Below, piece after piece: positions 1-64,000 of a stretch of 64,000 bases of DNA. Within the stretch, counting starts at the first letter, position 1; each line of letters opens with the position of its first letter. Under the pieces are notes generated by a model. The model was given only the letters and a program-made list of their open reading frames with translations, did no database searches and was not told where the DNA came from. The stretch is from Nocardia uniformis NBRC 13702 (GTDB lineage: Bacteria; Actinomycetota; Actinomycetes; Mycobacteriales; Mycobacteriaceae), in the NCBI RefSeq assembly GCF_001613345.1, contig NZ_BDCE01000086.1:1-64000 (forward strand), written 5' to 3'. The position numbers and the translations under genes were made by a program.

Positions 1-1
1 G

Positions 2-43
2 GTGTCCGCTGCCCGCGCACGTCTCGCCGCCCTCGGGCGGTAG
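2..43 (+). CDS. possible C-terminal end of an upstream gene (partial)
   Basis: An open frame from the window edge reads [13 protein letters not shown] and stops at a TAG whose last base is the first base of a GTG in the next gene's frame (TAGTG). The arrangement is typical of translationally coupled operon genes, so the PLP enzyme downstream may be second in an operon. Thirteen codons are too few to identify a product, and chance open frame is possible. Confidence 0.35.
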
Positions 44-63
44 TGATACAGAAAGCGACAGTC

Positions 64-1158
64 ATGGACAAGGTTGTGCTCGATCCCTTCGCGGCGGTGG
101 CCTCCGCGCCCGGTACGGCCCGGCAGCCGCGTGCCCTGGTGGGCAATACGCCGGTGCTGTGGGTCGGTGCGCCACTCGCGCCCGCCGGGTCGGGGTTCTG
201 GGCGAAGTTGGAGGGTTGTAATCCCGGCGGGATGAAGGATCGTCCCGCGTTGCATATGGTGCGCCGCGCCGAGGAGCGCGGAGATCTCGCACCCGGTGCG
301 CGCATTATCGAATCCACCAGTGGCACTTTGGGTCTGGGGTTGGCGCTGGCGGGAATGGTGTACCGGCATCCGGTGACCGTGGTGACCGATCCGGGGCTGG
401 AGCCGATTGTGGCGAATATGCTCGCCGCCTACGGGGCGAGCGTCGAAACCGTGACGCGACCGCATCCGATCGGCGGCTGGCAGCAGGCGCGCCGCGATCG
501 GGTGGCCGAGCTGCTCGACCTCGAACCCGACGCCTGGTGTCCCGACCAGTACAGCAATCCCGACAATATGGACGGGTATGAGTCGCTGGCGCTCGAACTC
601 ATCGACCAACTCGGGCGCGTCGACATTCTGGTGTGCGCGGTCGGCACCGGTGGACATTCCTCCGGGGTGGCGCGAGTGCTGCGCCGCTTCAATCCCGACC
701 TGAGACTCATCGGCGTGGATACCGTGGCGTCCACCATCTTCGGCCAACCGGCCGGTCCTCGGCTCATGCGCGGCCTCGGCTCCAGCATCCACCCGCGCAA
801 TGTGGACTACGCCGCCTTCGACGAAATCCACTGGGTAGCACCGGCCGAAGCCGTCTGGGCCTGCCGCACCCTGGCCGCCACCCACCACGCCAGCGGCGGC
901 TGGAGCGTCGGCGCGGTCGCCCTGGTCGCCGGTTGGGCGGCCCGTACCCACCCGTCCCGTGCCCGTATCGCCGCCGTCTTCCCCGACGGCCCACACCGCT
1001 ACTTCGACACCATCTACAACGACACCTATTGCGAGACACACGGTTTGCTCGACACCCCACCTATCGACCCCGATACGCTCCTGCACCCCACCCAGCGAAC
1101 GGTGCGCTCCTGGACCCGCTGCACCACCGTCGTCGACCCCCGGGAGCTGATGTCGTGA
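64..1158 (+). CDS. PLP-dependent cysteine synthase family enzyme
   Basis: About 364 residues, in the size range of O-acetylserine sulfhydrylase/cystathionine beta-synthase-fold enzymes, which use pyridoxal phosphate for beta-replacement on activated serine-type substrates. The PLP lysine is K58 in GGMKDR. The substrate loop reads STSGTLG (about 84-90), where classical CysK has TSGNTG, so asparagine is replaced by leucine. A glycine-rich phosphate cup [10 protein letters not shown] lies near residue 200. This suggests a fold-type II enzyme with altered substrate rather than housekeeping CysK. The stop overlaps the MFS transporter start (GTGA), so product export or substrate import may be coupled. 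ATG 64 is chosen; GTG 43 (7 codons longer, overlapping an upstream stop) is an alternative. Neither has a strong ribosome site. Confidence 0.85.
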
Positions 1159-2459
1159 CCGCCCTGACAACCTTCCGCACCTTCGATACCCCCGCCCGGC
1201 TGTTGATGATCAACCAATTCGGCATCAACCTGGGCTTCTACATGCTCATGCCGTACCTGGCCGGATACCTCGCGGGTCCGGTCGGGCTGGCGGCCTGGGC
1301 GGTCGGCCTGGTCCTGGGTATCCGCAATTTCTCCCAGCAGGGCATGTTCCTGGTCGGCGGCACCCTCGCCGACCGGCTCGGCTACAAGCCACTCATAGTG
1401 GCCGGATGTCTGCTGCGCACAGTGGGGTTCGCGCTCCTGGTTTTCGCGACGTCGCTACCGGCCCTGCTGATCGCCTCGGCGGCAACCGGATTCGCCGGTG
1501 CGCTGTTCAACCCGGCGGTTCGCGCCTATCTGGCGGCCGATGCCGGTGACCGCCGCGTCGAGGCATTCGCGGTCTTCAACATCTTCTACCAGGCGGGCAT
1601 TCTGGCCGGACCCCTGGTCGGACTCACCTTGCTGGCGTTCGACTTTCGCCTCGTGGCGGCCGCCTCGGCGATAGTCTTCGCCATCCTGACGGTGGCGCAA
1701 CTCTTCGCCCTGCCCGCCCGCCGCGCCCCCGTCCCCGCGAAACGAACATCGGTTCTCGAGGATTGGCGGGTCGTCGTCACGAACCGCCGCTTCCTGGCCT
1801 TCGCGCTGGCCATGATCGGCTCCTACGTGCTGTCCTTCCAGGTCTATCTGGCCCTGCCGCTGCACGCGGAATTGGTGGCGGGCAACCGAGCCCAGGCCCT
1901 GACCTCGGCGATCTTCGTCATTTCCGGCGTAGTCGCCGTGGTGGGGCAACTCCGCATCACAGCGTGGTTCCGCGCCCGCTGGGGTACCGGGCGCAGCCTC
2001 GCGATAGGCGTGGCCGTCCTGGCCCTGGCCTTCCTGCCCCTGGCTGTGATTCCGGCCCCCGACCGTTTCGGCCCGGCCGCCGCCGCGACCGCCCTCCTCA
2101 TTGCCGCCGGTCTGCTCGCCGTGGGCACCGCGGCCGTCTTTCCCTTCGAAATGGATACCGTCGTCTCCCTCTCCGGAGACCGGCTGGTGGCCACCCACTA
2201 CGGCTTCTACAACACCGTCGTCGGTATCGGCATCCTGCTGGGCAACCTGGCCACCGGCGCGGTAGTGGGCGCAGCCCGCGCCGCCGGGGTGGACTGGGCA
2301 GTATGGGTGGGCCTCATGGTCATCGGCGCGGTCTCCGCGTGCGCCCTCTACCGTCTGGACAACGCCGCCTCGGTGGGCCGCCATCGCACACAGGTCCGGC
2401 GCACCTCCGAGGCTCCGGCACAAGCCCGGCCGCCCGGCCGGACACGATCACGCACCTGA
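1155..2459 (+). CDS. MFS transporter coupled to the PLP enzyme
   Basis: A 434-residue major facilitator superfamily protein with about 12 hydrophobic segments and the loop motif [13 protein letters not shown] after the second segment, which matches the MFS motif A (G-x-L-a-D-r-x-G-r-k-x-x). The long open frame upstream of GTG 1155 is antisense noise over the PLP gene; GTG 1155 overlaps the previous stop by four bases (GTGA). Such overlap with a cysteine-synthase-like enzyme suggests transport of the amino acid derivative made by that enzyme. The C-terminal about 25 residues are Arg/Pro-rich and cytosolic. Substrate cannot be read from the sequence. Confidence 0.88.
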
Positions 2460-2479
2460 CCGTCCCCGCAACGGGAAAT

Positions 2480-2549
2480 GGCCTGATCACCCACTCCGGT
2501 GGCGATTCGGCGGCGGGCGCGAATTGCCGGGGAGTTGGGCGATCAGGCC
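2480..2549. terminator. long imperfect inverted repeat between convergent genes
   Basis: Arms GGCCTGATCACCC (2480-2492) and GGGCGATCAGGCC (2537-2549) pair with one G-T mismatch, and the pairing continues inward through ACTCC/GGAGT with a bulge. The structure lies between the end of the MFS gene (2459) and the end of the rho-like gene (2584), which converge, so a bidirectional terminator is the simplest reading. There is no T-run. Confidence 0.6.
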
Positions 2550-2583
2550 ATAGCGGCCCCGTGTGGGAGGCCGATCAGCGCCG

Positions 2584-3723
2584 TCAGCGGCGAGGCTTGC
2601 TGAGCTGAGCGAGGAACTCCGCGTTGGTGGGGGACTGGCGCAGGCCCTCGAGGAGAAGGTCGATGGGATTACGCTCCACCGCGGCGAGGGTGCGCCGGAG
2701 CAGATCGGTGGCGGTGAGCTCCTCGGGGGTGAGCAGGAGTTCATCTTTTCGGGTGCTGGACTGGAGTACGTCGATGGCCGGGAAGACACGACGGTTGGCG
2801 GTGGCGCGGTCGAGTTTGAGCTCGGCGTTGCCGGTGCCCTTGTACTCCTCGAAGATCACCGTATCGGCGGTGGAGCCGGTTTCGACGAGGGTGGTAGCGA
2901 TAATGGTGAGGGAGCCGCCGTTCTCGAAATTGCGTGCGGCACCGAGGAATCGCTTGGGAAGGGTGAGGGATGCGGCGTCGACGCCGCCGGACAGCACCCG
3001 GCCCGAGGAGGGTGCGGCCAGATTGTAGGCGCGGGCCAGGCGGGTCAGGGAATCGAGCAGGACCACGACGTCACGGCCGGTTTCGGCGAGGCGCTTGGCA
3101 CGTTCGATAGCCAGCTCCGCCAGTGCGACGTGTTCACGGGGCGAACGGTCGAAGGTGGCCGCGGCGACATCGGCGGGGACCGACCGGGCGAGGTCGGTGA
3201 CCTCTTCGGGACGCTCACCGACGAGTACGAGCATGAGTTCGCACTCGGGGTGGTTCTTGGCGATACCGTGGGCCATGGCTTGCAGCACAGAGGTTTTGCC
3301 AGCCTTGGGCGGTGCGACGATCAGTGCGCGCTGACCTTTGCCGATCGGCATGATCAGGTCGGTGACCCGGGTGGTCAGCTCGTGCGGTTCGGTCTCGAGC
3401 CGCAGCCGCTGATTCGGGTAGATGGGAACCAGGTCCGCGAAGTTCGGGCGGTTACCGATCCGCTTCGGGTCCTGGCCATTGACGGATACGACACGGGTGA
3501 GCTGATCGTGTCGAGCGTTGCCGTTGCGCGAATCAGCGGTGCCGGTGACGAAATCGCCACGGCGCAGATGATTTTCGCGCACCTGCCGGGTCGACACATG
3601 GATGTCGCCGGGATCGGGTAGATATCCGTCGATGCGCACGAAAGCGTGATTGTCGACGATGTCGAGAATCCCGGATACGGTTCGTTCGGCCACGGGTGGT
3701 CTGGGAGAAGTATTGTCGTTCAT
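2584..3723 (-). CDS. rho: transcription termination factor Rho, short second-type
   Basis: A 379-residue RecA-type hexameric helicase of the Rho family that unwinds RNA and terminates transcription. Order: cold-shock-like primary RNA-binding domain (about 14-90, [17 protein letters not shown]), linker, ATPase. Walker A is APPKAGKT with K143; Walker B is VVVLLDSL with D224; the secondary-site Q loop is [11 protein letters not shown] (about 240-250) and an R-loop region EEYKGTGN follows. It lacks the N-terminal three-helix domain and the long Arg/Asp-rich insertion of housekeeping actinobacterial Rho (usually 600-700 residues), and is shorter than E. coli Rho (419). It is therefore probably a paralogue. 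ATG 3723 has AAGGAA seven bases upstream. It stands alone, with no prfA/rpmE neighbours, and has an inverted repeat in its leader. Confidence 0.93.
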
Positions 3724-3840
3724 GGTGTTTCCTTGAAAAGTTATGGGGTGTGGCGAAACGCCACAGGGTGTGCCGGAAATTCGGCGAGGATGCCCGCTGC
3801 CGTGAGTGGTGGGGCGTCGAGGGTGGAGAAGAAATCTGAC

Positions 3841-3873
3841 TTCTTATGGGAGAAGAACCTGCAACCATAAGAA
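3841..3873. repeat. perfect inverted repeat in the leader of the rho-like gene
   Basis: TTCTTATGG (3841-3849) and CCATAAGAA (3865-3873) are perfect 9-bp arms around a 15-nt loop, in an unusually A/T-rich patch about 120 bp upstream of the rho start. It could be an operator, or a leader hairpin used in autoregulation, since Rho genes are commonly attenuated by their own product. Otherwise 3724-3941 shows no gene. Confidence 0.55.
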
Positions 3874-3941
3874 TGAGACATCTGCGACGATACGCGACGA
3901 TATCCGATTCGCGCAACCGTGAGTCCGGTCACCCCGCGCGC

Positions 3942-4907
3942 TCAGCCGGAGATCGGCAGGCAGAGGGCCAGGCCGACTACGGCGAGCGCCAGGGCCGCCA
4001 CCGAGGTCAGTGCCGCGGTGACGGTCGCCGCCCCGAGGGTGAGGCGAGAGCGGCGTCGGGTACTGGTATTCGTTGGGTCGGCGAGGCGCCTGACCCGGCT
4101 GGTCAGTCCGATTCCAGTGGCGCCCAGGGCTTCTGTCGGACCATCGCTGATATCGGAGAGGGTGAGCAGTGCGTGTAGCACGGTTCTGCGGCCGTGTACG
4201 CGGGCCGCGGCATCGTCGGCGATCATTTCCAGCAGACGTGCGATCTCGTTCGCACCGGTGGTGAACAGGTTGACGTGGGGTAGGACCGTGGCGAGGCCGC
4301 GGCTCAGTGCCAATAACAGATGGTGGCGGCCGCTGAGGTGGGCGCGTTCGTGTGCCAGGACCGCGTCGAGATGGTGGTCATCGAGCGCGGTGAGCACACC
4401 TCGGGTGACGACCACCGTATGTTGTTTGCCCGCAACGCAATACGCGGCCGGTTCGTCCACATCCAACACCACCGCGTCGAGTGCGCCGTTGTGCCGCCCG
4501 GCGATTCGGGCCATGCGAGCGTGGGTGAAGGTCGTCCGGCGGGCATACCAGAGCGCGCGGCCCAGTCGTGCGATCACGAAAAGGCCTGCGACACCGGATA
4601 ATCCGGCCAGGATGAGTAGACCGGCCTGCTCCGCCCCGCCATACCGCCCGACCGCCGCATCGTGCAGCTCTGTCATACAGGTATCCATGACCGGCCGCTG
4701 CATGGAAACGAGTCGATGATGCGCGATATCGACGATCAGCGCCACCAACGCGGCCAGCCAGGACAGCGCCGTCGACCCGATCGCGCTGAGCCAGGCGGCG
4801 AGCGCGAATCGCGGTGCCGCCTCCGATTCGGTGAGTCGGCGCAGCAGGGGCGGAGCCAGTACGGCCATGGCGAAGCCGTATGCCAGCAGGCAGATCGCGG
4901 CGCTCAT
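3942..4907 (-). CDS. M56 family (BlaR1/MecR1-like) membrane metalloprotease
   Basis: A 321-residue integral membrane protein with hydrophobic segments near residues 1-20, 35-60, 95-118 and 290-318. The zinc-protease motif HERAH spans H186-H190, and a candidate third ligand E227 lies in EMIADDAAAR. The family comprises membrane sensors that cleave or signal to BlaI/MecI-type repressors. It is short and has no extracellular penicillin-binding domain, like mycobacterial BlaR homologues. The usual adjacent blaI-type repressor gene is missing: only 332 bp without a gene lie upstream, so this copy is orphan. The start ATG 4907 lacks a clear ribosome site. Confidence 0.85.
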   Translation of the reverse strand: MSAAICLLAYGFAMAVLAPPLLRRLTESEAAPRFALAAWLSAIGSTALSWLAALVALIVDIAHHRLVSMQRPVMDTCMTELHDAAVGRYGGAEQAGLLILAGLSGVAGLFVIARLGRALWYARRTTFTHARMARIAGRHNGALDAVVLDVDEPAAYCVAGKQHTVVVTRGVLTALDDHHLDAVLAHERAHLSGRHHLLLALSRGLATVLPHVNLFTTGANEIARLLEMIADDAAARVHGRRTVLHALLTLSDISDGPTEALGATGIGLTSRVRRLADPTNTSTRRRSRLTLGAATVTAALTSVAALALAVVGLALCLPISG

Positions 4908-5078
4908 CGTGCGAAGGGTTGCTGGGCCGTCGGTTCGGCGTCGATGCGGGGCCGAGTCGAACCGGTGGATGATCGCCGCACGCCACTCCTTTCGTGGATC
5001 GCGGCCGATTGTACGTGCCGATCCTGAGGGGTAGCTGTGGTTGCGCGACGAGGAAATCTCCGCTATTACTATCTACGT

Positions 5079-5093
5079 ACGTACTCAGTACGT
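5079..5093. promoter_or_regulatory. palindrome ACGTACT-C-AGTACGT upstream of the M56 gene
   Basis: Perfect 7-bp arms with a 1-nt centre, embedded in a run of alternating TACGTACGTACT. It lies about 170 bp upstream of the M56 peptidase on the opposite side of a gene-free stretch (4908-5239). A BlaI-type or other dimeric repressor operator is a reasonable inference because M56 proteins usually work with such a repressor. Apart from this site and the hairpin at 5151-5196, 4908-5239 holds nothing I can recognise. Confidence 0.45.
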
Positions 5094-5150
5094 GAGAGCT
5101 TGCGCCGTCCCCTCAGCGGCGTAAGGGGCGTCGCCGGGAAGCGACGTCGA

Positions 5151-5196
5151 GTGACCGGTGAGGTAGGTGCCCTCATCAGCTACCCTCGCCGGTCAC
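5151..5196 (-). terminator. hairpin downstream of the fused E1 gene
   Basis: GTGACCGGTGAGGTAG (5151-5166) pairs with CTACCCTCGCCGGTCAC (5180-5196) apart from one G-T pair and one bulged base, around a 13-nt loop. It begins 44 bp after the stop of the minus-strand E1 gene. This is the type of stable stem without a long U-run that is common in actinobacterial terminators. Confidence 0.65.
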
Positions 5197-5239
5197 TCTT
5201 CCCCCCGTCACCCGCACGGGCCAGGCGGGCGGTCACCGC

Positions 5240-7639
5240 TCAGGGCGCGGCGAGTAGTTTGTCGGCGGCCTCTTCGATACGCGCCTCATCGAGCAGCACC
5301 AGATTCGCGGCCGGACCCAATGGAATGAAACTGTCCGCGCTGGTGACCCGCGCGAGTGGCCCGTCGAACCCGGCATCCAGCAGCGCGGTGCACACGGCCT
5401 CGGAAATGCCTCCGCTGCGGCGGGTTTCGTCCGCGACGAGGACTCGGCCGCTGGCCCGGGCGTGATCGAGGAGATCCTCGACGGGGAGCGGGTTGAGCCA
5501 GCGCAGGTCGACCACGCGGGCATGAATACCGCGCTCGGACAGGCGTCGTGCGACGCGCAGGCTCATCGGCACCCCATTGGCGAAGGTGACGATGGTGAGA
5601 TGCGTCCCGGTGCCGTGCGCCCGGGCGCGGCCGATTTCGGCATGCCGCACCCCCGCGATGGGTGCCAGCCACGCACCGTCACCTGGGCGATAGAGGTCGC
5701 GAGTGTGGTACAGCGCAATGGGTTCGAGGAATACGCAGACCCGACCGTCCACCCGGGCGGCCGAGACGCAGGTGCGGAGCATGGCGGCCGCATCGTCGGC
5801 GCGGGCCGGGGCGGCGATCACCACACCCGGGATATCCCGAAGCGCCGCAATGGAATTGTCATTGTGGAAGTGACCACCGAAACCCTTCTGATAGGCGAGA
5901 CCGGCGATCCGAACCACCAGGGGATTGCGGTAGCGGCCCGCCGAGAAGAAGGACAGCGTCGCGGCTTCACCGCGCAGCTGATCGGCGGCATTGTGCACAT
6001 AGGCGAGATACTGGATCTCCGGAATGGGCACGAAACCCGCCAGCGCCGCGCCCAGCGCGGTGCCGAGCACACTCTGCTCATCGAGGAGGGTATCGAAAAC
6101 CCTTCGCGCACCGTAGGTATGCTGCAACCCCTTGGTGACGCCGTAGACGCCGCCCTTGCGGCCCACATCCTCGCCGAAGACCAGGACGTCCGGATCACGG
6201 GCCAGCAGACTCGCGAGCGTGCGGTTGACGGCCTGCGCCAGCGTCATCGGCTCGGTCGATTCACTCGGATTCGCCGCTGGGCGGGCGGTAGCCGAACCCA
6301 CGGTCCGCGACGGTGATCCGCCCGAGCCGGAACCACTCGCGTCCGGCGTCGGCGCCGATCCGTCCACCCGGGGCACCGGAACCGAGCCGTGCGTGCCGAA
6401 CATCGGGGTCGAACCGCCGGGCTGCGGCACCGGAACCGAACCGTGTGTGCTGGAGACCAGGGTCGAGCCGCCCATACCGGGTGCGACCGAGCGCAGCGCA
6501 TCGGTGCGCACCACGGACGGCCGTGACGGTGCGAGGGGCTCCATGATCTTCGCCGCGGTCGCCAATTTCGGTTCCTGCCGGACTTTTTCGGCCGTCTCCG
6601 CGACGCGCGCGCCCATCTCGTCGTACCGCCGCAGCACCTCGTCCGCGGTCGCCACCCCCGAGGTCACCAGGAGCCGTCCGGTCGCCGCCACCGGATCGCG
6701 GCGCAACTCGGCCGCCAACTCACCCGACCGCCGGTACGCCGCCTCCACATCCGAACCCGCGTGCCCCAGCAGCCGCACCGTGCGCAGCCGCAGGAACGCG
6801 GGCCGCCGGTGCTCGCGCACCCAGTCCGCGGCCGCGGTGGCCGTCGCCAATGCCTGGGTCAGGTCGGCCCCATCGGCATCGAAATACCGCAGCCCGGGCC
6901 GAGATCCGTACGCGTGCTCGATCCACTGCCGTGGCGTCGGCACGCTGATTCCGATCCCATTGTCCTCGCAGACGAACAGAATCGGCATGGCTATGCCCTG
7001 ATGCGCGGTATGGATCGCCGTATTGATGGCACCCGTCGCGGTGGAGTGGTTGGCCGAGGCATCCCCGAAACTGCACAGCACCACCGCATCCGCGGGCCAC
7101 TCGCACGTCACCCCCACCTGCGCGGCCCGTTCCAGCGCGAAGGCCAGTCCGACGGCGCGCGGCAATTGCGAGGCAATGGTCGAGGTCTGGGGGATCACCC
7201 CGGCTGCCTTACTGCCGAAAACCTTGTGCCGCCCACCGGAAATCGGATCCGCCGCGGCCGCCACCACCCCGAGCAGCACATCGCGGACGGGGTCGCAGCC
7301 GGCCACCCGCCCGGCCCGGTGCACGAAGAACGCCCCCGACCGATAGTGCAGTAGCGCCGGATCACTGACCCGCGTGGCCGCCGACACCACCACATTGCCC
7401 TCGTGTCCGGAGGATCCGATGCTGTAGTAGCCGTTGCCGTCTCGGGACAGTTGCCGCGCCACCAGATCGAGGTGGCGGCTGGCGGCCTGAGCGTCGAAGA
7501 GCTCCAGGGCCTGATCTCCGGTGCACGTATCGGTCAGTGGTTCGTCCCGGGCTCGGTCCGGTCCCGGCGTCGCCGCGGCTACCTCCGCGCGAAACCATTG
7601 ATCCAACTCGACTTCCCGCTCGCCGATGACCCTCCCCAC
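5240..7639 (-). CDS. fused E1 alpha-beta 2-oxoacid (branched-chain type) dehydrogenase
   Basis: A 799-residue thiamine-diphosphate enzyme in which the alpha and beta chains of an E1 2-oxoacid dehydrogenase are joined. The alpha part (about 1-366) has the ThDP/Mg motif starting GDA at 192 and ending EDNGIG at N227. The beta part starts at MTLAQAVNRTLASLL (465) and carries LVFGEDVGRKGGVYG and QYLAYVHNAADQLRGEA. They are joined by a Gly/Ser/Pro linker (367-464) with an 18-residue tandem repeat containing THGSVPVP twice. Sequence resembles branched-chain or acetoin-type E1 that decarboxylates 2-oxoacids onto a lipoyl E2, but no E2 or E3 gene is nearby, so it must use one encoded elsewhere. Start is GTG 7639. 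It appears monocistronic. Confidence 0.88.
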   Translation of the reverse strand: MGRVIGEREVELDQWFRAEVAAATPGPDRARDEPLTDTCTGDQALELFDAQAASRHLDLVARQLSRDGNGYYSIGSSGHEGNVVVSAATRVSDPALLHYRSGAFFVHRAGRVAGCDPVRDVLLGVVAAAADPISGGRHKVFGSKAAGVIPQTSTIASQLPRAVGLAFALERAAQVGVTCEWPADAVVLCSFGDASANHSTATGAINTAIHTAHQGIAMPILFVCEDNGIGISVPTPRQWIEHAYGSRPGLRYFDADGADLTQALATATAAADWVREHRRPAFLRLRTVRLLGHAGSDVEAAYRRSGELAAELRRDPVAATGRLLVTSGVATADEVLRRYDEMGARVAETAEKVRQEPKLATAAKIMEPLAPSRPSVVRTDALRSVAPGMGGSTLVSSTHGSVPVPQPGGSTPMFGTHGSVPVPRVDGSAPTPDASGSGSGGSPSRTVGSATARPAANPSESTEPMTLAQAVNRTLASLLARDPDVLVFGEDVGRKGGVYGVTKGLQHTYGARRVFDTLLDEQSVLGTALGAALAGFVPIPEIQYLAYVHNAADQLRGEAATLSFFSAGRYRNPLVVRIAGLAYQKGFGGHFHNDNSIAALRDIPGVVIAAPARADDAAAMLRTCVSAARVDGRVCVFLEPIALYHTRDLYRPGDGAWLAPIAGVRHAEIGRARAHGTGTHLTIVTFANGVPMSLRVARRLSERGIHARVVDLRWLNPLPVEDLLDHARASGRVLVADETRRSGGISEAVCTALLDAGFDGPLARVTSADSFIPLGPAANLVLLDEARIEEAADKLLAAP

Positions 7640-7737
7640 CTCTCCATTCCGGATTGCCGCGTTTGTCCAGTTCCGCGAGGCTTCAGATTAGTGGTGCGGG
7701 CGGCGCTGGGAGGCAAATCTCGGTCCGCGTCCGCGAG

Positions 7738-8292
7738 TCACGCGGACCAGTTGTCCTGTTTCTTCATATCGGCAATGAGGGCGGCGATGTTCCAGGCATC
7801 ATCGACGCCCCGATGATGGGTGCCCACCAAGGGAATTCCGGTCAGCCGCAACGCCTCGGCCATCCCGTAGCGACGTTGCGTGCCCCGGGCGGCCGAGAAG
7901 GCGCGTTTGGCATTGGTGTGCCGAGATCCGAACGGATAGCGGACCGCGGTGGCCGCGCACTGCCGCTCGAACTGTTTACGGTCGTAATCGCCCCAACTGG
8001 CCCACGGACGCGCATCGGCGTGGAACCGTTCGCGCAGCAGCGCGCAGGCCTCGGCGAAACCGATACCGCCCGCCACCTGCTCCGGGGTGAGTGTGGTCAA
8101 TCGCGTGCAGAATTCGCTCACCGTGGAGCGATCCGGGCGCACCAGAATGTTGTGCTTGTCCACCCGCTCCAGACTCCGCAGGTCGAGGACGCACAAGCCT
8201 ATTTCGATGATCTCGCTGGGTTGGCCGGGCGGATTCGGCCCCTCCCAGCAGGTGGCCTCGACATCGACCACATTGAGGAGGTGTTCGCTCAT
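7738..8292 (-). CDS. 3'-5' exonuclease, DEDDh (RNase T/ERI-1-like) family
   Basis: A 184-residue exonuclease-fold protein. Exo I motif VDVEAT gives D10 and E12; exo II is in ASWGDYDRKQF; exo III is HHRGVDDAWNIAAL, giving the general-base His and last Asp four residues apart (DEDDh). KapD/ERI-1-like proteins trim 3' ends of RNA or DNA; the target here is unknown. ATG 8292 is chosen over a longer frame because MSEHLLNVVDVEAT gives the family's usual short N-terminus. It stands alone between the E1 gene and the META lipoprotein, both in the same direction, with gaps of about 70-100 bp. Confidence 0.85.
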   Translation of the reverse strand: MSEHLLNVVDVEATCWEGPNPPGQPSEIIEIGLCVLDLRSLERVDKHNILVRPDRSTVSEFCTRLTTLTPEQVAGGIGFAEACALLRERFHADARPWASWGDYDRKQFERQCAATAVRYPFGSRHTNAKRAFSAARGTQRRYGMAEALRLTGIPLVGTHHRGVDDAWNIAALIADMKKQDNWSA

Positions 8293-8362
8293 ACCGCCGG
8301 AGGCTACCGGCCCGATCCCGGCGGGCGACAACGGTTTTCGCTCGTCGTAACGGCGGGACCCG

Positions 8363-9145
8363 CTATTCGGCGCGCAGTTTGAGTCCGGTGCCGTTCTCGG
8401 TATTGCGCAGTGTGAGCGTATCGGAATCGATTGTGCCCGTGGTCTTGCCGCTCAGGGTGGTCAGCACCTGCTGTTCCACCTCCATGACCTGCGGATCGCA
8501 CATCATCTTGGTGGTGCCGATCTGGAAGGTGGCATCGGTGCCGATGACCTCGGCGCTGCCCATGATGCGATTGCATCCGGCGGTGCCGGAGACCGCGCCG
8601 TCGGAGCCGATGAGCAGGGTCGGCCGCACCTCTTCGAGGGTCTGCGAGCGCACCTCGGCGTCATTGGTGATTACGGCGGTCACGATCCAATTGGTCCCTA
8701 CCAGGGGCTTATCGGGATGGGCGACCTTGCGATCGAGCAGTGTCACGGTGCTGTCATTACCGCTGAGGGTCAGCGTATCGCCGTCCAGCGTCCAACTCGG
8801 TCTCGATCGTAGGAGTCCGTCCTGCCATTCGTCGGCCGCGCCCCGCTCGTCCGGACACCCCATCAGGGTGGCAGCGAGCTGGTCGACGGTCAGGACGTGG
8901 CCCTCCAGATTCACCGGGCCGGTGGCGGTATTGCAGCCGGAGTTCGCGGAGACCCGATCCTCGGCGAAGGAGAGATTCATCGGCCCACCACCGGGAATCG
9001 GCCGACCCTCGACCTCGGTGGAGACGAAGGCGCGGCCCATCGGCGTGGGCGTCGGGGCGGTGTCGTCGCCGGAGGAGGAACATCCGGCGACGACCGCCGC
9101 GGTCAGAGCGAGTACAAACCCGCCCCACACTCGAGTAGCTGGCAT
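8363..9145 (-). CDS. lipoprotein with two META (HslJ-like) domains
   Basis: A 260-residue exported protein. From ATG 9145 the N-terminus is a lipoprotein signal with lipobox VAGC (Cys at about 22), followed by a Ser/Thr/Pro spacer. Two META/HslJ-like domains follow, each with the hallmark Asn-Ser/Thr-Gly-Cys-Asn type core: SANSGCNTATG in the first and SGTAGCNRIMG in the second, plus a conserved Cys in LMGCPDE and KMMCDPQ. META domains occur in outer-surface and stress-related proteins of unknown mechanism. An upstream in-frame ATG (9205) would bury the signal peptide, so 9145 is preferred. No partner gene is evident. Confidence 0.85.
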   Translation of the reverse strand: MPATRVWGGFVLALTAAVVAGCSSSGDDTAPTPTPMGRAFVSTEVEGRPIPGGGPMNLSFAEDRVSANSGCNTATGPVNLEGHVLTVDQLAATLMGCPDERGAADEWQDGLLRSRPSWTLDGDTLTLSGNDSTVTLLDRKVAHPDKPLVGTNWIVTAVITNDAEVRSQTLEEVRPTLLIGSDGAVSGTAGCNRIMGSAEVIGTDATFQIGTTKMMCDPQVMEVEQQVLTTLSGKTTGTIDSDTLTLRNTENGTGLKLRAE

Positions 9146-9164
9146 GTAACCGATCGTAGTGAGG

Positions 9165-10574
9165 TCAGACCGGCATGCCCAGTGCCGAGGCAAGCGTTTG
9201 TCCAATTGTGTTGGCGAAGGTGTCGAGCGCGCCGGGGTCGAGAATCATGCTGAGCACATCCCGATTGGAGCAACCGGCCGGTGCGGGGACGCCTTTGAGC
9301 CGGTCGTCGAGCCACATGACCGCGCTGGCGGTACCCGAGACGGCGGCGATTCCGTGCTCGCTGAGCAGATCGCGGGTATAGAAGACCTGGGCGTTCGGGG
9401 CCTGGCAGTAGGTGTCGTAGAGCCGGTTGACCGCATTGATCGGCATCGCCTCGTCGAACGGGGACTCATAGATGAACAGCGGCATCGGGGGTGTGCCGCG
9501 ATGGCCGAGGGTCAGTTCGTCGAGTAGCGGCTGGAGTTCCGGGGCGAGCATGGGATCACCACCGGGATAGTCGAACAGCCCCTTGATATTCGCGAACGGG
9601 AACGCCGCGAATTGCAGTGCCACGCACTGGCCCTCGTGCACCACGCGCACCGCCTTGCCGAGCGGGTTCATATACCGGTCGATGAACTGATTCAGCTCCG
9701 GGTACTCACGGGCCACGCCGAACAGGCCGCCGAGGACAGCGCCGGCGAAGCTGGAGGTGCTGTTGTTGTAGTCGATGGCCATGCGGATATCGGCCATGAG
9801 ACCACCGGCCGCACTGCCCACCATATTCAGCTCGGGGGCGTACTCGGGCTGGAGTTCGGCGGCGTGCGCGGTCGGAATCGCGCCACCGGAGTAGCCCCAC
9901 AGCCCGACCCGGGTCTCGGTGCCGGGCAGCCCGGCGGGTTCGAAATTCTCGGCGGCGCGAATGCCGTCGAGGGTGATGCGGCCACCCAGTGGACCGACCG
10001 CGTAGGCGGCATTCGGGCCCTGGTGATCGGGCACCACCACGGCGTGGCCGAGTTGCAGCATGGCCTGCACCTCGATGAATTCCGCACCGATGACCGGGTT
10101 CAGGGGGTTCGGTAGCGACCCCATCTGGAGTGTGTACGAGGGCGCGCAATTGATCGACAGCGAATCCTCGGCCATCTGGAATGACAGCAGTGCACGCTCT
10201 TCGGTCGGCGCGGGACGATGCGGCACGATGACGGTGGCCACCGCCGCAATCGCCTCGCCGCGGGTATTGGTACTGCGGTAGGACAGCTGCCATGCCTTCA
10301 CATTCAGGGGGATCAGCCAGAAATTGGCGAGATTCACCTGCCGGGCCGCCAAGATTTCGCCCGGCCGCGCCGCCGTCACCCGCGCCGGATCCGGGTTGTA
10401 GAAGCCGGGATCCAGATACGGCGGTGCGGGCGGGGTGGGGAAGGGTAGCGGCGGTGCGACCGGAACCGGTTCCGCCGCAGCCGTATTCGCCATTGCCGGA
10501 CAGATGGCCACGGTCAATCCCGCCACCACCGCCAGACAGGTCTGGGCGATTGCCGCCCGGGTCCGCGCTGCCAT
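9165..10574 (-). CDS. secreted lipase, LIP (PF03583) family
   Basis: A 469-residue exported alpha/beta hydrolase of the secretory lipase family known from Candida and from actinobacterial triacylglycerol lipases. Residues 1-34 form a signal peptide (hydrophobic core 8-28, cleavage near AMANTAAAEP), followed by a Pro-rich spacer. The nucleophile elbow is GYSGG with S229; an Asp in SPFDEAMP and a His in SEHGIAA are placed as in the family triad. Paired Cys (INCAPSY, TYCQAPN, GQCVA, GCSNRD) suggest disulfides outside the cytosol. Divergent from a TetR gene at 10741, which is its likely regulator. It probably hydrolyses extracellular lipid esters. Confidence 0.88.
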   Translation of the reverse strand: MAARTRAAIAQTCLAVVAGLTVAICPAMANTAAAEPVPVAPPLPFPTPPAPPYLDPGFYNPDPARVTAARPGEILAARQVNLANFWLIPLNVKAWQLSYRSTNTRGEAIAAVATVIVPHRPAPTEERALLSFQMAEDSLSINCAPSYTLQMGSLPNPLNPVIGAEFIEVQAMLQLGHAVVVPDHQGPNAAYAVGPLGGRITLDGIRAAENFEPAGLPGTETRVGLWGYSGGAIPTAHAAELQPEYAPELNMVGSAAGGLMADIRMAIDYNNSTSSFAGAVLGGLFGVAREYPELNQFIDRYMNPLGKAVRVVHEGQCVALQFAAFPFANIKGLFDYPGGDPMLAPELQPLLDELTLGHRGTPPMPLFIYESPFDEAMPINAVNRLYDTYCQAPNAQVFYTRDLLSEHGIAAVSGTASAVMWLDDRLKGVPAPAGCSNRDVLSMILDPGALDTFANTIGQTLASALGMPV

Positions 10575-10740
10575 ATCGAATCCTCCACACCCCGCGCCCC
10601 AGGACGCGCGCCGCCCACTAAGATAGAGAGCGTTTGTTTTCTATGTCGGGCTGACTGTATGGCTCGGACGCGGACTGTGTCAACGGTCACGTCCGGGTGA
10701 TCGTTGGTCACACCCGGGCGACCAGGCAGGATGAACCACC

Positions 10741-11373
10741 GTGACCGAAGCTCCCCGTCCGCGCCGCACTCAGCAGGAACGCCGTGCCGCCACGGTGGCC
10801 AAACTGGTCGACGCCACCATTGCCGCCATCGGCGAGGTGGGGTACCAGCGCACCACCGTGCAGGAGATCTGCGGCCGCGCCGAGCTATCGGCCGGGGCCA
10901 TGTTCCGGCAGTTCGATACCCGCCTCGACCTGGTCGTGCGCACCGCCGAAGAGGCCTTCGCGCAACAGCTGAACGGTTTCCGGGCGGTCATGGAACACCT
11001 CGACGCGCAGCAGAACGCACTCGATGTGGCCCTGCGCTTCCTGCGTGAGGCGCAGTCCTCGAACCTCATTCACGCCCTGCGCGAGATCTATCTGGCAGCC
11101 CGCTCCGATACCGAACTGCGCGAGCGGATCGCCCCGATCGCCGACACCTACTACCGCGAAATCGTCGCGACGCTGAACGAGACCGGACTGTTGAACGACT
11201 TCCCGGCGGAGGTGCGCGAGCCCCTGTTCTTCATGCTGCTGCACATGTTCTCCGGTGAGGCCGTGGTGCGCGGGGTGTATCAGCGCCCCGATCTCGATGT
11301 CGCCGTACTCACCCTGGTCGAGGACATGCTGGCCGCCTATGCTGCCCGCGTGGCACCACCGACGCAGAGTTAG
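10741..11373 (+). CDS. TetR family regulator
   Basis: A 210-residue regulator with an N-terminal helix-turn-helix (about 15-60; TVQEICGRAELSAGAMFRQFDTR) and an all-helical ligand domain. It starts at GTG with AGGA upstream, diverges from the lipase gene, and lies 8 bp before the MFS gene, so it may control both. The 166-bp divergent intergenic region (10575-10740) contains a weak dyad ATAGA...TCTAT near 10623-10644, which I would not call as an operator with confidence. Confidence 0.88.
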   Translation: MTEAPRPRRTQQERRAATVAKLVDATIAAIGEVGYQRTTVQEICGRAELSAGAMFRQFDTRLDLVVRTAEEAFAQQLNGFRAVMEHLDAQQNALDVALRFLREAQSSNLIHALREIYLAARSDTELRERIAPIADTYYREIVATLNETGLLNDFPAEVREPLFFMLLHMFSGEAVVRGVYQRPDLDVAVLTLVEDMLAAYAARVAPPTQS

Positions 11374-11381
11374 CTGGAAAT

Positions 11382-13013
11382 ATGCTGCCTCCGGTGAGTG
11401 TCGGGCGATCGGACGACCGCGAGTCGCCGTGGGCGCCGCTGGCATCGACGGTGTTCCGGGCGCTGTGGATCGCGCAGCTGGTCTCCAACCTGGGCACCTG
11501 GATGCAGACGGTGGGTGCGCAGTGGGTTCTGGTCGATCAGCCCAATGCCGAGACGCTGGTGCCGCTGGTGCAGACCGCCACCACGTTGCCGGTCATGCTG
11601 TTGGCGATCCCCTCCGGTGTGCTGGCCGATCTGGTGAACCGGCGGCGACTGCTCATTGCCGCGCAATCGGTCATGGCGGTGCTCGCGGCACTGCTGGCCG
11701 TGCTCACCGCCACCGGGCACACCACGCCATCGATACTGCTGACATTGCTGTTCCTGCTCGGCTGCGGGCAGGCGCTGACCGGTCCGGCGTGGCAGGCGAT
11801 TCAACCGGATCTGGTGCCGCGCAATCAGATTCCGGCGGCGGCCGCGCTGGGCAGTATGGGGATGAATGTCGGGCGTGCGGTGGGTCCGGCCTTGGCGGGT
11901 GTGCTGGTGGCGCTGTCCGGGCCGACGCTGGTGTTCGCTTTGAACGCCGTGTCGTTCGCCGGAATTCTGGTCGTGCTCATCCGGTGGCGGCGACCCGACG
12001 ACGACCGGGATCTGCCGACCGAACGGCCGATCGCCGCGCTCCAGGCCGGACTGCGATTCATTGCCGCCGCACCCGCCGTGCGACGAGTGTTGTTGCGCTG
12101 CTTGCTCTTCGTCGCTCCGGGTAGTGCGTTGTGGGCGCTGCTGCCGGTGGTCGCACACGCCCGGCTCGGGCTGTCGTCGTCGGGATACGGTCTGCTGCTC
12201 GGGGCGTTGGGGTTGGGCGCGGTGCTCGGGGCTACGCAGTTGGCGCGGTTGCGGCGGCTGCTGTCACCCACTCGGCTGCTGGCCGTCGCCGCAGTGACCT
12301 TCGGTGTGGCGACGGCGGGCGCGGCCGTCGTTCCCCACGAAGCCGCTGTGCTGGCGCTGCTGGTGATCGGCGGATTCGGCTGGATTATCGGCATGTCCAC
12401 CATGAACGCGACCATGCAGCTGCTGCTGCCCGGATGGGTGCGGGCGCGCGGGCTCTCGGTGTACCAGCTGGTGTTCATGGGCGGGCAAGCCATCGGCTCG
12501 CTCGTCTGGGGCCTGGTCGCGGGCTGGTTCGGCACCGAAACCGCCCTGATCGCGGCCACCGCACTGCTCGGATTGTGCGCGGTGACCACGCTGTGGTGGC
12601 CGGTTCGGGTGTCCTCGGTCGATACGACACCGTCGGCGCACTGGCCCGAACCGGTCCTGGTGTTCGAACCCGCACCCAAGGACGGACCCGTGCTGGTCCT
12701 GGAGACCTACCGCGTCCCCGAGGAGATGGCCGCCGATTTCGCCGAAGCCATGGCGCGGGTCGGCCGATCGCGACAGCGCACCGGCGCCATGGAGTGGCGA
12801 CTGTTCCGCGACGTCGGTGCGGAGGACCAATATGTCGAGGCCTTCGTCGTCCGCTCGTGGGCCGAGCACATGATCCAGCACCAGGTCCGGCTGACCGCCC
12901 AGGACCAGGCCGCCGAGGCCCGCGTGGCCCAGTTCACCATCGGTGAGAGCCACACCCTCCACCTCGTCGCGGTGCCGCCGCCGGATATTACGGGCGGATT
13001 GATGCGGCCATAA
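11382..13013 (+). CDS. MFS_3-type exporter with a C-terminal alpha/beta-barrel domain
   Basis: A 543-residue protein. Residues 1-415 form a 12-segment MFS permease of the EntS/MFS_3 type (WIAQLVSNLGTWMQTVGAQW at the first helix, then GVLADLVNRRRLL). After about residue 425 a soluble domain follows (VLVLETYRVPEEMAADFAEAM...RLFRDVGAEDQYVEAFVVRSWAEHMIQH) that resembles a dimeric ferredoxin-like ABM domain. The combined length fits the MFS_3 family. Relatives export siderophores or drugs; the substrate is unknown. It follows the TetR gene by 8 bp and is likely co-transcribed with it. The downstream gene converges after 10 bp. Confidence 0.87.
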   Translation: MLPPVSVGRSDDRESPWAPLASTVFRALWIAQLVSNLGTWMQTVGAQWVLVDQPNAETLVPLVQTATTLPVMLLAIPSGVLADLVNRRRLLIAAQSVMAVLAALLAVLTATGHTTPSILLTLLFLLGCGQALTGPAWQAIQPDLVPRNQIPAAAALGSMGMNVGRAVGPALAGVLVALSGPTLVFALNAVSFAGILVVLIRWRRPDDDRDLPTERPIAALQAGLRFIAAAPAVRRVLLRCLLFVAPGSALWALLPVVAHARLGLSSSGYGLLLGALGLGAVLGATQLARLRRLLSPTRLLAVAAVTFGVATAGAAVVPHEAAVLALLVIGGFGWIIGMSTMNATMQLLLPGWVRARGLSVYQLVFMGGQAIGSLVWGLVAGWFGTETALIAATALLGLCAVTTLWWPVRVSSVDTTPSAHWPEPVLVFEPAPKDGPVLVLETYRVPEEMAADFAEAMARVGRSRQRTGAMEWRLFRDVGAEDQYVEAFVVRSWAEHMIQHQVRLTAQDQAAEARVAQFTIGESHTLHLVAVPPPDITGGLMRP

Positions 13014-13023
13014 TGCCGACGCC

Positions 13024-13515
13024 TCAGGCCTCGTACTTCGTGATGGGATCTCCGGTACCGGTGGTGATCAACTGCGGCAGGCTCTTCGTGATGTAGAAGG
13101 TCCAGCCGCGTGAGCAGGCCTCGAAGCATTCGGATTGCGCGGTCAGCCCTTCATGGGTGAAGTGGAGTGTGGTGCCGTGGTCGGTCGCGCCGATATCGAA
13201 TACGACGTCGGTGCCGGTCCATTCGTGGCGGTCATCGATGAAGGTCAGGGCGGAATCCACGACGTGCCAGACCATGCGTCGGCCCGGCACGACCTCGGTG
13301 ATCTGGAATCGGCAGTACCGGATGCCGGTTTTGGCCTCGACCGTCTCCCCGGCGTATTCGGAGTCGTCGGTGAAGACGAATTCGTCGTGCAGGGCGGCGG
13401 TATTGCCGATGATGTTCTCGTTCCACCATCCGCGCACGTCGGTGATGGCCGCGAAGACCTCGTCCGGCGCCCGGTCGATGGACATCGTTGCGGTCAGGTA
13501 CTCGGTGTTCGACAT
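13024..13515 (-). CDS. AHSA1/START-like (SRPBCC) domain protein
   Basis: A 163-residue single-domain protein of the SRPBCC superfamily, AHSA1 type, with the typical N-terminus (TMSIDRAPDEVFAAITDVRGWW) and the C-terminal helix ECFEACSRGWTFYITKSLPQL. These helix-grip folds bind hydrophobic ligands in a central cavity. ATG 13515 is preferred to a frame 12 codons longer because GAGAGG sits just upstream. It converges with the MFS gene. In actinobacteria AHSA1 proteins often sit near ECF-type sigma/DGPF genes, as here, but no mechanistic link can be read from the DNA. Confidence 0.85.
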   Translation of the reverse strand: MSNTEYLTATMSIDRAPDEVFAAITDVRGWWNENIIGNTAALHDEFVFTDDSEYAGETVEAKTGIRYCRFQITEVVPGRRMVWHVVDSALTFIDDRHEWTGTDVVFDIGATDHGTTLHFTHEGLTAQSECFEACSRGWTFYITKSLPQLITTGTGDPITKYEA

Positions 13516-13628
13516 TGTTCTGCCTCTCTCTATCGGGTGGTTGTGCCCCACCGACGAAGGAGGTCTCGCGGAATAGACATCGATCCGCGAGAAAGTTCCA
13601 GAATTTTCTACAGACCGCCGCGAGGTGC

Positions 13629-14846
13629 TCAGAGCCCGCGCAGGCGCGCGGTCAGATAGCGTCGCTCAGCCGCTGTCGGTGCCAGTTTCAGCGCTGCCTC
13701 GTATGCCGCGGCCGCCTCGCGCACCTGGCCGTTGCGGCGCAGAAGATCGGCTCGGGTCGCGGGCAGGAGATAGTAGCCGTCCAGACGGCCGGATTCGGCG
13801 AGCTCGTCGACAAGAGCGAGACCGGCACCGATGCCGTCGGCCATCGCGATCGCCACGGCACGGTTCAGGTCGACCACCGGCGACGGTGCCAGCCGCGCCA
13901 GCTCGCGGTACAGCATCGCGATTTGCGGCCAATCCGTGGCCGCCGCGTCGGCGGCGGTGGCGTGACAGGCGGCAATCGCCGCCTGCACCTGGTACGGCCC
14001 GGAACGCCGCATGGCCAGTGCCGTCTCGAGCGTCTCGGTACCCGCCGCGATCAGAGCGCGATCCCAGCGCGATCGGTCCTGATCCTCCAGCGGTACCAGC
14101 ACGCCGTCGTCGGTGCGGTGCGCACGGCGTGCCTCGAGCAGCAGCATCAGGGCCAGCAGGCCGCGCGCCTCGGGTTCGTCGGGCAGTAGTCGAACCAATA
14201 CCCGGGCCAGGTAAATCCCCTCCGCTGCCAGCCCTCGGCTTCCGTCCTCGTCGTCGTAGCCCTCGTTGAAGATCAGGTAGAGCACCGCCAGGACGGCGCT
14301 GAGCCGATGCGGCAGCATCTCAGCAGGTGGGACCCGATATGGGATACCGGCCTCGACGATTTTGCGTTTGGCGCGTACCAGTCGTTGCGCCATCGTGGAT
14401 TCGGCGGTCAGGAACGCTTTGGCGATCTCAGCGGTGCTCAGACCCGCCAGCGTGCGCAAGGTCAGGGCGACTCTGGCCGGGAACGGCAGTGCGGGATGGC
14501 AGCACGTGAAGATCAGTCGCAGTCGATCGTCGGGAATGGCCTCTGTCGTCGGCTCGAGGGGGTCTCGGGGGAGCAGGGCGAGCTGTCGCAACTTCGCGGT
14601 GGCGGCCGTATCCCGACGCAGACGATCGATGGCGCGGTTGCGTGCCGTCGTGGTCAGCCAAGCCCCCGGACGGGCCGGAACACCATCGCGCGGCCAGGTC
14701 GTCAGCGCCGCGGCAAAGGCGTCCTGGGCGCAGTCCTCCGCCAGATCCCAATCCCCGGTCATCCCGATCAGGGTCGCGACAACCTGACCCCACTCATCGC
14801 GGTACGCCGCGTCCACCGCGGCCCGAACCTCCTGCGGCGCAGTCAT
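13629..14846 (-). CDS. ECF42-type RNA polymerase sigma factor with C-terminal TPR-like domain
   Basis: A 405-residue sigma factor. The N-terminal about 170 residues hold region 2 (LAEDCAQDAFAAALTTWP, AWLTTTARNRAIDRLRR) and region 4 (TLRTLAGLSTAEIAKAFLTAESTMAQRLVRAKRKI). The remaining about 230 residues are helical and alanine-rich, as in group ECF42 factors, where this extension replaces a separate anti-sigma factor. ATG 14846 overlaps the stop of the upstream DGPF gene (ATGA). The longer open frame to 15293 is antisense-type noise over that gene. ECF42 sigmas with DGPF partners are widespread in actinobacteria; their stimulus is poorly known. Confidence 0.92.
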   Translation of the reverse strand: MTAPQEVRAAVDAAYRDEWGQVVATLIGMTGDWDLAEDCAQDAFAAALTTWPRDGVPARPGAWLTTTARNRAIDRLRRDTAATAKLRQLALLPRDPLEPTTEAIPDDRLRLIFTCCHPALPFPARVALTLRTLAGLSTAEIAKAFLTAESTMAQRLVRAKRKIVEAGIPYRVPPAEMLPHRLSAVLAVLYLIFNEGYDDEDGSRGLAAEGIYLARVLVRLLPDEPEARGLLALMLLLEARRAHRTDDGVLVPLEDQDRSRWDRALIAAGTETLETALAMRRSGPYQVQAAIAACHATAADAAATDWPQIAMLYRELARLAPSPVVDLNRAVAIAMADGIGAGLALVDELAESGRLDGYYLLPATRADLLRRNGQVREAAAAYEAALKLAPTAAERRYLTARLRGL

Positions 14847-15178
14847 TCCCACACGGGTCGGACCTCGACACAACCCCGGTTCGCATAGGGATGCAGCGCC
14901 GCGATCGCGATCGCCTCGTCCAGATCCGCACACTCGATGATGTCGATGCCACCGACGAAGTCCTTCGTCTCGGCAAAGGGCCCGTCGGACACCAGCGTCT
15001 CGCCGTCCCGAACGCGGACCGTCGTCGCATCCGCCACCGGACGCAGCCGCGCGCCACCCAGACTCGCGCCTCTCCGCTCCACCTCCGCCGAGAACGCGTG
15101 ATACGCGGGGTCCGCGGCGATCTCTTCCATGGTCGGCGAGCACGTCTCGTCGTCGCAGATCAGCAACACGTACTTCAT
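14843..15178 (-). CDS. DGPF (YCII-related) domain protein, ECF42 partner
   Basis: A 111-residue YCII-like protein with the family signature SDGPFAETKDFVGG and an N-terminus MKYVLLICDDE that starts directly with the first beta strand. The 48-codon open extension upstream lacks family features, so ATG 15178 is used. The stop overlaps the sigma factor start by four bases, so the pair is translationally coupled. In ECF42 loci DGPF proteins are the usual target or partner genes; a role in signalling or detoxification is inferred, not shown. Confidence 0.92.
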   Translation of the reverse strand: MKYVLLICDDETCSPTMEEIAADPAYHAFSAEVERRGASLGGARLRPVADATTVRVRDGETLVSDGPFAETKDFVGGIDIIECADLDEAIAIAALHPYANRGCVEVRPVWE

Positions 15179-15751
15179 GCCCCAAATATGCCCGATAGGC
15201 CACCGCTGATCCAGCGTGTGGACGTGTGGGATCGCGTTCCGTGCCGGGTAGCCGGCGATGTCGGCGTAACAGTTCACCGTCTCGGTTGTCCATGTCGTCG
15301 TCCGGAGAATCGCTCGACGCAAGGCCGAAGAAGAAGGTGGCCCCGATCCCCGTGACGACAGCTACTCGTGTGACTGTCCTTGTGCGCCCAGTAGTTCAGT
15401 ACCGGAAGCTAGAGAAGGATGAGAATCACCGTCGAGACGGTCATCGGCAGTTGCCTCCGCTGTAGGTGTCGGGCCACCAGGTGCCAGCCGGGGCAGGCGT
15501 CATGGGGCACATGATCTGCGATGACTTATTCGCGACAGATATCGGCCGAACGATTCGTGACGGCGGTGACGCCGCTTGCCTCGCCGCTGGTGTTCGGTTC
15601 ATGGATGCGGGTTGATCCGGCCGGGTGTGCCGAGTGGGCGACGTGGCCGCCATCGGAAACGGACAGGTTGCGCCAACCAGCCTGTTGCCATGGTCAACTG
15701 CCGCCATACTTCTTTCGACCGATCCGCAATCAGCCTGAAGGAGCAATTGAC
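15179..15751. other. gene-poor stretch upstream of the 52-residue peptide gene
   Basis: 573 bp with no open frame on either strand that I recognise. A minus-strand frame (15441-15746) ends in CPMTPAPAGTWWPDTYSGGN, which is locally protein-like, but the rest of that frame is composition noise and it has no ribosome site. Base composition is somewhat less G/C-biased than in flanking genes. No tRNA, hairpin or known riboswitch was seen. Confidence 0.4.
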
Positions 15752-15910
15752 ATGACCGACAAAGATTCTCCCACCGGGGACGTATCAGCTGACGTCATGC
15801 CGAGCGAGCAGCAAGAGACCACTGGTGCCGCGGATGCGACACCTGCGGTGACTCCCCAGGCCCGCGCGGGCGGCTACCAAGTCGGGCTCAGTCTCGAACT
15901 GGAGCCGTAG
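15752..15910 (+). CDS. 52-residue acidic peptide, unknown, possible RiPP-like precursor
   Basis: A short gene with a strong ribosome site (GAAGGAG, 8 bases before ATG 15752). The first about 36 residues are acidic and low in hydrophobics (MTDKDSPTGDVSADVMPSEQ...), and the last about 14 are GGYQVGLSLELEP-like after an ARAGG. This leader-core layout with a Gly-Gly near the junction resembles ribosomal peptide precursors, but no modification enzyme was found next to it; the next intact gene is a Ser/Thr kinase. It could equally be a small structural or regulatory protein. I do not recognise the family. It sits in a gene-poor stretch. Confidence 0.5.
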   Translation: MTDKDSPTGDVSADVMPSEQQETTGAADATPAVTPQARAGGYQVGLSLELEP

Positions 15911-16101
15911 TACCTGCTGTGCCGCTGATCGAGTGAATTGACCAGGCGAGGCTCTGCCTGCAGCCGACAGGCGGCGCCGACGTCGGATCACGCATCCACG
16001 AACACGCCTGCTTCTCTGAACTACCTGGCCAGGACCCGATCCTGACAGCAAGTGTCTAACTAGCCGAATACACGATGTCTGGCAGAAGCTGATGGAACGG
16101 G

Positions 16102-16340
16102 TCAGATAGTGAAGAATCCAGCGATGCCGAAACCATGCCCGAACTCGACTTCGCGGTAACGCCGCAGGTCGATGTTGGCCTGGACCCGGATCGAGGCGGC
16201 GACGTGTAGCTGTCGGAGGGGATGTCCTCCGCGGCAACGATCCCACCCAGCAGTACGCCGAAACGCCGCTGATTCTGGTCGCGGAAATCCAGCAGCGTAT
16301 CTGGCTGGACATCACGTTCATTGATAGTAAGACTGCCCTC
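16102..16340 (-). pseudogene. frameshifted remnant of an unknown gene
   Basis: On the minus strand a protein-like frame runs from about 16340 (NERDVQPDTLLDFRDQNQRR ... GIVAAEDIPSDSYT) and then loses coherence near 16201. From there the neighbouring frame continues in protein-like fashion (AASIRVQANIDLRRY ... GHGFGIAGFFTI) to a TGA at 16102. A single-base shift at about 16200 would join them into one product of about 80 residues. Its upstream end runs into the start of the kinase gene on the other strand. I do not recognise the family. The rest of 15911-16368 shows no gene apart from a short protein-like plus-strand run near 15940-16060 without a start. Confidence 0.4.
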
Positions 16341-16368
16341 GATCGTGTTGTAGCCGGAGGGATGTGGT

Positions 16369-18237
16369 GTGAGGCTGGCGTCAGGCGAGGTCGTCGCGGG
16401 GTACATCGTCGACCGACTCTTGGGTGTCGGCGGAATGGGCGCGGTCTATCTGGCTCGCGACCCGAGCACCGATCGGGAAGTCGCGCTGAAGGTGCTCGAT
16501 GGCGTGTCCGTCGCTGACGCGAAGACGCGGCGAAATTTCGAGCGGGAAGCGGCGTTGGCGACGAGCTTGCGGCACCCGAATATCGTGCCGGTCTATGACC
16601 ATGCGGTCCCGGGTGACCCGCAGCTTTGGATCGCCATGAAATATATTGCGGGATCGGATATCTCGGCGTTGGTTCGGCGGCAGGGGCCGCTGCGATTGGC
16701 ACAGGTGGCGCAGCTGATCGGCGATATCGCGGCAGGGCTCGACTACGCGCACGGCGCAGGTGTGCTGCACCGGGACGTCAAGCCCGCGAATATGCTGGTC
16801 GAAGTCGGGCCCGACGGCCGCGAACGCGCATTGGTCACCGATTTCGGAATCGCCCGTACCGCCGACCACACAGTGACGTTGTCCGGCATGATGGCGAGCT
16901 TCTCCTACACCGCCCCGGAACGTTTCCTGGGCGGGGTCGCAGACCACCGCGCCGACGTCTACTCGCTGGGCTGCTCCCTGTGCGAAATGTTGACCGGCAG
17001 AACACCGTTCATTCACTCCGACCAAGCTGCGATCATCGGTGCGCATCTCACCGCCACACCGCCACGGGTCACAGACATGAGCCCCGATCTTCCCTGCGCG
17101 GTCGACGAGATCCTCGCTCGTGCCTTGGCGAAGAATCCCGATGACCGCTTTGCCAGCTGCGGGGAGCTGGCGGCGAAGGTATCGGCCGCGGCGCGAGCAC
17201 AATTCGACCGCACCATGCCCGCTCCGCGGCTCGTTCGGTCGCGTGCGATCAGCCGCAGGCGGTTGTTGATCGGCGCGAGTGCGCTCGTGCCGCTCGCCGC
17301 TGCCGGTGTGGCGGTTCCTGTCCTGCGTCGAGAAGAACCGTCGACTCCAACGGCGGCGAAGCCGGGCTGGCCGGTCACCTTGCGTGCCACTCTTACCAGC
17401 CAGAACAACACGTACCAGTGTTTCTTCAATCGAGAGGGCACGCTGATCGCGGGGGACGATCGGATCTGGGACGTCGTCACGACCAGCGTCGTACACCGGT
17501 ACCAGCACTCGGTGCTGGCGATTCGGCCCGACGGCGCTGTGCTCGCATTGCGGCAATCGGGCGCACCCCTGGCCCGGGTCGGTGATGGCCTACCGATCGG
17601 CCAGTCGCTGACCGGCGCCGATGATTTCGTCGCTGTCGCGGCGTTCAGTCCAGACGGCGCTCTGCTTGCCACCGCTACGTCAGCCGTTGCCACGGCCAAC
17701 ATCGTGCGCTTGTGGGATGCCAGTACGGGATATCCGGTGGGGCAGTTGACAGGACACACCAGCCAGGTGGGGGCAATAGCGTTCAGCCCGGACAACACCC
17801 TGCTCGCCACGGCAGGCGCGGACCAAACAGTTCGCCTCTGGGACACGGCGACTCGGCAACCGCTCGGGCAACCGCTCGCACACTCTGTGGACCCGGCCAC
17901 CGTCGCATTCAGCCCCGATGGCACGACGCTTGTTTCGGGCGGCGGGCGGCTCCAATTCTGGCGGATACAGGGACAATCTCCCAACATCACCGTTACGCGG
18001 ACCACCGGCTATGCGGACAGTAGTGAGGGCTCGTACAAGGCTGTAGCCTTCAGCCCCGATGGCGCGGTACTCGCGGCCGCCGGTACCACGATCCGCCTGT
18101 GGGACACCCGAATCGGGCAGCCGATGGGGCTGCCCATCTACGGCTACAGCGCAAACGCGGTTGCGCTCAACTCCACTGGTGTGCTGGCAATCGGCGGGAG
18201 CACCGTTACCCTCTGGGACTTGAGGCGCTCCGGGTAA
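16369..18237 (+). CDS. membrane Ser/Thr protein kinase with C-terminal WD40 repeats
   Basis: A 622-residue Hanks-type kinase. The kinase domain (about 10-270) has the Gly loop LLGVGGMGAVYLA, K41, catalytic HRDVKPAN with D136, and DFG at 158-160. A single hydrophobic segment (about 299-319) is preceded by SRRR and would leave the C-terminal about 300 residues outside the membrane. That part forms WD40-type repeats (SPDGALLATA..., TVRLWDTATRQP, TIRLWDTRIGQP), likely a beta-propeller sensor. Start is GTG 16369 with GGAGGG upstream. All catalytic residues are present. Targets are unknown; the 52-residue peptide and remnant lie just upstream. Confidence 0.9.
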   Translation: MRLASGEVVAGYIVDRLLGVGGMGAVYLARDPSTDREVALKVLDGVSVADAKTRRNFEREAALATSLRHPNIVPVYDHAVPGDPQLWIAMKYIAGSDISALVRRQGPLRLAQVAQLIGDIAAGLDYAHGAGVLHRDVKPANMLVEVGPDGRERALVTDFGIARTADHTVTLSGMMASFSYTAPERFLGGVADHRADVYSLGCSLCEMLTGRTPFIHSDQAAIIGAHLTATPPRVTDMSPDLPCAVDEILARALAKNPDDRFASCGELAAKVSAAARAQFDRTMPAPRLVRSRAISRRRLLIGASALVPLAAAGVAVPVLRREEPSTPTAAKPGWPVTLRATLTSQNNTYQCFFNREGTLIAGDDRIWDVVTTSVVHRYQHSVLAIRPDGAVLALRQSGAPLARVGDGLPIGQSLTGADDFVAVAAFSPDGALLATATSAVATANIVRLWDASTGYPVGQLTGHTSQVGAIAFSPDNTLLATAGADQTVRLWDTATRQPLGQPLAHSVDPATVAFSPDGTTLVSGGGRLQFWRIQGQSPNITVTRTTGYADSSEGSYKAVAFSPDGAVLAAAGTTIRLWDTRIGQPMGLPIYGYSANAVALNSTGVLAIGGSTVTLWDLRRSG

Positions 18238-18496
18238 TGGCAGCCGGACCAGCTTTCTCGCGGCCGATCGCAACCAGCTATCTGCGCCTCCCCGGACGGC
18301 GAAACCCTTTCCGCCCCTGCGCGATGTCGAAGAGCGAAGGTTCGCTGGTGCTGGCCGGTTGCGAAGTAACCACGACCGCGTGAACCCAAGCGATCTCGGG
18401 CCGTTGGAGTGCGCGCAAATGCCGATGAGGTAGCGACCGCGCCTTGCGGCCATCCGATCGCTCGCTGTGCCGACAGCGAACCACGACGTGGACCGG

Positions 18497-18937
18497 CTAA
18501 TTCACGTCGCCGGGCTGGAACTGCTCGACGTCGCCCCACTCCCACGCGATACTGCCGCCGTCGGCAGCGTCCTTGATCAGCGCCCACACGATTTGGATGT
18601 CGCGGCCGGGTGGCAGGTCGATCGCGATGTGGCGATCCCCGCTCCACTCTGATTTCAGGTGGCTCTGCGTTACGGCGTCGTCGATGGCACCGTGCAGCCG
18701 TGTGGCCTCGCCATCCGACAGCGCTGGCAGCAGGAGGATGCGAAAGACGCGATGCTCAGACTTCTCGAGCAGTTCGGTCACCTGCTGACCGGCCGGATCC
18801 AACCTCACTCGATCACTGAGCGCGAGGCCGTAGACGCGGAAGGGAATGCATGAAACTTTGAAGGTGTCCTCACCCTGTGGCTCGAGCCAGAGCTGTTCGA
18901 GAGTGTCGGGAAAGCCGTACGGTTCGAGGTTGGCCAT
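18497..18937 (-). CDS. DUF4265 domain protein
   Basis: A 146-residue protein matching the DUF4265 pattern: an N-terminal EQLWLEPQGEDTFKVSCIPF and the conserved YGLALSDRVRLDP, followed by a two-layer alpha/beta region. Function of the family is unknown; in actinobacteria it is found as single small genes, sometimes near toxin-like loci. ATG 18937 is preferred over an extension 22 codons longer that lacks family features. It converges with the kinase gene across 259 bp in which no gene is visible. Confidence 0.75.
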   Translation of the reverse strand: MANLEPYGFPDTLEQLWLEPQGEDTFKVSCIPFRVYGLALSDRVRLDPAGQQVTELLEKSEHRVFRILLLPALSDGEATRLHGAIDDAVTQSHLKSEWSGDRHIAIDLPPGRDIQIVWALIKDAADGGSIAWEWGDVEQFQPGDVN

Positions 18938-19117
18938 GGCTATGTAATTGGAACTACCCCGGTCAACAGGTGATTCATGAGCGATGTAGTGCGGTCCGGG
19001 CATTCGGGAGACTCTCGATCGGGTGGGACTTCATCGTGTTCGGGCACCTCGAGGACAGTGGTGCACCACGCACGATAATGCCGCAAAGTGCGCAGTTCGA
19101 AACGGCCACAATCGATG

Positions 19118-19603
19118 TCAAGCTGGTGCGGATCCTTCGTTCCGAGTGCGTTCGGCAACCAGGTCGGTCTGTTCCTGATGGACGCGCAGAGCCGTTTCGA
19201 GAAAGTCGAGAATGAGGCGCAGTTGGTCGCTGTCGTAGCGCCCGAGCGCGGCCGCCCCGGCCCGGCCCACGGGTTCGAAAATGAGTTCCGCCATCCTCCG
19301 TGTGTCTGCGGTCGGCTCGATCAGCACCCGCCGCCGATTACCCGGATCCTGTGCGCGCGAGACATATCCGGCTCGTTCGAGCCGGTCGATGACCGTGGTG
19401 GTGGCGGCGGGGCTGAGCCGTAACGCGGAACTCAGCTCACCTGCCGAGAGGGGCCCGCGCCCCAACACGATGTCCAGGCACCGCATATCGGTGCGATTGA
19501 GTCGCAGCCGCGCGGCTACCGCCTCGTCGAAGCTGTCGAAGCTGCGCTGCAACAGCCGCAACTGCTGCCCGATCTCGCTGATGATTTCATCATCTTTCGA
19601 CAT
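19118..19603 (-). CDS. MarR family regulator
   Basis: A 161-residue winged-helix regulator. The recognition region reads AGELSSALRLSPAATTTVIDRLERAGYVSRAQDPGNRRRVLIE (about 55-97), including the wing with the conserved D-x-R-N/D-R-R. ATG 19603 has CAGGAAG upstream; the 50-codon extension is antisense to the next gene. It diverges from the SgcJ-like gene with 62 bp between them, which contain a palindrome whose arms are repeated over the MarR start codon, so it probably represses itself and its neighbour. Confidence 0.9.
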   Translation of the reverse strand: MSKDDEIISEIGQQLRLLQRSFDSFDEAVAARLRLNRTDMRCLDIVLGRGPLSAGELSSALRLSPAATTTVIDRLERAGYVSRAQDPGNRRRVLIEPTADTRRMAELIFEPVGRAGAAALGRYDSDQLRLILDFLETALRVHQEQTDLVAERTRNEGSAPA

Positions 19604-19646
19604 TCGAAACTTCCTGTTATCGTTTATTTCGACGATCGAAACGATA
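19595..19646. promoter_or_regulatory. two identical-arm MarR operators plus an outer dyad
   Basis: TTTCGA-N3-TCGAAA occurs twice: at 19595-19609, where the spacer CAT is the MarR start codon, and at 19627-19641 in the divergent promoter region. Centres are 32 bp apart, about three helical turns, so two dimers would bind the same face. A further perfect dyad TATCGTTT (19618-19625)/AAACGATA (19639-19646) encloses the second site. Together with a divergent MarR gene this strongly suggests autoregulation and control of the SgcJ-like gene. Confidence 0.75.
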
Positions 19647-19665
19647 GCACCGAGAGGCTCGCTCC

Positions 19666-20166
19666 ATGAACCAGACCCGACACTCCACCGACGACATCGC
19701 CATCGACGAGGTATTCCAGCAGCTCCAGCGGACCTGGACCGCCAATGACGCACAAGCCTTCGGCGCGCTCTTCACCGAGGACTCCGACTACGTCTCCTAC
19801 GACGGCACCCGCGCCATCGGACGCGGACAGCATCAGCACAACCACGACCAACTGTTCCGTGGCGTCCTGGCCGGATCGGCTCTGACCGGCGAACTGGAAT
19901 CCATCCGCTACCTCACCCCGGATGTGGCCATCCTGTACGGCACCGCCTCGGTACTGATGCCCTGGCGCTCACGCCTGCCGAAGCGGCGGCTCTCCCGGCA
20001 AACCGTCGTGCTGTTACGAACCGAAAACGGCTGGAAAATCACGGCAATTCACAACGCCCGGGTCCGCCCGGTCACCGTGCCGGAACCGAATTCGTTCCCG
20101 GCCAGGATGTCTCAACTCATGGCACGTATCGCCCACACACTCGGACTGGGCCGTCGAACCGCATGA
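19666..20166 (+). CDS. SgcJ/EcaC-type SnoaL-like protein
   Basis: A 166-residue NTF2-fold protein of the SgcJ/EcaC type (AFGALFTEDSDYVSYDGTRAIGR ... WKITAIHNARVRP). Such proteins are small hydrolase- or isomerase-like folds often attached to natural-product or detoxification genes; no catalytic assignment is possible. A C-terminal Arg-rich helix (MSQLMARIAHTLGLGRRTA) is an unusual tail. GAGAGG precedes ATG 19666. It diverges from the MarR gene and shares its operators, so it is probably a ligand-induced single-gene response. Confidence 0.85.
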   Translation: MNQTRHSTDDIAIDEVFQQLQRTWTANDAQAFGALFTEDSDYVSYDGTRAIGRGQHQHNHDQLFRGVLAGSALTGELESIRYLTPDVAILYGTASVLMPWRSRLPKRRLSRQTVVLLRTENGWKITAIHNARVRPVTVPEPNSFPARMSQLMARIAHTLGLGRRTA

Positions 20167-20356
20167 AACGGTGGCCAGCTGCGTAACCGCAAGTGGCGTA
20201 CTCGTTCGTCCCCAGGACACTGGGATCGGCGCGTCGACCAACTCGGGGCAGTCCCTCTTGACCTAAGGGGTGTCAGAGTAGTGCGTTCGACATCAAGCGC
20301 CCGGCCTGGTTCGTATGGTTGGGAGCCGATCGCAGTCGGTACCGTGACCGGACCTG

Positions 20357-21067
20357 TCAGTTGGTGTGGTTGGGGGTCACGATCGCGCGGATGAGTTGGG
20401 TGAAGCGTGGTGTGAGTTGCACGAGTTCGGTCGGTTCGTGGTCGGCGAGGTACTCGATGATCAACTCGATCGCTGCGGCGGTCATCGCGTGGCACACATC
20501 CGTGGGTAGCGGGGGCAGTCCGGGCTCGAATCGGGCTCGCAGGTCCTGCATGGTGGGAGTGACCGCGGCGACGAACTCGGTGATCGCTTCGTTGCGGCGG
20601 GCGCGCACGCGCGAGCTCACGCCGACGGCTTCGAGGAAGAACATCTTCGTCGCGGCCGGGGCGAAGCCGAGCAGGAGCAGGAACCGTTCGACCAGTTCCG
20701 AGACAGCCTCGGGGCTGGACACCGGGGTCCAGGCGCCGGTTGTTTCACCGGTACCCGACCCGACGACGAGCATCTCCACCACGCGGTAGCTGTCGATGAA
20801 GGCGTCTTCTTTATCGTCGTAGAGCTCATAGAACGTCTTACGCGAGACCCCGGCACGTTTGGTGATGTCGCTGACCGCGGTCGCGGCGTAGCCGTTGTCG
20901 GCGAACAATTCCATTGCCGCAGCCACGATTCGCGCAGCCTGGGAGGCTCGCACGTCCTCACGCGACAGGTCGTGCCGGTGCCGGGGAAGGGGCGGTGGAG
21001 CCAATCCTGTCAGCAGCCCGAGTACTTCTTGCCCGAAGGTGAGGTCTGGGGGCGCGGTCCGGCTCAT
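20357..21067 (-). CDS. TetR family regulator, probable controller of the P450
   Basis: A 236-residue TetR regulator. After an N-terminal extension of about 35 residues (FGQEVLGLLTGLAPPPLPRHRHDL) comes the helix-turn-helix AAMELFADNGYAATAVSDITKRAGVSRKTFYELYDDKEDAF (about 50-90), then a ligand domain. It diverges from the cytochrome P450 gene and a 27-bp operator lies between them. The 190 bp downstream (20167-20356) hold no gene I can see. Confidence 0.9.
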   Translation of the reverse strand: MSRTAPPDLTFGQEVLGLLTGLAPPPLPRHRHDLSREDVRASQAARIVAAAMELFADNGYAATAVSDITKRAGVSRKTFYELYDDKEDAFIDSYRVVEMLVVGSGTGETTGAWTPVSSPEAVSELVERFLLLLGFAPAATKMFFLEAVGVSSRVRARRNEAITEFVAAVTPTMQDLRARFEPGLPPLPTDVCHAMTAAAIELIIEYLADHEPTELVQLTPRFTQLIRAIVTPNHTN

Positions 21068-21116
21068 GACTACGACGATAGCGTCTTGATCATACAGAAA
21101 CTGCCTGTACTCTCAT

Positions 21117-21143
21117 CATAGAGAATCAGTTAGTTTCTCTATG
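21117..21143. promoter_or_regulatory. perfect TetR-type operator between TetR and P450
   Basis: CATAGAGAA (21117-21125) and TTCTCTATG (21135-21143) are perfect 9-bp arms around a 9-nt spacer. A second smaller dyad TACAG (21093-21097)/CTGTA (21105-21109) lies just beside it on the tetR side. The location, 33 bp before the P450 start and about 50 bp before tetR, fits repression of both genes. Confidence 0.75.
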
Positions 21144-21175
21144 CGTTGCTGTGTGTCGAATGAGAGGACAGTCCT

Positions 21176-22528
21176 GTGGCCATCGAACACAAGCAGGTAG
21201 CGACCGATCCGGATACCGATCGGCTCGATGCCCCTCCCGGTCTTCCGGCCTGGCCGGGAATGGGTGCGGCCTACGGCGCGGGGTATCTCCTCGGAGGAGA
21301 ACGCCTGGCGCGCAGGCTCATCGAGCACTACGGACCGCTCATGCAGCTGCCGATGTTGGGGCTGGGCACGCTGGCGGTGGTCTCGGATCCCGATCTGGTC
21401 AAGCAGGTCTTCACCGCGAAACCCGATGTGCTGCTCGGCGGGGAGGGCGTCGGTCCGGCGGCAGCGATCTACGGCCACGACTCGATGTTCGTACAGGAAG
21501 AACCCGAGCACCTACGTCGCCGCAAACTGCTGACTCCACCACTGCACGGGCAAGCACTGGACAGCTACAACCCGATCATCGAGGAAGAGGCCCGCCGGGC
21601 GTTGGCTCGATTCCCGGTCGGCCGCCCGTTCCAGATGCTGCACGCCGCCCGCGATTTCACCCTCGACATCATCGTGCGGATCATCTTCGGCGTCACCGAT
21701 CGCGCCGAGATCACCCGGCTCGGGCAGCCGTTCGCGGAATTGCTCGACCTGGCGCTGACCGAGCAGACCGTCCTGCGCTACGTCCTGCGCGGCACCGGGA
21801 CACTGCGGTGGTGGCCGCAGCTGGCCCGAATCAACCGCGCCGTCGCCGCGGTAGTCGAACCCACGATCTCCCAGCGCCGACAGGACCCGGAACTGGCTGC
21901 GCGCCAAGATGTTCTGTCACTGCTGATGTGTGCACGCACCGAAACCGGCGAAGGGCTGACCGACGCGGAAATACTCGCCGATCTGATCACACTGATGCTG
22001 GCCGGACACGAAACCACCGCCACCACCCTGGCATGGATGTTCGACGCGCTGCTGCATCGCCCCGGATCCCTTGCTCGCGTGCGCGCCGAAGCCGACACCG
22101 GCGCAAACGAATACACGATCGCGGTGATCAACGAGACGATGCGACTGCGGCCACCGGTACCGTTCACCTCCCGTGTCACCACCGGTCCCTACCAACTCGG
22201 CGAGCATCTCCTCGCGCCCGGCACCCGGATCGTGCTCTACATCGACGCGGTCAACAAGAACCCCCGAATCTACGAACAGCCGGACCAGTTCCGGCCCGAA
22301 AGATTCCTGGGAACGCGGCCCTCGACCTACGGCTGGATCCCGTTCGGCGGTGGCATCAAACGCTGCTTGGGCGCCAGCTTCTCCCAGCGAGAGCTCATCA
22401 TCGCCACACACACTCTCCTGCGAGCAGGCGAATTCACCCCCGCACAGCGCCACGAAGAACAACCCGTTCGCCGCTCGGTTGTCGTCGTTCCCCGTGGCGG
22501 AGTGAAGGTTCGCTACCGCCCGCTGTAA
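21176..22528 (+). CDS. cytochrome P450
   Basis: A 450-residue heme monooxygenase with all hallmarks: I-helix AGHETT (276-281), ExxR at E320/R323, PERF (374-377) and the heme loop FGGGIKRCLGA with C397. Length and HL-RRRKLLTPPLHG in helix C resemble the mycobacterial CYP135-138 group, so a lipophilic substrate is likely; this is inference. Redox partners (ferredoxin, reductase) are not nearby. GTG 21176 is used. Regulation by the divergent TetR at the 27-bp operator is likely. The RibD-like gene converges 40 bp after its stop. Confidence 0.95.
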   Translation: MAIEHKQVATDPDTDRLDAPPGLPAWPGMGAAYGAGYLLGGERLARRLIEHYGPLMQLPMLGLGTLAVVSDPDLVKQVFTAKPDVLLGGEGVGPAAAIYGHDSMFVQEEPEHLRRRKLLTPPLHGQALDSYNPIIEEEARRALARFPVGRPFQMLHAARDFTLDIIVRIIFGVTDRAEITRLGQPFAELLDLALTEQTVLRYVLRGTGTLRWWPQLARINRAVAAVVEPTISQRRQDPELAARQDVLSLLMCARTETGEGLTDAEILADLITLMLAGHETTATTLAWMFDALLHRPGSLARVRAEADTGANEYTIAVINETMRLRPPVPFTSRVTTGPYQLGEHLLAPGTRIVLYIDAVNKNPRIYEQPDQFRPERFLGTRPSTYGWIPFGGGIKRCLGASFSQRELIIATHTLLRAGEFTPAQRHEEQPVRRSVVVVPRGGVKVRYRPL

Positions 22529-22568
22529 CCGGCTGGTTGGAGACTGGTGTCAGGATCGGATCTGGCTG

Positions 22569-23096
22569 CTACTTCGTTGTCACGGGATGGAAGCGCACGT
22601 CCACCTCGGCGACGGGATGCGAGCCCTGGGCGTGCCGGAGCCGGATCGGCCGCCCGCCAGGGCTGTCGAACAGCCGGATGCCGTCGCCGAGCAGGATCGG
22701 CGCGATGTGCAGGTCGATCTCGTCGATCAGACCGCGTTCGAGGAGCTGGCGGCCGATCGACGGCGAGAGGACTTCGAGGTTCTTGCCGTCGGCAGCCTCG
22801 AGACCGATCCGTACTGCCTCGGCGACGTCGCAGTTCAGGAACGTGACGCCCTCGGCTGGCGCGGCGTCCTCGGGGTGGTGGGTGAGGATGAAGATCGGCC
22901 CCTCCCAGTCCCAGCCGTCCCGGCCGCCGAGGACTGCGCCTGTGGTCGCGATGTACTCCTGCTCCACGCCGTCGCGTCCGGTGAACCCGGTCATCCAGTC
23001 CATGGCGTGGCCCGGTCCCGCCACGAACCCGTCCAACGACATCGTGAAGTGGAACAGGACCTTTCCCTCGGCCCGCTGCGGTTCGATCTCGGTCAT
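22569..23096 (-). CDS. dihydrofolate reductase/RibD C-terminal-like protein
   Basis: A 175-residue protein of the RibD C-terminal/DHFR-like superfamily, with the motif FTMSLDGFVAGPGHAMDWM near the N-terminus, LGGRDGWDW and VLSPSIGRQLLERGLIDEIDLHIAPILLGDGIRLF near the C-terminus. These NADPH-dependent reductases of unknown substrate are common as single genes in actinobacteria. The start ATG 23096 has a weak GGAAAGG. It converges with the P450 gene and is not otherwise linked to neighbours. Confidence 0.88.
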   Translation of the reverse strand: MTEIEPQRAEGKVLFHFTMSLDGFVAGPGHAMDWMTGFTGRDGVEQEYIATTGAVLGGRDGWDWEGPIFILTHHPEDAAPAEGVTFLNCDVAEAVRIGLEAADGKNLEVLSPSIGRQLLERGLIDEIDLHIAPILLGDGIRLFDSPGGRPIRLRHAQGSHPVAEVDVRFHPVTTK

Positions 23097-23158
23097 CGGA
23101 AGCCTTTCCGCTCGTCACGCCTGGCGCAAAAGCGCCCGCTGCACTGTTAGACGAGACG

Positions 23159-23325
23159 GCCGCCGGGAATTCATCGCCAGTCCAGGACCATTGCTCGACG
23201 AGGTTCCAAGGCAACTTCTCGCGGGTGCGGTGGTACGCCGAGATCGGGCCGATGACCCTCGCCCGCTCATCGGTGCGTGCCCAGGCGTAGAGCCATCCGG
23301 GGACGCGTCCGGAGATGTCGAGATC
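23159..23325 (-). pseudogene. Trp-rich protein-like fragment, unknown
   Basis: Directly after a TGA, the minus strand reads DLDISGRVPGWLYAWARTDE and continues RVIGPISAYHRTREKLPWNL then EQWSWTGDEFPA, a coherent, tryptophan-rich stretch of about 55 codons, unlike the antisense noise around it. It has no start codon of its own and dissolves into the shadow frame of the RibD-like gene. It may be the remains of a gene truncated during insertion. I do not recognise the family. The rest of 23097-23532 shows nothing. Confidence 0.3.
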
Positions 23326-23532
23326 TCATGTGAAGGGCGAGTGAACTCGCCTGGCGTGTGGGTAGGTGCGGGACAGCCAGGGATGTCGAGTGCCAATCTC
23401 CTCCCACCTTTTTTCCAGGATCACGCGAGATGTGGCGGGATGGGCGAAGGTGATTGCGGACGGCGCGGAAGGGGGTCGCTATGAGCAGGGCGGATGCGAA
23501 CCCTCCGCCGACGTGCGCATAGGATGTCCCCT

Positions 23533-23766
23533 ATGCGGATGTTCCTCGATATCCTCCTGATCATCACCAGCCTGCTGCTGGTGCTGCTGGTGCTGCTGCA
23601 CCGCGCCAAGGGCGGAGGTCTGTCCAGCCTTTTCGGTGGCGGCGTGCAATCAAGCCTGTCCGGTTCCACCGTTGTCGAGAAGAACCTCGACCGCATCACC
23701 ATCTTCACGGGAATCATCTGGTTGATCGCCATCCTCGGCATCGGCCTCGAGATCAAGTTCGCCTGA
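23533..23766 (+). CDS. secG: preprotein translocase subunit SecG
   Basis: A 77-residue two-helix membrane protein of the SecYEG channel, matching actinobacterial SecG closely: FLDILLIITSLLLVLLVLLH as the first helix, the conserved cytosolic loop RAKGGGLSSLFGGGVQSSLSGSTV, then IFTGIIWLIAILGIGLEIKF. ATG 23533 has AGGATG upstream; ATG 23539 is possible. It is normally linked to gap-pgk-tpiA on one side and to the pentose phosphate genes on the other in Mycobacteriales. Here tpiA is not upstream, and pgl is 14.5 kb downstream. A strong hairpin terminates it. Confidence 0.95.
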   Translation: MRMFLDILLIITSLLLVLLVLLHRAKGGGLSSLFGGGVQSSLSGSTVVEKNLDRITIFTGIIWLIAILGIGLEIKFA

Positions 23767-23775
23767 TCCGAAACC

Positions 23776-23818
23776 CAGATCACCCGGGCATCGCCGAGCG
23801 CGGTGCCCGGGTGATCTG
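23776..23818 (+). terminator. hairpin after secG
   Basis: CAGATCACCCGGGCA (23776-23790) and TGCCCGGGTGATCTG (23804-23818) form a perfect 15-bp stem around a 13-nt loop, beginning 9 bp after the secG stop. No T-run follows. Confidence 0.85.
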
Positions 23819-23961
23819 TGCTGGGCGGACTTCACCCCATCGCGCGGGCGCTGATGGCGGCGCCGATCTCGTCCTCGACCGGAACCGATCGGATAAGGTT
23901 CTGTGCGACCGGGTAAGGGTGTGGTCGGCCGTCGGCGGAGTGGGAAAGCACGGGTAGGACC

Positions 23962-25038
23962 TTGATTCGTCGATACATCCGCCGCAGTGCCGAGCGAGTC
24001 GCGGCGGTTGCGGTGGCGACCGGAGTTCTTGCCGGCATGGTGGTGGGGATCGGGGTGACGACCGCGGCGGCGAGCGATCCGATTATGGATTCGCGGGAAC
24101 TGCTGGCCGATCCGGTCGCATCGAATGGTTCGCGAATCATGAAGGCGACCTTCACCGGCGACCGCACTATTCGGTTGTTCGTGTACTCGGCAGCGATGGA
24201 GCAGCACTTTCCGGTGGATGTGCAGCGCCCAGCCGACGCTTCCGTACCGCGACCGACGCTGTATCTGCTCAATGGCGCGGATGGCGGGGAAGGATCCGCG
24301 AACTGGAAGACCAGGACCGATATCGTCTCCGGGTTCCTCGCCGATAAGAACGTGAACGTGGTGCAGCCGATCGGTGGCGCGTTCACCTACTACACCGACT
24401 GGATCAATGAGGATCCGACGCGCGGAAAGATCAAGTGGCGCACCTTCTTCACCGAGGAGCTGCCGCCCTTGATCGATGCCGCGCTGGGCACCAACGGAAT
24501 CAATGCCGTCGCCGGTCTATCGACCTCGGGCACCACGGTTCTCAACCTGCCGATTCACAAACCCGGCCTGTACTCGGCGGTCGCCGCCTACTCCGGCTGC
24601 GCCCAGACCGCCGACCCGATCGGCCGGGAATTCGTGAAACTCGGTGTGGATGTGTGGGGCGGCGGTGACACCGAGAATATGTACGGCCCCGCCGGTGCCC
24701 CGGCCTGGTCGGAAAACGATCCGGTGCTCAATGCGCACGGACTGCGAGGTCTGGATCTGTACCTGTCCACCGGAAACGGTCTACCGGGTGTGCACGACAC
24801 GCTCGACAACAGGTACTCCGGCGGAACCGGGACCAATACCCTCGCCAACCAACTTATTGTCGGCGGACTGATCGAGGCCGCGACGAATTTCTGCACCCGC
24901 AATCTCAAAGCCGAGCTGGATTCCCTGGGTATCCCGGCAACATATAATTTCCGTCCCTCCGGCACTCATTCCTGGGGCTACTGGAACGACGACTTCATCG
25001 ATTCATGGCCGGTTCTCGCTCGGGGTCTGGGCTTGTAG
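23962..25038 (+). CDS. secreted mycolyltransferase-like esterase (antigen 85 family)
   Basis: A 358-residue exported protein of the esterase D/antigen 85 family. The N-terminus has Arg residues, a hydrophobic core (AAVAVATGVLAGMVVGIGV) and a signal cleavage near AAAS. The alpha/beta-hydrolase core includes LYLLNGADGGEGSANW, the nucleophile elbow GLSTSGTT, and a C-terminal catalytic His in GTHSWGYWNDDF. Antigen 85-type enzymes transfer mycolic acids to trehalose or arabinogalactan in the cell envelope, which agrees with a mycolate-containing host. Start is TTG 23962 with GGTAGGA upstream. Several paralogues are usual per genome; the exact acceptor is unknown. Confidence 0.88.
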   Translation: MIRRYIRRSAERVAAVAVATGVLAGMVVGIGVTTAAASDPIMDSRELLADPVASNGSRIMKATFTGDRTIRLFVYSAAMEQHFPVDVQRPADASVPRPTLYLLNGADGGEGSANWKTRTDIVSGFLADKNVNVVQPIGGAFTYYTDWINEDPTRGKIKWRTFFTEELPPLIDAALGTNGINAVAGLSTSGTTVLNLPIHKPGLYSAVAAYSGCAQTADPIGREFVKLGVDVWGGGDTENMYGPAGAPAWSENDPVLNAHGLRGLDLYLSTGNGLPGVHDTLDNRYSGGTGTNTLANQLIVGGLIEAATNFCTRNLKAELDSLGIPATYNFRPSGTHSWGYWNDDFIDSWPVLARGLGL

Positions 25039-25171
25039 CGCGCGCGATCAGCTCGATGCCCGTCAGACTTCGCTGTCGCTGATGTGCGGCTCCGGTGCGG
25101 GTGTTGTGTGGAAAGTGTGGAGTCTCTGAAAGAAAGCGCGGATGGCGCGCAGCCGTGGGCATGATGGGCAC

Positions 25172-25858
25172 ATGAACGTTATGGAGGCGGTCGGGCCCAG
25201 CCTGGCGGGGGTACTGCACCGGAATGTGTTCTGGATGGTGTGGAATACGATATTGGCGTGGATACCAGTGGGTTTGGCGCTGGTGGTATTTCGAATGGGG
25301 CGGCCGGGGGAGCGGCGCCTACCGGTATCGCCGGTGTGGTGGGGCGGGCTGATATTGCTGGTGCTGTTCCTGCCGAACGCGCCGTATGTGGTGACCGATC
25401 TCGTGCATTTGCGCGATGACATTCGGTGGGCGGGGGACGGTCCGGTGGTGACGACCGTACTGCCGGTGTACGCCGCGTTCATCGCCTCCGGATTCCTGGC
25501 CTACTACCTGGTATTGCGCGAGATAACCCGGTTCCTGGACCGTTCGGGACTCCGGTCGTGGCGGACGCCGGTAACCCTCGGCGTGCACCTGCTGTGTGCG
25601 GTGGGCGTTTTCCTCGGGCGCTGGGTGCGGCTCAATTCGTGGGAGCCGGTGGTGGAACCGCGCGGCACCTTCGAGCGAATGATGCTGGCACTGACCTGGG
25701 AGTGGGCCCCGATTCTCATTGCGGCCGTTTTCGTGGCAACGGCATTGGGGCACTTCATGACTCGCGCGGTGGTCGAGGCGGCCGCGGACAGTGCGCGCAG
25801 CGGAGCCGAACTCGTGCGCGCACTGCGGGCCGGGCGTCCGGCCACCGACCGGGCGTGA
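25172..25858 (+). CDS. DUF1361 membrane protein
   Basis: A 228-residue membrane protein with about five or six hydrophobic segments and the family signature LFLPNAPYVVTDLVHLRDD (about 75-95). The DUF1361 family is of unknown function. ATG 25172 is chosen because the in-frame extension upstream is only ten polar codons. The C-terminal about 30 residues are cytosolic and Arg/Ala-rich. It ends one base from the stop of the convergent FadD gene. Confidence 0.8.
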   Translation: MNVMEAVGPSLAGVLHRNVFWMVWNTILAWIPVGLALVVFRMGRPGERRLPVSPVWWGGLILLVLFLPNAPYVVTDLVHLRDDIRWAGDGPVVTTVLPVYAAFIASGFLAYYLVLREITRFLDRSGLRSWRTPVTLGVHLLCAVGVFLGRWVRLNSWEPVVEPRGTFERMMLALTWEWAPILIAAVFVATALGHFMTRAVVEAAADSARSGAELVRALRAGRPATDRA

Positions 25859-27466
25859 TCAGGCGATACCCAGGCGCTCCTGGGCGATGAGCCGGACGGC
25901 CTTCTTATCGGGCTTGCCGAGTCCGGTGAGCGGCAATTTCTCGATGACCACGAAATGCTTGGGGACCTGTACCGATCCCTTGCGCTGTTTGACGGTCTGC
26001 TGGATCTCGGCGGTCACGGTTTCGATGGCCGCCGGGTCACCGGCCGTCGCCGCGTCGAAGACGACCACGGCGGTGACGGCCTCGCCCCACTGCGGGTCCG
26101 GCACCCCGACCACCGCCACGTCGAGGACGCTGGAGTGTTCTGCCACCACATCTTCCACCTCACGCGGGAAGACATTGAATCCGCCGGTGACGACCATGTC
26201 CTTGCTGCGGCCGACGATATGGAGGAACCCGTCCTCGTCCTCGCGGGCGAGGTCGCCGGTGCGCAGCCACCCGCCGGAGAAGGTTTCCGCGGTCACCTCC
26301 GGCAGATTCAGGTAGCCCGCCGCGAGCAGCGGTCCCGAGACACAGATTTCGCCGACCTCACCGGGTGCGACGATCTGGTTGTCGGCATCGATCAGGGCGA
26401 CGCGCAGCGAGGTGGAGGGCCGTCCACACGAGCTGAGTCGCGCCTGGTCGTGCTCATCCTTGGCGAGGTAGCTGATCGCCATCGGCGCCTCGGACTGCCC
26501 GAAGTACTGCGCGAAAATGGGCCCGAACTTCTCGATGGCCTGCGTCAAACGCGTCGGGTCGATGGCGGACGCACCGTAGTACACCGTCTCGAGGGACGAC
26601 AGATCGCGGGTCGCGGCGTCGGGGTGGTCGAGTAGCGCGTAGATCATGGACGGCACCAGCATGGTGGCGCTGATCTTGTGCTCCTCGATGGCGCGCAGCA
26701 CCTCCCCGGCATCGAAGCGCGGCAGCACAATGCATTCGCCGCCCAGCAGCACCACGGGCACGAAGAATGCCGCGCCCGCATGGGAAAGCGGTGTGCAGAT
26801 CAGGAATTTCGGCCGCTTCGGCCATTCCCATTCCGCCAGCTGAATCTGGGTCATGGTGGCCATGGCGAGCGCGGTACCGATGACGCCCTTGGGCTTTCCG
26901 GTGGTGCCACCGGTGTAGCTGATCGAGATGACATCGTCGGGGCGCAGTTCGACCGCTTCGATCGGACCGGCCTCGAACTTCTCGACCTCGGCCAGGAAAT
27001 CGACGCCCACATCGGACAATTCTTCCGGCACCGGACCCAGCACGAGCACCTTGTTGAGCCCCGGCACCCGGTCCACCAGGTCTCGGGCGCGCTGCACGAA
27101 CGCCGGTACCGGATCGAGGACCAACGTCGTAATGCCCGCGTCCGCAAGCACATACGCGTGATCATCGAGTCCGCCGATCGGATGCAGCGCGGTGCGGCGA
27201 TGCCCGCGAACCTGTCCGGCGGCAATGGTGAACAGCACCTCGGGCCGATTCAGCGCGAGCACACCGACCGGGCTGCCGGTCTGTAGACCGTTGGCCTCGA
27301 ACGCGGCCACGTACCGGCTGATGGCGTCGAGGACATCCGCGCCGGTGAGCACGGTATCGCCCAGTGTCACTACGGGATGTTTCCGGTGGCGTCGCAGTCC
27401 GGCCAGGAGGCTGTGCCCGTTGTGCACGGGCATCCGCAGGCGGGTATCGGGATCGATTGTGGTCAT
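25859..27466 (-). CDS. fatty-acyl-CoA/AMP ligase (FadD family)
   Basis: A 535-residue ANL-superfamily enzyme that activates a carboxylic acid as acyl-AMP and then acyl-CoA. Motifs: P-loop SYTGGTTGKPKG (about 190), YFGQSEAPM (A5), GWLRTGDLARED (A7), GRSKDMVVTGGFNVFP (hinge region) and the catalytic Lys in LTGLGKPDKKAVR near the C-terminus. All catalytic residues are present. It is third in a run SDR-thiolase-FadD on the minus strand (gaps 48 and 23 bp), which suggests one operon for degrading a lipid or steroid-like side chain. ATG 27466 has GGGAG about 9 bases upstream. Confidence 0.9.
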   Translation of the reverse strand: MTTIDPDTRLRMPVHNGHSLLAGLRRHRKHPVVTLGDTVLTGADVLDAISRYVAAFEANGLQTGSPVGVLALNRPEVLFTIAAGQVRGHRRTALHPIGGLDDHAYVLADAGITTLVLDPVPAFVQRARDLVDRVPGLNKVLVLGPVPEELSDVGVDFLAEVEKFEAGPIEAVELRPDDVISISYTGGTTGKPKGVIGTALAMATMTQIQLAEWEWPKRPKFLICTPLSHAGAAFFVPVVLLGGECIVLPRFDAGEVLRAIEEHKISATMLVPSMIYALLDHPDAATRDLSSLETVYYGASAIDPTRLTQAIEKFGPIFAQYFGQSEAPMAISYLAKDEHDQARLSSCGRPSTSLRVALIDADNQIVAPGEVGEICVSGPLLAAGYLNLPEVTAETFSGGWLRTGDLAREDEDGFLHIVGRSKDMVVTGGFNVFPREVEDVVAEHSSVLDVAVVGVPDPQWGEAVTAVVVFDAATAGDPAAIETVTAEIQQTVKQRKGSVQVPKHFVVIEKLPLTGLGKPDKKAVRLIAQERLGIA

Positions 27467-27489
27467 TGTTCTGTGAACTCCCGTTTCGG

Positions 27490-28686
27490 TCAGCGTGCGT
27501 TCGGTGCCGCGTAGAGGGTGACGGCGGTCGCGCCGCCGAGGCCGAGATTGTGCGCCAGTGCGATCTTCGCGTCCGGCACCTGCCGCTCACCGGCGAGTCC
27601 GCGCAGCTGCCAGGACAATTCGGTGGCCTGCGCCAGACCGGTCGCGCCGAGCGGGTGACCCTTGGAGATGAGCCCGCCCGACGGGTTCACCACCCAGGTG
27701 CCGCCGTAGGTGGTCGCACCGGACTCCACCAGTGCACCCGATTCACCCTCGCCACACAGGCCCAGTGCCTCGTAGGTGATCAGCTCGTTGATGGAGAAGC
27801 AGTCGTGCAGTTCGATCACATCGACATCGGCGGCGGTCATACCGGCGGTGTCGAACACCTTCGCCGCCGCCCGCCGGGTCATCCCCGCGCCGACCACATC
27901 GATCATGGAGCCGGTCGAGAATGCCGACGCGTCGTCGGTGGCCAGTTCCTGCGCGAGGATCTCCACGGCCTGATCCTGCAGCCCGTGCGCCCGCACGAAC
28001 TCCTCACTCACCACGACCGCCGCGGCCGCGCCGTCGGACATGGGTGAGCACTGCGAGCGGGTCAGCGGCCCGTGTACCGGCTTATCGGTCAACACCTGGT
28101 CCAGGGTGTACGCATCCTGGAACTGCGCCAAGGGGTTTCGGGTGGAGTGTTCGTGATTCTTGACCGCCACCCGGGCCAGCTGCTCGGGTGTGGTGCCGTA
28201 GAGCTTCATATGCTCGATGGCGGCATTGCCGAAGAACTGCGTGGTTATCGGCGCATTGCCGAAGTCGTACTGTCCGCGCATGACGCCGAGCGGCTTGTCG
28301 ACGGTGGTGACCTTGGGCTTGGTGGCCGGTCCGGCCATGGCCTCCTTGGTCATCTGCTCGAAGCCGACCGCCAGGGCCGCCTCCGCGATACCGCTGCCGA
28401 CCCATTCGCGCGCCAGCATGAGCGCCGTGGAGCCGGTCGCGCAATTGTTGTTGACGTTGACCATCGGGATACCGGTCAGGCCCACGTCGTAGAGGGCGCG
28501 CTGCCCGGCCGCGGAGGGCTGGAAGACGTAGCCGACGGCGGCGCGCTGGACCTGGTCATAGGTGACGCCCGCATCGCCGAGCGCACCGCGCACGGCCTCG
28601 CCGACCATTTCGGGATAGGTCCATTCGCGGGAGCCGATCTTGACGAACGGCGTCATGGCGACACCCACGATGAAAACGCGACGCAT
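27490..28686 (-). CDS. SCP2-type thiolase/lipid-transfer protein
   Basis: A 398-residue thiolase-superfamily protein of the actinobacterial lipid-transfer (Ltp) type. The nucleophile is C82 in NNNCATGSTALM; HDCFSINELITYEALGLC and GGLISKGHPLGATGLAQ are also family motifs. Some Ltp proteins act as aldolases or thiolases in steroid side-chain degradation (for example Ltp2), so a carbon-carbon bond cleaving role is plausible. ATG 28686 is preferred (AGAAGGAG upstream) over an extension of ten codons. It sits between SDR and FadD genes. Confidence 0.9.
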   Translation of the reverse strand: MRRVFIVGVAMTPFVKIGSREWTYPEMVGEAVRGALGDAGVTYDQVQRAAVGYVFQPSAAGQRALYDVGLTGIPMVNVNNNCATGSTALMLAREWVGSGIAEAALAVGFEQMTKEAMAGPATKPKVTTVDKPLGVMRGQYDFGNAPITTQFFGNAAIEHMKLYGTTPEQLARVAVKNHEHSTRNPLAQFQDAYTLDQVLTDKPVHGPLTRSQCSPMSDGAAAAVVVSEEFVRAHGLQDQAVEILAQELATDDASAFSTGSMIDVVGAGMTRRAAAKVFDTAGMTAADVDVIELHDCFSINELITYEALGLCGEGESGALVESGATTYGGTWVVNPSGGLISKGHPLGATGLAQATELSWQLRGLAGERQVPDAKIALAHNLGLGGATAVTLYAAPNAR

Positions 28687-28734
28687 GTTGTGCACTCCTT
28701 CTGTTGATTTCTCCACCGGTTCGCTCGGGTCGAG

Positions 28735-29583
28735 CTAGTCGGCGCGCGGAATACGGCCGTCGAGATCGGTGAACCCGTACGCTTCGGCCAGATCGGCTAC
28801 CCGCCAAGCCTTTCCGGTGCGATTGCGGCGCTTGGCATCGGCCGCGAGTGCCACCACCGCGCGCCCCGGGAAACGCGGCGTTTCCGCGGCGGCCAGATCG
28901 AAGGTGCCCTCCCCGGGCAGCGTGACCAGGCGGCGACCCTGGTCGTCGGCCGGTACCATTTGCAGCAGTTCGGTATCCACGATTCCCGGCCAGATCGACA
29001 CCGCCGTCACCTCGGTCTCGGTGAGGTCGTGGGCCAGATCGGCGGTGAGCCGGTCGAGGGCGGTCTTGCCGACACCGTAGACGGCATTGTGCATATACCG
29101 CTGCGAACCCGGCGAGGAGACGTTCACGATCAAACCGCCCGCCTCGATGAGGAGCGGTGCGGCGAAAACGGCTGCCACGTAATGGGATCGGACGCCGATA
29201 TCGAATGTCTCATCCCAGGCCTTGGGCGGCACCTCCCAGAACTTGCGGCCCAGCCAGCGCGCCGCCGAGGGTGAGTTGTAGACATTGTTCACCAGCACAT
29301 CGAGTCGCCTGTGTTCGTCGCGCACCTGCGCGAACAACCGCTCCACCGCCGCGTCGTCGTGGTGATCGCAGACCACCGCCACCCCGACCCCACCCAGTTC
29401 GGTGATTTCGTCGGCGGTGGCATGCACGGTCCCGGGGAGATGTCCGGGCGTGGTGCTGCGCCCCGTGACATACACGGTCGCGCCCGCCGCGCCCAGCTCC
29501 AGGGCGATGCCCTTGCCGATACCGCGACTCGCGCCGGTGACCACCGCGACCCGGCCGTCGAGAATCTTGGGTATTTCGCTCAC
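28735..29583 (-). CDS. short-chain dehydrogenase/reductase
   Basis: A 282-residue classical SDR resembling DHRS1-type proteins. The cofactor motif is TGASRGIGK (16-24), the structural LVNN is at 97-100, S156/S157 lie in NVSSPG, and the catalytic pair is Y169/K173 in YGVGK. Start GTG 29583. It heads a minus-strand run with the thiolase and FadD genes, and diverges from the epoxide hydrolase with a palindromic site between. It likely oxidises or reduces a hydroxyl group on the lipid substrate of this cluster. Confidence 0.88.
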   Translation of the reverse strand: MSEIPKILDGRVAVVTGASRGIGKGIALELGAAGATVYVTGRSTTPGHLPGTVHATADEITELGGVGVAVVCDHHDDAAVERLFAQVRDEHRRLDVLVNNVYNSPSAARWLGRKFWEVPPKAWDETFDIGVRSHYVAAVFAAPLLIEAGGLIVNVSSPGSQRYMHNAVYGVGKTALDRLTADLAHDLTETEVTAVSIWPGIVDTELLQMVPADDQGRRLVTLPGEGTFDLAAAETPRFPGRAVVALAADAKRRNRTGKAWRVADLAEAYGFTDLDGRIPRAD

Positions 29584-29607
29584 AACCGGTGGACACTACC
29601 TTGAAAC

Positions 29608-29621
29608 AGGAACGTGTTCTA
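29608..29621. promoter_or_regulatory. KstR-like operator between SDR and epoxide hydrolase
   Basis: AGGAACGTGTTCTA matches seven of the eight fixed positions of the KstR consensus TNNAACNNGTTNNA; only the first T is A. An overlapping palindrome GTTCTAGAAC occupies 29616-29625. KstR is the TetR repressor of cholesterol and fatty-acid catabolic genes in mycolic-acid actinomycetes, and the flanking genes are of that functional class. The site is between divergent genes, so it could control both. No kstR gene is in the window. Confidence 0.5.
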
Positions 29622-29637
29622 GAACTTGGAGGCGGTA

Positions 29638-30630
29638 GTGGAGTCGACGCGGCGAATGCTGGAGACCAGCGGAATCCGAATGCATGTCACCGAGCGGGGG
29701 CAGGGGTATCCGGTCATCTTCTGCCACGGGTTCCCGCACACCGGCTTCATCTGGCATCACCAGGTCGAGGCGCTCGCCGGGGCCGGATTCCGGGCCATTG
29801 CCCCCGACCTGCGCGGATATGGCCGCACCGAGGCGCCCGCCGATCCGGAGGCGTACACGAACGAGGCCGTCATCGGCGATCTGCTCGCGCTGCTCGATGA
29901 CATCGGAGCCGAGCAGGCCGTCTTCGTCGGCCTCGATTTCGGGGCGCAACTGGTATGGGAGCTGTCGCTGCGCGCCCCCGAACGGGTCGCCGCGGTCATG
30001 GTGCTGAACAACCCGTTCGCCCCCCGCCCGCCGCGACCGCCCTCGGACTTCTGGACCAAGGCCGCGCAACGCCACTTCCTGCACCTGTCCTACTTCCAGG
30101 AGCCGGGCGTCGCCGATGTCGAACTCGCCGCGCGCACAAGGGAATTCCTGGGGCGCGTGTACTACTCGCTCAGCGGCGCGTACCACTACCTCGACACCTG
30201 GAAGAACCCCCCGGGCCTCGGTTACCTGGACGTCCTCCCCGAGGCCCCGGAAATGCCGTGGACCTGGCTCACTCAGGCCGAATTCGACACCCTCGTAGAG
30301 GATTTCGAACGCACCGGCTTCACCGGCGGGTTGAACTGGTACCGCAATCTGGACCGCAACTGGGAACTCACCGCCGCCTACGCCGGTGCCAAGGTGGAAG
30401 TCCCCGCCTTCTTCCTCTACGGCGAACACGATCCCGATATGGAGGGCTTCAGCGGCCGCGACCCCCTCGCCACCATGCGCGCCCACGTTCCCGACCTGCG
30501 CACGGTCATCGAAGTGCCCGGCGCGGGCCACCTAGTCCAGTTGGAGAATCCGCAGGCGGTCAACGACTTCCTGCTCACCTGCCTCGCCGGTCTCGGCCTG
30601 GGCACCGCCACGGTGTCCAACCGGGGTTGA
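29638..30630 (+). CDS. alpha/beta hydrolase, epoxide hydrolase type
   Basis: About 330 residues. The oxyanion motif HGFP is near residue 30, the nucleophile elbow is GLDFGA with D100, and GLNWYRN in the cap is typical for epoxide hydrolases, where a cap tyrosine activates the epoxide; the C-terminal GAGHLVQLENP gives the catalytic His. GTG 29638 has a well-spaced GGAGG, so it is preferred over TTG 29626 (four codons longer). It diverges from the SDR-thiolase-FadD run across a KstR-like site, suggesting coordinate control. Confidence 0.88.
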   Translation: MESTRRMLETSGIRMHVTERGQGYPVIFCHGFPHTGFIWHHQVEALAGAGFRAIAPDLRGYGRTEAPADPEAYTNEAVIGDLLALLDDIGAEQAVFVGLDFGAQLVWELSLRAPERVAAVMVLNNPFAPRPPRPPSDFWTKAAQRHFLHLSYFQEPGVADVELAARTREFLGRVYYSLSGAYHYLDTWKNPPGLGYLDVLPEAPEMPWTWLTQAEFDTLVEDFERTGFTGGLNWYRNLDRNWELTAAYAGAKVEVPAFFLYGEHDPDMEGFSGRDPLATMRAHVPDLRTVIEVPGAGHLVQLENPQAVNDFLLTCLAGLGLGTATVSNRG

Positions 30631-30809
30631 GTCGCAGCGGCGCAGTGGGGCGAAGTCTGTGTCGCCCACCGTCGCCCTCGTCATTGCGGCGTGCACTCGG
30701 CGGGGATCCCACACCGCCGCAGTGGTGAGTCCAGCCACCAGCATGCCGGGGTGGCGGGGGCTGCCCCGCGCGTACGCCCTCGGCCGTAACTCATTGCGCT
30801 GACTGCCGT

Positions 30810-32519
30810 TCAGTGCATGGGGAGCGAGGTCCAGAAGGCGCGTAACTCGTCGAGAGTGTGGTTGCCGTACATGGTCGAGGTGTACATGAGGTACCTGTCG
30901 CGCTCGGCGTTACCGGTGAAGTCGGTAATGAGGCCTTCCGCGTGCGGTGGCGGGTCGTAGAGGAATTCGTAGTTGGTGTACGTGTGGCCGCCGTTGACCG
31001 CGGGGGCGCTCGTCTGGTTCGACAGTGCCTCGATGACCGCCCGCGCCTCATCGGCCGTCTGGTATCCGAAGATCTGATAGCTCGGACGGCCGGATCCGTA
31101 GCAGGTCCACCGGGTGCGCCACTGACCCATCTGCGGTTTGAATTCCTCTGTCTGCCATTGGGCTTCGCTGGGTATGTCGGTGTAGCACTCGGTCCCGTCG
31201 AAACCGGTGGCGATCCAGTTAGTCGACGGGACCTTCTCGATATTCCTGATCAGATTCGGGAATTCGTCGACGACCGCCTTGGACGCCTCATCGAAGGTGG
31301 GTTCGGCATTGCGGTTGCTCACGGTGAGAGCGATGCCCGCGGCGACGGCGAGTACGACGACCAGGCCGAGGCAGAGGCCGAGGATGACCCCGGCGCGGGA
31401 GCGGCGGGGTGGACGGCCGTAGGGCGGGACGGGAGGGTGCGGATAGGTCGGAGGGGGCGCGTAGTTCGCAGCGTGCGCGTACGCGGGCTGTGGCGCGTAC
31501 GCGGGCTGTGGCGCGGGTGCGTACGTGGGCTGTGGCGCGGGTGCGTAGGCGGGTGGCGGTGCGGGTGCGTACGTGGGCTGTGGTGCGGGGGAGTGCGGCG
31601 ATTGTGATGCGGGTTGCCGTCGCACCGGAACCGGTTGCGGCGCAACGGGTGCGGCATACGAGGGCGCTACCGTTGTCGGCGCACTGTCCGACCCGGTGAG
31701 CGCCCGCACGGCCGCATCGGTGAATTCCACGCATGACCCGAACCGATCCTCGGGTCGCTTCGCCAAGGCTCGACCCAGGACGGCGTCGAGGGCTCGCGGC
31801 AGCCCCGCCCGCAACCTGCTCGGTTCCGGCGGCGACTCCCGCAGGTGCCCCTCGATCACCCCCGCCGGATCCCGCGAGGAGAACGGCGGTGACCCCGTCA
31901 AGAGCCAGAACAGTGTGCACGCCAACGAGTACTGATCCGTGCGCCCGTCCATCGGCATCCCCGTGAGCTGTTCGGGTGAAGCGAATTCGATGGTCGCCGT
32001 GAAGGTTCCGGTGCGTGTGAGATGGGTGCTGTCATCGTGTAGTCGCGCGATTCCGAAATCGGTGAGAAAGACGCGCTCATGACCTCCCGGGGAGGTGCCG
32101 ATCAGCACATTCGCCGGTTTCACATCCCGGTGCAGCACCCCCATGCCGTTGGCATAGTCGAGAGCAGCGGCGGTCTCGCCCGCGATCCGCACCGCCCGTT
32201 GCGGCGGTAAGGTTTCCGGATTCAGCGAGGAGGCATCGACCCCGTCGACATACTGCATGGAAATCCACAGCTGATCGTCCTCGAGCCCCCGGTCGTACAC
32301 CGTGACGATATTCGTGTGGTCGAGGCGCGCGACCAGATCCGCCTCCCGCTCGAACCGCGCCCGCACCTCCGCATCGGAGAACATCTCGCGATTCAACAGC
32401 TTGAGCGCCGTCAATCGAGGCAGCCGCGGATGGTGAGCCAGATACACCGAACCCATCCCGCCCAGCCCCAGCACACGCTCGATGGTGTACCCGGCGAACA
32501 CATCACCCGTGTGAAGCAC
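30810..32519 (-). CDS. PknB-type membrane Ser/Thr kinase with Pro-rich linker and extracellular domain
   Basis: A 569-residue receptor-like kinase. The kinase domain (1-275) has the Gly loop LGLGGMGSVYLA, K40, HRDVKPAN with D132, and DFG at 154-156. A juxtamembrane linker (about 280-372) is rich in Pro/Ala/Tyr, with several YAPAPQP-type repeats. One transmembrane helix spans about 376-400. The about 165-residue outer domain contains two Cys (TECYTD, WTCYGS) that may pair. It is not a PASTA-type sensor, and I do not recognise a named fold. Start is GTG 32519. It stands alone, with 293 bp upstream that carry one copy of a 38-bp intergenic repeat. Confidence 0.92.
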   Translation of the reverse strand: MLHTGDVFAGYTIERVLGLGGMGSVYLAHHPRLPRLTALKLLNREMFSDAEVRARFEREADLVARLDHTNIVTVYDRGLEDDQLWISMQYVDGVDASSLNPETLPPQRAVRIAGETAAALDYANGMGVLHRDVKPANVLIGTSPGGHERVFLTDFGIARLHDDSTHLTRTGTFTATIEFASPEQLTGMPMDGRTDQYSLACTLFWLLTGSPPFSSRDPAGVIEGHLRESPPEPSRLRAGLPRALDAVLGRALAKRPEDRFGSCVEFTDAAVRALTGSDSAPTTVAPSYAAPVAPQPVPVRRQPASQSPHSPAPQPTYAPAPPPAYAPAPQPTYAPAPQPAYAPQPAYAHAANYAPPPTYPHPPVPPYGRPPRRSRAGVILGLCLGLVVVLAVAAGIALTVSNRNAEPTFDEASKAVVDEFPNLIRNIEKVPSTNWIATGFDGTECYTDIPSEAQWQTEEFKPQMGQWRTRWTCYGSGRPSYQIFGYQTADEARAVIEALSNQTSAPAVNGGHTYTNYEFLYDPPPHAEGLITDFTGNAERDRYLMYTSTMYGNHTLDELRAFWTSLPMH

Positions 32520-32559
32520 CCCGCGACCTCTCGTTCATCCCACCCCGAACCCCGGCGAA

Positions 32560-32597
32560 CCGGGTGCGACCGATGGTATCCGGCCCAGCTTCGCGGG
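32560..32597. repeat. intergenic repeat, copy 1
   Basis: A 38-bp sequence starting CCGGGTGCGACCGATGGTAT and ending CAGCTTCGCGGG shares 34 of 38 positions with 34436-34473. Both copies lie 32-41 bp upstream of a gene start, on opposite genomic strands relative to those genes. A few further bases (GCCGAT-CGGTG) match about 17-20 bp downstream. This looks like a dispersed intergenic element or a common regulatory sequence. The rest of 32520-32812 shows no gene. Confidence 0.55.
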
Positions 32598-32812
32598 TTA
32601 TGCCCCCTGTGCCGATCCGGTGGCCCCGGAAAGCTCACCGTGCTGTCGGGGCGATGGTGGCCCAGGGCCTGATTCAACTGAGCCGCTCGGGAATTCCCGT
32701 CGACGGTTACACGGAATCGCCGACATCTCGAACGAGGCCCTCCCCGTGGCCCGGGCCGACGCGTAATCCCGCAAACGGCACCGGGTTTCGGTAGTGCGAG
32801 GGGTCTCGGCCG

Positions 32813-33460
32813 CTATCGACCGTAGGCCGCCAGGAATGTCGTGACCGCCGCGTCTGCAATGGTTCTCAGTTCGCGGTCGGGCAGCGGGCCGGTTCCCAGT
32901 CGTGAACGGGCATCGGCGGGTCCGGTGAGGAGCGCGGCGAATTGTGCGGCGGCCATATCCGGATCGTCGATGTCGAGCGTGCCGGACAGGGTCAGGCGTG
33001 CGAGTCGGTCGGCCAATGCTCGGGTGACCCGCTTCGAGACCGCGTCGACGATATCCAGGAGGTCCGGAAACTGGAGGGCCTCCGCGCAGACCAGTCTGCG
33101 CAGAGTTTGAGAATCATCGGCGCAATAGCATGCGGCCAGCTGTGATCCGACCGCCCGCAGTGTCGCCGCGAGGTCGTCGCCGACATTCTCGAGCTGTTCG
33201 ACGGCGGCGAGATTGGCAGCGAGGGCGTTATCGGAGAGCGCTCGTACGGATTCCCTGAGCAGGGTCTCCTTATCACCGAAGTGGTTGTAGACGGTCGCCT
33301 TGGCGACCCTGGCTTCGGCCGCTATGTCGTCGACCCGCGCCTGGGCGTAGCCGGTGCGTGCGAACACAGTGAACGCGGCGGCCAGCACCGCCTGCTGTTT
33401 GTCGATACGCCCACGTGAGGTTGTTGGGCGCGCGCGGGACAGGTCGGGGGCCGTATTCAC
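32813..33460 (-). CDS. TetR/AcrR family regulator
   Basis: A 215-residue TetR regulator with helix-turn-helix FARTGYAQARVDDIAAEARVAKATVYNHFGDKETLL (about 30-65) and a C-terminal AefR-like ligand domain. GTG 33460 gives a short polar N-terminus; the 54-codon longer frame crosses the operators and is rejected. It diverges from an atypical SDR gene and is very likely the owner of the palindromes between them. Confidence 0.9.
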   Translation of the reverse strand: MNTAPDLSRARPTTSRGRIDKQQAVLAAAFTVFARTGYAQARVDDIAAEARVAKATVYNHFGDKETLLRESVRALSDNALAANLAAVEQLENVGDDLAATLRAVGSQLAACYCADDSQTLRRLVCAEALQFPDLLDIVDAVSKRVTRALADRLARLTLSGTLDIDDPDMAAAQFAALLTGPADARSRLGTGPLPDRELRTIADAAVTTFLAAYGR

Positions 33461-33482
33461 CGGGCCAGTATAGCGAGAAATG

Positions 33483-33536
33483 GACTCGTGAGTCTGACCG
33501 GGTGGACTCGCTTGTCTATTTAGACTTGTCAGTCTA
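33483..33536. promoter_or_regulatory. tandem palindromes between TetR and the atypical SDR
   Basis: TAGACTTGTCAGTCTA (33521-33536) has perfect 6-bp arms and a 4-nt spacer; GACTCGTGAGTC (33483-33494) is a related perfect dyad sharing GACT/AGTC. Centres are about 40 bp apart. This is the size and symmetry of TetR operators. The second site is 49 bp from the SDR start. Confidence 0.7.
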
Positions 33537-33584
33537 GTCTTCCGTATCGGAAAGTATGAAAACTGTTCGGACGAGGAGAATCTT

Positions 33585-34406
33585 GTGCAGACCGTGGTCA
33601 TTACCGGCGGAACCGACGGCATGGGGAAAGCGCTCGCGCTGACCTATCTGCGGCGGGGCGATCAGGTCGTCGTTGTCGGCACCAATGCGCACAAGGGGCA
33701 AGCGGTCCTCGACGCCGCCGACACCCTGGGTGCCGCCCACTGCATCGAGTTCATCCAGGCGGATCTGAGCCTGATCGCCGAGAACCGGCGGGTGGTAGGC
33801 CGGATCACGGCGACGTACCCGGTCGTGGATGTGCTGGTGCTGGGTGCGCGCTACTACCGGGCGACTCGATTCGTCACCTCCGAAGGCTTCGAAGCCAATT
33901 TCGCGCTGTTCTATCTGAGCCGATATCTGCTCGGACATGGTCTCGTCGCCCACTTGGACCGCGCCGACGCACCGGTCATCCTCGACCTGTCCGGCCCCGG
34001 CGGTGACCTGGCCCGAATTCGATGGGACGATCTGCAGTTCGCGCACGGCTACCACCCCGACGAGGTGATGGGGCAGTGCGGGAAACTCAGTGACCTGCTC
34101 GGTGTCTCGTTCACCCGCCGCTATCCGCACAGCCGGGTTCGCTACGTGCTGCTGCACCCCGGCCTGACCGCTACCGGGTTCACCGGCGAATATGACACTG
34201 CCAGTGCCGAAGTCGTCGCCCGCATGCGCGAACAGGGCCAACCCGTCGAAGTGGCACTCACCCGTATCCTGCGCCACCTCGACAACCCGCCGGCCACTCC
34301 GCTGTCCGCGTTCATGCAGGACGATGCGGTCGACACCGACGGTGAACCGTTCGATCGCGCATCGGCCGAACGGCTTTCGGTGATCACCGCGAATCTGCTG
34401 CACTGA
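33585..34406 (+). CDS. SDR-fold protein lacking the catalytic tyrosine
   Basis: A 273-residue short-chain dehydrogenase-type protein. The nucleotide motif TGGTDGMGK (7-15) is intact. The structural NAG motif is replaced by VLGAR (about 85-89), and the region that normally reads YGQSK reads VMGQCGK (161-167), so the catalytic Tyr is Met or Gly. Remaining features (LDLSGPGG, HPGLTATG) resemble retinol/protochlorophyllide reductase-like SDRs. It may bind NAD(P) without classical catalysis, or use another residue. GTG 33585 has GAGGAGA upstream. It is controlled by the divergent TetR gene. Confidence 0.82.
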   Translation: MQTVVITGGTDGMGKALALTYLRRGDQVVVVGTNAHKGQAVLDAADTLGAAHCIEFIQADLSLIAENRRVVGRITATYPVVDVLVLGARYYRATRFVTSEGFEANFALFYLSRYLLGHGLVAHLDRADAPVILDLSGPGGDLARIRWDDLQFAHGYHPDEVMGQCGKLSDLLGVSFTRRYPHSRVRYVLLHPGLTATGFTGEYDTASAEVVARMREQGQPVEVALTRILRHLDNPPATPLSAFMQDDAVDTDGEPFDRASAERLSVITANLLH

Positions 34407-34435
34407 CAGCTGGGGAGGCGGGGTCTCAGAGTGGG

Positions 34436-34473
34436 CCGGGTGTGACCGATGGTGTCCGGCCCGGCTTCTCGGG
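34436..34473. repeat. intergenic repeat, copy 2
   Basis: CCGGGTGTGACCGATGGTGT continuing to CGGCTTCTCGGG, 34/38 identical to the copy at 32560-32597. It lies 32 bp upstream of the DUF1275 start and contains GGGCCGG...CCGGCCC, which could form a hairpin. Both copies keep the core GACCGATGGT and TCCGGCCC. Confidence 0.55.
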
Positions 34474-34505
34474 GCGGGCGGCGTCGCGCCGATACGGTGA
34501 GTTCC

Positions 34506-35165
34506 ATGCCGATCGAACATGCGTCTACGGTGCGGTTTCCGGGTGGGCCGACTCCGCTGATTCTGCTCGCCGCAGCGGCGGGGGCGATGGATGCGCTGGT
34601 GTTCACCGAGTTCGGGAAGGTGTTCGCGAGCGTGCTCACGGGCAATTTTGTGCTGTTGGGGGTGGCGGTCGCCGGCGCGGGTATCGATGTGTCTGCGCCG
34701 ATCATCGTGCTTGTGGGATACCTCGTCGGTGTCGTCGCGGCCGGGCGGTGGTGTCGCGGTGAGCAGATGCGGCACGTACATCAGTGCTTGGCGGTGGAGG
34801 CGCTGATGGTGGCCGCGCTCGCGGTGCTGATCGGTGCCGCGCGCGAAACCATCGGAGCGGTACTGCCCCTGGTGCTCGCGTCACTGGCCATGGGCATTCA
34901 GTCGGCGACCGTGCTGGCGGCCGATTCATCCTCGCCGACAACCTATTTGACGAGCACCTTCACCCGCTTCTTCAGTGACCTGGCTGCCGCGGGCACGGTG
35001 GATCCCTGGGCGCTGGCGCGCATCGCCGCCCTGGCCGTCGGCGCGGGTTCGGCGGTAGCCCTGAGCAATTCGGCCGCCGATTGGGGGTTCGCACTTCCTG
35101 CGATACTCATCGTGTTGGCGGCATGCCTCGTGTTCCGGGGCTCGCGCGCACCCCGGGAGCGATAG
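34506..35165 (+). CDS. DUF1275 (YoaK family) membrane protein
   Basis: A 219-residue membrane protein with about six hydrophobic segments. Family marks are GAMDALVFTEFGKVFASVLTGN (first helix and the T-G-N), and SLAMGIQSATVLAA...TTYLTSTFT. Function is unknown; a small-molecule transporter role has been suggested for the family on topology only. ATG 34506 follows the longer but unsupported frame start. The 38-bp repeat is immediately upstream. No operon partner; the DUF4291 gene follows after 56 bp. Confidence 0.85.
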   Translation: MPIEHASTVRFPGGPTPLILLAAAAGAMDALVFTEFGKVFASVLTGNFVLLGVAVAGAGIDVSAPIIVLVGYLVGVVAAGRWCRGEQMRHVHQCLAVEALMVAALAVLIGAARETIGAVLPLVLASLAMGIQSATVLAADSSSPTTYLTSTFTRFFSDLAAAGTVDPWALARIAALAVGAGSAVALSNSAADWGFALPAILIVLAACLVFRGSRAPRER

Positions 35166-35221
35166 CCTGCCTCGGTCGAAATCGGCTTGCTCCACGCCGA
35201 TCCGCCCACCACTGTGTTCGC

Positions 35222-35815
35222 GTGCAGACCTACGAGATCCGGGCCGACTACAACCGCGACACCATCGCGGTCTATCAGGCATACAGCCCGACGATCGGCA
35301 CGGCCGCCGTCGAGCACGGCCGCTTCGTGGAACCGTTCTCGCGCCACCGCATGACCTGGATCAAGCCGTCCTTCCTCTGGATGATGGCGCGCAGCAACTG
35401 GGCGCAGAAGCCGGGGCAGGAAATGGTGCTGGCCGTCCGCATTACGCGGACCGGCTGGGAGGAGGCGCTCGCGCTCGCCGAACACACCAGCGCGAATCGC
35501 AAGGTGTACGCGGATCCCGACGAATGGCGGCAGCGGCTCGAGCACACGCCCGTCCACGTCCAGTGGGACCCGGAACGCACTCTGCGCGGTGCGCCCCTCG
35601 ATGCCCGCAGCATCCAGATCGGCCTCAGCCGCCACATCATCGACCGCTATGTCGATGAATGGACAGTATCGATCGAGGACCTCACCCCGTTGGTCCGCGA
35701 GATCCACACACACCTGCGCGACGGGCGGGCCGACCGCGCCAAGCAGCTCCTACCCGCGGATCGGGTGTATCCGCTGATTCCCGAGTTGGCGCACCGGCTA
35801 GGAATCGACCGCTGA
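35222..35815 (+). CDS. DUF4291 domain protein
   Basis: A 197-residue protein matching DUF4291: YEIRADYNRDTIAVYQAY at the N-terminus, RMTWIKPSFLWMMARSNWA in the middle and VQWDPERTLRGAPLDARSIQIGLSR in the C-terminal half. The family is found in bacteria and some eukaryotes; function is unknown. GTG 35222 is chosen as the start of the conserved region; an earlier open frame overlaps the DUF1275 gene and is noise. It may be co-transcribed with the gene before it. Confidence 0.82.
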   Translation: MQTYEIRADYNRDTIAVYQAYSPTIGTAAVEHGRFVEPFSRHRMTWIKPSFLWMMARSNWAQKPGQEMVLAVRITRTGWEEALALAEHTSANRKVYADPDEWRQRLEHTPVHVQWDPERTLRGAPLDARSIQIGLSRHIIDRYVDEWTVSIEDLTPLVREIHTHLRDGRADRAKQLLPADRVYPLIPELAHRLGIDR

Positions 35816-35944
35816 ACCGCTCTCGCCCGGGTGGGGGCACGTCACCGGTTGGCCGGCGCGGTACGGCGGCGTGCGGGTCGATTCGTTGGAACACGAGCCC
35901 GATAATGAATCCGGCAGCCTCCTCCAGTTGCCGGGAGCGGGCGA

Positions 35945-36259
35945 GTGGGTCGAGGACGGCTGCGGTCGACCCTCGACGGCGGCGACCTGACCCACGGCGA
36001 CGGCCTCGAACTGGCCGGTTCCACGCTGTGGGCCGTGCAGAACGCCACCGACACCATCACCCGCTGGGCCCTGTCCGACGACTACACCACCGCCACCCGG
36101 ACCCGGCACGTCACCGACGAATCCCTGGGCCTGCCAACCACTCTGGTCCGTCGGGACAACTGCACCCTGGTCGTCTCCTCGCAATTCGACAAGGGCGGAC
36201 CGATGGGCCCCGGCACCCCCACCACACCGTTCAAGGTCGTCGCAGTCGACGGCATCTGA
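35945..36259 (+). pseudogene. C-terminal fragment of an SMP-30-like beta-propeller protein
   Basis: About 100 codons resemble the last propeller blades of secreted SMP-30/gluconolactonase-like proteins: LTHGDGLELAGSTLWAVQNA, then TDESLGLPTTLVRRDNCTLV and PTTPFKVVAVDGI. Complete members are about 300 residues with a signal peptide; here the N-terminal two-thirds are absent. Another frame just before (about 35873-35985) is also protein-like but does not join. This is most simply a truncated, decaying gene. Confidence 0.6.
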
Positions 36260-36283
36260 CCCGGGACCCGCACCGCCGCAGCG

Positions 36284-36676
36284 CTATTCGGCGAGCGCAG
36301 CCAGTCGGTCGATCGAAGCCCGCAGGCTATCGCTCGTCGTAGCCCGAGCCCGCGCGAACCGGTTCTCATCGGTCAACTTCGTCCAGTCGTAGGTATGGGT
36401 CACCCGAGTCCGACCCTCGTCGATCGGTTCGAGCTCCCAGCGCCACAAATGCCCCGGCGGCTCCATACCCGGCTCGGAGGGCAGCCACGCGATACGCCGT
36501 CCCTCCGCGAACTCGACAATGTGGTTCTCCCGAATCTGGTGTCCCTGGGCGAGCGCCATAACGAATACGTCCCCCACGCCCCGCACTCGTTGCCCCGCAG
36601 GCGCTTCCGCCAAGTTCTCGTTACCGTCCCAGCGTGGCTGCTGCGCGGGATCGGCGACCCCCCACCCACCTGGCAC
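36284..36676 (-). pseudogene. SRPBCC-family protein, N-terminally truncated
   Basis: The frame carries most of a START-like SRPBCC protein: VADPAQQPRWDGNENLAEAP, VRGVGDVFVM, IVEFAEGRRIAWLPSEPG, and the C-terminal helix SLRASIDRLAAL. The first beta strand and helix start (about 15-20 residues with the usual A-P-x-x-x-V/I-F/W) are missing; upstream the frame runs into a nested inverted repeat and a TGA. GTG 36676 could start a shortened product, but the fold would lack its first strand. Probably inactivated at the repeat junction. Confidence 0.6.
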
Positions 36677-36733
36677 CCCGCTTTCGTACTCAGCACCCCG
36701 TACGCGGGGTGCTCAGTCACAACGCGGGGTGCC
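36672..36733. repeat. nested inverted repeat at the SRPBCC/AbiEi junction
   Basis: Outer arms GGCACCCCGC (36672-36681) and GCGGGGTGCC (36724-36733) enclose inner arms AGCACCCCG (36692-36700) and CGGGGTGCT (36705-36713) with a TACG loop. The result is four copies of the GCACCCCG/CGGGGTGC unit in 62 bp, all perfect. It sits exactly where the SRPBCC gene loses its 5' end and covers the last codons of the AbiEi/DUF559-like gene, so it may be a terminator or the scar of an insertion. Confidence 0.65.
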
Positions 36734-37655
36734 AAGAACCTTTGGGGTTGTGGTGGGAGAGGGTGGCGGCGGTGTGGATGCGGGCTCGGAGGTGGGTGGG
36801 GGAGGTTAGGTGTTGCCAGGTCCAGCGGGTTACTGACCAGCCTTGGGCTCGGAGGGTGTCTTCGCGGGTTTTTTCGGCGAGGATTTGCGCTTCGAGGGGG
36901 CGGTTGCCTCGGATGGATTTGTGGTACTTGATTCTTCCGTCGAATTCTCCCACTACGCCCAAGGTTGGCCAGAGGAAGTCGACTCGGGCTATGAAGGTGC
37001 CGTCTGGGGTCAGGATGCGGGGTTGGAGTTCTGGTGGGGGGAGGGTGGGGTCGTTCAGGGCTACTCGGCTGCGGGACTCGCCGACGCTTTCGGAGCGGCC
37101 ATCCAGGAAGGCGAGGACGCGGCGGGCGGCTTGGCAGCCGGGGCGGTGTGCTGCGCGGATCAGTTGGTCGGTGAGTTCGGCGTGGGTGGTTTTGCGCAGG
37201 TGGAGGGCGGCGTCGCCGATTACCACGGATTGCTCGAACGGTGCGGTTCGGGCAATGTCGATGATAGTTCGGGCTGTCGAGGTGAGTCGCAAGCCATCGA
37301 TTTCGACCGCGTCGTCGGGCTCGATGGCACCGTGGTGCACCACGATTCGCTTCCTGATACGGCCACCGGATCTGCGGTCGCGGGTGACGTGGACACGCGC
37401 CAGTGGCATCGACCAGACCGGCAGTCCGTGTGCGATCGCGGCGGAAACGTGGGATATGTAGGCGTCGCCGCTGATTCGTTGAGTTGCCGCGCGCACGGCG
37501 ACCAGATGCCGCTGCTCCAACGACAGGTCGACAATGCTGTCGGCTGGCAGGTAATGCCCACGCCGAACTCGGCACCAGTCCTTACCCGCGAGTTCCTGGT
37601 CGCTGTATCCCAAGCGCAGGGCATCGCGGCGCGAAATCGGTGGGGGCAGTGTCAT
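36717..37655 (-). CDS. AbiEi antitoxin-like/DUF559-type protein
   Basis: A 312-residue protein. The N-terminus resembles the AbiEi-type winged helix (ISRRDALRLGYSDQELAGKDWCRVRRGHYLP), followed by a middle domain (ISHVSAAIAHGLPVWSMPLARVHVTRDRR), then a C-terminal restriction-endonuclease-like DUF559 region with ARVDFLWPTLGVVGEFDGRIKYH, where E and D could be catalytic. Many such genes occur in mycolic-acid actinomycetes and are not always with a toxin. No AbiEii-type nucleotidyltransferase is adjacent. ATG 37655 is chosen because the family start fits MTLPPPISRRDAL. G/C bias and an adjoining nested repeat suggest acquisition. Confidence 0.8.
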   Translation of the reverse strand: MTLPPPISRRDALRLGYSDQELAGKDWCRVRRGHYLPADSIVDLSLEQRHLVAVRAATQRISGDAYISHVSAAIAHGLPVWSMPLARVHVTRDRRSGGRIRKRIVVHHGAIEPDDAVEIDGLRLTSTARTIIDIARTAPFEQSVVIGDAALHLRKTTHAELTDQLIRAAHRPGCQAARRVLAFLDGRSESVGESRSRVALNDPTLPPPELQPRILTPDGTFIARVDFLWPTLGVVGEFDGRIKYHKSIRGNRPLEAQILAEKTREDTLRAQGWSVTRWTWQHLTSPTHLRARIHTAATLSHHNPKGSWHPAL

Positions 37656-37765
37656 GCCTCGATCGTTCGGGACCGCACCGACAATCAGACTTCTCGAGCG
37701 CCCTCGCTGTGGACAAATCTCCGCCTTGTGGAGATCAGGCATTTCGGCTGTACGTCTACGCTGAC

Positions 37766-37800
37766 AGGTGTGGGGCCGGATGGAGCCCGGCCCCACACCT
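37766..37800 (-). terminator. hairpin after the S1-domain gene
   Basis: AGGTGTGGGGCCGG (37766-37779) and CCGGCCCCACACCT (37787-37800) form a perfect 14-bp stem with a 7-nt loop, starting 6 bp after the S1-gene stop in the direction of transcription. Confidence 0.85.
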
Positions 37801-37806
37801 ACCGCG

Positions 37807-38055
37807 CTACGCCGGTGTGAGGCTCACACGCTTGCGGTCGTCGTCGACGGCCAGAATCCGTACCGGCACAGTCGATCCGACCTCGGGCAGGGCGCTGGTC
37901 TCCGATATGTGCAGCAGCCCTTCGATTCCGGGCGCCAGCGCGAGGAAGGCTCCGAACGGCACGATCGAGACGACCGAGCCTTCGAGGGTGCTTCCGGGCG
38001 CGTTGGCGGCGCGGAACGACTGCCACTGCGGCAGTGAAACTTGCTCTTGGGACAT
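37807..38055 (-). CDS. small S1 RNA-binding domain protein
   Basis: An 82-residue single S1/OB-fold protein: GSTLEGSVVSIVPFGAFLALAPGIEGLLHISE is the classical S1 pattern, followed by VRILAVDDDRKRVSLT. ATG 38055 has a complete AAGGAGGTGA ribosome site, suggesting high expression. A stable hairpin ends it. Stand-alone S1 proteins can act as RNA chaperones or ribosome-associated factors; the target is unknown. It is independent of the flanking pgl operon. Confidence 0.9.
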   Translation of the reverse strand: MSQEQVSLPQWQSFRAANAPGSTLEGSVVSIVPFGAFLALAPGIEGLLHISETSALPEVGSTVPVRILAVDDDRKRVSLTPA

Positions 38056-38261
38056 GAATTTCACCTCCTTCCGCGGTCCCTGAAACATCTGGGAAGCGTG
38101 GGGAGGGCGGGCCTCTGGCCCGAGCCGCTATCAACTAGCGGCCGGGGAACCCGTCTGTGTGCGGCATATAGCCGACCCGGCAGTCACAGGACCAAGGTAG
38201 CCAGCAGCTCGGGAGCGCGCAAGACCCCGGCGGTACGCGACGTGCCGACGGGGCGTTCGGT

Positions 38262-38996
38262 TCAGTTCGTCAGGTCGGCCGCGGCTGTGTCGTCGAGCAG
38301 CCAGGTGGTGGATTCGGACCCGAGGGCACCGGCGGCGGGGATATCCAGTGGGGATGCGCCGTTGAGGGCGGCGGCTACGGCTGCGGCCTTGGCTTCGCCG
38401 GCGACGATGAGGACCACATGGCGGGCGCGACGGATGGCCGGGAGGGTCAGTGTCACGCGCACGGCGGGCGGTTTCGGGGAATCGGTGACCGCGACAACGA
38501 GTTCGTGGGCCTCGCGGGTGGCGTCGGAGTGCGGGAACAGGGAGTTGATGTGGCCTTCGCCGCCCATACCGAGCAGGTGCAGGTCGAAGGCTCCGTGCTG
38601 GGCGAGATGGGCGTGGACGGCGGCGGAGTACATACCCGCCGCTTCCACGGGGTCGACGTATTCGCCATCGGACGCCTCGACCGGGTGGACTCGGGAGGGG
38701 TCCACCGGGACGTGATCGAGGAGGGCCCGGCGCGCCTGGAGTTCATTGCGTTCCGGGTCGCCATGGGGGAGGAAACGTTCGTCACCCCAGAAGATGTCGA
38801 GCTGGGACCAGTCGATATCGCCGGGAGCGCGGCGGACCCACTCCAGCAGGCCGATACCGGTCCCGCCGCCGGTGAGCACCACCGACGCCGAGCCGCGCAG
38901 GCGCTGCGCCTCCACCACCTCGGCGACGAAGCGGACTGCCGCGGCCTGGACCAAATCCTCTGTGGTGGAGAAGGTTTCGACGGCGGACTTACTCAT
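38262..38996 (-). CDS. pgl: 6-phosphogluconolactonase
   Basis: A 244-residue cytosolic enzyme that hydrolyses 6-phosphogluconolactone in the oxidative pentose phosphate pathway. Motifs: VVLTGGGTGIGLLE (phosphate binding), WGDERFLP, and LLGMGGEGHINSLFPHS with the putative catalytic His. It ends the tkt-tal-zwf-opcA-pgl run on the minus strand. Its start overlaps the opcA stop by 8 bp, indicating translational coupling. ATG 38996. Confidence 0.96.
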   Translation of the reverse strand: MSKSAVETFSTTEDLVQAAAVRFVAEVVEAQRLRGSASVVLTGGGTGIGLLEWVRRAPGDIDWSQLDIFWGDERFLPHGDPERNELQARRALLDHVPVDPSRVHPVEASDGEYVDPVEAAGMYSAAVHAHLAQHGAFDLHLLGMGGEGHINSLFPHSDATREAHELVVAVTDSPKPPAVRVTLTLPAIRRARHVVLIVAGEAKAAAVAAALNGASPLDIPAAGALGSESTTWLLDDTAAADLTN

Positions 38997-39909
38997 AGCT
39001 GACCCTTTCGATTCCGGTGAGTGCCTCGGCGTAGATATCGTCGGCGTCGAGGTGCCGCAGCTCCTCGGCGAGGCAGTCGCGCGTTTCCCGGCGGGCCAGG
39101 GCCAAGCGCTGCTCGGGTTCGCCGGTGCGCGTCAGGGTCGCGGTGCGACCCTCCTGGGGGCGGGAGATGGCGATCGATACCGACGGCCGGTGAATTTCGA
39201 CCTTCAGGTCACCGGTCTGCCGCACCACGGGGCAGGACAGCCGGGCGGCCAGCCAGCCGGCGAGCATATCGAGGGCCGGTTCGCCGCGCAGCCCCGAAAC
39301 CGTCACGGACTCAACGGCTTCGAAGGGCTGCTCATCCAGCGCCGCCGCCAGTAGCGCCCGCCAGTAGGTAATGCGGCTCCACGCCAGATCGGTATCGCCG
39401 GGCGCGTAGGAGTTGCGGCGCGCCTTGATGGTCGACTGCGGATCCGGCGCGAATGTGGCGTCGGTGATCCGGCGGGTCGCCAAGCGCCCCACCGCATCCT
39501 TGGACGGAAAGTCCGGTGCGCCCCGCGGCCACCACGCCACCACGGGCGTATCGGGCAGCAGGAACGGAATCACCACGCTGTTCTCGTGACTGACGAGATC
39601 ACCCTGCAGCCGAAGCACTATTACTTCGGCCGCGCCCGCATCCCCACCGACCCGGATCTGGGCGTCCAATCGAGTCTCGGAGGTGCGATCGCCCCGCGCC
39701 AGCACGATTACCCGGCAGGGATGTTCGCGACTCGCGTCATTGGCGGCGTCGATGGCGTCCTCGGCCTCGGAGCTGTCGAGGGTGCACACCACGAGCGTGA
39801 GCACCCGCCCTACGGTCACCACGCCATTGGCCTCGCGCAGCTGCACGAGCCGCTTGGATACCTCCCGGGTATCGGTATCCGGCATATCGATGATCACGGC
39901 CGCCGCCAT
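38989..39909 (-). CDS. opcA: glucose-6-phosphate dehydrogenase assembly protein OpcA
   Basis: A 306-residue actinobacterial/cyanobacterial OpcA protein needed for active glucose-6-phosphate dehydrogenase. Family features: VIIDMPDTDTREVSKRLVQLRE at the N-terminus, VVCTLDS, RVIVLARGD, and a central HENSVVIPFLLPDTPVVAWWPRGAPDFPS. It overlaps the zwf stop (16 bp) and the pgl start (8 bp). ATG 39909 gives a slightly extended N-terminus (MAAAVIID). Confidence 0.96.
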   Translation of the reverse strand: MAAAVIIDMPDTDTREVSKRLVQLREANGVVTVGRVLTLVVCTLDSSEAEDAIDAANDASREHPCRVIVLARGDRTSETRLDAQIRVGGDAGAAEVIVLRLQGDLVSHENSVVIPFLLPDTPVVAWWPRGAPDFPSKDAVGRLATRRITDATFAPDPQSTIKARRNSYAPGDTDLAWSRITYWRALLAAALDEQPFEAVESVTVSGLRGEPALDMLAGWLAARLSCPVVRQTGDLKVEIHRPSVSIAISRPQEGRTATLTRTGEPEQRLALARRETRDCLAEELRHLDADDIYAEALTGIERVSYE

Positions 39910-41453
39910 TCCCGCCCGCTGCGCGCGAGCATCTCCTCGGCCGATTTCGGACCCCAGCCGCCCGCTTCGTACGGCTCGGGTCGGCCATTGGCGGCCCAGT
40001 GGTCGAGTACGGGATCGAGGATGCGCCAGGACAATTCGACCTCCTCATTGACCGGGAACAGGGAGGGCACCCCGAGCAGCACATCGAGAATGAGCCGCTC
40101 GTACGCCTCGGGGGAGTCCTCGGTGAAGGCCTCGCCGTAGCTGAAGTCCATATTCACGTCGCGGACCTCCATGCTGGAGCCGGGCACCTTGGACCCGAAT
40201 CGCATGGTGATGCCCTCATCCGGCTGTACCCGGATCACCAGGGCGTTCTGACCGAGTTCCTCGGTCATGGTCTGGTCGAACGGCAGATGCGGTGCGCGCT
40301 TGAACACCACGGCGATCTCGGTGACCCGGCGACCCAGCCGCTTTCCGGTGCGCAGATAGAACGGCACCCCGGCCCACCGACGTGTTTCCACGGCGAGGGT
40401 GATGGCGGCATAGGTCTCGGTCGTGGAGTTCGGGTCGAAACCCTCCTCCTCCATCAAACCCACCACCGATTCGCTGCCCTGCCACCCGGCCGTGTACTGC
40501 CCGCGTGCGGTCGTCTCATCGAGTGGCTCGGCGAGTTTCGTCGCCGACAGCACCTTGACCTTCTCGATCTGCAATTGCTTGGGCTGGAAGCTGACCGGCT
40601 CCTCCATCGCCGTCAGCGCCAGCAGCTGGAGCAGATGGTTCTGGATCACATCCCGTGCCGCGCCGATACCGTCGTAATACCCTGCGCGCCCGCCCAATCC
40701 GATGTCCTCGGCCATGGTGATCTGCACATGGTCGACGTAATTGGCGTTCCAGATCGGGTCGAACAGCTGATTGGCGAAGCGCAGCGCCAGAATGTTCTGC
40801 ACCGTCTCCTTGCCGAGATAGTGGTCGATGCGGAAGACCGTGTGCTCCGGGAACACCCGGTTCACCAGATCATTGAGTTCCTGCGCGCTGTGCAGGTCGT
40901 GTCCGAACGGTTTCTCGATGACCACCCGCCGCCACGGCGCGGGCCCCTTGCCGGTCTCCGGTTGTGCCAGACCGTTTTTGGATAGCTGGTCCAGCACCAC
41001 CGGGAATTCGGTCGGCGGAATCGCTAGGTAGAAGGCGTGATTGCCGCCGGTCCCGCGATCCCGGTCGAGACCTTTGAGGGTGTTCGCCAGCCGGTGGAAG
41101 GCGGTGTCGTCCTCGAAAGTGCCCTGGACGAACCGCAATCCGTCCTCGAGCTGCTGCCACACCTCCTCCCGGAAGGGAGTGCGCGCGGAACTTCGCACCG
41201 ATTCGTGTACGAGTTCGGCGAATTCCGCATCGCTCATATCGCGTCGGGCGAACCCGACCAGGGCGAAACCGGGCGGCAGCAGCCCCCGGTTCGCCAGGTC
41301 GTAGATGGCCGGCAGCAACTTGCGCCGCGACAGGTCACCGGTTACCCCGAAGATCACCATGCTGCACGGTCCAGCGATCCGGGGAACCCGGCTGTCCCGC
41401 CCATCCCGCAGCGGGTTTCCCGTCGTGGCCGTTGTCGCTGCGCGAGTCGACAC
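39894..41453 (-). CDS. zwf: glucose-6-phosphate 1-dehydrogenase
   Basis: A 519-residue enzyme that oxidises glucose 6-phosphate with NADP. The cofactor motif is GVTGDLSRRKLLP, the active-site signature is DHYLGKETVQN with the catalytic Asp-His, and FRIDHY precedes it. GTG 41453 begins VSTRAATTATTGNPLRD; it lies 2 bp after the tal stop, and the longer frame up to 41774 is antisense to tal and rejected. Length agrees with actinobacterial G6PD. Part of the tkt-tal-zwf-opcA-pgl operon. Confidence 0.97.
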   Translation of the reverse strand: MSTRAATTATTGNPLRDGRDSRVPRIAGPCSMVIFGVTGDLSRRKLLPAIYDLANRGLLPPGFALVGFARRDMSDAEFAELVHESVRSSARTPFREEVWQQLEDGLRFVQGTFEDDTAFHRLANTLKGLDRDRGTGGNHAFYLAIPPTEFPVVLDQLSKNGLAQPETGKGPAPWRRVVIEKPFGHDLHSAQELNDLVNRVFPEHTVFRIDHYLGKETVQNILALRFANQLFDPIWNANYVDHVQITMAEDIGLGGRAGYYDGIGAARDVIQNHLLQLLALTAMEEPVSFQPKQLQIEKVKVLSATKLAEPLDETTARGQYTAGWQGSESVVGLMEEEGFDPNSTTETYAAITLAVETRRWAGVPFYLRTGKRLGRRVTEIAVVFKRAPHLPFDQTMTEELGQNALVIRVQPDEGITMRFGSKVPGSSMEVRDVNMDFSYGEAFTEDSPEAYERLILDVLLGVPSLFPVNEEVELSWRILDPVLDHWAANGRPEPYEAGGWGPKSAEEMLARSGREWRRP

Positions 41454-41455
41454 CG

Positions 41456-42589
41456 TCAGTTGCCTCCGGCCGCCACGAGCTGTTCTGTTGTCGCTGTGAG
41501 CAATTCGCCCCACGACGCGGTGAATTTGTCCACGCCCTCGGTCTCGAGGACCTTGAAGACGTCGTCGAGGTCGATACCGACGGTCGTGAGCGCGTCGAAC
41601 ACCCGCTGCGACTCCTCGGCGGTCCCGGACAGCGTGTCGCCCTTGATCTCCGCGTGATCGGCGACGGCCGCGAGGGTCTTCTCCGGCAGCGTATTCACCG
41701 TATTGCGTCCCACCAGTTCGGTGACGTACATGGTGTCGGAGTACTCCGGGTTCTTCACACCGGTCGACGCCCACAGCGGGCGCTGCTTGGTCGCACCCGC
41801 CGACGCGGCCAGGTGGGCGTAGGTGGAGGTGTGCTTGCCGCCGTCGAAGATATCCTGGTAGGCGGCATAGGCCAAGCGCGCGTTGGCGATTCCGGCCTTA
41901 CCGCGCAGCTCCAGGGCCTCCGGGGTGCCGATGGCCTCGAGACGCTTGTCGATCTCGGAATCCACCCGGGAGACGAAGAACGAAGCGACGGACTGGATCT
42001 TGGCCGGATCGTGGCCGTTGATCTGGGCGTTGGCCACGCCCTCCAGGTACGCGCCCATGACGGACTTGTACCGGGCGACCGAGAAGATCAGGGTCACATT
42101 CACACTGATGCCCTCGGCGATCACCCGCGAAATCGCGGGCAGACCGGCCTCGGTGGCGGGAATCTTGATGAACAGGTTGGGCCGGTCCACGATCTTCCAC
42201 AGCTCGATGGCCTGGGCGACGGTGCCGTCGGTGTCGAACGCCAGGCGCGGGTCGACCTCGATGGAGACGCGGCCGTCCACACCCTGGGACTGCTCGAAGA
42301 CGGGGGCGAACACATCGCACGCCGCGCGCACATCGTCGGTGGTGATGGTGCGCACGGCCTGGTCGGCGTCGGCGCCCTGGGCGGCGAGATCGCGCACCTG
42401 GCCGTCGTACGAATGACCCTTGCTGAGCGCGCCCTGGAAGATTGTCGGGTTGGTGGTGACACCGACGACATTCCACGTGGCAATCAGTTCGGCGAGATTG
42501 CCGGACTGAATGCGGTCACGGGAAAGATCGTCGAGCCATACCGAAACCCCGGCGGCGGACAGTGCCGCGGTGTTCGGGTTCTGGGTCAT
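41456..42589 (-). CDS. tal: transaldolase
   Basis: A 377-residue transaldolase of the long (Tal type 2, actinobacterial) class, which transfers dihydroxyacetone between sugar phosphates through a Schiff base. Family sequence [19 protein letters not shown] at the start, [14 protein letters not shown]-type motif ([14 protein letters not shown]), and [12 protein letters not shown] containing the region of catalytic lysine. [17 protein letters not shown] is conserved too. ATG 42589; 5 bp after the tkt stop. Confidence 0.97.
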
Positions 42590-42594
42590 GGTCC

Positions 42595-44739
42595 TTATCC
42601 CTTCACCTTGTCGAGCGAGCGAATGGCGGCCGCGACGGTGGCATCGGCGGTGATGCCGAACTCGCGGAACAGCGTCTTGTAGTCGGCCGAGGCACCGAAG
42701 TGCTCGATCGACACGGCCTCACCGGCATCGCCGATGAAACGGTGCCACGGCATCGCGATCCCGGCTTCCACGGTGACCCGCGCCTTCACGGCGGGCGGGA
42801 GCACCGAATCGCGGTAGGCCTGATCCTGCGCGTCGAACCACTCCACACACGGAATGGACACCACGCGGGTACCGATGCCCTGTGTCTCCAGCGTAGTGCG
42901 AGCCTCCACCGCGAGGTGGAGCTCGGAACCGGTGGCGATCAGGATCACCTGCGGTGTGCCGGTGGATGATTCGGCCAGCACGTAGCCGCCCTTGGCCACA
43001 CCCTCGTAGGAGGTGCCCTCGAGGATCGGCAGATCCTGGCGGGTCAGCGCCAGCGCCGACGGGCCGTCCTGGTGCGGTGGCTCGGAGACCGAGAAGTGCG
43101 AGTGCCGCTCGGAGGAGTCGCGCTCCAGAATGGTGCGCCACGCGTAGGTGGTCTCGTTGGCGTCACCCGGACGCACCACATTCAAGCCCGGAATGGCGCG
43201 CAGCGCGGCCAGGTGCTCGATCGGCTGGTGGGTCGGGCCGTCCTCGCCGAGACCGATGGAGTCGTGGGTCCACACGTAGGTGACCGGGGTGCGCATGAGC
43301 GCGGCCAGCCGCACCGCGGGCCGCATGTAGTCGGAGAACACCAGGAAGGTGCCGCCGTACGGGCGGGTCGGGCCGTGCAGCGCGATGCCATTGAGGATCG
43401 AGCCCATAGCGTGCTCACGCACACCGAAGTGCAGGGTGCGGCCGTACGGATTGGCCTTCCACATACCGGTGGAGATTTCCTCCGGACCGAAGGACGGCGC
43501 ACCCGGCATGGTGGTGTTGTTGGATTCGGCGAGGTCGGCCGAACCGCCCCACAGCTCCGGCAGCACCGGCGCGAGCGCGGCGAGGACCTTGCCGGACGCC
43601 TTGCGGGTGGCCATACCCTTCGGATCCGGCGCGTGCACCGGAAGTTCCGCGGCCCAGCCCTCGGGCAGGCGACGTTCCTTCAGACGATCGAAGAGCGCCT
43701 TGTTTTCCGGGTTGGCGGTCGCCCACGCGTCGAACTGTTCCTGCCAGGCGGCCTTGGCGGCCTTGGCGCGATCGGCCACATTGCCGCGGGTGTGCGCGAT
43801 GATCGCGGGGTCGACGTCGAAGTTCTTCTCCGGGTCGAAGCCCAGGATCTTCTTGGTCGCGGCGACTTCGTCGGCACCCAGTGCGGAGCCGTGCGAGGCA
43901 CCGGTATTCATCTTGTTCGGTGCCGGGTAGCCGATGATGGTGCGCAGGATGATGATCGACGGCTTATCGGTCACCGCCTGGGCCTCGGCGACGGCGGCCT
44001 CGATACCGGTCACGTTCTCGCCGCCGTCGACGGTGACGACGTGCCAGCCGTAGGCGCGGTAGCGCGCGGCGGTGTCCTCGGTGAGGGCGATCCGGGTGTC
44101 GTCCTCGATGGAGATGCGGTTGTCGTCATAGAACAGGATCAGGTTGCCCAGCTGCTGGGTGCCCGCCAGCGAGCAGGCCTCGGAGGTGACGCCCTCTTCG
44201 ATATCGCCGTCGGAGGCGATGACGTAGACGAAGTGGTCGAAGGCACTGCGGCCCTGCGCCGCTTCGGGATCGAAGAGTCCACGCTCACGACGCGCCGCCA
44301 TCGCCATACCGACCGCCGACGCCAGACCCTGGCCGAGCGGACCGGTGGTGATCTCGACGCCATCGGTGTGCCGGTACTCCGGGTGGCCCGGGGTGAGCGA
44401 ACCCCACTTGCGCAGGTTCACCAGATCGTCGAGCTCCAGGCCGAAGCCCGCCAGGTACAGCTGGACGTACTGGGTGAGGCTGGAATGCCCGCAGGAGAGG
44501 ACGAACCGGTCACGACCCACCCAGTGGGTATCGCTCGGGTCGAACCGCATCACTCGCTGAAAGAGCGTGTACGCCAGGGGCGCAAGGCTCATCGCGGTGC
44601 CGGGATGGCCATTGCCCGCGTTCTGCACCGCGTCGGCGGCGAGCAGCCGGGCGGTGTCGACGGCCCTGGTGTCGACGTCGGTCCAGTCGGCGGGGTGGTG
44701 GGACTGAGTGAGGGCGCGGATGTCGTCTGTGACTGACAC
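42595..44739 (-). CDS. tkt: transketolase
   Basis: A 714-residue thiamine-diphosphate enzyme of the non-oxidative pentose phosphate pathway and the first gene of the operon. Motifs: [27 protein letters not shown], the ThDP motif [12 protein letters not shown]...LILFYDDN, and [17 protein letters not shown] in the second domain. GTG 44739 ([11 protein letters not shown]) has AGGAG 12 bp upstream; the open frame to 45957 is antisense to ctaB and rejected. Divergent from ctaB. Confidence 0.97.
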
Positions 44740-45120
44740 GACCGAGGTTCTCCTGACCTTCTCGTCAACGATGGATATCGGCGGCTGGTTCGCTGCGGGT
44801 GATGCCGGTGCGACGGGACCGCACCGATATACCCACCACCCTAAGGGTGAGCGTTTCGCGGCCACGCGGGAACCCGCTTTCACCGGCCGTCGTGTCGTAT
44901 GTTCGCGTCCGCGCGCGGACCTGTTCGTGACCTCTCGCGGATACCGGCGCGGAGCGGTCTCGGGCGACCCGTGGCCAGACCTGGGCGAGAGCACGGTCCG
45001 GCACGGTCTACCATGCTCTGTAGTAGTGGCCGCGCCGCACTGATCTGTCGTCTTCGGAACGTGAGAGCGCGCTGCTGGTTCCACGACCGGATCAACATGC
45101 ACTTTGTGCGAGGAGAAACA
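44740..45120. promoter_or_regulatory. divergent promoter region tkt/ctaB
   Basis: 381 bp without a gene between divergent tkt and ctaB. It contains the short dyad CACCC-TAA-GGGTG (44837-44849), about 100 bp from the tkt start, and a G/C-rich segment with no other clear symmetry. Promoters for both genes must lie here, but I cannot place -10/-35 elements with confidence. Confidence 0.45.
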
Positions 45121-46104
45121 GTGCGGATTGGGCAACAACCCGGTGGGGGGCACGGTTCCTCCGGAACGGTGCTGGCCGACCGCGTGACGGGTACCGGGCC
45201 GCTGTCGGCGGGCGTGCGGCGCGTACTCGCCTACATCGCGCTCACCAAACCTCGCGTAATCGAGTTGCTGCTCGTAGCGACCATCCCCACCATGCTGCTG
45301 GCCGACCGCGGCCACGCCGACCTCGGCCTGATTCTGGCCACCCTGTTCGGTGGCTGGATGGGTGCGGCGAGCGCGAACACACTCAATTGCGTCGCCGACG
45401 CCGATATCGACAAGGTGATGAAGCGGACATCCAAGCGTCCGCTCGCGCGGGAGGCCGTGCCGACCCGCAATGCCGCCATCTTCGGTATCGCCCTGGGGCT
45501 GGGATCGTTCGCATGGCTGTGGTGGCAGGCGAATCTGCTCAGCGGTGCGCTGGTGGTGGCGACGATCCTGTTCTACGTCTTCGTCTATACCCTCGGCCTC
45601 AAGCGCCGTACCTCGCAGAATGTGGTGTGGGGCGGCGCGGCCGGTTGTATGCCCGTCCTGGTCGGTTGGTCCGCGGTGACCGGTTCGATCGCTTGGCCCG
45701 CCGTCGCGCTGTTCGCGGTGATCTTCTTCTGGACGCCGCCGCACACCTGGGCGCTGGCCATGCGCTACAAGGAGGACTACCGCGCCGCCGGTGTCCCCAT
45801 GCTGCCGGTGGTCGCCACCGAGCAGGAAGTCACCAAGCAGATCGTCATCTACACCTGGCTCACCGTGCTGGCCACCCTCGCGCTGGTCCCCGCCGCCGGT
45901 GTGATCTACGCGGCAACGGCTCTGGTCGCGGGCGCCTGGTTCCTGCTCATGGCGCATCAGCTGTATTCGGGTGTGCGCCGGGGCGAATCGGTGAAGCCGC
46001 TGCGGCTGTTCCTGCAGTCCAACAACTATCTGGCCGTCGTATTCTGCGGCCTGGCCGTGGACGCGGTCCTGGGCTGGACCACCATCGGCGACTTCCTGTC
46101 CTGA
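45121..46104 (+). CDS. ctaB: protoheme IX farnesyltransferase (heme O synthase)
   Basis: A 327-residue membrane enzyme that adds farnesyl to heme b to make heme O for cytochrome aa3 oxidase. UbiA-family motifs: [22 protein letters not shown] (first Asp-rich motif, N-x-x-x-D-x-x-x-D) and [13 protein letters not shown] (second). Nine or so hydrophobic segments are visible. GTG 45121 has GAGGAG 5 bp upstream; the upstream open frame is not supported. It converges with the antiporter operon after 3 bp. Confidence 0.96.
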
Positions 46105-46107
46105 CGC

Positions 46108-47784
46108 TCAGAGCAGCGAGAAGAGCAGGACGAGACCGAGGGCGATCGACAGCCACCACACCGTGGTGCCGGTCGACCACAGTTCGGCGAACCGGCCGTC
46201 GGGGCGCAGTGGGCGCGCCGCCTTGGCGCGCAGGACCGCCACGCGCTCACGAGGTAGGGCCGCGCGGATACCGGCCACACCCGCTAGTGCGGTACGCCAC
46301 AGGTACGGCGCACTCTTGCGGTACAGCACGTCGGCGTCGAGGTTCACCGACCGCAGCTCCGGCGGGTACCGGCCGGTCCGAATCAATACCGTGAACGCCA
46401 GTGCCGCGAATATCAACAGCTGCAACTGATTCACCACGTGCGCGGTCGTATACGGCGAGTAGTCCACCGCGAACGGCAAGATGTTGTACAGCAGCCCGGG
46501 GACAATGCCGATCACCAGGCACGCCGCGGCCGACAGACCCATCGCCACCCGCATATTGATCGGCGCCTCGGCCACCCGGTGCCCGCGGTCGCGTCCGAAG
46601 AACGCGATGTACGGGATCTTGATCCCCGTATGCAGCAGTACACCCACCGAGGAGAGCAGCAGTACCAGCCAGAGCACCAACCGATGCTCCTGTCCGGCGG
46701 CATCCATGATCATCGACTTGGTGGCGAATCCGGAGAACAACGGAACCGCCGCCGTCGACGCGGCCCCGATCATGCAGAACACCGCGGTCTGCGGCATCGA
46801 CCGGTACAGCCCACCCAATTCCGAACCCTTGATGGTGCCCACGCGGAACAGCACCGCCCCCATCGCCATGAACAGCAGGCTCTTGTACAGGATGTGCGCG
46901 AAGGCGTGCGCCACCGCGCCATTGACGCCGAGTTCGCCACCGATGCCGATGCCCACGACGATGAAACCCAGCTGATTGATCAGGCTGTAGACCAGCACCC
47001 TGCGCAGATCGTTCTCGATAAGGGCGTAGAAGATCGGGAATACCGCCATGACCGCGCCGACCCAGACAAGCAGCTCGGTGTCGGCGAATCCCCGGGCGAG
47101 GACATAGATCGCGAACTTGGTCGTGAAGGTCGACAGGATAACGGTCCCCACGACACCGGCTTCGGGATAGATATCGGGCAGCCAGGCGTGTACCACCGGG
47201 AACGCGGCCTTGATGCCGACCGCGAAGAGAATCAAGCCGCCCGAGAAGCCATCCAACCCAATGTATTCGAATGCCAGGCCATGCCCGTCCCGCACCCACA
47301 GCGCGATACCCGCCAGCAGCAGGATGCCCGACAGCACCTGCACCACCAGGTACCGCTGCCCGGCGCGGAAGCTGCGGTCGGTACCACGCGCGAAAACCAG
47401 TACCACCGAGGCGATACCCACCAGCTCCCAGCAGATGAACAGCGTCAACAGGTCCCCCGCCAGCACCCCGCCAACGGCCGCGCCCGCGTACGCCAGGGTC
47501 GCGATCTGTTGCATCGGCCGATGCTCATGCAGCGAGTAGACGAGGCCCAGGCAGGCGGCGATCAGGAAGACGGTGGCGAATACCCGCCCGAGGGCGTCGA
47601 CGCGCATTGGTTCGAGGGTGAGCCCGAATACCTCGAAGGTCCCGGCGCTGCCCTCGGGCAGTGTCCACAGCAATACCAGCGCCACCACCGGAAGCGCGAG
47701 CATCCACACCGTCCGCCACCGGCCCCGTAACAGCGGCACCGGCAGCGCGCCCAGCAGCAGTATCCACGCGGGGTCAGCGAGCAT
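46108..47784 (-). CDS. ND5/NuoL-like antiporter subunit of the Mrp/Mbh-like operon
   Basis: A 558-residue membrane protein with about 14 hydrophobic segments of the NuoL/NuoM/MrpA-D antiporter type: ELVGIASVVLVFARGTD with the conserved Glu, FAVGIKAAFPVVHAWLPDIYPEA with the proton-path Lys, and VYSLINQLGFIVVGIG. It is the last gene of the operon, overlaps the preceding small gene by 11 bp, and converges with ctaB. The C-terminal about 110 residues (YRKSAPYLWRTALAGVAGIRAAL) resemble the tail of NuoL/HyfB-like subunits. Start ATG 47784; the 29-codon extension upstream overlaps the small gene too far. Confidence 0.9.
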   Translation of the reverse strand: MLADPAWILLLGALPVPLLRGRWRTVWMLALPVVALVLLWTLPEGSAGTFEVFGLTLEPMRVDALGRVFATVFLIAACLGLVYSLHEHRPMQQIATLAYAGAAVGGVLAGDLLTLFICWELVGIASVVLVFARGTDRSFRAGQRYLVVQVLSGILLLAGIALWVRDGHGLAFEYIGLDGFSGGLILFAVGIKAAFPVVHAWLPDIYPEAGVVGTVILSTFTTKFAIYVLARGFADTELLVWVGAVMAVFPIFYALIENDLRRVLVYSLINQLGFIVVGIGIGGELGVNGAVAHAFAHILYKSLLFMAMGAVLFRVGTIKGSELGGLYRSMPQTAVFCMIGAASTAAVPLFSGFATKSMIMDAAGQEHRLVLWLVLLLSSVGVLLHTGIKIPYIAFFGRDRGHRVAEAPINMRVAMGLSAAACLVIGIVPGLLYNILPFAVDYSPYTTAHVVNQLQLLIFAALAFTVLIRTGRYPPELRSVNLDADVLYRKSAPYLWRTALAGVAGIRAALPRERVAVLRAKAARPLRPDGRFAELWSTGTTVWWLSIALGLVLLFSLL

Positions 47785-48034
47785 CGTCGTCCCCGGGTTC
47801 GTAGTAGTCCTCGTCGCGGCGCAGCACCCGCCGCAATTGCTTGGCCACGAGCACCAGCGCGAAGCTGACACCGAAACCGAACAGGCCGTAGAAGCCGAAC
47901 ACCCGCTCCACCCCGAAGTGCGGATGTTTGACGTACACGAGATCGGCGAGGAACAGCACTACGCCGATCCCGGCCAGCGCGTACACCAGCCGCGTGACAT
48001 TGCCCGGAATATCGAGCCAGCGTGGGTCTTTCAC
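47774..48034 (-). CDS. small two-helix membrane protein of the antiporter operon
   Basis: An 86-residue protein with two hydrophobic helices (LVYALAGIGVVLFLADLVYV and VFGFYGLFGFGVSFALVLVA) and a charged tail DEDYYEPGDDDAR. GTG 48034 overlaps the stop of the D-type subunit (GTGA), and its own stop overlaps the next start by 11 bp, so it is translationally coupled on both sides. I do not recognise it as a standard Mrp subunit; it may be an accessory or assembly subunit specific to this operon type. Confidence 0.75.
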   Translation of the reverse strand: MKDPRWLDIPGNVTRLVYALAGIGVVLFLADLVYVKHPHFGVERVFGFYGLFGFGVSFALVLVAKQLRRVLRRDEDYYEPGDDDAR

Positions 48035-49488
48035 GTCAGCATCCCCAGTCGATCGACGAGCAGGGGAGCGGTGAAGAACAGGGCGACGCAACCGGCCGCG
48101 GTCAGCACGGGCGGGGCCACCACGGTCCACGGGGCCGCCCCGTGGGCCACCGGCTGCGCGGGTGTCCGGAAGAATCCCCGCACCACGATCGGCATGAGAT
48201 ACCCCAGTGCCAGCAGGGTCCCGACCGCGAGCACTCCGATCATGACGCGCTGTTGGGCGTCCGCGGCACCCAGCAGCAGGAGCCATTTACTCCACATACC
48301 GCCCGTCGGGGGGAGCCCGACAATCGATAGCGCGGCCACCGTGAACGCACCGAAGGTCCAGGGCATCATCCGGCCGAGCCCATCCAGGTCGCTGACCGAA
48401 TTGCGGCCGGTAGCCACGAAAATCGCACCGGCGCAGAAGAACAGCGTGATCTTGCCGAACGCATGGGTGACCAGGTGCAGGGAGCCTCCGGCCAGCGCGA
48501 GGTCGGTGGCCAGGGTCGCGGCCAGCACGATATAGGCCAGCTGACTCACCGTCGAATACGCCAGCCGACGTTTCAGGTTGTCCGATCGGAGCGCGATCAC
48601 ACCGGCCGTTATCAGGGTGAACGCCGCCACCCACATCATCGGTTTCGCGATACCGCCGGCGGTGAGAGTATCGAGCCCGAATACGTAGATCGCGACCTTC
48701 AGTACCGCGAAACCGCCTGCCTTGACCACCGCGACGGCGTGCAGGAGCGCCGAGACCGGTGTCGGCGCGACCATCGCCGCGGGCAGCCAGCGATGGAACG
48801 GCATCAGCGCCGCCTTGCCGATTCCGAACAGGTACAGCGCGAACAGCACCGTCAGTGTGACCGGCCCCGCCTGTCCGGCCAGCAGACCGCCCGCGCGAAA
48901 GTCGGTGGTGCCCGCCAACTGCCAGGTCCAGATGATGGCGGGCAGGAGAAGGCCGATCGATGTCGTCAACAGCAGCGCCAGGTATACGCGCACGCCACGG
49001 CGGCTGACCAGCCCGCCCTGATGGGCGACCAGCGGCCACGTCGCCAGCGTGAGCGCCTCGTACCCGATGAACAGCGTAATCAGGTTGTCCGACAGGGCGA
49101 TCCACATGGTGGCGCCGATCGCGATCGCGAAGAAGGCATAGAACCGCGTCTGGTGCGGCTGGTTCGTACTTCGCATGTATCCGATCGAGAAGACCGTCGT
49201 CAGCGGCCACAGCACCGCGGCGACGGACGCGAACAGCAGACCCAGCGGCTCTACCTCGAATCCCAATGTCAGGCCCGGCAGCCAGTCCCACAGCCGGAAC
49301 TCCATATGGTCGTCGACCCGTGGCCACAAGCTGAGCGTCAGGACCGCCAGTGCGACACCGGTGACCAGGGACGCTGCCTCTCGCGGATTGGGGCGTCCGC
49401 GCAGCGCGGCCACGGCCGCCGCGCCGATCAACGGCAACAACACCAGGACGGGTAGGGCGAATGCCTGACCGGGGCCGGTCCAGCTCAT
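48031..49488 (-). CDS. second MrpD-type cation/proton antiporter subunit
   Basis: A 485-residue membrane protein of the NuoM/MrpD family. Key features: FIGYEALTLATWPLVAHQGG with the conserved Glu in helix 5, LFGIGKAALMPFHRWLPAAMVAPTPVSALLHAVAVVKAGGF with the typical P-x-H-x-W-L-P and A-x-x-A-P-x-x-V-S-A motif, and SVSQLAYIVLAA. ATG 49488 is chosen (GGAGG 8 bp upstream). It follows another MrpD-type gene by 1 bp and is followed by a small coupled membrane protein. Confidence 0.92.
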   Translation of the reverse strand: MSWTGPGQAFALPVLVLLPLIGAAAVAALRGRPNPREAASLVTGVALAVLTLSLWPRVDDHMEFRLWDWLPGLTLGFEVEPLGLLFASVAAVLWPLTTVFSIGYMRSTNQPHQTRFYAFFAIAIGATMWIALSDNLITLFIGYEALTLATWPLVAHQGGLVSRRGVRVYLALLLTTSIGLLLPAIIWTWQLAGTTDFRAGGLLAGQAGPVTLTVLFALYLFGIGKAALMPFHRWLPAAMVAPTPVSALLHAVAVVKAGGFAVLKVAIYVFGLDTLTAGGIAKPMMWVAAFTLITAGVIALRSDNLKRRLAYSTVSQLAYIVLAATLATDLALAGGSLHLVTHAFGKITLFFCAGAIFVATGRNSVSDLDGLGRMMPWTFGAFTVAALSIVGLPPTGGMWSKWLLLLGAADAQQRVMIGVLAVGTLLALGYLMPIVVRGFFRTPAQPVAHGAAPWTVVAPPVLTAAGCVALFFTAPLLVDRLGMLT

Positions 49489-49489
49489 G

Positions 49490-50965
49490 TCACTCACCTC
49501 CCGTCAGGAGGAAGTCCGCGGCGCGCTCGGCCAGCCCGGCGGAGATCGTCGCGTCCACTCCGAGATACACCGATAGCGCGACCAGCATCCACATGGCGAT
49601 GGCCATGGTCCGGGGTACCGGTCGCCTCGTGGGGGTCTCGAGCGGTGCGTGAAACCAGGCGGCCTCGACAATGCGCCCCACATAGACCATCGCCAGCAGC
49701 GAACTCACCAGCACGGCGACCAGCACCAGCACCTGGCCCTGCTCGATCAGCGCGGTGGCGAGCGCCCACTTGGCGACGAATCCGGCCGTGAACGGGAGTC
49801 CCACCAGCCCCGCCCCGGTGATGACGATCGCGCCGAAGGTCCACGGCATGGTGCGCGCCAACCCGGAGAGGTTCTCCAACCGCACCGCACCCAGCCGCAG
49901 CACCAAGATTCCGGCGGCCGCGAACAGCGCGCCCTTGGTCACCGAGTGCCCGATCATCTGGAGGTACGACGCGGTGAGCCCGGCTGTCGTCGCAAGACTG
50001 AATCCCGCGACGATATAACCGATTTGGGCGACACTGGACCATGCGAGCAGGTACTTGAGATCGGTCTGAAAACACGCAATGGCGGATCCGACCACCATGC
50101 CCAGGCATGCCAGCACCAATCCGATGACGCCGATCGGCATTATTCCGAACACCAGCGCCGTCCCGAAAGTGGTGAACGCCAGTCGGATAAAGAGATAGAT
50201 CGCCACCTTCGTGCCGGTGGCGGACAGGAACACCGACACCGCCGACGGCGCCTCCGCGTACGCACCCGGCAACCAGCTGTGCAGCGGGAACACCGCCATC
50301 TTCACCGCCAGACCGACGAAGACGAACGCCACCGCGGCGGTCAGCGCGCGGTTTCCGTAGATCTCGGGCAGCCGAGTGGCGAGGTCGGCCATATTGAGCG
50401 ACCCCGTCACCGAATAGGCCAGGCCGATGCCGATCAGAATGAATACCGCGCCGATGGAGCCCACGATCAGATACTGAAACGCGGCCAGCAGCGCTCGCCG
50501 CCTCCTGCCCATCGCGATCAGCGCGTACGACGACAGGGACGCGATCTCGATGAATACGAACGCGTTGAACGCGTCACCGGTGGCGGTGATACCCAACAGT
50601 CCGGTCAGGACGAGACACAGGCAGGCGTAGACGAGCGGAATACGCGAGCTCTCGATCTCCGTGACCAGATTGCGTTTGCTGTAGATCGCGACGATTACCG
50701 CGATACCCGAAACGAGCAGCAGCAGTGGCGTATTGAACGGCGCGATCACGTACTCGATACCGACCGGTGCGTCCCAGCCGCCCATCGCGTAGCGCACCAC
50801 CTCGCCGTCGGCGACCCGCACCGCCAATACGGTCGCGCAGGCCAGCGCACCGCAGGCCACCAGGAGAAACGACAGCCACGCCGCCCGCGCCGACCTGGTC
50901 AACGCGCACAGGGGTGCGCCCAGCAGGGGGATGATCACCTGTAGGGCAGGCACCTGATCGGTCAT
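49490..50965 (-). CDS. mnhD: MrpD-type monovalent cation/H+ antiporter subunit
   Basis: A 491-residue membrane protein of the MrpD/NuoM type with about 14 hydrophobic segments. The proton-path region reads FVFVGLAVKMAVFPLHSWLPGAYAEAPSAVSVFLSATGTKVAIY, and VFIEIASLSSYALIAMG includes the conserved Glu. It overlaps the C subunit by four bases. Proximity to B, C, E, F and G subunits identifies it as the D subunit of a group 3 antiporter, exchanging Na+ or K+ for H+. Confidence 0.93.
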   Translation of the reverse strand: MTDQVPALQVIIPLLGAPLCALTRSARAAWLSFLLVACGALACATVLAVRVADGEVVRYAMGGWDAPVGIEYVIAPFNTPLLLLVSGIAVIVAIYSKRNLVTEIESSRIPLVYACLCLVLTGLLGITATGDAFNAFVFIEIASLSSYALIAMGRRRRALLAAFQYLIVGSIGAVFILIGIGLAYSVTGSLNMADLATRLPEIYGNRALTAAVAFVFVGLAVKMAVFPLHSWLPGAYAEAPSAVSVFLSATGTKVAIYLFIRLAFTTFGTALVFGIMPIGVIGLVLACLGMVVGSAIACFQTDLKYLLAWSSVAQIGYIVAGFSLATTAGLTASYLQMIGHSVTKGALFAAAGILVLRLGAVRLENLSGLARTMPWTFGAIVITGAGLVGLPFTAGFVAKWALATALIEQGQVLVLVAVLVSSLLAMVYVGRIVEAAWFHAPLETPTRRPVPRTMAIAMWMLVALSVYLGVDATISAGLAERAADFLLTGGE

Positions 50966-51333
50966 GGGGCCCCACTGTCGGCGCCGGTCGCGTCGCGTTC
51001 GAGAATCTCGCTCTCCTCGATCGATCCGTACGCCTCGAAAATGCGCACGGCCAGCGCGAGGCCCAAGGCCGTGGTGGCCACCCCGACCACGATCGCGGTG
51101 AGGATCAGTACGTGCGGCAACGGATTCGAGTACACGGTCACCGCATCGTCGCGCACGATCGGTGCTCGGCCGTTGTCGACCTTGCCGACACTGATGTAGA
51201 GCATGAACACCGACACCTGGAAAAGGCTCAGCCCGATCAACTTCTTCAAGAGATTGCCGTGGCTGATCACCGTGTACAGCCCGATCATCATGAGCGCGAA
51301 GATGAACAGGTACACATAGTTCGGCGCCGTCAT
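50962..51333 (-). CDS. mnhC: MrpC/NuoK-type antiporter subunit
   Basis: A 123-residue three-helix protein of the NuoK/MrpC family (FIFALMMIGLYTVISHGNLLKKLIGLSLFQVSVFMLYISVG, then PLPHVLILTAIVVGVATTALGLALAVRI). ATG 51333 overlaps the B gene stop (ATGA), and its own stop overlaps mnhD by four bases. The C-terminal tail carries the charged EAYGSIEESEILERD as in actinobacterial members. Confidence 0.94.
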   Translation of the reverse strand: MTAPNYVYLFIFALMMIGLYTVISHGNLLKKLIGLSLFQVSVFMLYISVGKVDNGRAPIVRDDAVTVYSNPLPHVLILTAIVVGVATTALGLALAVRIFEAYGSIEESEILERDATGADSGAP

Positions 51334-52319
51334 CGCTTCACCCCACGACCGGAGAAGGCGAAGAAGACCGCCACCATGACCGCGGCGACCGTGACGCCGA
51401 CACCGACTTCGACGAGCAGAATCCCAAGGTGCTGACCGGCTTTCGGATTATCTGGCGAGAACCGGTCGTAGTCCAGGAAACCTCCGCCCGCGATCATGCA
51501 CGCCACCCCCACGCCGCTGTAGATGAGCACCCCGAGGGGAATCAAGCGCAGCAGCACCGTCGGCGGCACCACCCGCCGAGCGCCGCCGAGACCGAAGACC
51601 AACCCGTACAACACGATTCCGGCCGCGAAGATCACACCCGCCTGGAAGCCGCCGCCCGGCCCGTAATCACCGTGGAACAGCACATAGAACGCGAACAGCA
51701 GGATGAACGGCATGAGCATCTTGCTGATCACGCGCAGCATTCGATAGTCGGCCAGCGCCGGTTCCCGCCGTCGCCCGTTGCCGACCTGCGGCGGCCGGGT
51801 CAGCAGAAGCAGCACCGCCACGCCCGCGGCGAAGATGACGATCAGTTCGCCGAGGGTGTCATAGCCGCGGTAGCTCGCCAATACCGAGGTCACGGTATTC
51901 GGGATGCCGATATCGTCCTGGGATCGATGCAGGTACACCTGCGTCACCGGATGCTCCTGCACCGGGGTCCCGGCCCCGCCGAACTGTGGCAGATCCTGAC
52001 TCGCGTACACCAGCAGACCGCCGACGAACAGCACCGCCAGCCGACCGGGCCAGCGCCGACTGCGATCGGTCACGGTCTCCTGCGACCGGGTGATCGCCAG
52101 GACCACCAGGAACAGCACGGTACTTATCCCGACGCCGACAGCCGCCTCGGTGAAGGCCACGTCGACGGCGTCGAGCAGCACGAAAAGGCTCGCGGAGACC
52201 AGGCTGAACAGCGCCATCAGCATGGTCGCCTCATACAGGGCACGCATGCGGGCGATCGTGATCGCCGTAGCCGTCAGAATGACGAACAGCGCGATGTTGA
52301 GCACCACGAACCAGGTCAT
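51330..52319 (-). CDS. mnhB: MrpB-type subunit fused to MrpA C-terminal (DUF4040) part
   Basis: A 329-residue membrane protein with two family parts: an N-terminal DUF4040/MbhD-like region (ARMRALYEATMLMALFSLVSASLFVLLDAVDVAFTEAAVGVGIST) corresponding to the C-terminal MrpA part, then an MbhE-like and MrpB part (GDYGPGGGFQAGVIFAAGIVLYGLVFG, GILLVEVGVGVTVAAVMVAVFFAF). No full-length MrpA is in the operon. ATG 52319 overlaps the G subunit stop by four bases. This fused layout resembles archaeal Mbh/Mrp modules. Confidence 0.9.
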   Translation of the reverse strand: MTWFVVLNIALFVILTATAITIARMRALYEATMLMALFSLVSASLFVLLDAVDVAFTEAAVGVGISTVLFLVVLAITRSQETVTDRSRRWPGRLAVLFVGGLLVYASQDLPQFGGAGTPVQEHPVTQVYLHRSQDDIGIPNTVTSVLASYRGYDTLGELIVIFAAGVAVLLLLTRPPQVGNGRRREPALADYRMLRVISKMLMPFILLFAFYVLFHGDYGPGGGFQAGVIFAAGIVLYGLVFGLGGARRVVPPTVLLRLIPLGVLIYSGVGVACMIAGGGFLDYDRFSPDNPKAGQHLGILLVEVGVGVTVAAVMVAVFFAFSGRGVKR

Positions 52320-52636
52320 CGGTCCCGCTTCTGTCCGGCCCGCCACATGACCACACCGTCGCGGCGGGCGGCCTCCGCCAGCACATGGGTGGCGGTGGGT
52401 CCGGTCATCACCATGAACAGCAGGATCAGCACCAGGCGCACGGCGGTATCCCAGTCGGGGGCCTGCACCAGCAGACCGAGGATTATCAGCCCGGCACCCG
52501 CCGAATCGGTGACGCCCACGGCGTGACTACGGGTGAAGAAGTCGGGAAAACGCAGCAGCCCCAGGCCACCTGAGATTACGAAAAGACTGCCGGTGAACAG
52601 TAATACGGCACTGATGATATCGAGCAGCAGGCTCAC
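52316..52636 (-). CDS. mnhG: MrpG-type antiporter subunit
   Basis: A 106-residue three-helix protein with the family signature GGLGLLRFPDFFTRSHAVGVTDSAGAGLIILGLL (about 25-58). It couples translationally by four-base overlaps with MnhF upstream and MnhB downstream. Part of the small-subunit half (E, F, G) of group 3 cation/proton antiporters. Confidence 0.94.
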   Translation of the reverse strand: MSLLLDIISAVLLFTGSLFVISGGLGLLRFPDFFTRSHAVGVTDSAGAGLIILGLLVQAPDWDTAVRLVLILLFMVMTGPTATHVLAEAARRDGVVMWRAGQKRDR

Positions 52637-52920
52637 AGGCTTCCCCCCTCACCCTCCTGGGCCGGGGCTACCAGATCCTTGTAGTGGGTCAGCCGCAGTA
52701 CCGCGATGAGCGCCACGAAATTGACCAGTGCGTACAGCAGTGAGATATCGAGATAGTCGGGCCGGCCGGTCAGATAGCCGACCAGTGCGATGAACAGCAC
52801 CGTCTTGGTGCCGAACATATTGATCGCCAGGGTCCGGTTGTACAGCCCGGGACCGTAGAAGGCCCTGATCAGGGTCAAGACCATGGTGACGACAATGGCG
52901 GCGGTGGCGGCGAGCAGCAT
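52633..52920 (-). CDS. mnhF: MrpF-type antiporter subunit
   Basis: A 95-residue protein with three helices: VVTMVLTLIRAFYGPGLYNRTLAINMFGTKTVLFIALVGYL and YLDISLLYALVNFVALIAVLRL are the family core. ATG 52920 overlaps the mnhE stop (ATGA) and is preferred to an extension of 25 codons inside mnhE. The last residues (VAPAQEGEGGSL) are a soluble tail. Confidence 0.93.
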   Translation of the reverse strand: MLLAATAAIVVTMVLTLIRAFYGPGLYNRTLAINMFGTKTVLFIALVGYLTGRPDYLDISLLYALVNFVALIAVLRLTHYKDLVAPAQEGEGGSL

Positions 52921-53393
52921 CAGGGCGCCTCCAGCCGACGCACCTCGGCCAGCATGCGACCGGCCCGCAGCGCCTCGAGATCGGAACGCTGCCAACTGTG
53001 CACCCGGACTCCGTCCCCCACGATGTGCAGTGACAGCGTGCCCGGCGTCAGCGTGATCGAATGTCCGTAGATCACCTCACCGAGCGGCGACAGGCCGTCG
53101 GTGGGCGCGATGCCGACGGTCGGCTGCAGGTCGGGCCGGGGTAGCCAGGCTTGCCACGCCACCGAGATCGACGATTGGATCACCTGTCCACCGAGCCATA
53201 GGCAGAAGCTCGGAATGCGGGGCCACCGTTCGATTTTCGGTGTCGTCCGATCCTCGATTCCGGCGCGCCAGGCGATCAGCACCACCAGGAGCACCGACGC
53301 CGTGCCCAGTGTGAGGAGCAGCGGTGTGTAATGCCCGGACAGGATCAGCCAGAACGCCGCCAAGGTCGGGACGAGGGGAATTACTCGACGCAT
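52920..53393 (-). CDS. mnhE: MrpE-type antiporter subunit
   Basis: A 157-residue protein with two to three N-terminal hydrophobic segments (VPTLAAFWLILSGHYTPLLLTLGTASVLLVVLIAWRA) and a soluble C-terminus containing VIYGHSITLTPGTLSLHIVGDGVRVHSW, the MrpE signature. First of the overlapping antiporter genes (E-F-G-B-C-D). A CBS-like open frame lies 30 bp upstream in the same direction. Confidence 0.93.
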   Translation of the reverse strand: MRRVIPLVPTLAAFWLILSGHYTPLLLTLGTASVLLVVLIAWRAGIEDRTTPKIERWPRIPSFCLWLGGQVIQSSISVAWQAWLPRPDLQPTVGIAPTDGLSPLGEVIYGHSITLTPGTLSLHIVGDGVRVHSWQRSDLEALRAGRMLAEVRRLEAP

Positions 53394-53423
53394 CGAATCA
53401 CTCTCCCGGTCGGATCGGCGATA

Positions 53424-53813
53424 TCAGCGATTGGCGGGGATGTCTCCGAGCACACGCCCCGCGGTGACTTCGCCGAGGACGTGGTTTCGATCGACGACGG
53501 CGACGATGGGGGAGTATGTCCGCATTGTTTTCGAGGCTACAGCCAAGATCACGTCGTACGGCCCGAAGATTGCCGGTTTCGCCGGGATTCTGGGCAGCCG
53601 ATCGCGCACGGTGCGGCCGGGCGGGCGTGCATCGCGGCCCCGCGCCACGATGTCGGGAAGTCGCTGGACGGTGACCAGTCGGACGGTCTTCGGAGCGGCG
53701 GTGCGGGGGGTGGTCGAGGGCGGTAATCCTCGGCAAGATCGCGGGCGTGCATCGTATCCAGCCTCATTAGTGCCAGCGAAGGCTGAGTGGTGGGCGGGAA
53801 GTGTCGCAATCAT
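53424..53813 (-). CDS. possible CBS-domain protein at the head of the antiporter operon
   Basis: About 129 residues. The C-terminal about 60 (TVRDRLPRIPAKPAIFGPYD...VAVVDRNHVLGEVTAGRVLG) read like one CBS motif with a typical final V-V-D-x-x-x-V-L-G-x-V-T strand-turn; the N-terminal half is Arg/Pro-rich and unclear, so it may be a partial or degenerate gene with only one of two CBS halves. CBS proteins sense adenine nucleotides or cations, which would fit an antiporter operon. The start is uncertain (ATG 53813 or an earlier codon at 53852). Confidence 0.4.
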   Translation of the reverse strand: MIATLPAHHSAFAGTNEAGYDARPRSCRGLPPSTTPRTAAPKTVRLVTVQRLPDIVARGRDARPPGRTVRDRLPRIPAKPAIFGPYDVILAVASKTMRTYSPIVAVVDRNHVLGEVTAGRVLGDIPANR

Positions 53814-53960
53814 AACGAATTGATGCCCGGATTGTCTGGACTTCCTTGGCATTCAGCTAAAGCCAGGCATCCGCTCGCTCGGCCGGAATCCGCCGCCCAG
53901 CACCGGCCCGGTCGATCATGCCGACCGGGGCGTATTGCCCCGATCGCACCGCGCGCCGGG

Positions 53961-55655
53961 TCAGCAGCCGGGCTGGAACGGGAAGCAGGCGGGGGCGATC
54001 GTGGTCGACGGCATGGTCGGATCGGTGCTGGTGGGCGTGGTCGTTGAACGACTGGTGGTGGGCTGGCCAGGCGGCCGCTGCTCGCTGGTGCTGTCGCCGC
54101 CGCTCGTGCACGTCGCAGCTACCGCGAGGAAGAGGAACACCACGAGCAGGGCCGCCACTACGGGTAGATCGCGACGACGGCGGCGGCCGGTGGTGGTCTG
54201 CTGTGTGGTGTTGTTGTTCCAGAGGGGGAATCCGGGGTCTCCCGCTGCGGGAGAGGAGGATTCGCCGCGTCGGCCGGGATCCGACGGCGCGCTGCCGGGA
54301 CGCGCTGCCTGGGCCCCCGGTCCCGGCCCGCCGGACTGGGATCCGTGGGACTGCGGTGGGGAACCGGGACGAGACGCGGGGCCGCCCGGAACGTAGGGTG
54401 CCGCACCGGATCCGGGTCGCTGCCCTGCGGTCCCGGGGGTTCCCGGGCCGGATGCCGCACCCCCGGAGCCTGTCGCGGCACCCTGTGACGCGAATCCGGC
54501 GGCCGAGCCCTGAGGTCCACGACCGGGACCGGAGGCAGGGCCCTGTCCGCCACCGGTGCCCGGTATGCCACGTTGCTCGCCACCGGGACCGGAAGCGCCG
54601 CCGTGCCCGGATTCGGACCCTGGTCCGCCCCGCTCCGGCCCGCCGCCCGCTCCGGACGAGATGCCCTGTCCACCACCGGAACCCTGCCCGGCACCCGAAC
54701 TCTGCCCCTCGGTGCCGGCCGGTGGCCGATCCGCCGAGCTTCGGAAAATAGCTCCAGCCGCCGCGGCCGCCGCTGCTCCCGCTGCCGCGGCACCGGCCAC
54801 CTTCGCCGTCCGGCCTGCCGATCCGGGCGCACTCGACGGTGGAAGCTGTTGCGCTCCAGCCGCATTCTGCGCGTCGGCACCGGGTACCGGGTTCACCACC
54901 GGTACTGCCGCCGGACCCGGCACAATTGCGCCAGGTCCGCCGGACCGCGGTGATTCGCCCTCCGGTTCGGGACCGCCGGGCGGCGCCACGGGCACGGACG
55001 GCACCGAACGGGCCGGAGCCGGGGCCGGGGGTGGCGGGGTGCGATCGGCCGAGGGCGGATCGAACCCTTCGCTGACGAGATCGGAATAGGTTGCGGCGGC
55101 GGCGAATCCGAGCGCACCCAGTGCCTGTCCCACCTGCGCGGCACCCCAGGCCGGGGCCGCGCCCTCGGCGAGCCTGGTGAAATACGCGCGCAGCGATGAC
55201 GGCCCATCGCCGAGCAGCACATCGATTCCGGGTGGCATGGCCCCCTTGGACAATTTCAGCCGACTGCCCAGTTGTGGCACCACCAGCACCAGCCCGCTGA
55301 CCGGCACATGCTCCCGGCCGGGCGCGGCCCGCAATTGGCGCGCCAGTTCCGTGGTCTGCCGTCGTACCCGTTCGAGGGGATTCGCGTCACCGTCGATGGG
55401 CGCGGGCGCGTCATCGACCTGCCACGGCTCGTCTTCGGCGCAGTGCAGCGTCCCGTTGATCCGTTCGGTGAATCCGTGCACCGCGATCACCACGCAGGTC
55501 TGTGGCGTCCACACCACCACATCGGCGTCTTGGCACTGCACGATCGCGATCCCGGGTACCGCGTGCGGCCCGCTCCACGATTTGAGCCAGTTCACGACGG
55601 TCCGCTCGGTACTCGACAACCGCGACGGGTCGTCGTTCCGAACCTTCACCAACAT
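53961..55655 (-). CDS. NERD-like protein with Gly/Pro-rich middle and C-terminal TM
   Basis: A 564-residue protein. The N-terminal about 180 residues resemble the nuclease-related domain (NERD): SSTERTVVNWL, CQDADVVVWTPQTCVVIAVHGF, NPLERVRRQTTELARQL. The NERD catalytic E-x-K after the second strand is replaced by AVH, so nuclease activity is doubtful. Residues about 190-500 are low-complexity Gly/Pro/Ala/Ser. A hydrophobic helix (DLPVVAALLVVFLFLAVAA) precedes an about 45-residue Thr/Pro/Ser tail with two Cys. It is probably a membrane-anchored cell-surface or scaffold protein. Start ATG 55655. Confidence 0.7.
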   Translation of the reverse strand: MLVKVRNDDPSRLSSTERTVVNWLKSWSGPHAVPGIAIVQCQDADVVVWTPQTCVVIAVHGFTERINGTLHCAEDEPWQVDDAPAPIDGDANPLERVRRQTTELARQLRAAPGREHVPVSGLVLVVPQLGSRLKLSKGAMPPGIDVLLGDGPSSLRAYFTRLAEGAAPAWGAAQVGQALGALGFAAAATYSDLVSEGFDPPSADRTPPPPAPAPARSVPSVPVAPPGGPEPEGESPRSGGPGAIVPGPAAVPVVNPVPGADAQNAAGAQQLPPSSAPGSAGRTAKVAGAAAAGAAAAAAAGAIFRSSADRPPAGTEGQSSGAGQGSGGGQGISSGAGGGPERGGPGSESGHGGASGPGGEQRGIPGTGGGQGPASGPGRGPQGSAAGFASQGAATGSGGAASGPGTPGTAGQRPGSGAAPYVPGGPASRPGSPPQSHGSQSGGPGPGAQAARPGSAPSDPGRRGESSSPAAGDPGFPLWNNNTTQQTTTGRRRRRDLPVVAALLVVFLFLAVAATCTSGGDSTSEQRPPGQPTTSRSTTTPTSTDPTMPSTTIAPACFPFQPGC

Positions 55656-55901
55656 GCAGACTCACCTCTGACCGATTGCCTCAATCCTGTCGGCCGCCCG
55701 AACGGTCGCCGCGACCCACCATACGGGTATCCATGGCGGGTCGCGGCGAATCGTCTTGTGCGGCAGGCAGATCATCCAGCATGCCGGGGAGGTTGTCGCG
55801 CCCGGGCGGCTCATCCCGGCCGAACCGGCTCCGCGAGAGGCGATTCGATGCCGACCAGTCGGAACCGCAAACTTTCCGTTCGCCCCGATTATCCGGGTCG
55901 A

Positions 55902-57371
55902 TCAACCGACGTGTTCGCCGACATAGCCGTCGGGTCGAACGAGTACGCGGGTGCCCTCGATCGCATCGTAGGCGCGGAACGCGGCACCCGTGGGATCGAT
56001 GAGAGCGCCGTTGCCGGAGGCCGAACTGCGGACGATCGAGGCACTACGGACGATCGAGACGATTCGGGTGCCGTGCTCCGGCGTTCCGATGTCGTCGGAG
56101 CCGAAGACCAGCAGCGTCGAGTGCGGTCCACGAAAGAGGTCGAACAGTCGGACCGGTTGCGCGGAGGAGTCCAGCAGCGGCGCGTCGGGTGCGCGGTCAC
56201 CGGCGAACAGCGTGTTCTCGGCTGTGCCGCGCGGCAGCGGGTTTCGGTAGCTGATATCGAGCTGATGGGTGTTCTCGCCACGCTCCATGGCATCTTCGGC
56301 ACCCTCGAGGGTCTTTTCGAGGATCTCGGTGGTCAGCCCCAGCACGCGGGCGGCGACCGCGCGGCGCTCGGTCTCGTAGGTATCGAGCAGTGCCTCGGTA
56401 TCGGGGCCCGGATCACGCAGGGCCGCTTCGAGTTTCCAGCCGAGGTTGTATGCGTCCTGGATACCGGTATTCATGCCCTGACCACCGGTTGGCGGGTGGA
56501 CGTGGGCGGCATCGCCGGCGAGGAATACGCGGGCGTCACGGAAGCGCTGGGCCAGGCGGATATTGGGCCGCCACACCGTCGACCATGTCAGGTCGGTGAG
56601 AACGAGTTCGGGGCGGCCGGCCAGGCGATCGACATAGCCCTGCAGTACATCGAGGGTGGGTTCGGTATCGCGGGTCAGGGGAGCGGCGAATTGGAAGGCA
56701 CGGCCACCGGGCAGGGGTGATAGGGCGATCCCGTCCATCGGCGCATCGGCGTCGGCGAACCAGTAGCCGAATTCGTGATCGAGGGCATCGGCGCGCACAT
56801 CGCCGAGGAGCATGCGCACCGATTCGTCGGTACTGCCCGCGAATGGGACACCCAGTAGTTTGCGCACCGTACTGCGACCGCCGTCCGTACCGACGAGAAA
56901 ATCCGTGCGGACCGTCTCGACACCGACCGCTCCGGACAGCGTCACGGTCACGCCGTCACCGTCCTGAGCGAAATCCACCAGCGTGGTGGACAGTTCGACC
57001 GCGACCCCGAAATCCGCCAGCCGCTCCCGCAGCAGCCGTTCGGTCTCCGACTGTCCCAGCATCCACGGATTGGGATAGGGCACAGCGGGTGTCGGCTCCC
57101 GCAATTGGCTCATTCGCCGTTCGGCGACGAGTTGCCCGCCGAAATAGGCGCGCATGAGCGGCTGCGGGGTTCCCGCCGCCAGTACGGCATCGAGCACGCC
57201 GAGATCGTCGAACACCTCGAGCGTGCGGGGCTGTATGCCGTCCCCCCGAGAACCGGCGAAGAATCGCCCGGCCCGATCGACCACCCGCACCGCCACTCCG
57301 CGTCGTGCCAGATCGATCGCGAGGGTGAGGCCGGTGGGACCGGCTCCTGCGACGAGTACCTGCGATGACAT
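55902..57371 (-). CDS. FAD-dependent monooxygenase, rifampicin-monooxygenase/PHBH type
   Basis: A 489-residue flavoprotein hydroxylase. Motifs: GAGPTGLTLAIDLARRGVAV (dinucleotide fold), DG in the middle (FLVGTDGGRSTVRK), and GDAAHVHPPTGGQGMNTGIQDAYNLGWKL for FAD binding. The C-terminal about 100 residues form a thioredoxin-like domain. Relatives include rifampicin monooxygenases and polyketide hydroxylases; the substrate here is unknown. An 18-bp tandem duplication (56026-56061) adds a hexapeptide repeat SIVRSA/SIVRSS. It diverges from a TetR gene at 57458. The 246 bp downstream (55656-55901) hold no gene I can see. Confidence 0.9.
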   Translation of the reverse strand: MSSQVLVAGAGPTGLTLAIDLARRGVAVRVVDRAGRFFAGSRGDGIQPRTLEVFDDLGVLDAVLAAGTPQPLMRAYFGGQLVAERRMSQLREPTPAVPYPNPWMLGQSETERLLRERLADFGVAVELSTTLVDFAQDGDGVTVTLSGAVGVETVRTDFLVGTDGGRSTVRKLLGVPFAGSTDESVRMLLGDVRADALDHEFGYWFADADAPMDGIALSPLPGGRAFQFAAPLTRDTEPTLDVLQGYVDRLAGRPELVLTDLTWSTVWRPNIRLAQRFRDARVFLAGDAAHVHPPTGGQGMNTGIQDAYNLGWKLEAALRDPGPDTEALLDTYETERRAVAARVLGLTTEILEKTLEGAEDAMERGENTHQLDISYRNPLPRGTAENTLFAGDRAPDAPLLDSSAQPVRLFDLFRGPHSTLLVFGSDDIGTPEHGTRIVSIVRSASIVRSSASGNGALIDPTGAAFRAYDAIEGTRVLVRPDGYVGEHVG

Positions 57372-57393
57372 AAGCTCTCCATTGGGTGAAACA

Positions 57394-57417
57394 AGATTCA
57401 GTGAATTCAGATTCAGT
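57394..57417. promoter_or_regulatory. direct repeats AGATTCAGT in the monooxygenase/TetR interval
   Basis: AGATTCAGT occurs at 57394-57402 and 57409-57417, 15 bp apart, and the 8-bp palindrome TGAATTCA spans 57402-57409 between them. This lies 41 bp before the tetR start and 23 bp from the monooxygenase start on the other strand, where a TetR operator would be expected. Confidence 0.45.
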
Positions 57418-57457
57418 ATTCGAGCTGGTACCTTCCGCTGTCAAGGAGGTGTGGTGA

Positions 57458-58060
57458 ATGAGTGGTAAGCGCCAGGAGCAGGCGGCCGAGACCGAGCAGG
57501 CGCTCGAGGCCGCCGCGCGGCAGCTGTTCGCCGAGCGCGGCTATCTGAATACCAAGATCACCGACATCACCGCGGCGGCCGGGCGCGCGGCGGGCTCCTT
57601 CTACAACCACTTCGCCAGCAAGGAGGAGCTCCTCCAATCGTTGCTGAAAGACCTTGCCGACGCAGGTGATTCGCGCGCGGAGGGCCCCGACCACAATCCG
57701 GACTTCACCGATCCGGAGGCCGTGCGCTTCCACATCAGGGGGTACTGGGACGCCGCCCGCGAGAACTGGCCGGTATTCCGCGCCATGGGTCAGGCCGCGC
57801 TGGTCAATGATGAGTTCGCCCGCATCATGGCCGGCTTCACCGCCTCGCAACGTGCGGATGTCGCCGACCACCTCGATGGTTTCGACGCGGCGGGGCTGTC
57901 GCTACCGAGCACGCCCGATGCCAGTCTCGCCATGATGTTCCTGGTGGCCACCGGGCTGCTACAGGCCGTCGAGGAGGGCGCGGTCGAACTCACCGATGAC
58001 GAGGCAGTCGAGGGACTCACTCGATTCGTCTATCGGGGACTCACCGGCCGCGATATCTGA
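57458..58060 (+). CDS. TetR family regulator
   Basis: A 200-residue TetR protein; helix-turn-helix LFAERGYLNTKITDITAAAGRAAGSFYNHFASKEELL (about 22-58) and a ligand domain. The ribosome site AAGGAGGTG is complete, 7 bp before ATG 57458. It diverges from the FAD monooxygenase, so it is its likely repressor, and is followed by a SnoaL-like gene 40 bp downstream. Confidence 0.92.
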   Translation: MSGKRQEQAAETEQALEAAARQLFAERGYLNTKITDITAAAGRAAGSFYNHFASKEELLQSLLKDLADAGDSRAEGPDHNPDFTDPEAVRFHIRGYWDAARENWPVFRAMGQAALVNDEFARIMAGFTASQRADVADHLDGFDAAGLSLPSTPDASLAMMFLVATGLLQAVEEGAVELTDDEAVEGLTRFVYRGLTGRDI

Positions 58061-58100
58061 TCCTCGCCCCGGCGGCGCCCGCCGAATCTAGAATCGGTGC

Positions 58101-58481
58101 ATGGCCGCCGAGTCGGCGCACGCCGAACTGACCGAGATCTCCAGGGACTGGGCGAGCGCCATCGTGTCGAACGATCCCGCCCGGATCGCGCATTTCATGA
58201 CCGAGGACTGGGTGATCGTGGCCGAGTCGGGGATCTCGACCCGCGAGGAATTCCTGGCCCTGATCAGTTCGGGCGATCTGACGCATTCGGCCATGGATAC
58301 GGTCGACGAACCGCGTATTCGCGTGTACGGCGATACGGCGGTGGTGACGGCGCGCGCCACGAATACCGCGCACTACCGCGGTGATCGGTTCGATTCCGAT
58401 GAGTGGGTCACCGATGTGTTCCTGCGTCGCGATGGCGAGTGGCGTTGTGTCCTCACCCATCTCACCACCGCGAAGGGGTAG
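58101..58481 (+). CDS. SnoaL-like/NTF2-fold (DUF4440) protein
   Basis: A 126-residue NTF2-fold protein: ISRDWASAIVSNDPARIAHFMTEDWVIVAESGI at the N-terminus and EWVTDVFLRRDGEWRCVLTHLT at the C-terminus fit the DUF4440 pattern. Such proteins bind small molecules or catalyse isomerisation; no specific role can be assigned. It may be co-transcribed with the TetR gene. It converges with the quinone oxidoreductase gene after 3 bp. Confidence 0.85.
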   Translation: MAAESAHAELTEISRDWASAIVSNDPARIAHFMTEDWVIVAESGISTREEFLALISSGDLTHSAMDTVDEPRIRVYGDTAVVTARATNTAHYRGDRFDSDEWVTDVFLRRDGEWRCVLTHLTTAKG

Positions 58482-58484
58482 CGG

Positions 58485-59453
58485 CTATCGGGGCAGCAGC
58501 ACGATGGAGCCGGTTGTCTTGCGCCCCTCCAGGTCCCGATGCGCCTGTTCAGCCTCGGCGAGGGGGTAGGTCGCGCCGATGCGGAGGCGCAGCGTGCCGT
58601 CGGCAATGGCGTTCATGACATCGCGTGCGCGCCACAGCAATTCGGCGCGGTCGCGGGTGTAGTGGGCCAGTGTCGGCCGGGTGACGAACAGTGAACCCGA
58701 GCCGCTGAGCCGTTGCAGGTCGAACGGCGGCACCGGACCGCTGGCCCCGCCGAACAGCGCCAACATGCCGCGCACCCGCAGCGAGGCCAGGCTGGCCTCG
58801 AAGGTGGCCGCGCCGACGCCGTCATAGGCGGCGGCGACACCCACGCCACCGGTGAGTTCGCGTACCTGCGCGGCGAGTTCGTCGCTGTAGCGCAGCACCT
58901 CGGCGGCACCGGCCTCGCGGGAGAGCTTCTCCTTCTCCTCGGAGGACACCGTGGTGATGACCCGAACCCCACGCTTGGCAAGCAGCTGGGTGAGGATGAG
59001 CCCGACACCGCCCGCCCCGGCGTGCACGAGCACCGCCTCGCCCTGCTCGGGTTTGTAGATCGATTCGGTGAGGTAGTGCGCCGTCATGCCCTGCAACAGC
59101 GCCGACGCCGCGACCGGCGCGTCGATCCCCTCGGGCACCGGAATAGCCACGGCCTCGTCCACCGCGACCCGCGCGGCATAACTACCCGGCGCGGCCGCCC
59201 ACGCGACCTGATCCCCGACCCGGAATTCGGTGACATCCGCCCCGACCGCGGCCACCCGCCCGGTGCCCTCGGCGCCCGGCACATACGGCACGGTCTGCGG
59301 ATACCGGCCGGTGCGGATATAGGTATCGATGAAATTCACGCCGATGGCGTCGATATCGACCAACAGCTGCTTGGTACCGATAACCGGGTCCGGCACCTCC
59401 GTGAACCGAAGGACCTCGGGACCGCCATGCTCGGAAACCTCAATCGCGCGCAT
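58485..59453 (-). CDS. NADPH:quinone oxidoreductase (zeta-crystallin type)
   Basis: A 322-residue MDR-family reductase. Start MRAIEVSEHGGPEVLRFTEVPDP is typical for the family; the substrate loop GVNFIDTYIRTGRYP, the cofactor fold VLVHAGAGGVGLILTQLLAKRGVRV and GSGSLFVTRPTLAHY follow. No zinc ligands are present. It reduces quinones or enones with NADPH. ATG 59453 is chosen; the open frame to 60494 is antisense to the genes upstream. It diverges from a small conserved gene with 82 bp between. Confidence 0.93.
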   Translation of the reverse strand: MRAIEVSEHGGPEVLRFTEVPDPVIGTKQLLVDIDAIGVNFIDTYIRTGRYPQTVPYVPGAEGTGRVAAVGADVTEFRVGDQVAWAAAPGSYAARVAVDEAVAIPVPEGIDAPVAASALLQGMTAHYLTESIYKPEQGEAVLVHAGAGGVGLILTQLLAKRGVRVITTVSSEEKEKLSREAGAAEVLRYSDELAAQVRELTGGVGVAAAYDGVGAATFEASLASLRVRGMLALFGGASGPVPPFDLQRLSGSGSLFVTRPTLAHYTRDRAELLWRARDVMNAIADGTLRLRIGATYPLAEAEQAHRDLEGRKTTGSIVLLPR

Positions 59454-59535
59454 GCCTTCCAGTTCTACACCCGTGCCGCGCTGTTGTGGGCGGCGGCACA
59501 TGGACTCGGTTCTACACGTGGGTAAACTCCTCGGC

Positions 59536-59886
59536 ATGAGCGCTACCGCCGCCCCGGCTTCCGTCACCCTGTCGCCGTCCATCGTCGATTCGGTCAAGGG
59601 ATTCCTTGCCGAGCACGGTGGTTCCGCCACGGCGGTACCGCAGCCGCTCGGGCGGGTGGGTGTGCGCGTTACCCTCGTCGGTGCCGACGGTGTGCTCGGG
59701 GACCGCGTGGTGGCCGATATGGAAACCGCCAAGGCTCTGGTCGCCGCCATCGAGGGTCTGTCCGAGAGCGATGAGTGGGATCGGGAGCTGATCTCGAAGG
59801 TCACCCCGGAGAAAGGCCACTGGGCGCGGATGGCCGGGTGGGTCGCCAAGCAGACGCGATTCCCCAAGGGCCGCAACGAGAGCTGA
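59536..59886 (+). CDS. small conserved actinobacterial protein, unknown
   Basis: A 116-residue soluble protein (VTLSPSIVDSVKGFLAEHGG ... ETAKALVAAIEGLSESDEWD ... GWVAKQTRFPKGRNES). It reads as a conserved single-domain protein with regular codon use, but I do not recognise a family. It has a central GRVGVRVTLVGADGVLGDRVV strand region. ATG 59536 follows unhelpful sequence upstream. It lies 32 bp before the GntR gene in the same direction, so they may share a transcript. Confidence 0.7.
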   Translation: MSATAAPASVTLSPSIVDSVKGFLAEHGGSATAVPQPLGRVGVRVTLVGADGVLGDRVVADMETAKALVAAIEGLSESDEWDRELISKVTPEKGHWARMAGWVAKQTRFPKGRNES

Positions 59887-59918
59887 GTTGAGCCACGAAT
59901 GACCCCGGTGGTCGAGGA

Positions 59919-60653
59919 GTGCCCGAGGGCCGCGTGGCCGGGCGCGTAACCAAACAGGCGCAGCTGCGGTCGGCGCTGACGACCCTGTGCGCCACCCTGC
60001 GCCCGGGTGAAATGCTGCCCAGTGAGCGGCAGCTGTGCGATGACTACCGCGTCAGCCGGATGACGGTGCGAGAGGTATTGAGCCAGCTGGAGTCCGAAGG
60101 GGTCATCACCCGGATTCCCGGTAAGGGCACCTTCGTCGCGGAGCGGGTAGCACGCTCGCGCCTGCATATGGCGTCCTTCAGCGAGGATATGCGCCGCCTC
60201 GGCCGCACCCCGAGCACCGTGGTGCTGCACAGTGATTACGGCACACCACCGCCCGCGTCGGCGGCCGCACTCGGCTTGGCGCCCAGTGCGAAAGCGTTCC
60301 ATCTGGTGCGGCTGCGATTGGCCGACGGACTGCCGATGTCCATCGATGACGGCTGGTACCGGGCCGATCTGCTGCCCGGACTGCTCGATCACGATCTGAC
60401 GCAGTCGCTGTACGCGCTGTTCGCGGGGGAGTACGACTGCCCGATCGACCGCGCGGAGCAGAGCGTGCGGGCGGTAGCCGCGGATGAGCGGCACGCGGGC
60501 TGGCTGGGAACCGAACCCGGTTCTCCGCTACTGGCCTTCGACCGCATGTCGTTCTCACGGGACCGCTGCGTGGAGCACGCGGAGTCCTGGTACCGCGCCG
60601 ACCGATACCAGGTCTACATGACGGTATCGGCCGACGACGGCCACAGCGAGTAG
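59919..60653 (+). CDS. GntR/HutC family regulator, probable PTS regulator
   Basis: A 244-residue GntR regulator of the HutC (DasR/NagR-like) subfamily. The winged helix contains LPSERQLCDDYRVSRMTVREVLSQLESEGVITRIPGKGTFV (about 34-74), and the UTRA ligand domain follows (SPLLAFDRMSFSRDRCVEHAESWYRADRYQVYM). It converges with the PTS IIA gene 50 bp away. HutC-type regulators of sugar PTS genes sense phosphorylated amino sugars, so glucosamine 6-phosphate or a relative is a reasonable ligand. The two palindromes between IIB and IIC are its likely sites. Start GTG 59919 with GAGGA upstream. Confidence 0.9.
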   Translation: MPEGRVAGRVTKQAQLRSALTTLCATLRPGEMLPSERQLCDDYRVSRMTVREVLSQLESEGVITRIPGKGTFVAERVARSRLHMASFSEDMRRLGRTPSTVVLHSDYGTPPPASAAALGLAPSAKAFHLVRLRLADGLPMSIDDGWYRADLLPGLLDHDLTQSLYALFAGEYDCPIDRAEQSVRAVAADERHAGWLGTEPGSPLLAFDRMSFSRDRCVEHAESWYRADRYQVYMTVSADDGHSE

Positions 60654-60703
60654 GCCCGACACTCCGGGCTACGTCCCCGAACCCCCGTGGGGGACTTCGT
60701 CTC

Positions 60704-61153
60704 TCAGATCGAGAACAGCACCGCGCCCGCGGTGACCGGCCCGGTCACGGGGTTCCGCGCCGCCCCCGGTGCGGTATCCATGACCACCACCGGCACTGCG
60801 GCACTCAGGCCGAGTCGGCGAATGGCGTTGGGGGAGAAGGTGATCAGCGGTTCACCCGCGGTCACATCGCCGCCTTCTTCCACCTTGACCTGGAAGAGGT
60901 CGGGCTTGCCGACGGTATCGATGCCGACGTGCAGCAGGACACCCACTCCGGAATCGGAGACGATGACCGCCGCGTGCGGATGCACTTTCACCAGCGTGCC
61001 GGAGATCGGCGAGATGACCGTAATCGGCTCATCGGTATCCGGCGGCTCCACCGCCACTCCGGAGCCCACCATTTCGGCGGAGAAGACCGGGTCGGGAACC
61101 TCGGACAGGGGTATGGCGCGGCCCGCGAGCGGCGCCAGGATCTCGGTGCTCAT
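60704..61153 (-). CDS. PTS glucose-type IIA component
   Basis: A 149-residue EIIA of the glucose/N-acetylglucosamine class. Phosphorylatable histidine is H75 in GVLLHVGIDTV, with the assisting H60 in VHPH. ISPISGTLVKVHPHAAVIVSDSGVGVLLH is the family core. It receives phosphate from HPr and passes it to IIB. ATG 61153 lies 8 bp after the IIB stop, so IIB-IIA form one minus-strand transcript from the shared divergent promoter. Confidence 0.94.
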   Translation of the reverse strand: MSTEILAPLAGRAIPLSEVPDPVFSAEMVGSGVAVEPPDTDEPITVISPISGTLVKVHPHAAVIVSDSGVGVLLHVGIDTVGKPDLFQVKVEEGGDVTAGEPLITFSPNAIRRLGLSAAVPVVVMDTAPGAARNPVTGPVTAGAVLFSI

Positions 61154-61161
61154 ACCGTCGC

Positions 61162-61392
61162 TCAGAGGAGATCGTTGATGTCTTCGGCCAGGGCATCCGC
61201 GGTCGGCCCGACCACGACCTGAACCGCGGCACCACCTTTGACCACGCCGTGCGCACCGGCGGCCTTGAGCGCCTTCTCGTCGACCTTCGCGGAATCCTTG
61301 ACCTCCACGCGGAGTCGAGTGATGCAACCTTCGACCTCGACGATGTTGTCGGTGCCGCCCAACCCGGCGACGATCTGGTCGACCTTCGACAT
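61162..61392 (-). CDS. PTS IIB component (glucose/N-acetylglucosamine type)
   Basis: A 76-residue single IIB domain. The phosphocysteine is C23 in VEVEGCITRLRVEV. ATG 61392 has GGAGGAAAT directly upstream; an extension across the palindromes is rejected. It is the first gene of the minus-strand IIB-IIA transcript and would phosphorylate the sugar carried by the IIC protein encoded divergently. Confidence 0.94.
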   Translation of the reverse strand: MSKVDQIVAGLGGTDNIVEVEGCITRLRVEVKDSAKVDEKALKAAGAHGVVKGGAAVQVVVGPTADALAEDINDLL

Positions 61393-61422
61393 ATTTCCTC
61401 CGTGCGTGTCTAGTGGACAAAG

Positions 61423-61457
61423 CTGGTTATAACCAGTATAAGTCTGGTTATAACCAG
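61423..61457. promoter_or_regulatory. two identical 14-bp palindromes, probable GntR sites
   Basis: CTGGTTATAACCAG occurs at 61423-61436 and 61444-61457. Each is a perfect palindrome; centres are 21 bp apart, two helical turns. The core TGGT-N4-ACCA has the same half-sites as HutC/DasR-type operators (TGGTCTAGACCA). The pair lies 30 bp from IIB and 53 bp from IIC starts, between the divergent PTS genes, and the GntR gene is adjacent to the cluster. Confidence 0.8.
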
Positions 61458-61509
61458 TCGCTGTCACCATACACGTGTGTGACCCGATTCACGGACTGAG
61501 GACCTCGCT

Positions 61510-62729
<1,220 letters not shown>

Positions 62730-62730
<1 letters not shown>

Positions 62731-62993
62731 TGATCAACCGCACCGCCGTAGTCGCGTCCAAGACCGGTCTGCACGCCCGCCCCGCCGCGCTGTTCGCCAA
62801 GGCCGCCGCGGCATCGCCGATACCGGTGATGATCTCGGTGGACGGCAAGGGGCCCGTAGCCGCCGGAAGTCTGCTGCAGATAATGACCCTGGGGGTGAAA
62901 CAGGGCGATACCGTGATCCTGTCCGCCGAAGACGGGGCCGAGGTGACCCTGGACGAATTGGTCGAGCTGCTGGAGACCGATCTTGACGCGTGA
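62730..62993 (+). CDS. ptsH: phosphocarrier protein HPr
   Basis: An 87-residue HPr. With ATG 62730 the phosphorylated histidine of TGLHARPAAL is exactly residue 15, as in classical HPr, which supports this start over GTG 62727. It overlaps the IIC stop by one base (TGATG), with GAAGGAG upstream. The Ser46 region reads AAGSLLQIM, with Ser one residue displaced, and no HPr kinase is expected in actinobacteria. It overlaps the enzyme I start. Confidence 0.95.
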
Positions 62994-64000
62994 GATTCGC
63001 GGTATCGCGGCCGCGCCGGGAACCGCTGTCGCGGCGGTGAAGTGGTTGGCGTCCGCGCCGAGCACCAGTGCCGCCGACACCCCCGGCGCGGACGTCGATG
63101 CCGAAATCGCCCGGGTCGAAACCGCTTTCGACACCGTCTCCGCCCGCTACGCCGCACAGGCGGAGCGGGCGGCGGGACCGGCCGCCGATATTCTGACCAT
63201 GACGGCGGCCCTGGCCGGCGATCCGGCGCTGCTGGATCAGGTGCGGGCCGGGATTCGGGCCGGTGGTCCGACGGCGCATTCGGTGACCGAGGCCGTGAAC
63301 CACTTCGCGGAGCAATTGGCCGCACTCGGCGGAATGATGGCCGAGCGGGCATCGGATCTGCGCGATGTGGGACAGCGGGTGGTCGCCGAATTGCTCGGTG
63401 TCGATCCGCCCGGAATTCCGGACAGCGCTGAACCTTTCGTTCTCGCCGCACAGGATCTCGCGCCCGCCGATACGGCCACCTTGGATCCGGCGAAGGTGGT
63501 CGGCCTGCTGACCATCGCGGGCGGGCCCACCTCCCATACCGCCATTCTCGCCAAAGCACTGGGCATTCCGGCCGTGGTCGCCTGCCCGGGGGCCGTAGAG
63601 ATCGTCGAGGGGACCGAAGTGCTCCTCGATGGCACCGCCGGTGTGGTCGATACCGAACCCGATGCGCAGCGTCGTGCCGCGGTGGCGATCGAGAAGTCGC
63701 GGCAGCAGACCGCTGCGACAGGTCCCGGCCGTACCGGCGATGGGCACGCGGTACCGCTGCTGGCGAATGTGGGCAGTGCGGCCGACGCGCGGCTCGCGGT
63801 CGAGCTGGGAGCCGAGGGGGTCGGACTGTTGCGCACCGAATTCCTGTTCCTGGGACAGCAATCCTCGCCGACCATCGACGAGCAGACCGCGCACTACACC
63901 GAGATCTTCCAGATCATGGGGGAGCGGCCGGTGACGGTGCGGACCCTCGATGCCGGATCGGATAAGCCGCTGCCGTTCCTGAAGTTGCCCGCGGAGGAGA
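62983..64000 (+). CDS. ptsI: PTS enzyme I (cut by the window end)
   Basis: The first 339 codons of phosphoenolpyruvate-protein phosphotransferase. TTG 62983 gives LTREIRGIAAAPGTAVAAVKW, and the active-site His is H185 in GGPTSHTAILAKALGIPAVV. The C-terminal PEP-binding domain has begun (GVGLLRTEFLF) at the window end; about 220 residues lie outside. The start codon lies within the 3' end of ptsH (overlap 11 bp), so it is translationally coupled. It supplies phosphate for the whole PTS cluster. Confidence 0.95.
   Translation, partial: MTREIRGIAAAPGTAVAAVKWLASAPSTSAADTPGADVDAEIARVETAFDTVSARYAAQAERAAGPAADILTMTAALAGDPALLDQVRAGIRAGGPTAHSVTEAVNHFAEQLAALGGMMAERASDLRDVGQRVVAELLGVDPPGIPDSAEPFVLAAQDLAPADTATLDPAKVVGLLTIAGGPTSHTAILAKALGIPAVVACPGAVEIVEGTEVLLDGTAGVVDTEPDAQRRAAVAIEKSRQQTAATGPGRTGDGHAVPLLANVGSAADARLAVELGAEGVGLLRTEFLFLGQQSSPTIDEQTAHYTEIFQIMGERPVTVRTLDAGSDKPLPFLKLPAEE

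Follow-up and report, generated by a model that had tools for sequence, protein, structure and literature searches.

A probable stand-alone group 3 Mrp-type operon with three antiporter-like subunits in Nocardia uniformis

The nine genes on the minus strand at positions 46108-53393 of the window (the 64 000 nt stretch of contig NZ_BDCE01000086.1 from Nocardia uniformis NBRC 13702 that was analysed) probably encode a cation/proton antiporter of the group 3 Mrp type (CPA3) that stands alone and has three antiporter-like subunits rather than two. Judging from the sequence, we put the probability of this assignment at about 0.75. Group 3 is defined in PMC8415708 by the lack of mrpA and the presence of one or more copies of mrpD. 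Here, mrpA is absent, mrpD-type genes are present, and mrpE, F, G, B and C are found in the same operon. A NuoL-like part fused to a DUF4040 part, which marks groups 1 and 2, was not found in the window, and the MrpC residues His37 and His40 of those groups are replaced. A feature of the MBH and MBS complexes, an MbhD-type Glu motif (DVAFTEA) in the DUF4040 domain, is present, but a 49-kDa-type large subunit accompanying the membrane arm was not found in a search with PF00346 alone.

Organization of the operon

The genes are densely packed in the order mrpE-F-G-B-C-D1-D2-small-D3, and E, F, G, B, C and three Proton_antipo_M (PF00361) proteins were identified using Pfam and NCBIfam. The first three are mrpE (52920..53393; 157 aa; PF01899, 72 bits), mrpF (52633..52920; 95 aa from the ATG at 52920; PF04066, 57 bits, scored on a longer frame starting with TTG) and mrpG (52316..52636; 106 aa, GTG start; PF03334, 90 bits). 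They are followed by a 329 aa MrpB (51330..52319, from the ATG at 52319) that is fused to MbhD (DUF4040) and MbhE parts (PF13244, PF20501 and, for the MnhB part, PF04039), and by mrpC (50962..51333; 123 aa; PF00420, 80 bits). The antiporter subunits are the MrpD-type D1 (49490..50965; 491 aa; PF00361, 195 bits), D2 (48031..49488; 485 aa; PF00361, 175 bits), which is related to NuoL, HyfD and the N-terminal part of MrpA, and D3 (46108..47784; 558 aa from the ATG at 47784; NF009310, 663 bits against a cut-off of 564), which has a C-terminal TM15-helix-TM16 tail. Between D2 and D3 is an unnamed small subunit (47774..48034; 86 aa, GTG start at 48034) with two predicted membrane helices.

The gene order, the MrpB fusion and the absence of mrpA agree with the preliminary description, as does the count of three NuoL/M-like subunits, each of them a PF00361 protein of its own without a fused DUF4040 domain. 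Read off the sequence, E and F have 1 bp in common, there are 4 bp overlaps at F/G, G/B, B/C, C/D1 and D2/small, small and D3 overlap by 11 bp, and D1 and D2 are separated by 1 bp. All nine frames are open, with a third-position G+C of 0.78-0.87.

A CBS-like frame (53424..53852, minus strand) that had been counted as part of the run does not belong to the operon. It matched no Pfam or NCBIfam family up to E 0.1 and no ORF of the 80 named loci described below up to E 0.01, and its third-position G+C is 0.69. The operon therefore ends at 53393 rather than at 53813.

The antiporter-like subunits

In the tree, D1, D2 and D3 form three separate, supported clades, none of which includes the Hyf rows. 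The best matches of D1 among solved structures are MbsH, MbhH and MrpD. D2 is sister to a group made up of NuoL, MrpA and HyfD (97/93), and the E. coli HyfD falls in this group, though the Hyf rows are long-branched and their placement is thus unsure. D3 groups with MbsH' at 92/92, which is below the threshold for a starred node. As D2 is sister to NuoL, MrpA and HyfD, a subunit resembling the N-terminal part of MrpA is not really absent.

In each of the three subunits in the window, the residues of a proton half-channel are present, namely Glu in TM5 and Lys in TM7, TM8 and TM12. All four key residues are found in 65/65 rows for D1 and in 76-77 of 77 rows for D2, where the remainder are gaps. 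For D3, Glu120 and Lys223 are kept in 82/82 rows, Lys356 in 81 and the TM7 Lys, Lys192, in 71, with Asn in the other 11. In alignment A1, none of the 14 other rows, which are from other Actinomycetota, has this Lys.

The D3 model has a pLDDT of 84.7, with the tail at lower confidence, and could be aligned to MbsH' over residues 1-516 (Z 42.7, rmsd 4.3) and to NuoL over residues 1-529 (Z 44.0, rmsd 8.3). With VIA-align, Z is about 41-44 alike for MrpD, NuoL, NuoN and MbsH', so that the fold does not single out a nearest relative; Foldseek ranks MrpA chains first.

The small two-helix subunit

The 86-residue gene is real, as the preliminary description had supposed; one match to it adjoins D3 in every one of the 80 named loci. 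These loci are the best ones found with D3 as query, and they were searched with a query of 85 residues, one short at the N-terminus and beginning with an added M, while alignment A2 and the structural model used all 86 residues. No match to the small gene was obtained in L043 and L047, two of the 11 actinomycetotal loci that have the gene set. The AlphaFold model (pLDDT 85.2) has helices at residues 10-33 and 48-70. The protein from the window matches no Pfam or NCBIfam family, and when 79 members were scanned, the matches were mixed and for the most part weak, with no family matched by more than 6 members. Because no model in these collections catches it, the small subunit is missed by annotation. 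Foldseek with the model found no PDB match up to E 10, and the profile found nothing below E 0.19 among PDB sequences; these searches do not show a new fold.

The cation module

In MrpE, His132, the proposed point of cation entry, is kept in 61/61 aligned rows, and His38 of MrpG is kept in 67/68. The conserved Asp of the cation path in MrpF is present in 62/67 rows but is Asn28 in the window protein, an exchange shared with L049, L050, L122 and the second-cluster row of L093.

The fused MrpB (NF009161, 375 bits, cut-off 272) contains DVAFTEA at residue 53 and YRGYDTLGE at residue 150. The corresponding MbhD motif is DVAMTEA in MBS, DVAIAEA in MBH and DVALTQL in the form found in MrpA. Among 125 ORFs called as MrpB, many of them single-domain, 66 contain DVAxTEA and 54 contain DT(L/M)GE. 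The whole protein scores about equally against Dietzia MrpA (65.4 bits) and MbsE (64.8 bits).

MrpC is most similar, among solved structures, to MbsG (6u8y_G). The columns of the Mrp cation-site residues His37 and His40 hold Val40 and Phe43 in the window protein, and the residues listed at these columns for 70 rows include no His. In place of the two His and the Gln of Mrp, this MrpC has an invariant Gln39 (70/70 rows) and mostly His74 (66/70). Given the lack of the two proposed cation-binding His and the Asn28 in the window MrpF, cation binding may differ or be weak.

Distribution and acquisition

The operon type is widespread. The full nine-gene set is present in 65 of the 80 best named loci, and the small gene and D3 occur together in all 80, which were chosen by D3. 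In the genus, the operon was found in only one of 150 genomes, and the relatives hold a gap of 0.2-0.6 kb where it sits. DNA matching to the relatives ends near the end of ctaB and restarts near 53960 in the next gene, where the matches are short (28-65 bp), giving a probably gained segment with approximate borders at 46096..53960. The large subunits are 61-69 % identical to those of Actinomadura, and in a quick tree D3 pairs with Actinomadura inside a mostly Pseudomonadota clade. Composition gave no sign of foreign origin. The rarity in the genus, the filled gap and the pairing of D3 point to a probable gain of the operon by transfer in this species, the sampled genus relatives being without it.

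PF00361 is matched nine times in this genome, in three clusters. Apart from the operon, the clusters fall with NuoL, NuoM and NuoN in the tree, which makes this operon the only Mrp of the genome. One of them, the C67 cluster, was considered as a Hyf/Hyc-type partner and rejected; it is a second Nuo-like set, in which one subunit joins NuoL (99/97), another joins NuoN (99/85) and the third is nested in the NuoM clade (100/100; inner pair 91/43). By eye, its neighbours resemble NuoA, H, J and K.

The rhizobial 'green complex I' (PMC9040806) was considered for the weaker alphaproteobacterial D3 matches (about 485 bits) and rejected for the loci examined. The E-to-D3 order including the small gene was found in two of the three genomes with weaker matches (G719 and G493) and in G566, G501 and G517, thus in 5/5 further alphaproteobacterial loci, and searching these 20 kb stretches with Nuo sequences of E. 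coli gave no further match.

Proposed mechanism and alternatives

If the row of subunits follows the gene order, the cation module would be followed by D1, D2, the small subunit and D3, with the two-helix protein bridging D2 and D3 and the tail of D3 clamping the end of the row, as in MbsH' and NuoL. Protons driven inward along this row by the proton-motive force would then push cations out past the site formed by D1, B and C, so that the complex would export cations and control pH. As there are three conduits for protons, the H+/cation ratio may exceed that of an ordinary Mrp.

Against this higher ratio, the operon could be an ordinary Mrp in effect, with D2 standing in for the N-terminal part of MrpA, D3 and the small subunit only stabilizing the complex, and the stoichiometry and ion unchanged. 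Of the alternatives, this one survives best, though we consider it unlikely. The position of D2 as sister to NuoL, MrpA and HyfD is consistent with it, as are the part of the D3 family that has no TM7 Lys and the report that in P. furiosus a stand-alone group 3 Mrp containing only one D affects pH-dependent growth (PMC8415708). However, even this weakest proton-channel site of D3 is kept in most rows, D3 is paired with the small gene in every one of the D3-chosen loci, and the MrpC cation site is unlike that of Mrp.

Improbable, in our view, is that the operon supplies the ion-pumping arm for a redox enzyme with its catalytic half encoded elsewhere. The candidate partners would be a molybdenum hydroxylase in this genome and, in Alphaproteobacteria, the form-II-type CoxSLM that often adjoins the operon. 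C, D1, D3 and the MbhD domain do resemble parts of MBH and MBS, but the search for catalytic subunits elsewhere, which the preliminary description had proposed, gave a single PF00346 match in this genome, belonging to the nuo cluster. Cox queries (E 1e-5) had no match in the window or in 15 actinomycetotal regions (L034-L048). In an alphaproteobacterial class sample of 289 genomes around Parvibaculum, D3 (E <= 1e-120) was found in 68 and the coxL clade (E <= 1e-250) in 105. Both were present in 39, against 24.7 expected if they were independent and kinship is ignored; 29 of the 68 D3 carriers have no coxL at this cut-off. Form-II-type cox genes lie within 10 kb of D3 in 12 of the 68, in ten genomes on the strand of D3 and in two on the other strand, and CoxG-S-L-M-D-E directly follows D3 in L062, L079, L080 and L106. 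In the other 27 of the 39 genomes with both, the two are not within 10 kb, some being on different contigs.

That the gained operon is unused or decaying in this species, as its presence in a single genus genome, the stretch upstream (53394-53960) without a supported gene and Asn28 of MrpF might suggest, is very improbable given the nine open frames with their third-position G+C, the other key residues tested, which are intact, and the identity to Actinomadura, which suggests purifying selection.

A more far-reaching version of the group 3 assignment, which we regard as doubtful when taken whole, would join these observations. The operon would be a distinct, widespread nine-gene subtype with three conduits, a necessary small subunit and a rebuilt MrpC site (Gln39 and His74 on successive helices, the places of His and Gln in Mrp), leading to another H+/cation ratio or another ion, and would have been recruited beside form-II-type cox in some Alphaproteobacteria, possibly coupling that enzyme to ion pumping. 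The newer points are the unclassified small subunit, Gln39 and His74 of MrpC and the alphaproteobacterial cox neighbourhood, which is a testable lead on the role of the form II enzyme. The number of antiporter-like subunits varies among Mrp, MBH, MBS and complex I, as does the presence of a redox half. A stand-alone Mrp with three such subunits would have the number found in complex I while retaining the cation module and lacking a redox part, and so allow a direct test of conduit addition.

Comparison with known systems

With the group 1 and 2 Mrp antiporters (PDB 7qru, 6z16, 7d3u) the operon shares the E, F, G, B and C modules and the MrpD-like D1; it differs in having no MrpA, in the replaced cation-site His of MrpC and in an MbhD motif unlike that of MrpA. 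With the MBS and MBH arms, as described in PMC7684303 and PMC7419157 (PDB 6u8y, 6cfw), it shares the MBS-type DVAxTEA motif, C and D1 find their best matches among solved structures in MBS chains, and D3 groups with MbsH'. However, MBS has two antiporter-like subunits and MBH one, whereas the operon has three and is without a redox module. The preliminary description had read the operon as close to the ion-pumping half of Mbh/Mbs, without the redox half. This is partly right, as D1, D2 and D3 are in separate clades: the MbhD motif, D1, C and, at the unstarred node, D3 point to MBS, but the whole of B scores about as well against Dietzia MrpA as against MbsE, D2 is near NuoL, MrpA and HyfD, and the absence of mrpA already defines group 3 Mrp.

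In P. furiosus, the stand-alone group 3 Mrp (EFGBB'CD, with a single D) influences growth in a pH-dependent way and likely uses Na+ according to PMC8415708, which speaks for the function assigned here to this class. Like the operon here, it has no mrpA, the same E-F-G-B-B'-C-D order and no redox subunits; by its description, the differences are the fusion of the B-type parts here and the presence of three extra genes, for D2, the small subunit and D3. In the group 3 Mrp locus of 'Ca. Nitrospira alkalitolerans', there are two further NuoM/NuoL-like genes downstream of mrpD, which the authors interpreted as additional genes of the mrpA/mrpD kind (PMC7784846); as described there, this locus also includes bicA and nhaB, and the description does not mention the small gene. 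Another Nitrospira bin (L128) carries the full gene set. Among actinobacteria, the third cluster of Microbacterium sp. TS-1, mrpFGBCDDAE, is assigned to group 3 (PMC5703873) and, by its description, has E at the opposite end but, as here, three large antiporter-type genes after F-G-B-C.

Structure of the operon

The Mrp-type operon runs on the minus strand of the window from 53393 to 46108, as defined from the sequence and from family matches. Its genes are mrpE, mrpF, mrpG, a fused MbhD-MbhE-MnhB gene of the mrpB type (B), mrpC, two antiporter-type genes (D1 and D2), a gene for an 86-residue protein and a third antiporter-type gene (D3), in that order, and the junctions, read from the sequence, are overlaps of 1 to 11 bp or a gap of 1 bp. 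All three antiporter-type subunits match Proton_antipo_M. The best NCBIfam models were PRK12662 for D1 (446 bits, below the cut-off of 700), PRK08375.1-1 for D2 (495 bits, below the cut-off of 663) and PRK12668 for D3 (663 bits, above the cut-off of 564). An upstream CBS-like frame listed as a member of the operon in the preliminary description was excluded because it matches no family, has no homologue in related loci and shows weaker codon bias.

PF00361 has nine matches in this genome, in three clusters. As the other two clusters are Nuo-like, the operon is the only Mrp of the genome. The second Nuo-like cluster (C67:154000-167000) is shorter and encodes NuoL-, NuoM- and NuoN-like subunits, with no match to PF00346.

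Distribution and gene order

With the D3 protein as query (E <= 1e-60), a match was found in 1 of 150 genomes of the genus, namely that of the window. Matches reaching the PRK12668 cut-off were present in 15 of 296 genomes in a sample of the phylum, including the window's, and in 63 of 289 in a sample of the class around Parvibaculum. A scan of contigs of named genomes with a D3 alignment matched at least 590 stretches; at least 589 of them passed confirmation, and the 80 best were retained. By title, these 80 are mostly from Alpha- and Gammaproteobacteria, with further loci from Beta- and Deltaproteobacteria, Nitrospirota, Planctomycetota, Gemmatimonadota and three Actinomycetota. The closest among the matches listed are from two Actinomadura (62 % and 61 % identity).

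All nine genes are present in 65 of these best 80 loci, and the operon, recognized from sequence in the preliminary description, is real and well conserved. Sorted by ORF start, the order E-F-G-B-B-C-D1-D2-small-D3 occurs exactly in 35 of the 80, and the same order with a single B in 13. Other loci deviate where ORF starts overlap, a frame is broken or an additional cluster is present, and the remainder, several of them on short contigs, are without some of the genes. In one locus (L060), D1 and D2 are each broken into several frames, which may reflect sequencing or assembly errors.

A genome search yielded 15 actinomycetotal regions, 11 with the gene set. Two of these (L034 and L035) have the window's order and nine have the rotated order D2-D3-E-F-G-B-C-D1; the other four are short contigs or contain D-type subunits only (L046). 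In five of the nine rotated loci (L037, L039, L040, L041 and L044), the operon adjoins another Mrp operon, which carries an MrpA-like gene and a second E-F-G, though not every piece was called in each. Four of these MrpA-like genes grouped with MrpA in a tree.

Probable acquisition of the operon

This species most likely acquired the operon. Five relatives from the genus were compared. In four (L132-L135), the two genes after ctaB are the same as in the window; in the fifth (L131), ctaB is present and the next two genes are absent. The DNA match ends at the end of ctaB in L132, L134 and L135, and restarts 623, 342 and 191 bp further on, respectively, close to where the following gene ends; the corresponding interval in the window is 7.86 kb. 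The restarting matches are short, and in L133 the restart is not significant. In a 94-row D3 tree made by a quick method, the window and both Actinomadura rows group together (100), nested in a 71-row clade that includes 62 rows from Pseudomonadota. Composition adds no sign of transfer, as the G+C content of the operon (0.655) is close to that of the window (0.664). The segment gained includes about 570 bp upstream of mrpE (53394-53960) with no supported gene, where there may be a promoter or a decayed gene.

The three antiporter-type subunits

In a 61-row tree, D1, D2 and D3 form separate clades (100/99, 100/100 and 100/100), each across several phyla and each with Actinomadura nearest to the window. 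The sister group of D2 comprises NuoL, the N-terminal part of MrpA and Escherichia coli HyfD (97/93), D3 joins MbsH' at 92/92 on a branch that was not starred, and D1 lies beside the MrpD clade, where the deep forks are weak. Among chains of solved structure, the best pairwise scores of D1 are with MbsH and MbhH, followed by MrpD; those of D2 are with NuoL and NdhF, followed by MbhH; and those of D3 are with MbsH', followed by MrpA, MbsH and MbhH.

The D3 model (pLDDT 84.7) has the antiporter fold. Helix HL is described as keeping antiporter-like subunits together (available text of PMC7684303); the C-terminal tail of D3 aligns partially with MbsH' and NuoL, and model confidence is low from about residue 471.

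Proton-path Glu and Lys are present in D1, D2 and D3 of the window alike. At four sites these residues are found in 65/65 rows for D1, in 76-77 of 77 rows for D2 and in 82, 71, 82 and 81 of 82 rows for D3. The TM7 Lys of D3 is Asn in 11 of the 82, and in the D3 alignment A1, inspected by eye, it is replaced in 14/14 other rows, all from other Actinomycetota.

The small subunit

One match to the small gene adjoins D3 in each of the best 80 loci, which were picked by D3 similarity, and this count is not informative on the gene elsewhere. A profile search found it in 9 of the 11 actinomycetotal loci with the gene set (E 4.8e-34 to 2.4e-4; not found in L043 and L047), and between D2 and D3 in five further alphaproteobacterial loci, some divergent (E 9.4e-24 to 4.3e-4). 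Across 81 sequences, the consensus has RxEDYYD at its C-terminal end, and the AlphaFold model has two helices, at 10-33 and 48-70 (mean pLDDT 85). No Pfam or NCBIfam model matched the window's protein, and when 79 members were compared with family models, each model matched at most six.

The cation-side subunits

Whole-B scores are about equal for Dietzia MrpA (65.4 bits) and MbsE (64.8 bits). Among 125 ORFs called as MrpB, many with one domain only, DVAxTEA is found in 66 and DT(L/M)GE in 54. By our own assignment, the Glu of DVAxTEA corresponds to MBH E69 and the exit motif to Mrp D792/E796, residues whose roles are described in the available text of PMC7419157. MrpE His132 is conserved in 61/61 rows and MrpG His38 in 67/68.

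In alignments to solved chains, Ser36, His37 and His40 of Mrp MrpC are replaced by Gln39, Val40 and Phe43 in the window's MrpC; Gln39 also replaces MBH Asp37 and the MBS Glu, and the Gln of the PLPQ/PIPQ motif is replaced by His74. Across 70 rows, Gln39 is invariant, and Phe43 and His74 occur in 57 and 66. In MrpF, 62/67 rows have the conserved Asp, whereas the window (Asn28), both Actinomadura, Actinophytocola and a row from a second cluster have Asn. Like the altered MrpC site, this could affect the choice of ion.

Redox partners and cox genes

In the window's genome, PF00346 has a single match, within the nuo cluster, and none of the three MoCoBD_2 proteins is encoded on the operon's contig. 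Cox genes were not found in the window or the 15 actinomycetotal regions. In Alphaproteobacteria, by contrast, cox genes are frequent neighbours of the operon: coxG-S-L-M-D-E lies directly downstream of D3 in four loci (L062, L079, L080 and L106), with a partial set in others, and in L052 and L094 cox genes are divergent and upstream of the operon. Pfam confirmed COXG, 2Fe-2S, MoCoBD and FAD domains in these neighbours. Six of nine CoxL-matching ORFs contain AYRGAGR, which we take to be the mark of form II; two are truncated by contig ends and one (L097) is a long frame without it. A MobA-like gene is found among form-II-type cox genes adjoining the Mrp-type operon.

Ignoring kinship, D3 was found in 68 of the 289 class genomes, the coxL clade in 105 and both in 39. 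They are at most 10 kb apart in 12 of the 39 (G451, G456, G461, G469, G562, G567, G580, G583, G586, G627, G667 and G724), on the same strand in ten and on opposite strands in two. In genome G447, coxL is on contig C39 and is probably the copy adjoining the operon of locus L061; its internal TAG may be a sequencing or assembly error. Two genes named by eye, a thioesterase-like one and a divergent cold-shock-domain-like one, recur upstream of mrpE in seven alphaproteobacterial loci (L062, L065, L070, L080, L089, L106 and L109).

Comparison with known systems

Three features deserve a second look: the small subunit, the altered site in MrpC and the neighbouring cox genes. In the available text of the open-licence PMC literature, we did not find the three-subunit type studied functionally, the small subunit mentioned or the cox link reported. 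The link to Mbh/Mbs proposed in the preliminary description holds for several subunits, D1 being nearest to MbsH/MbhH and D3 to MbsH'; however, the operon's product most likely functions as an antiporter on its own. Complex I has three proton-pumping subunits, MBS two and MBH one (PMC7684303, in part).

The operon belongs to a known kind. From the available text of each source, group 3 Mrp is defined by a missing mrpA and at times has several mrpD (PMC8415708), a Nitrospira locus described as group 3 Mrp has, downstream of mrpD, two additional antiporter-like genes (PMC7784846), and the arrangements MrpEFGBBCDD and mrpFGBCDDAE are described for the Solemya velum symbiont (PMC4287430) and Microbacterium TS-1 (PMC5703873), respectively.
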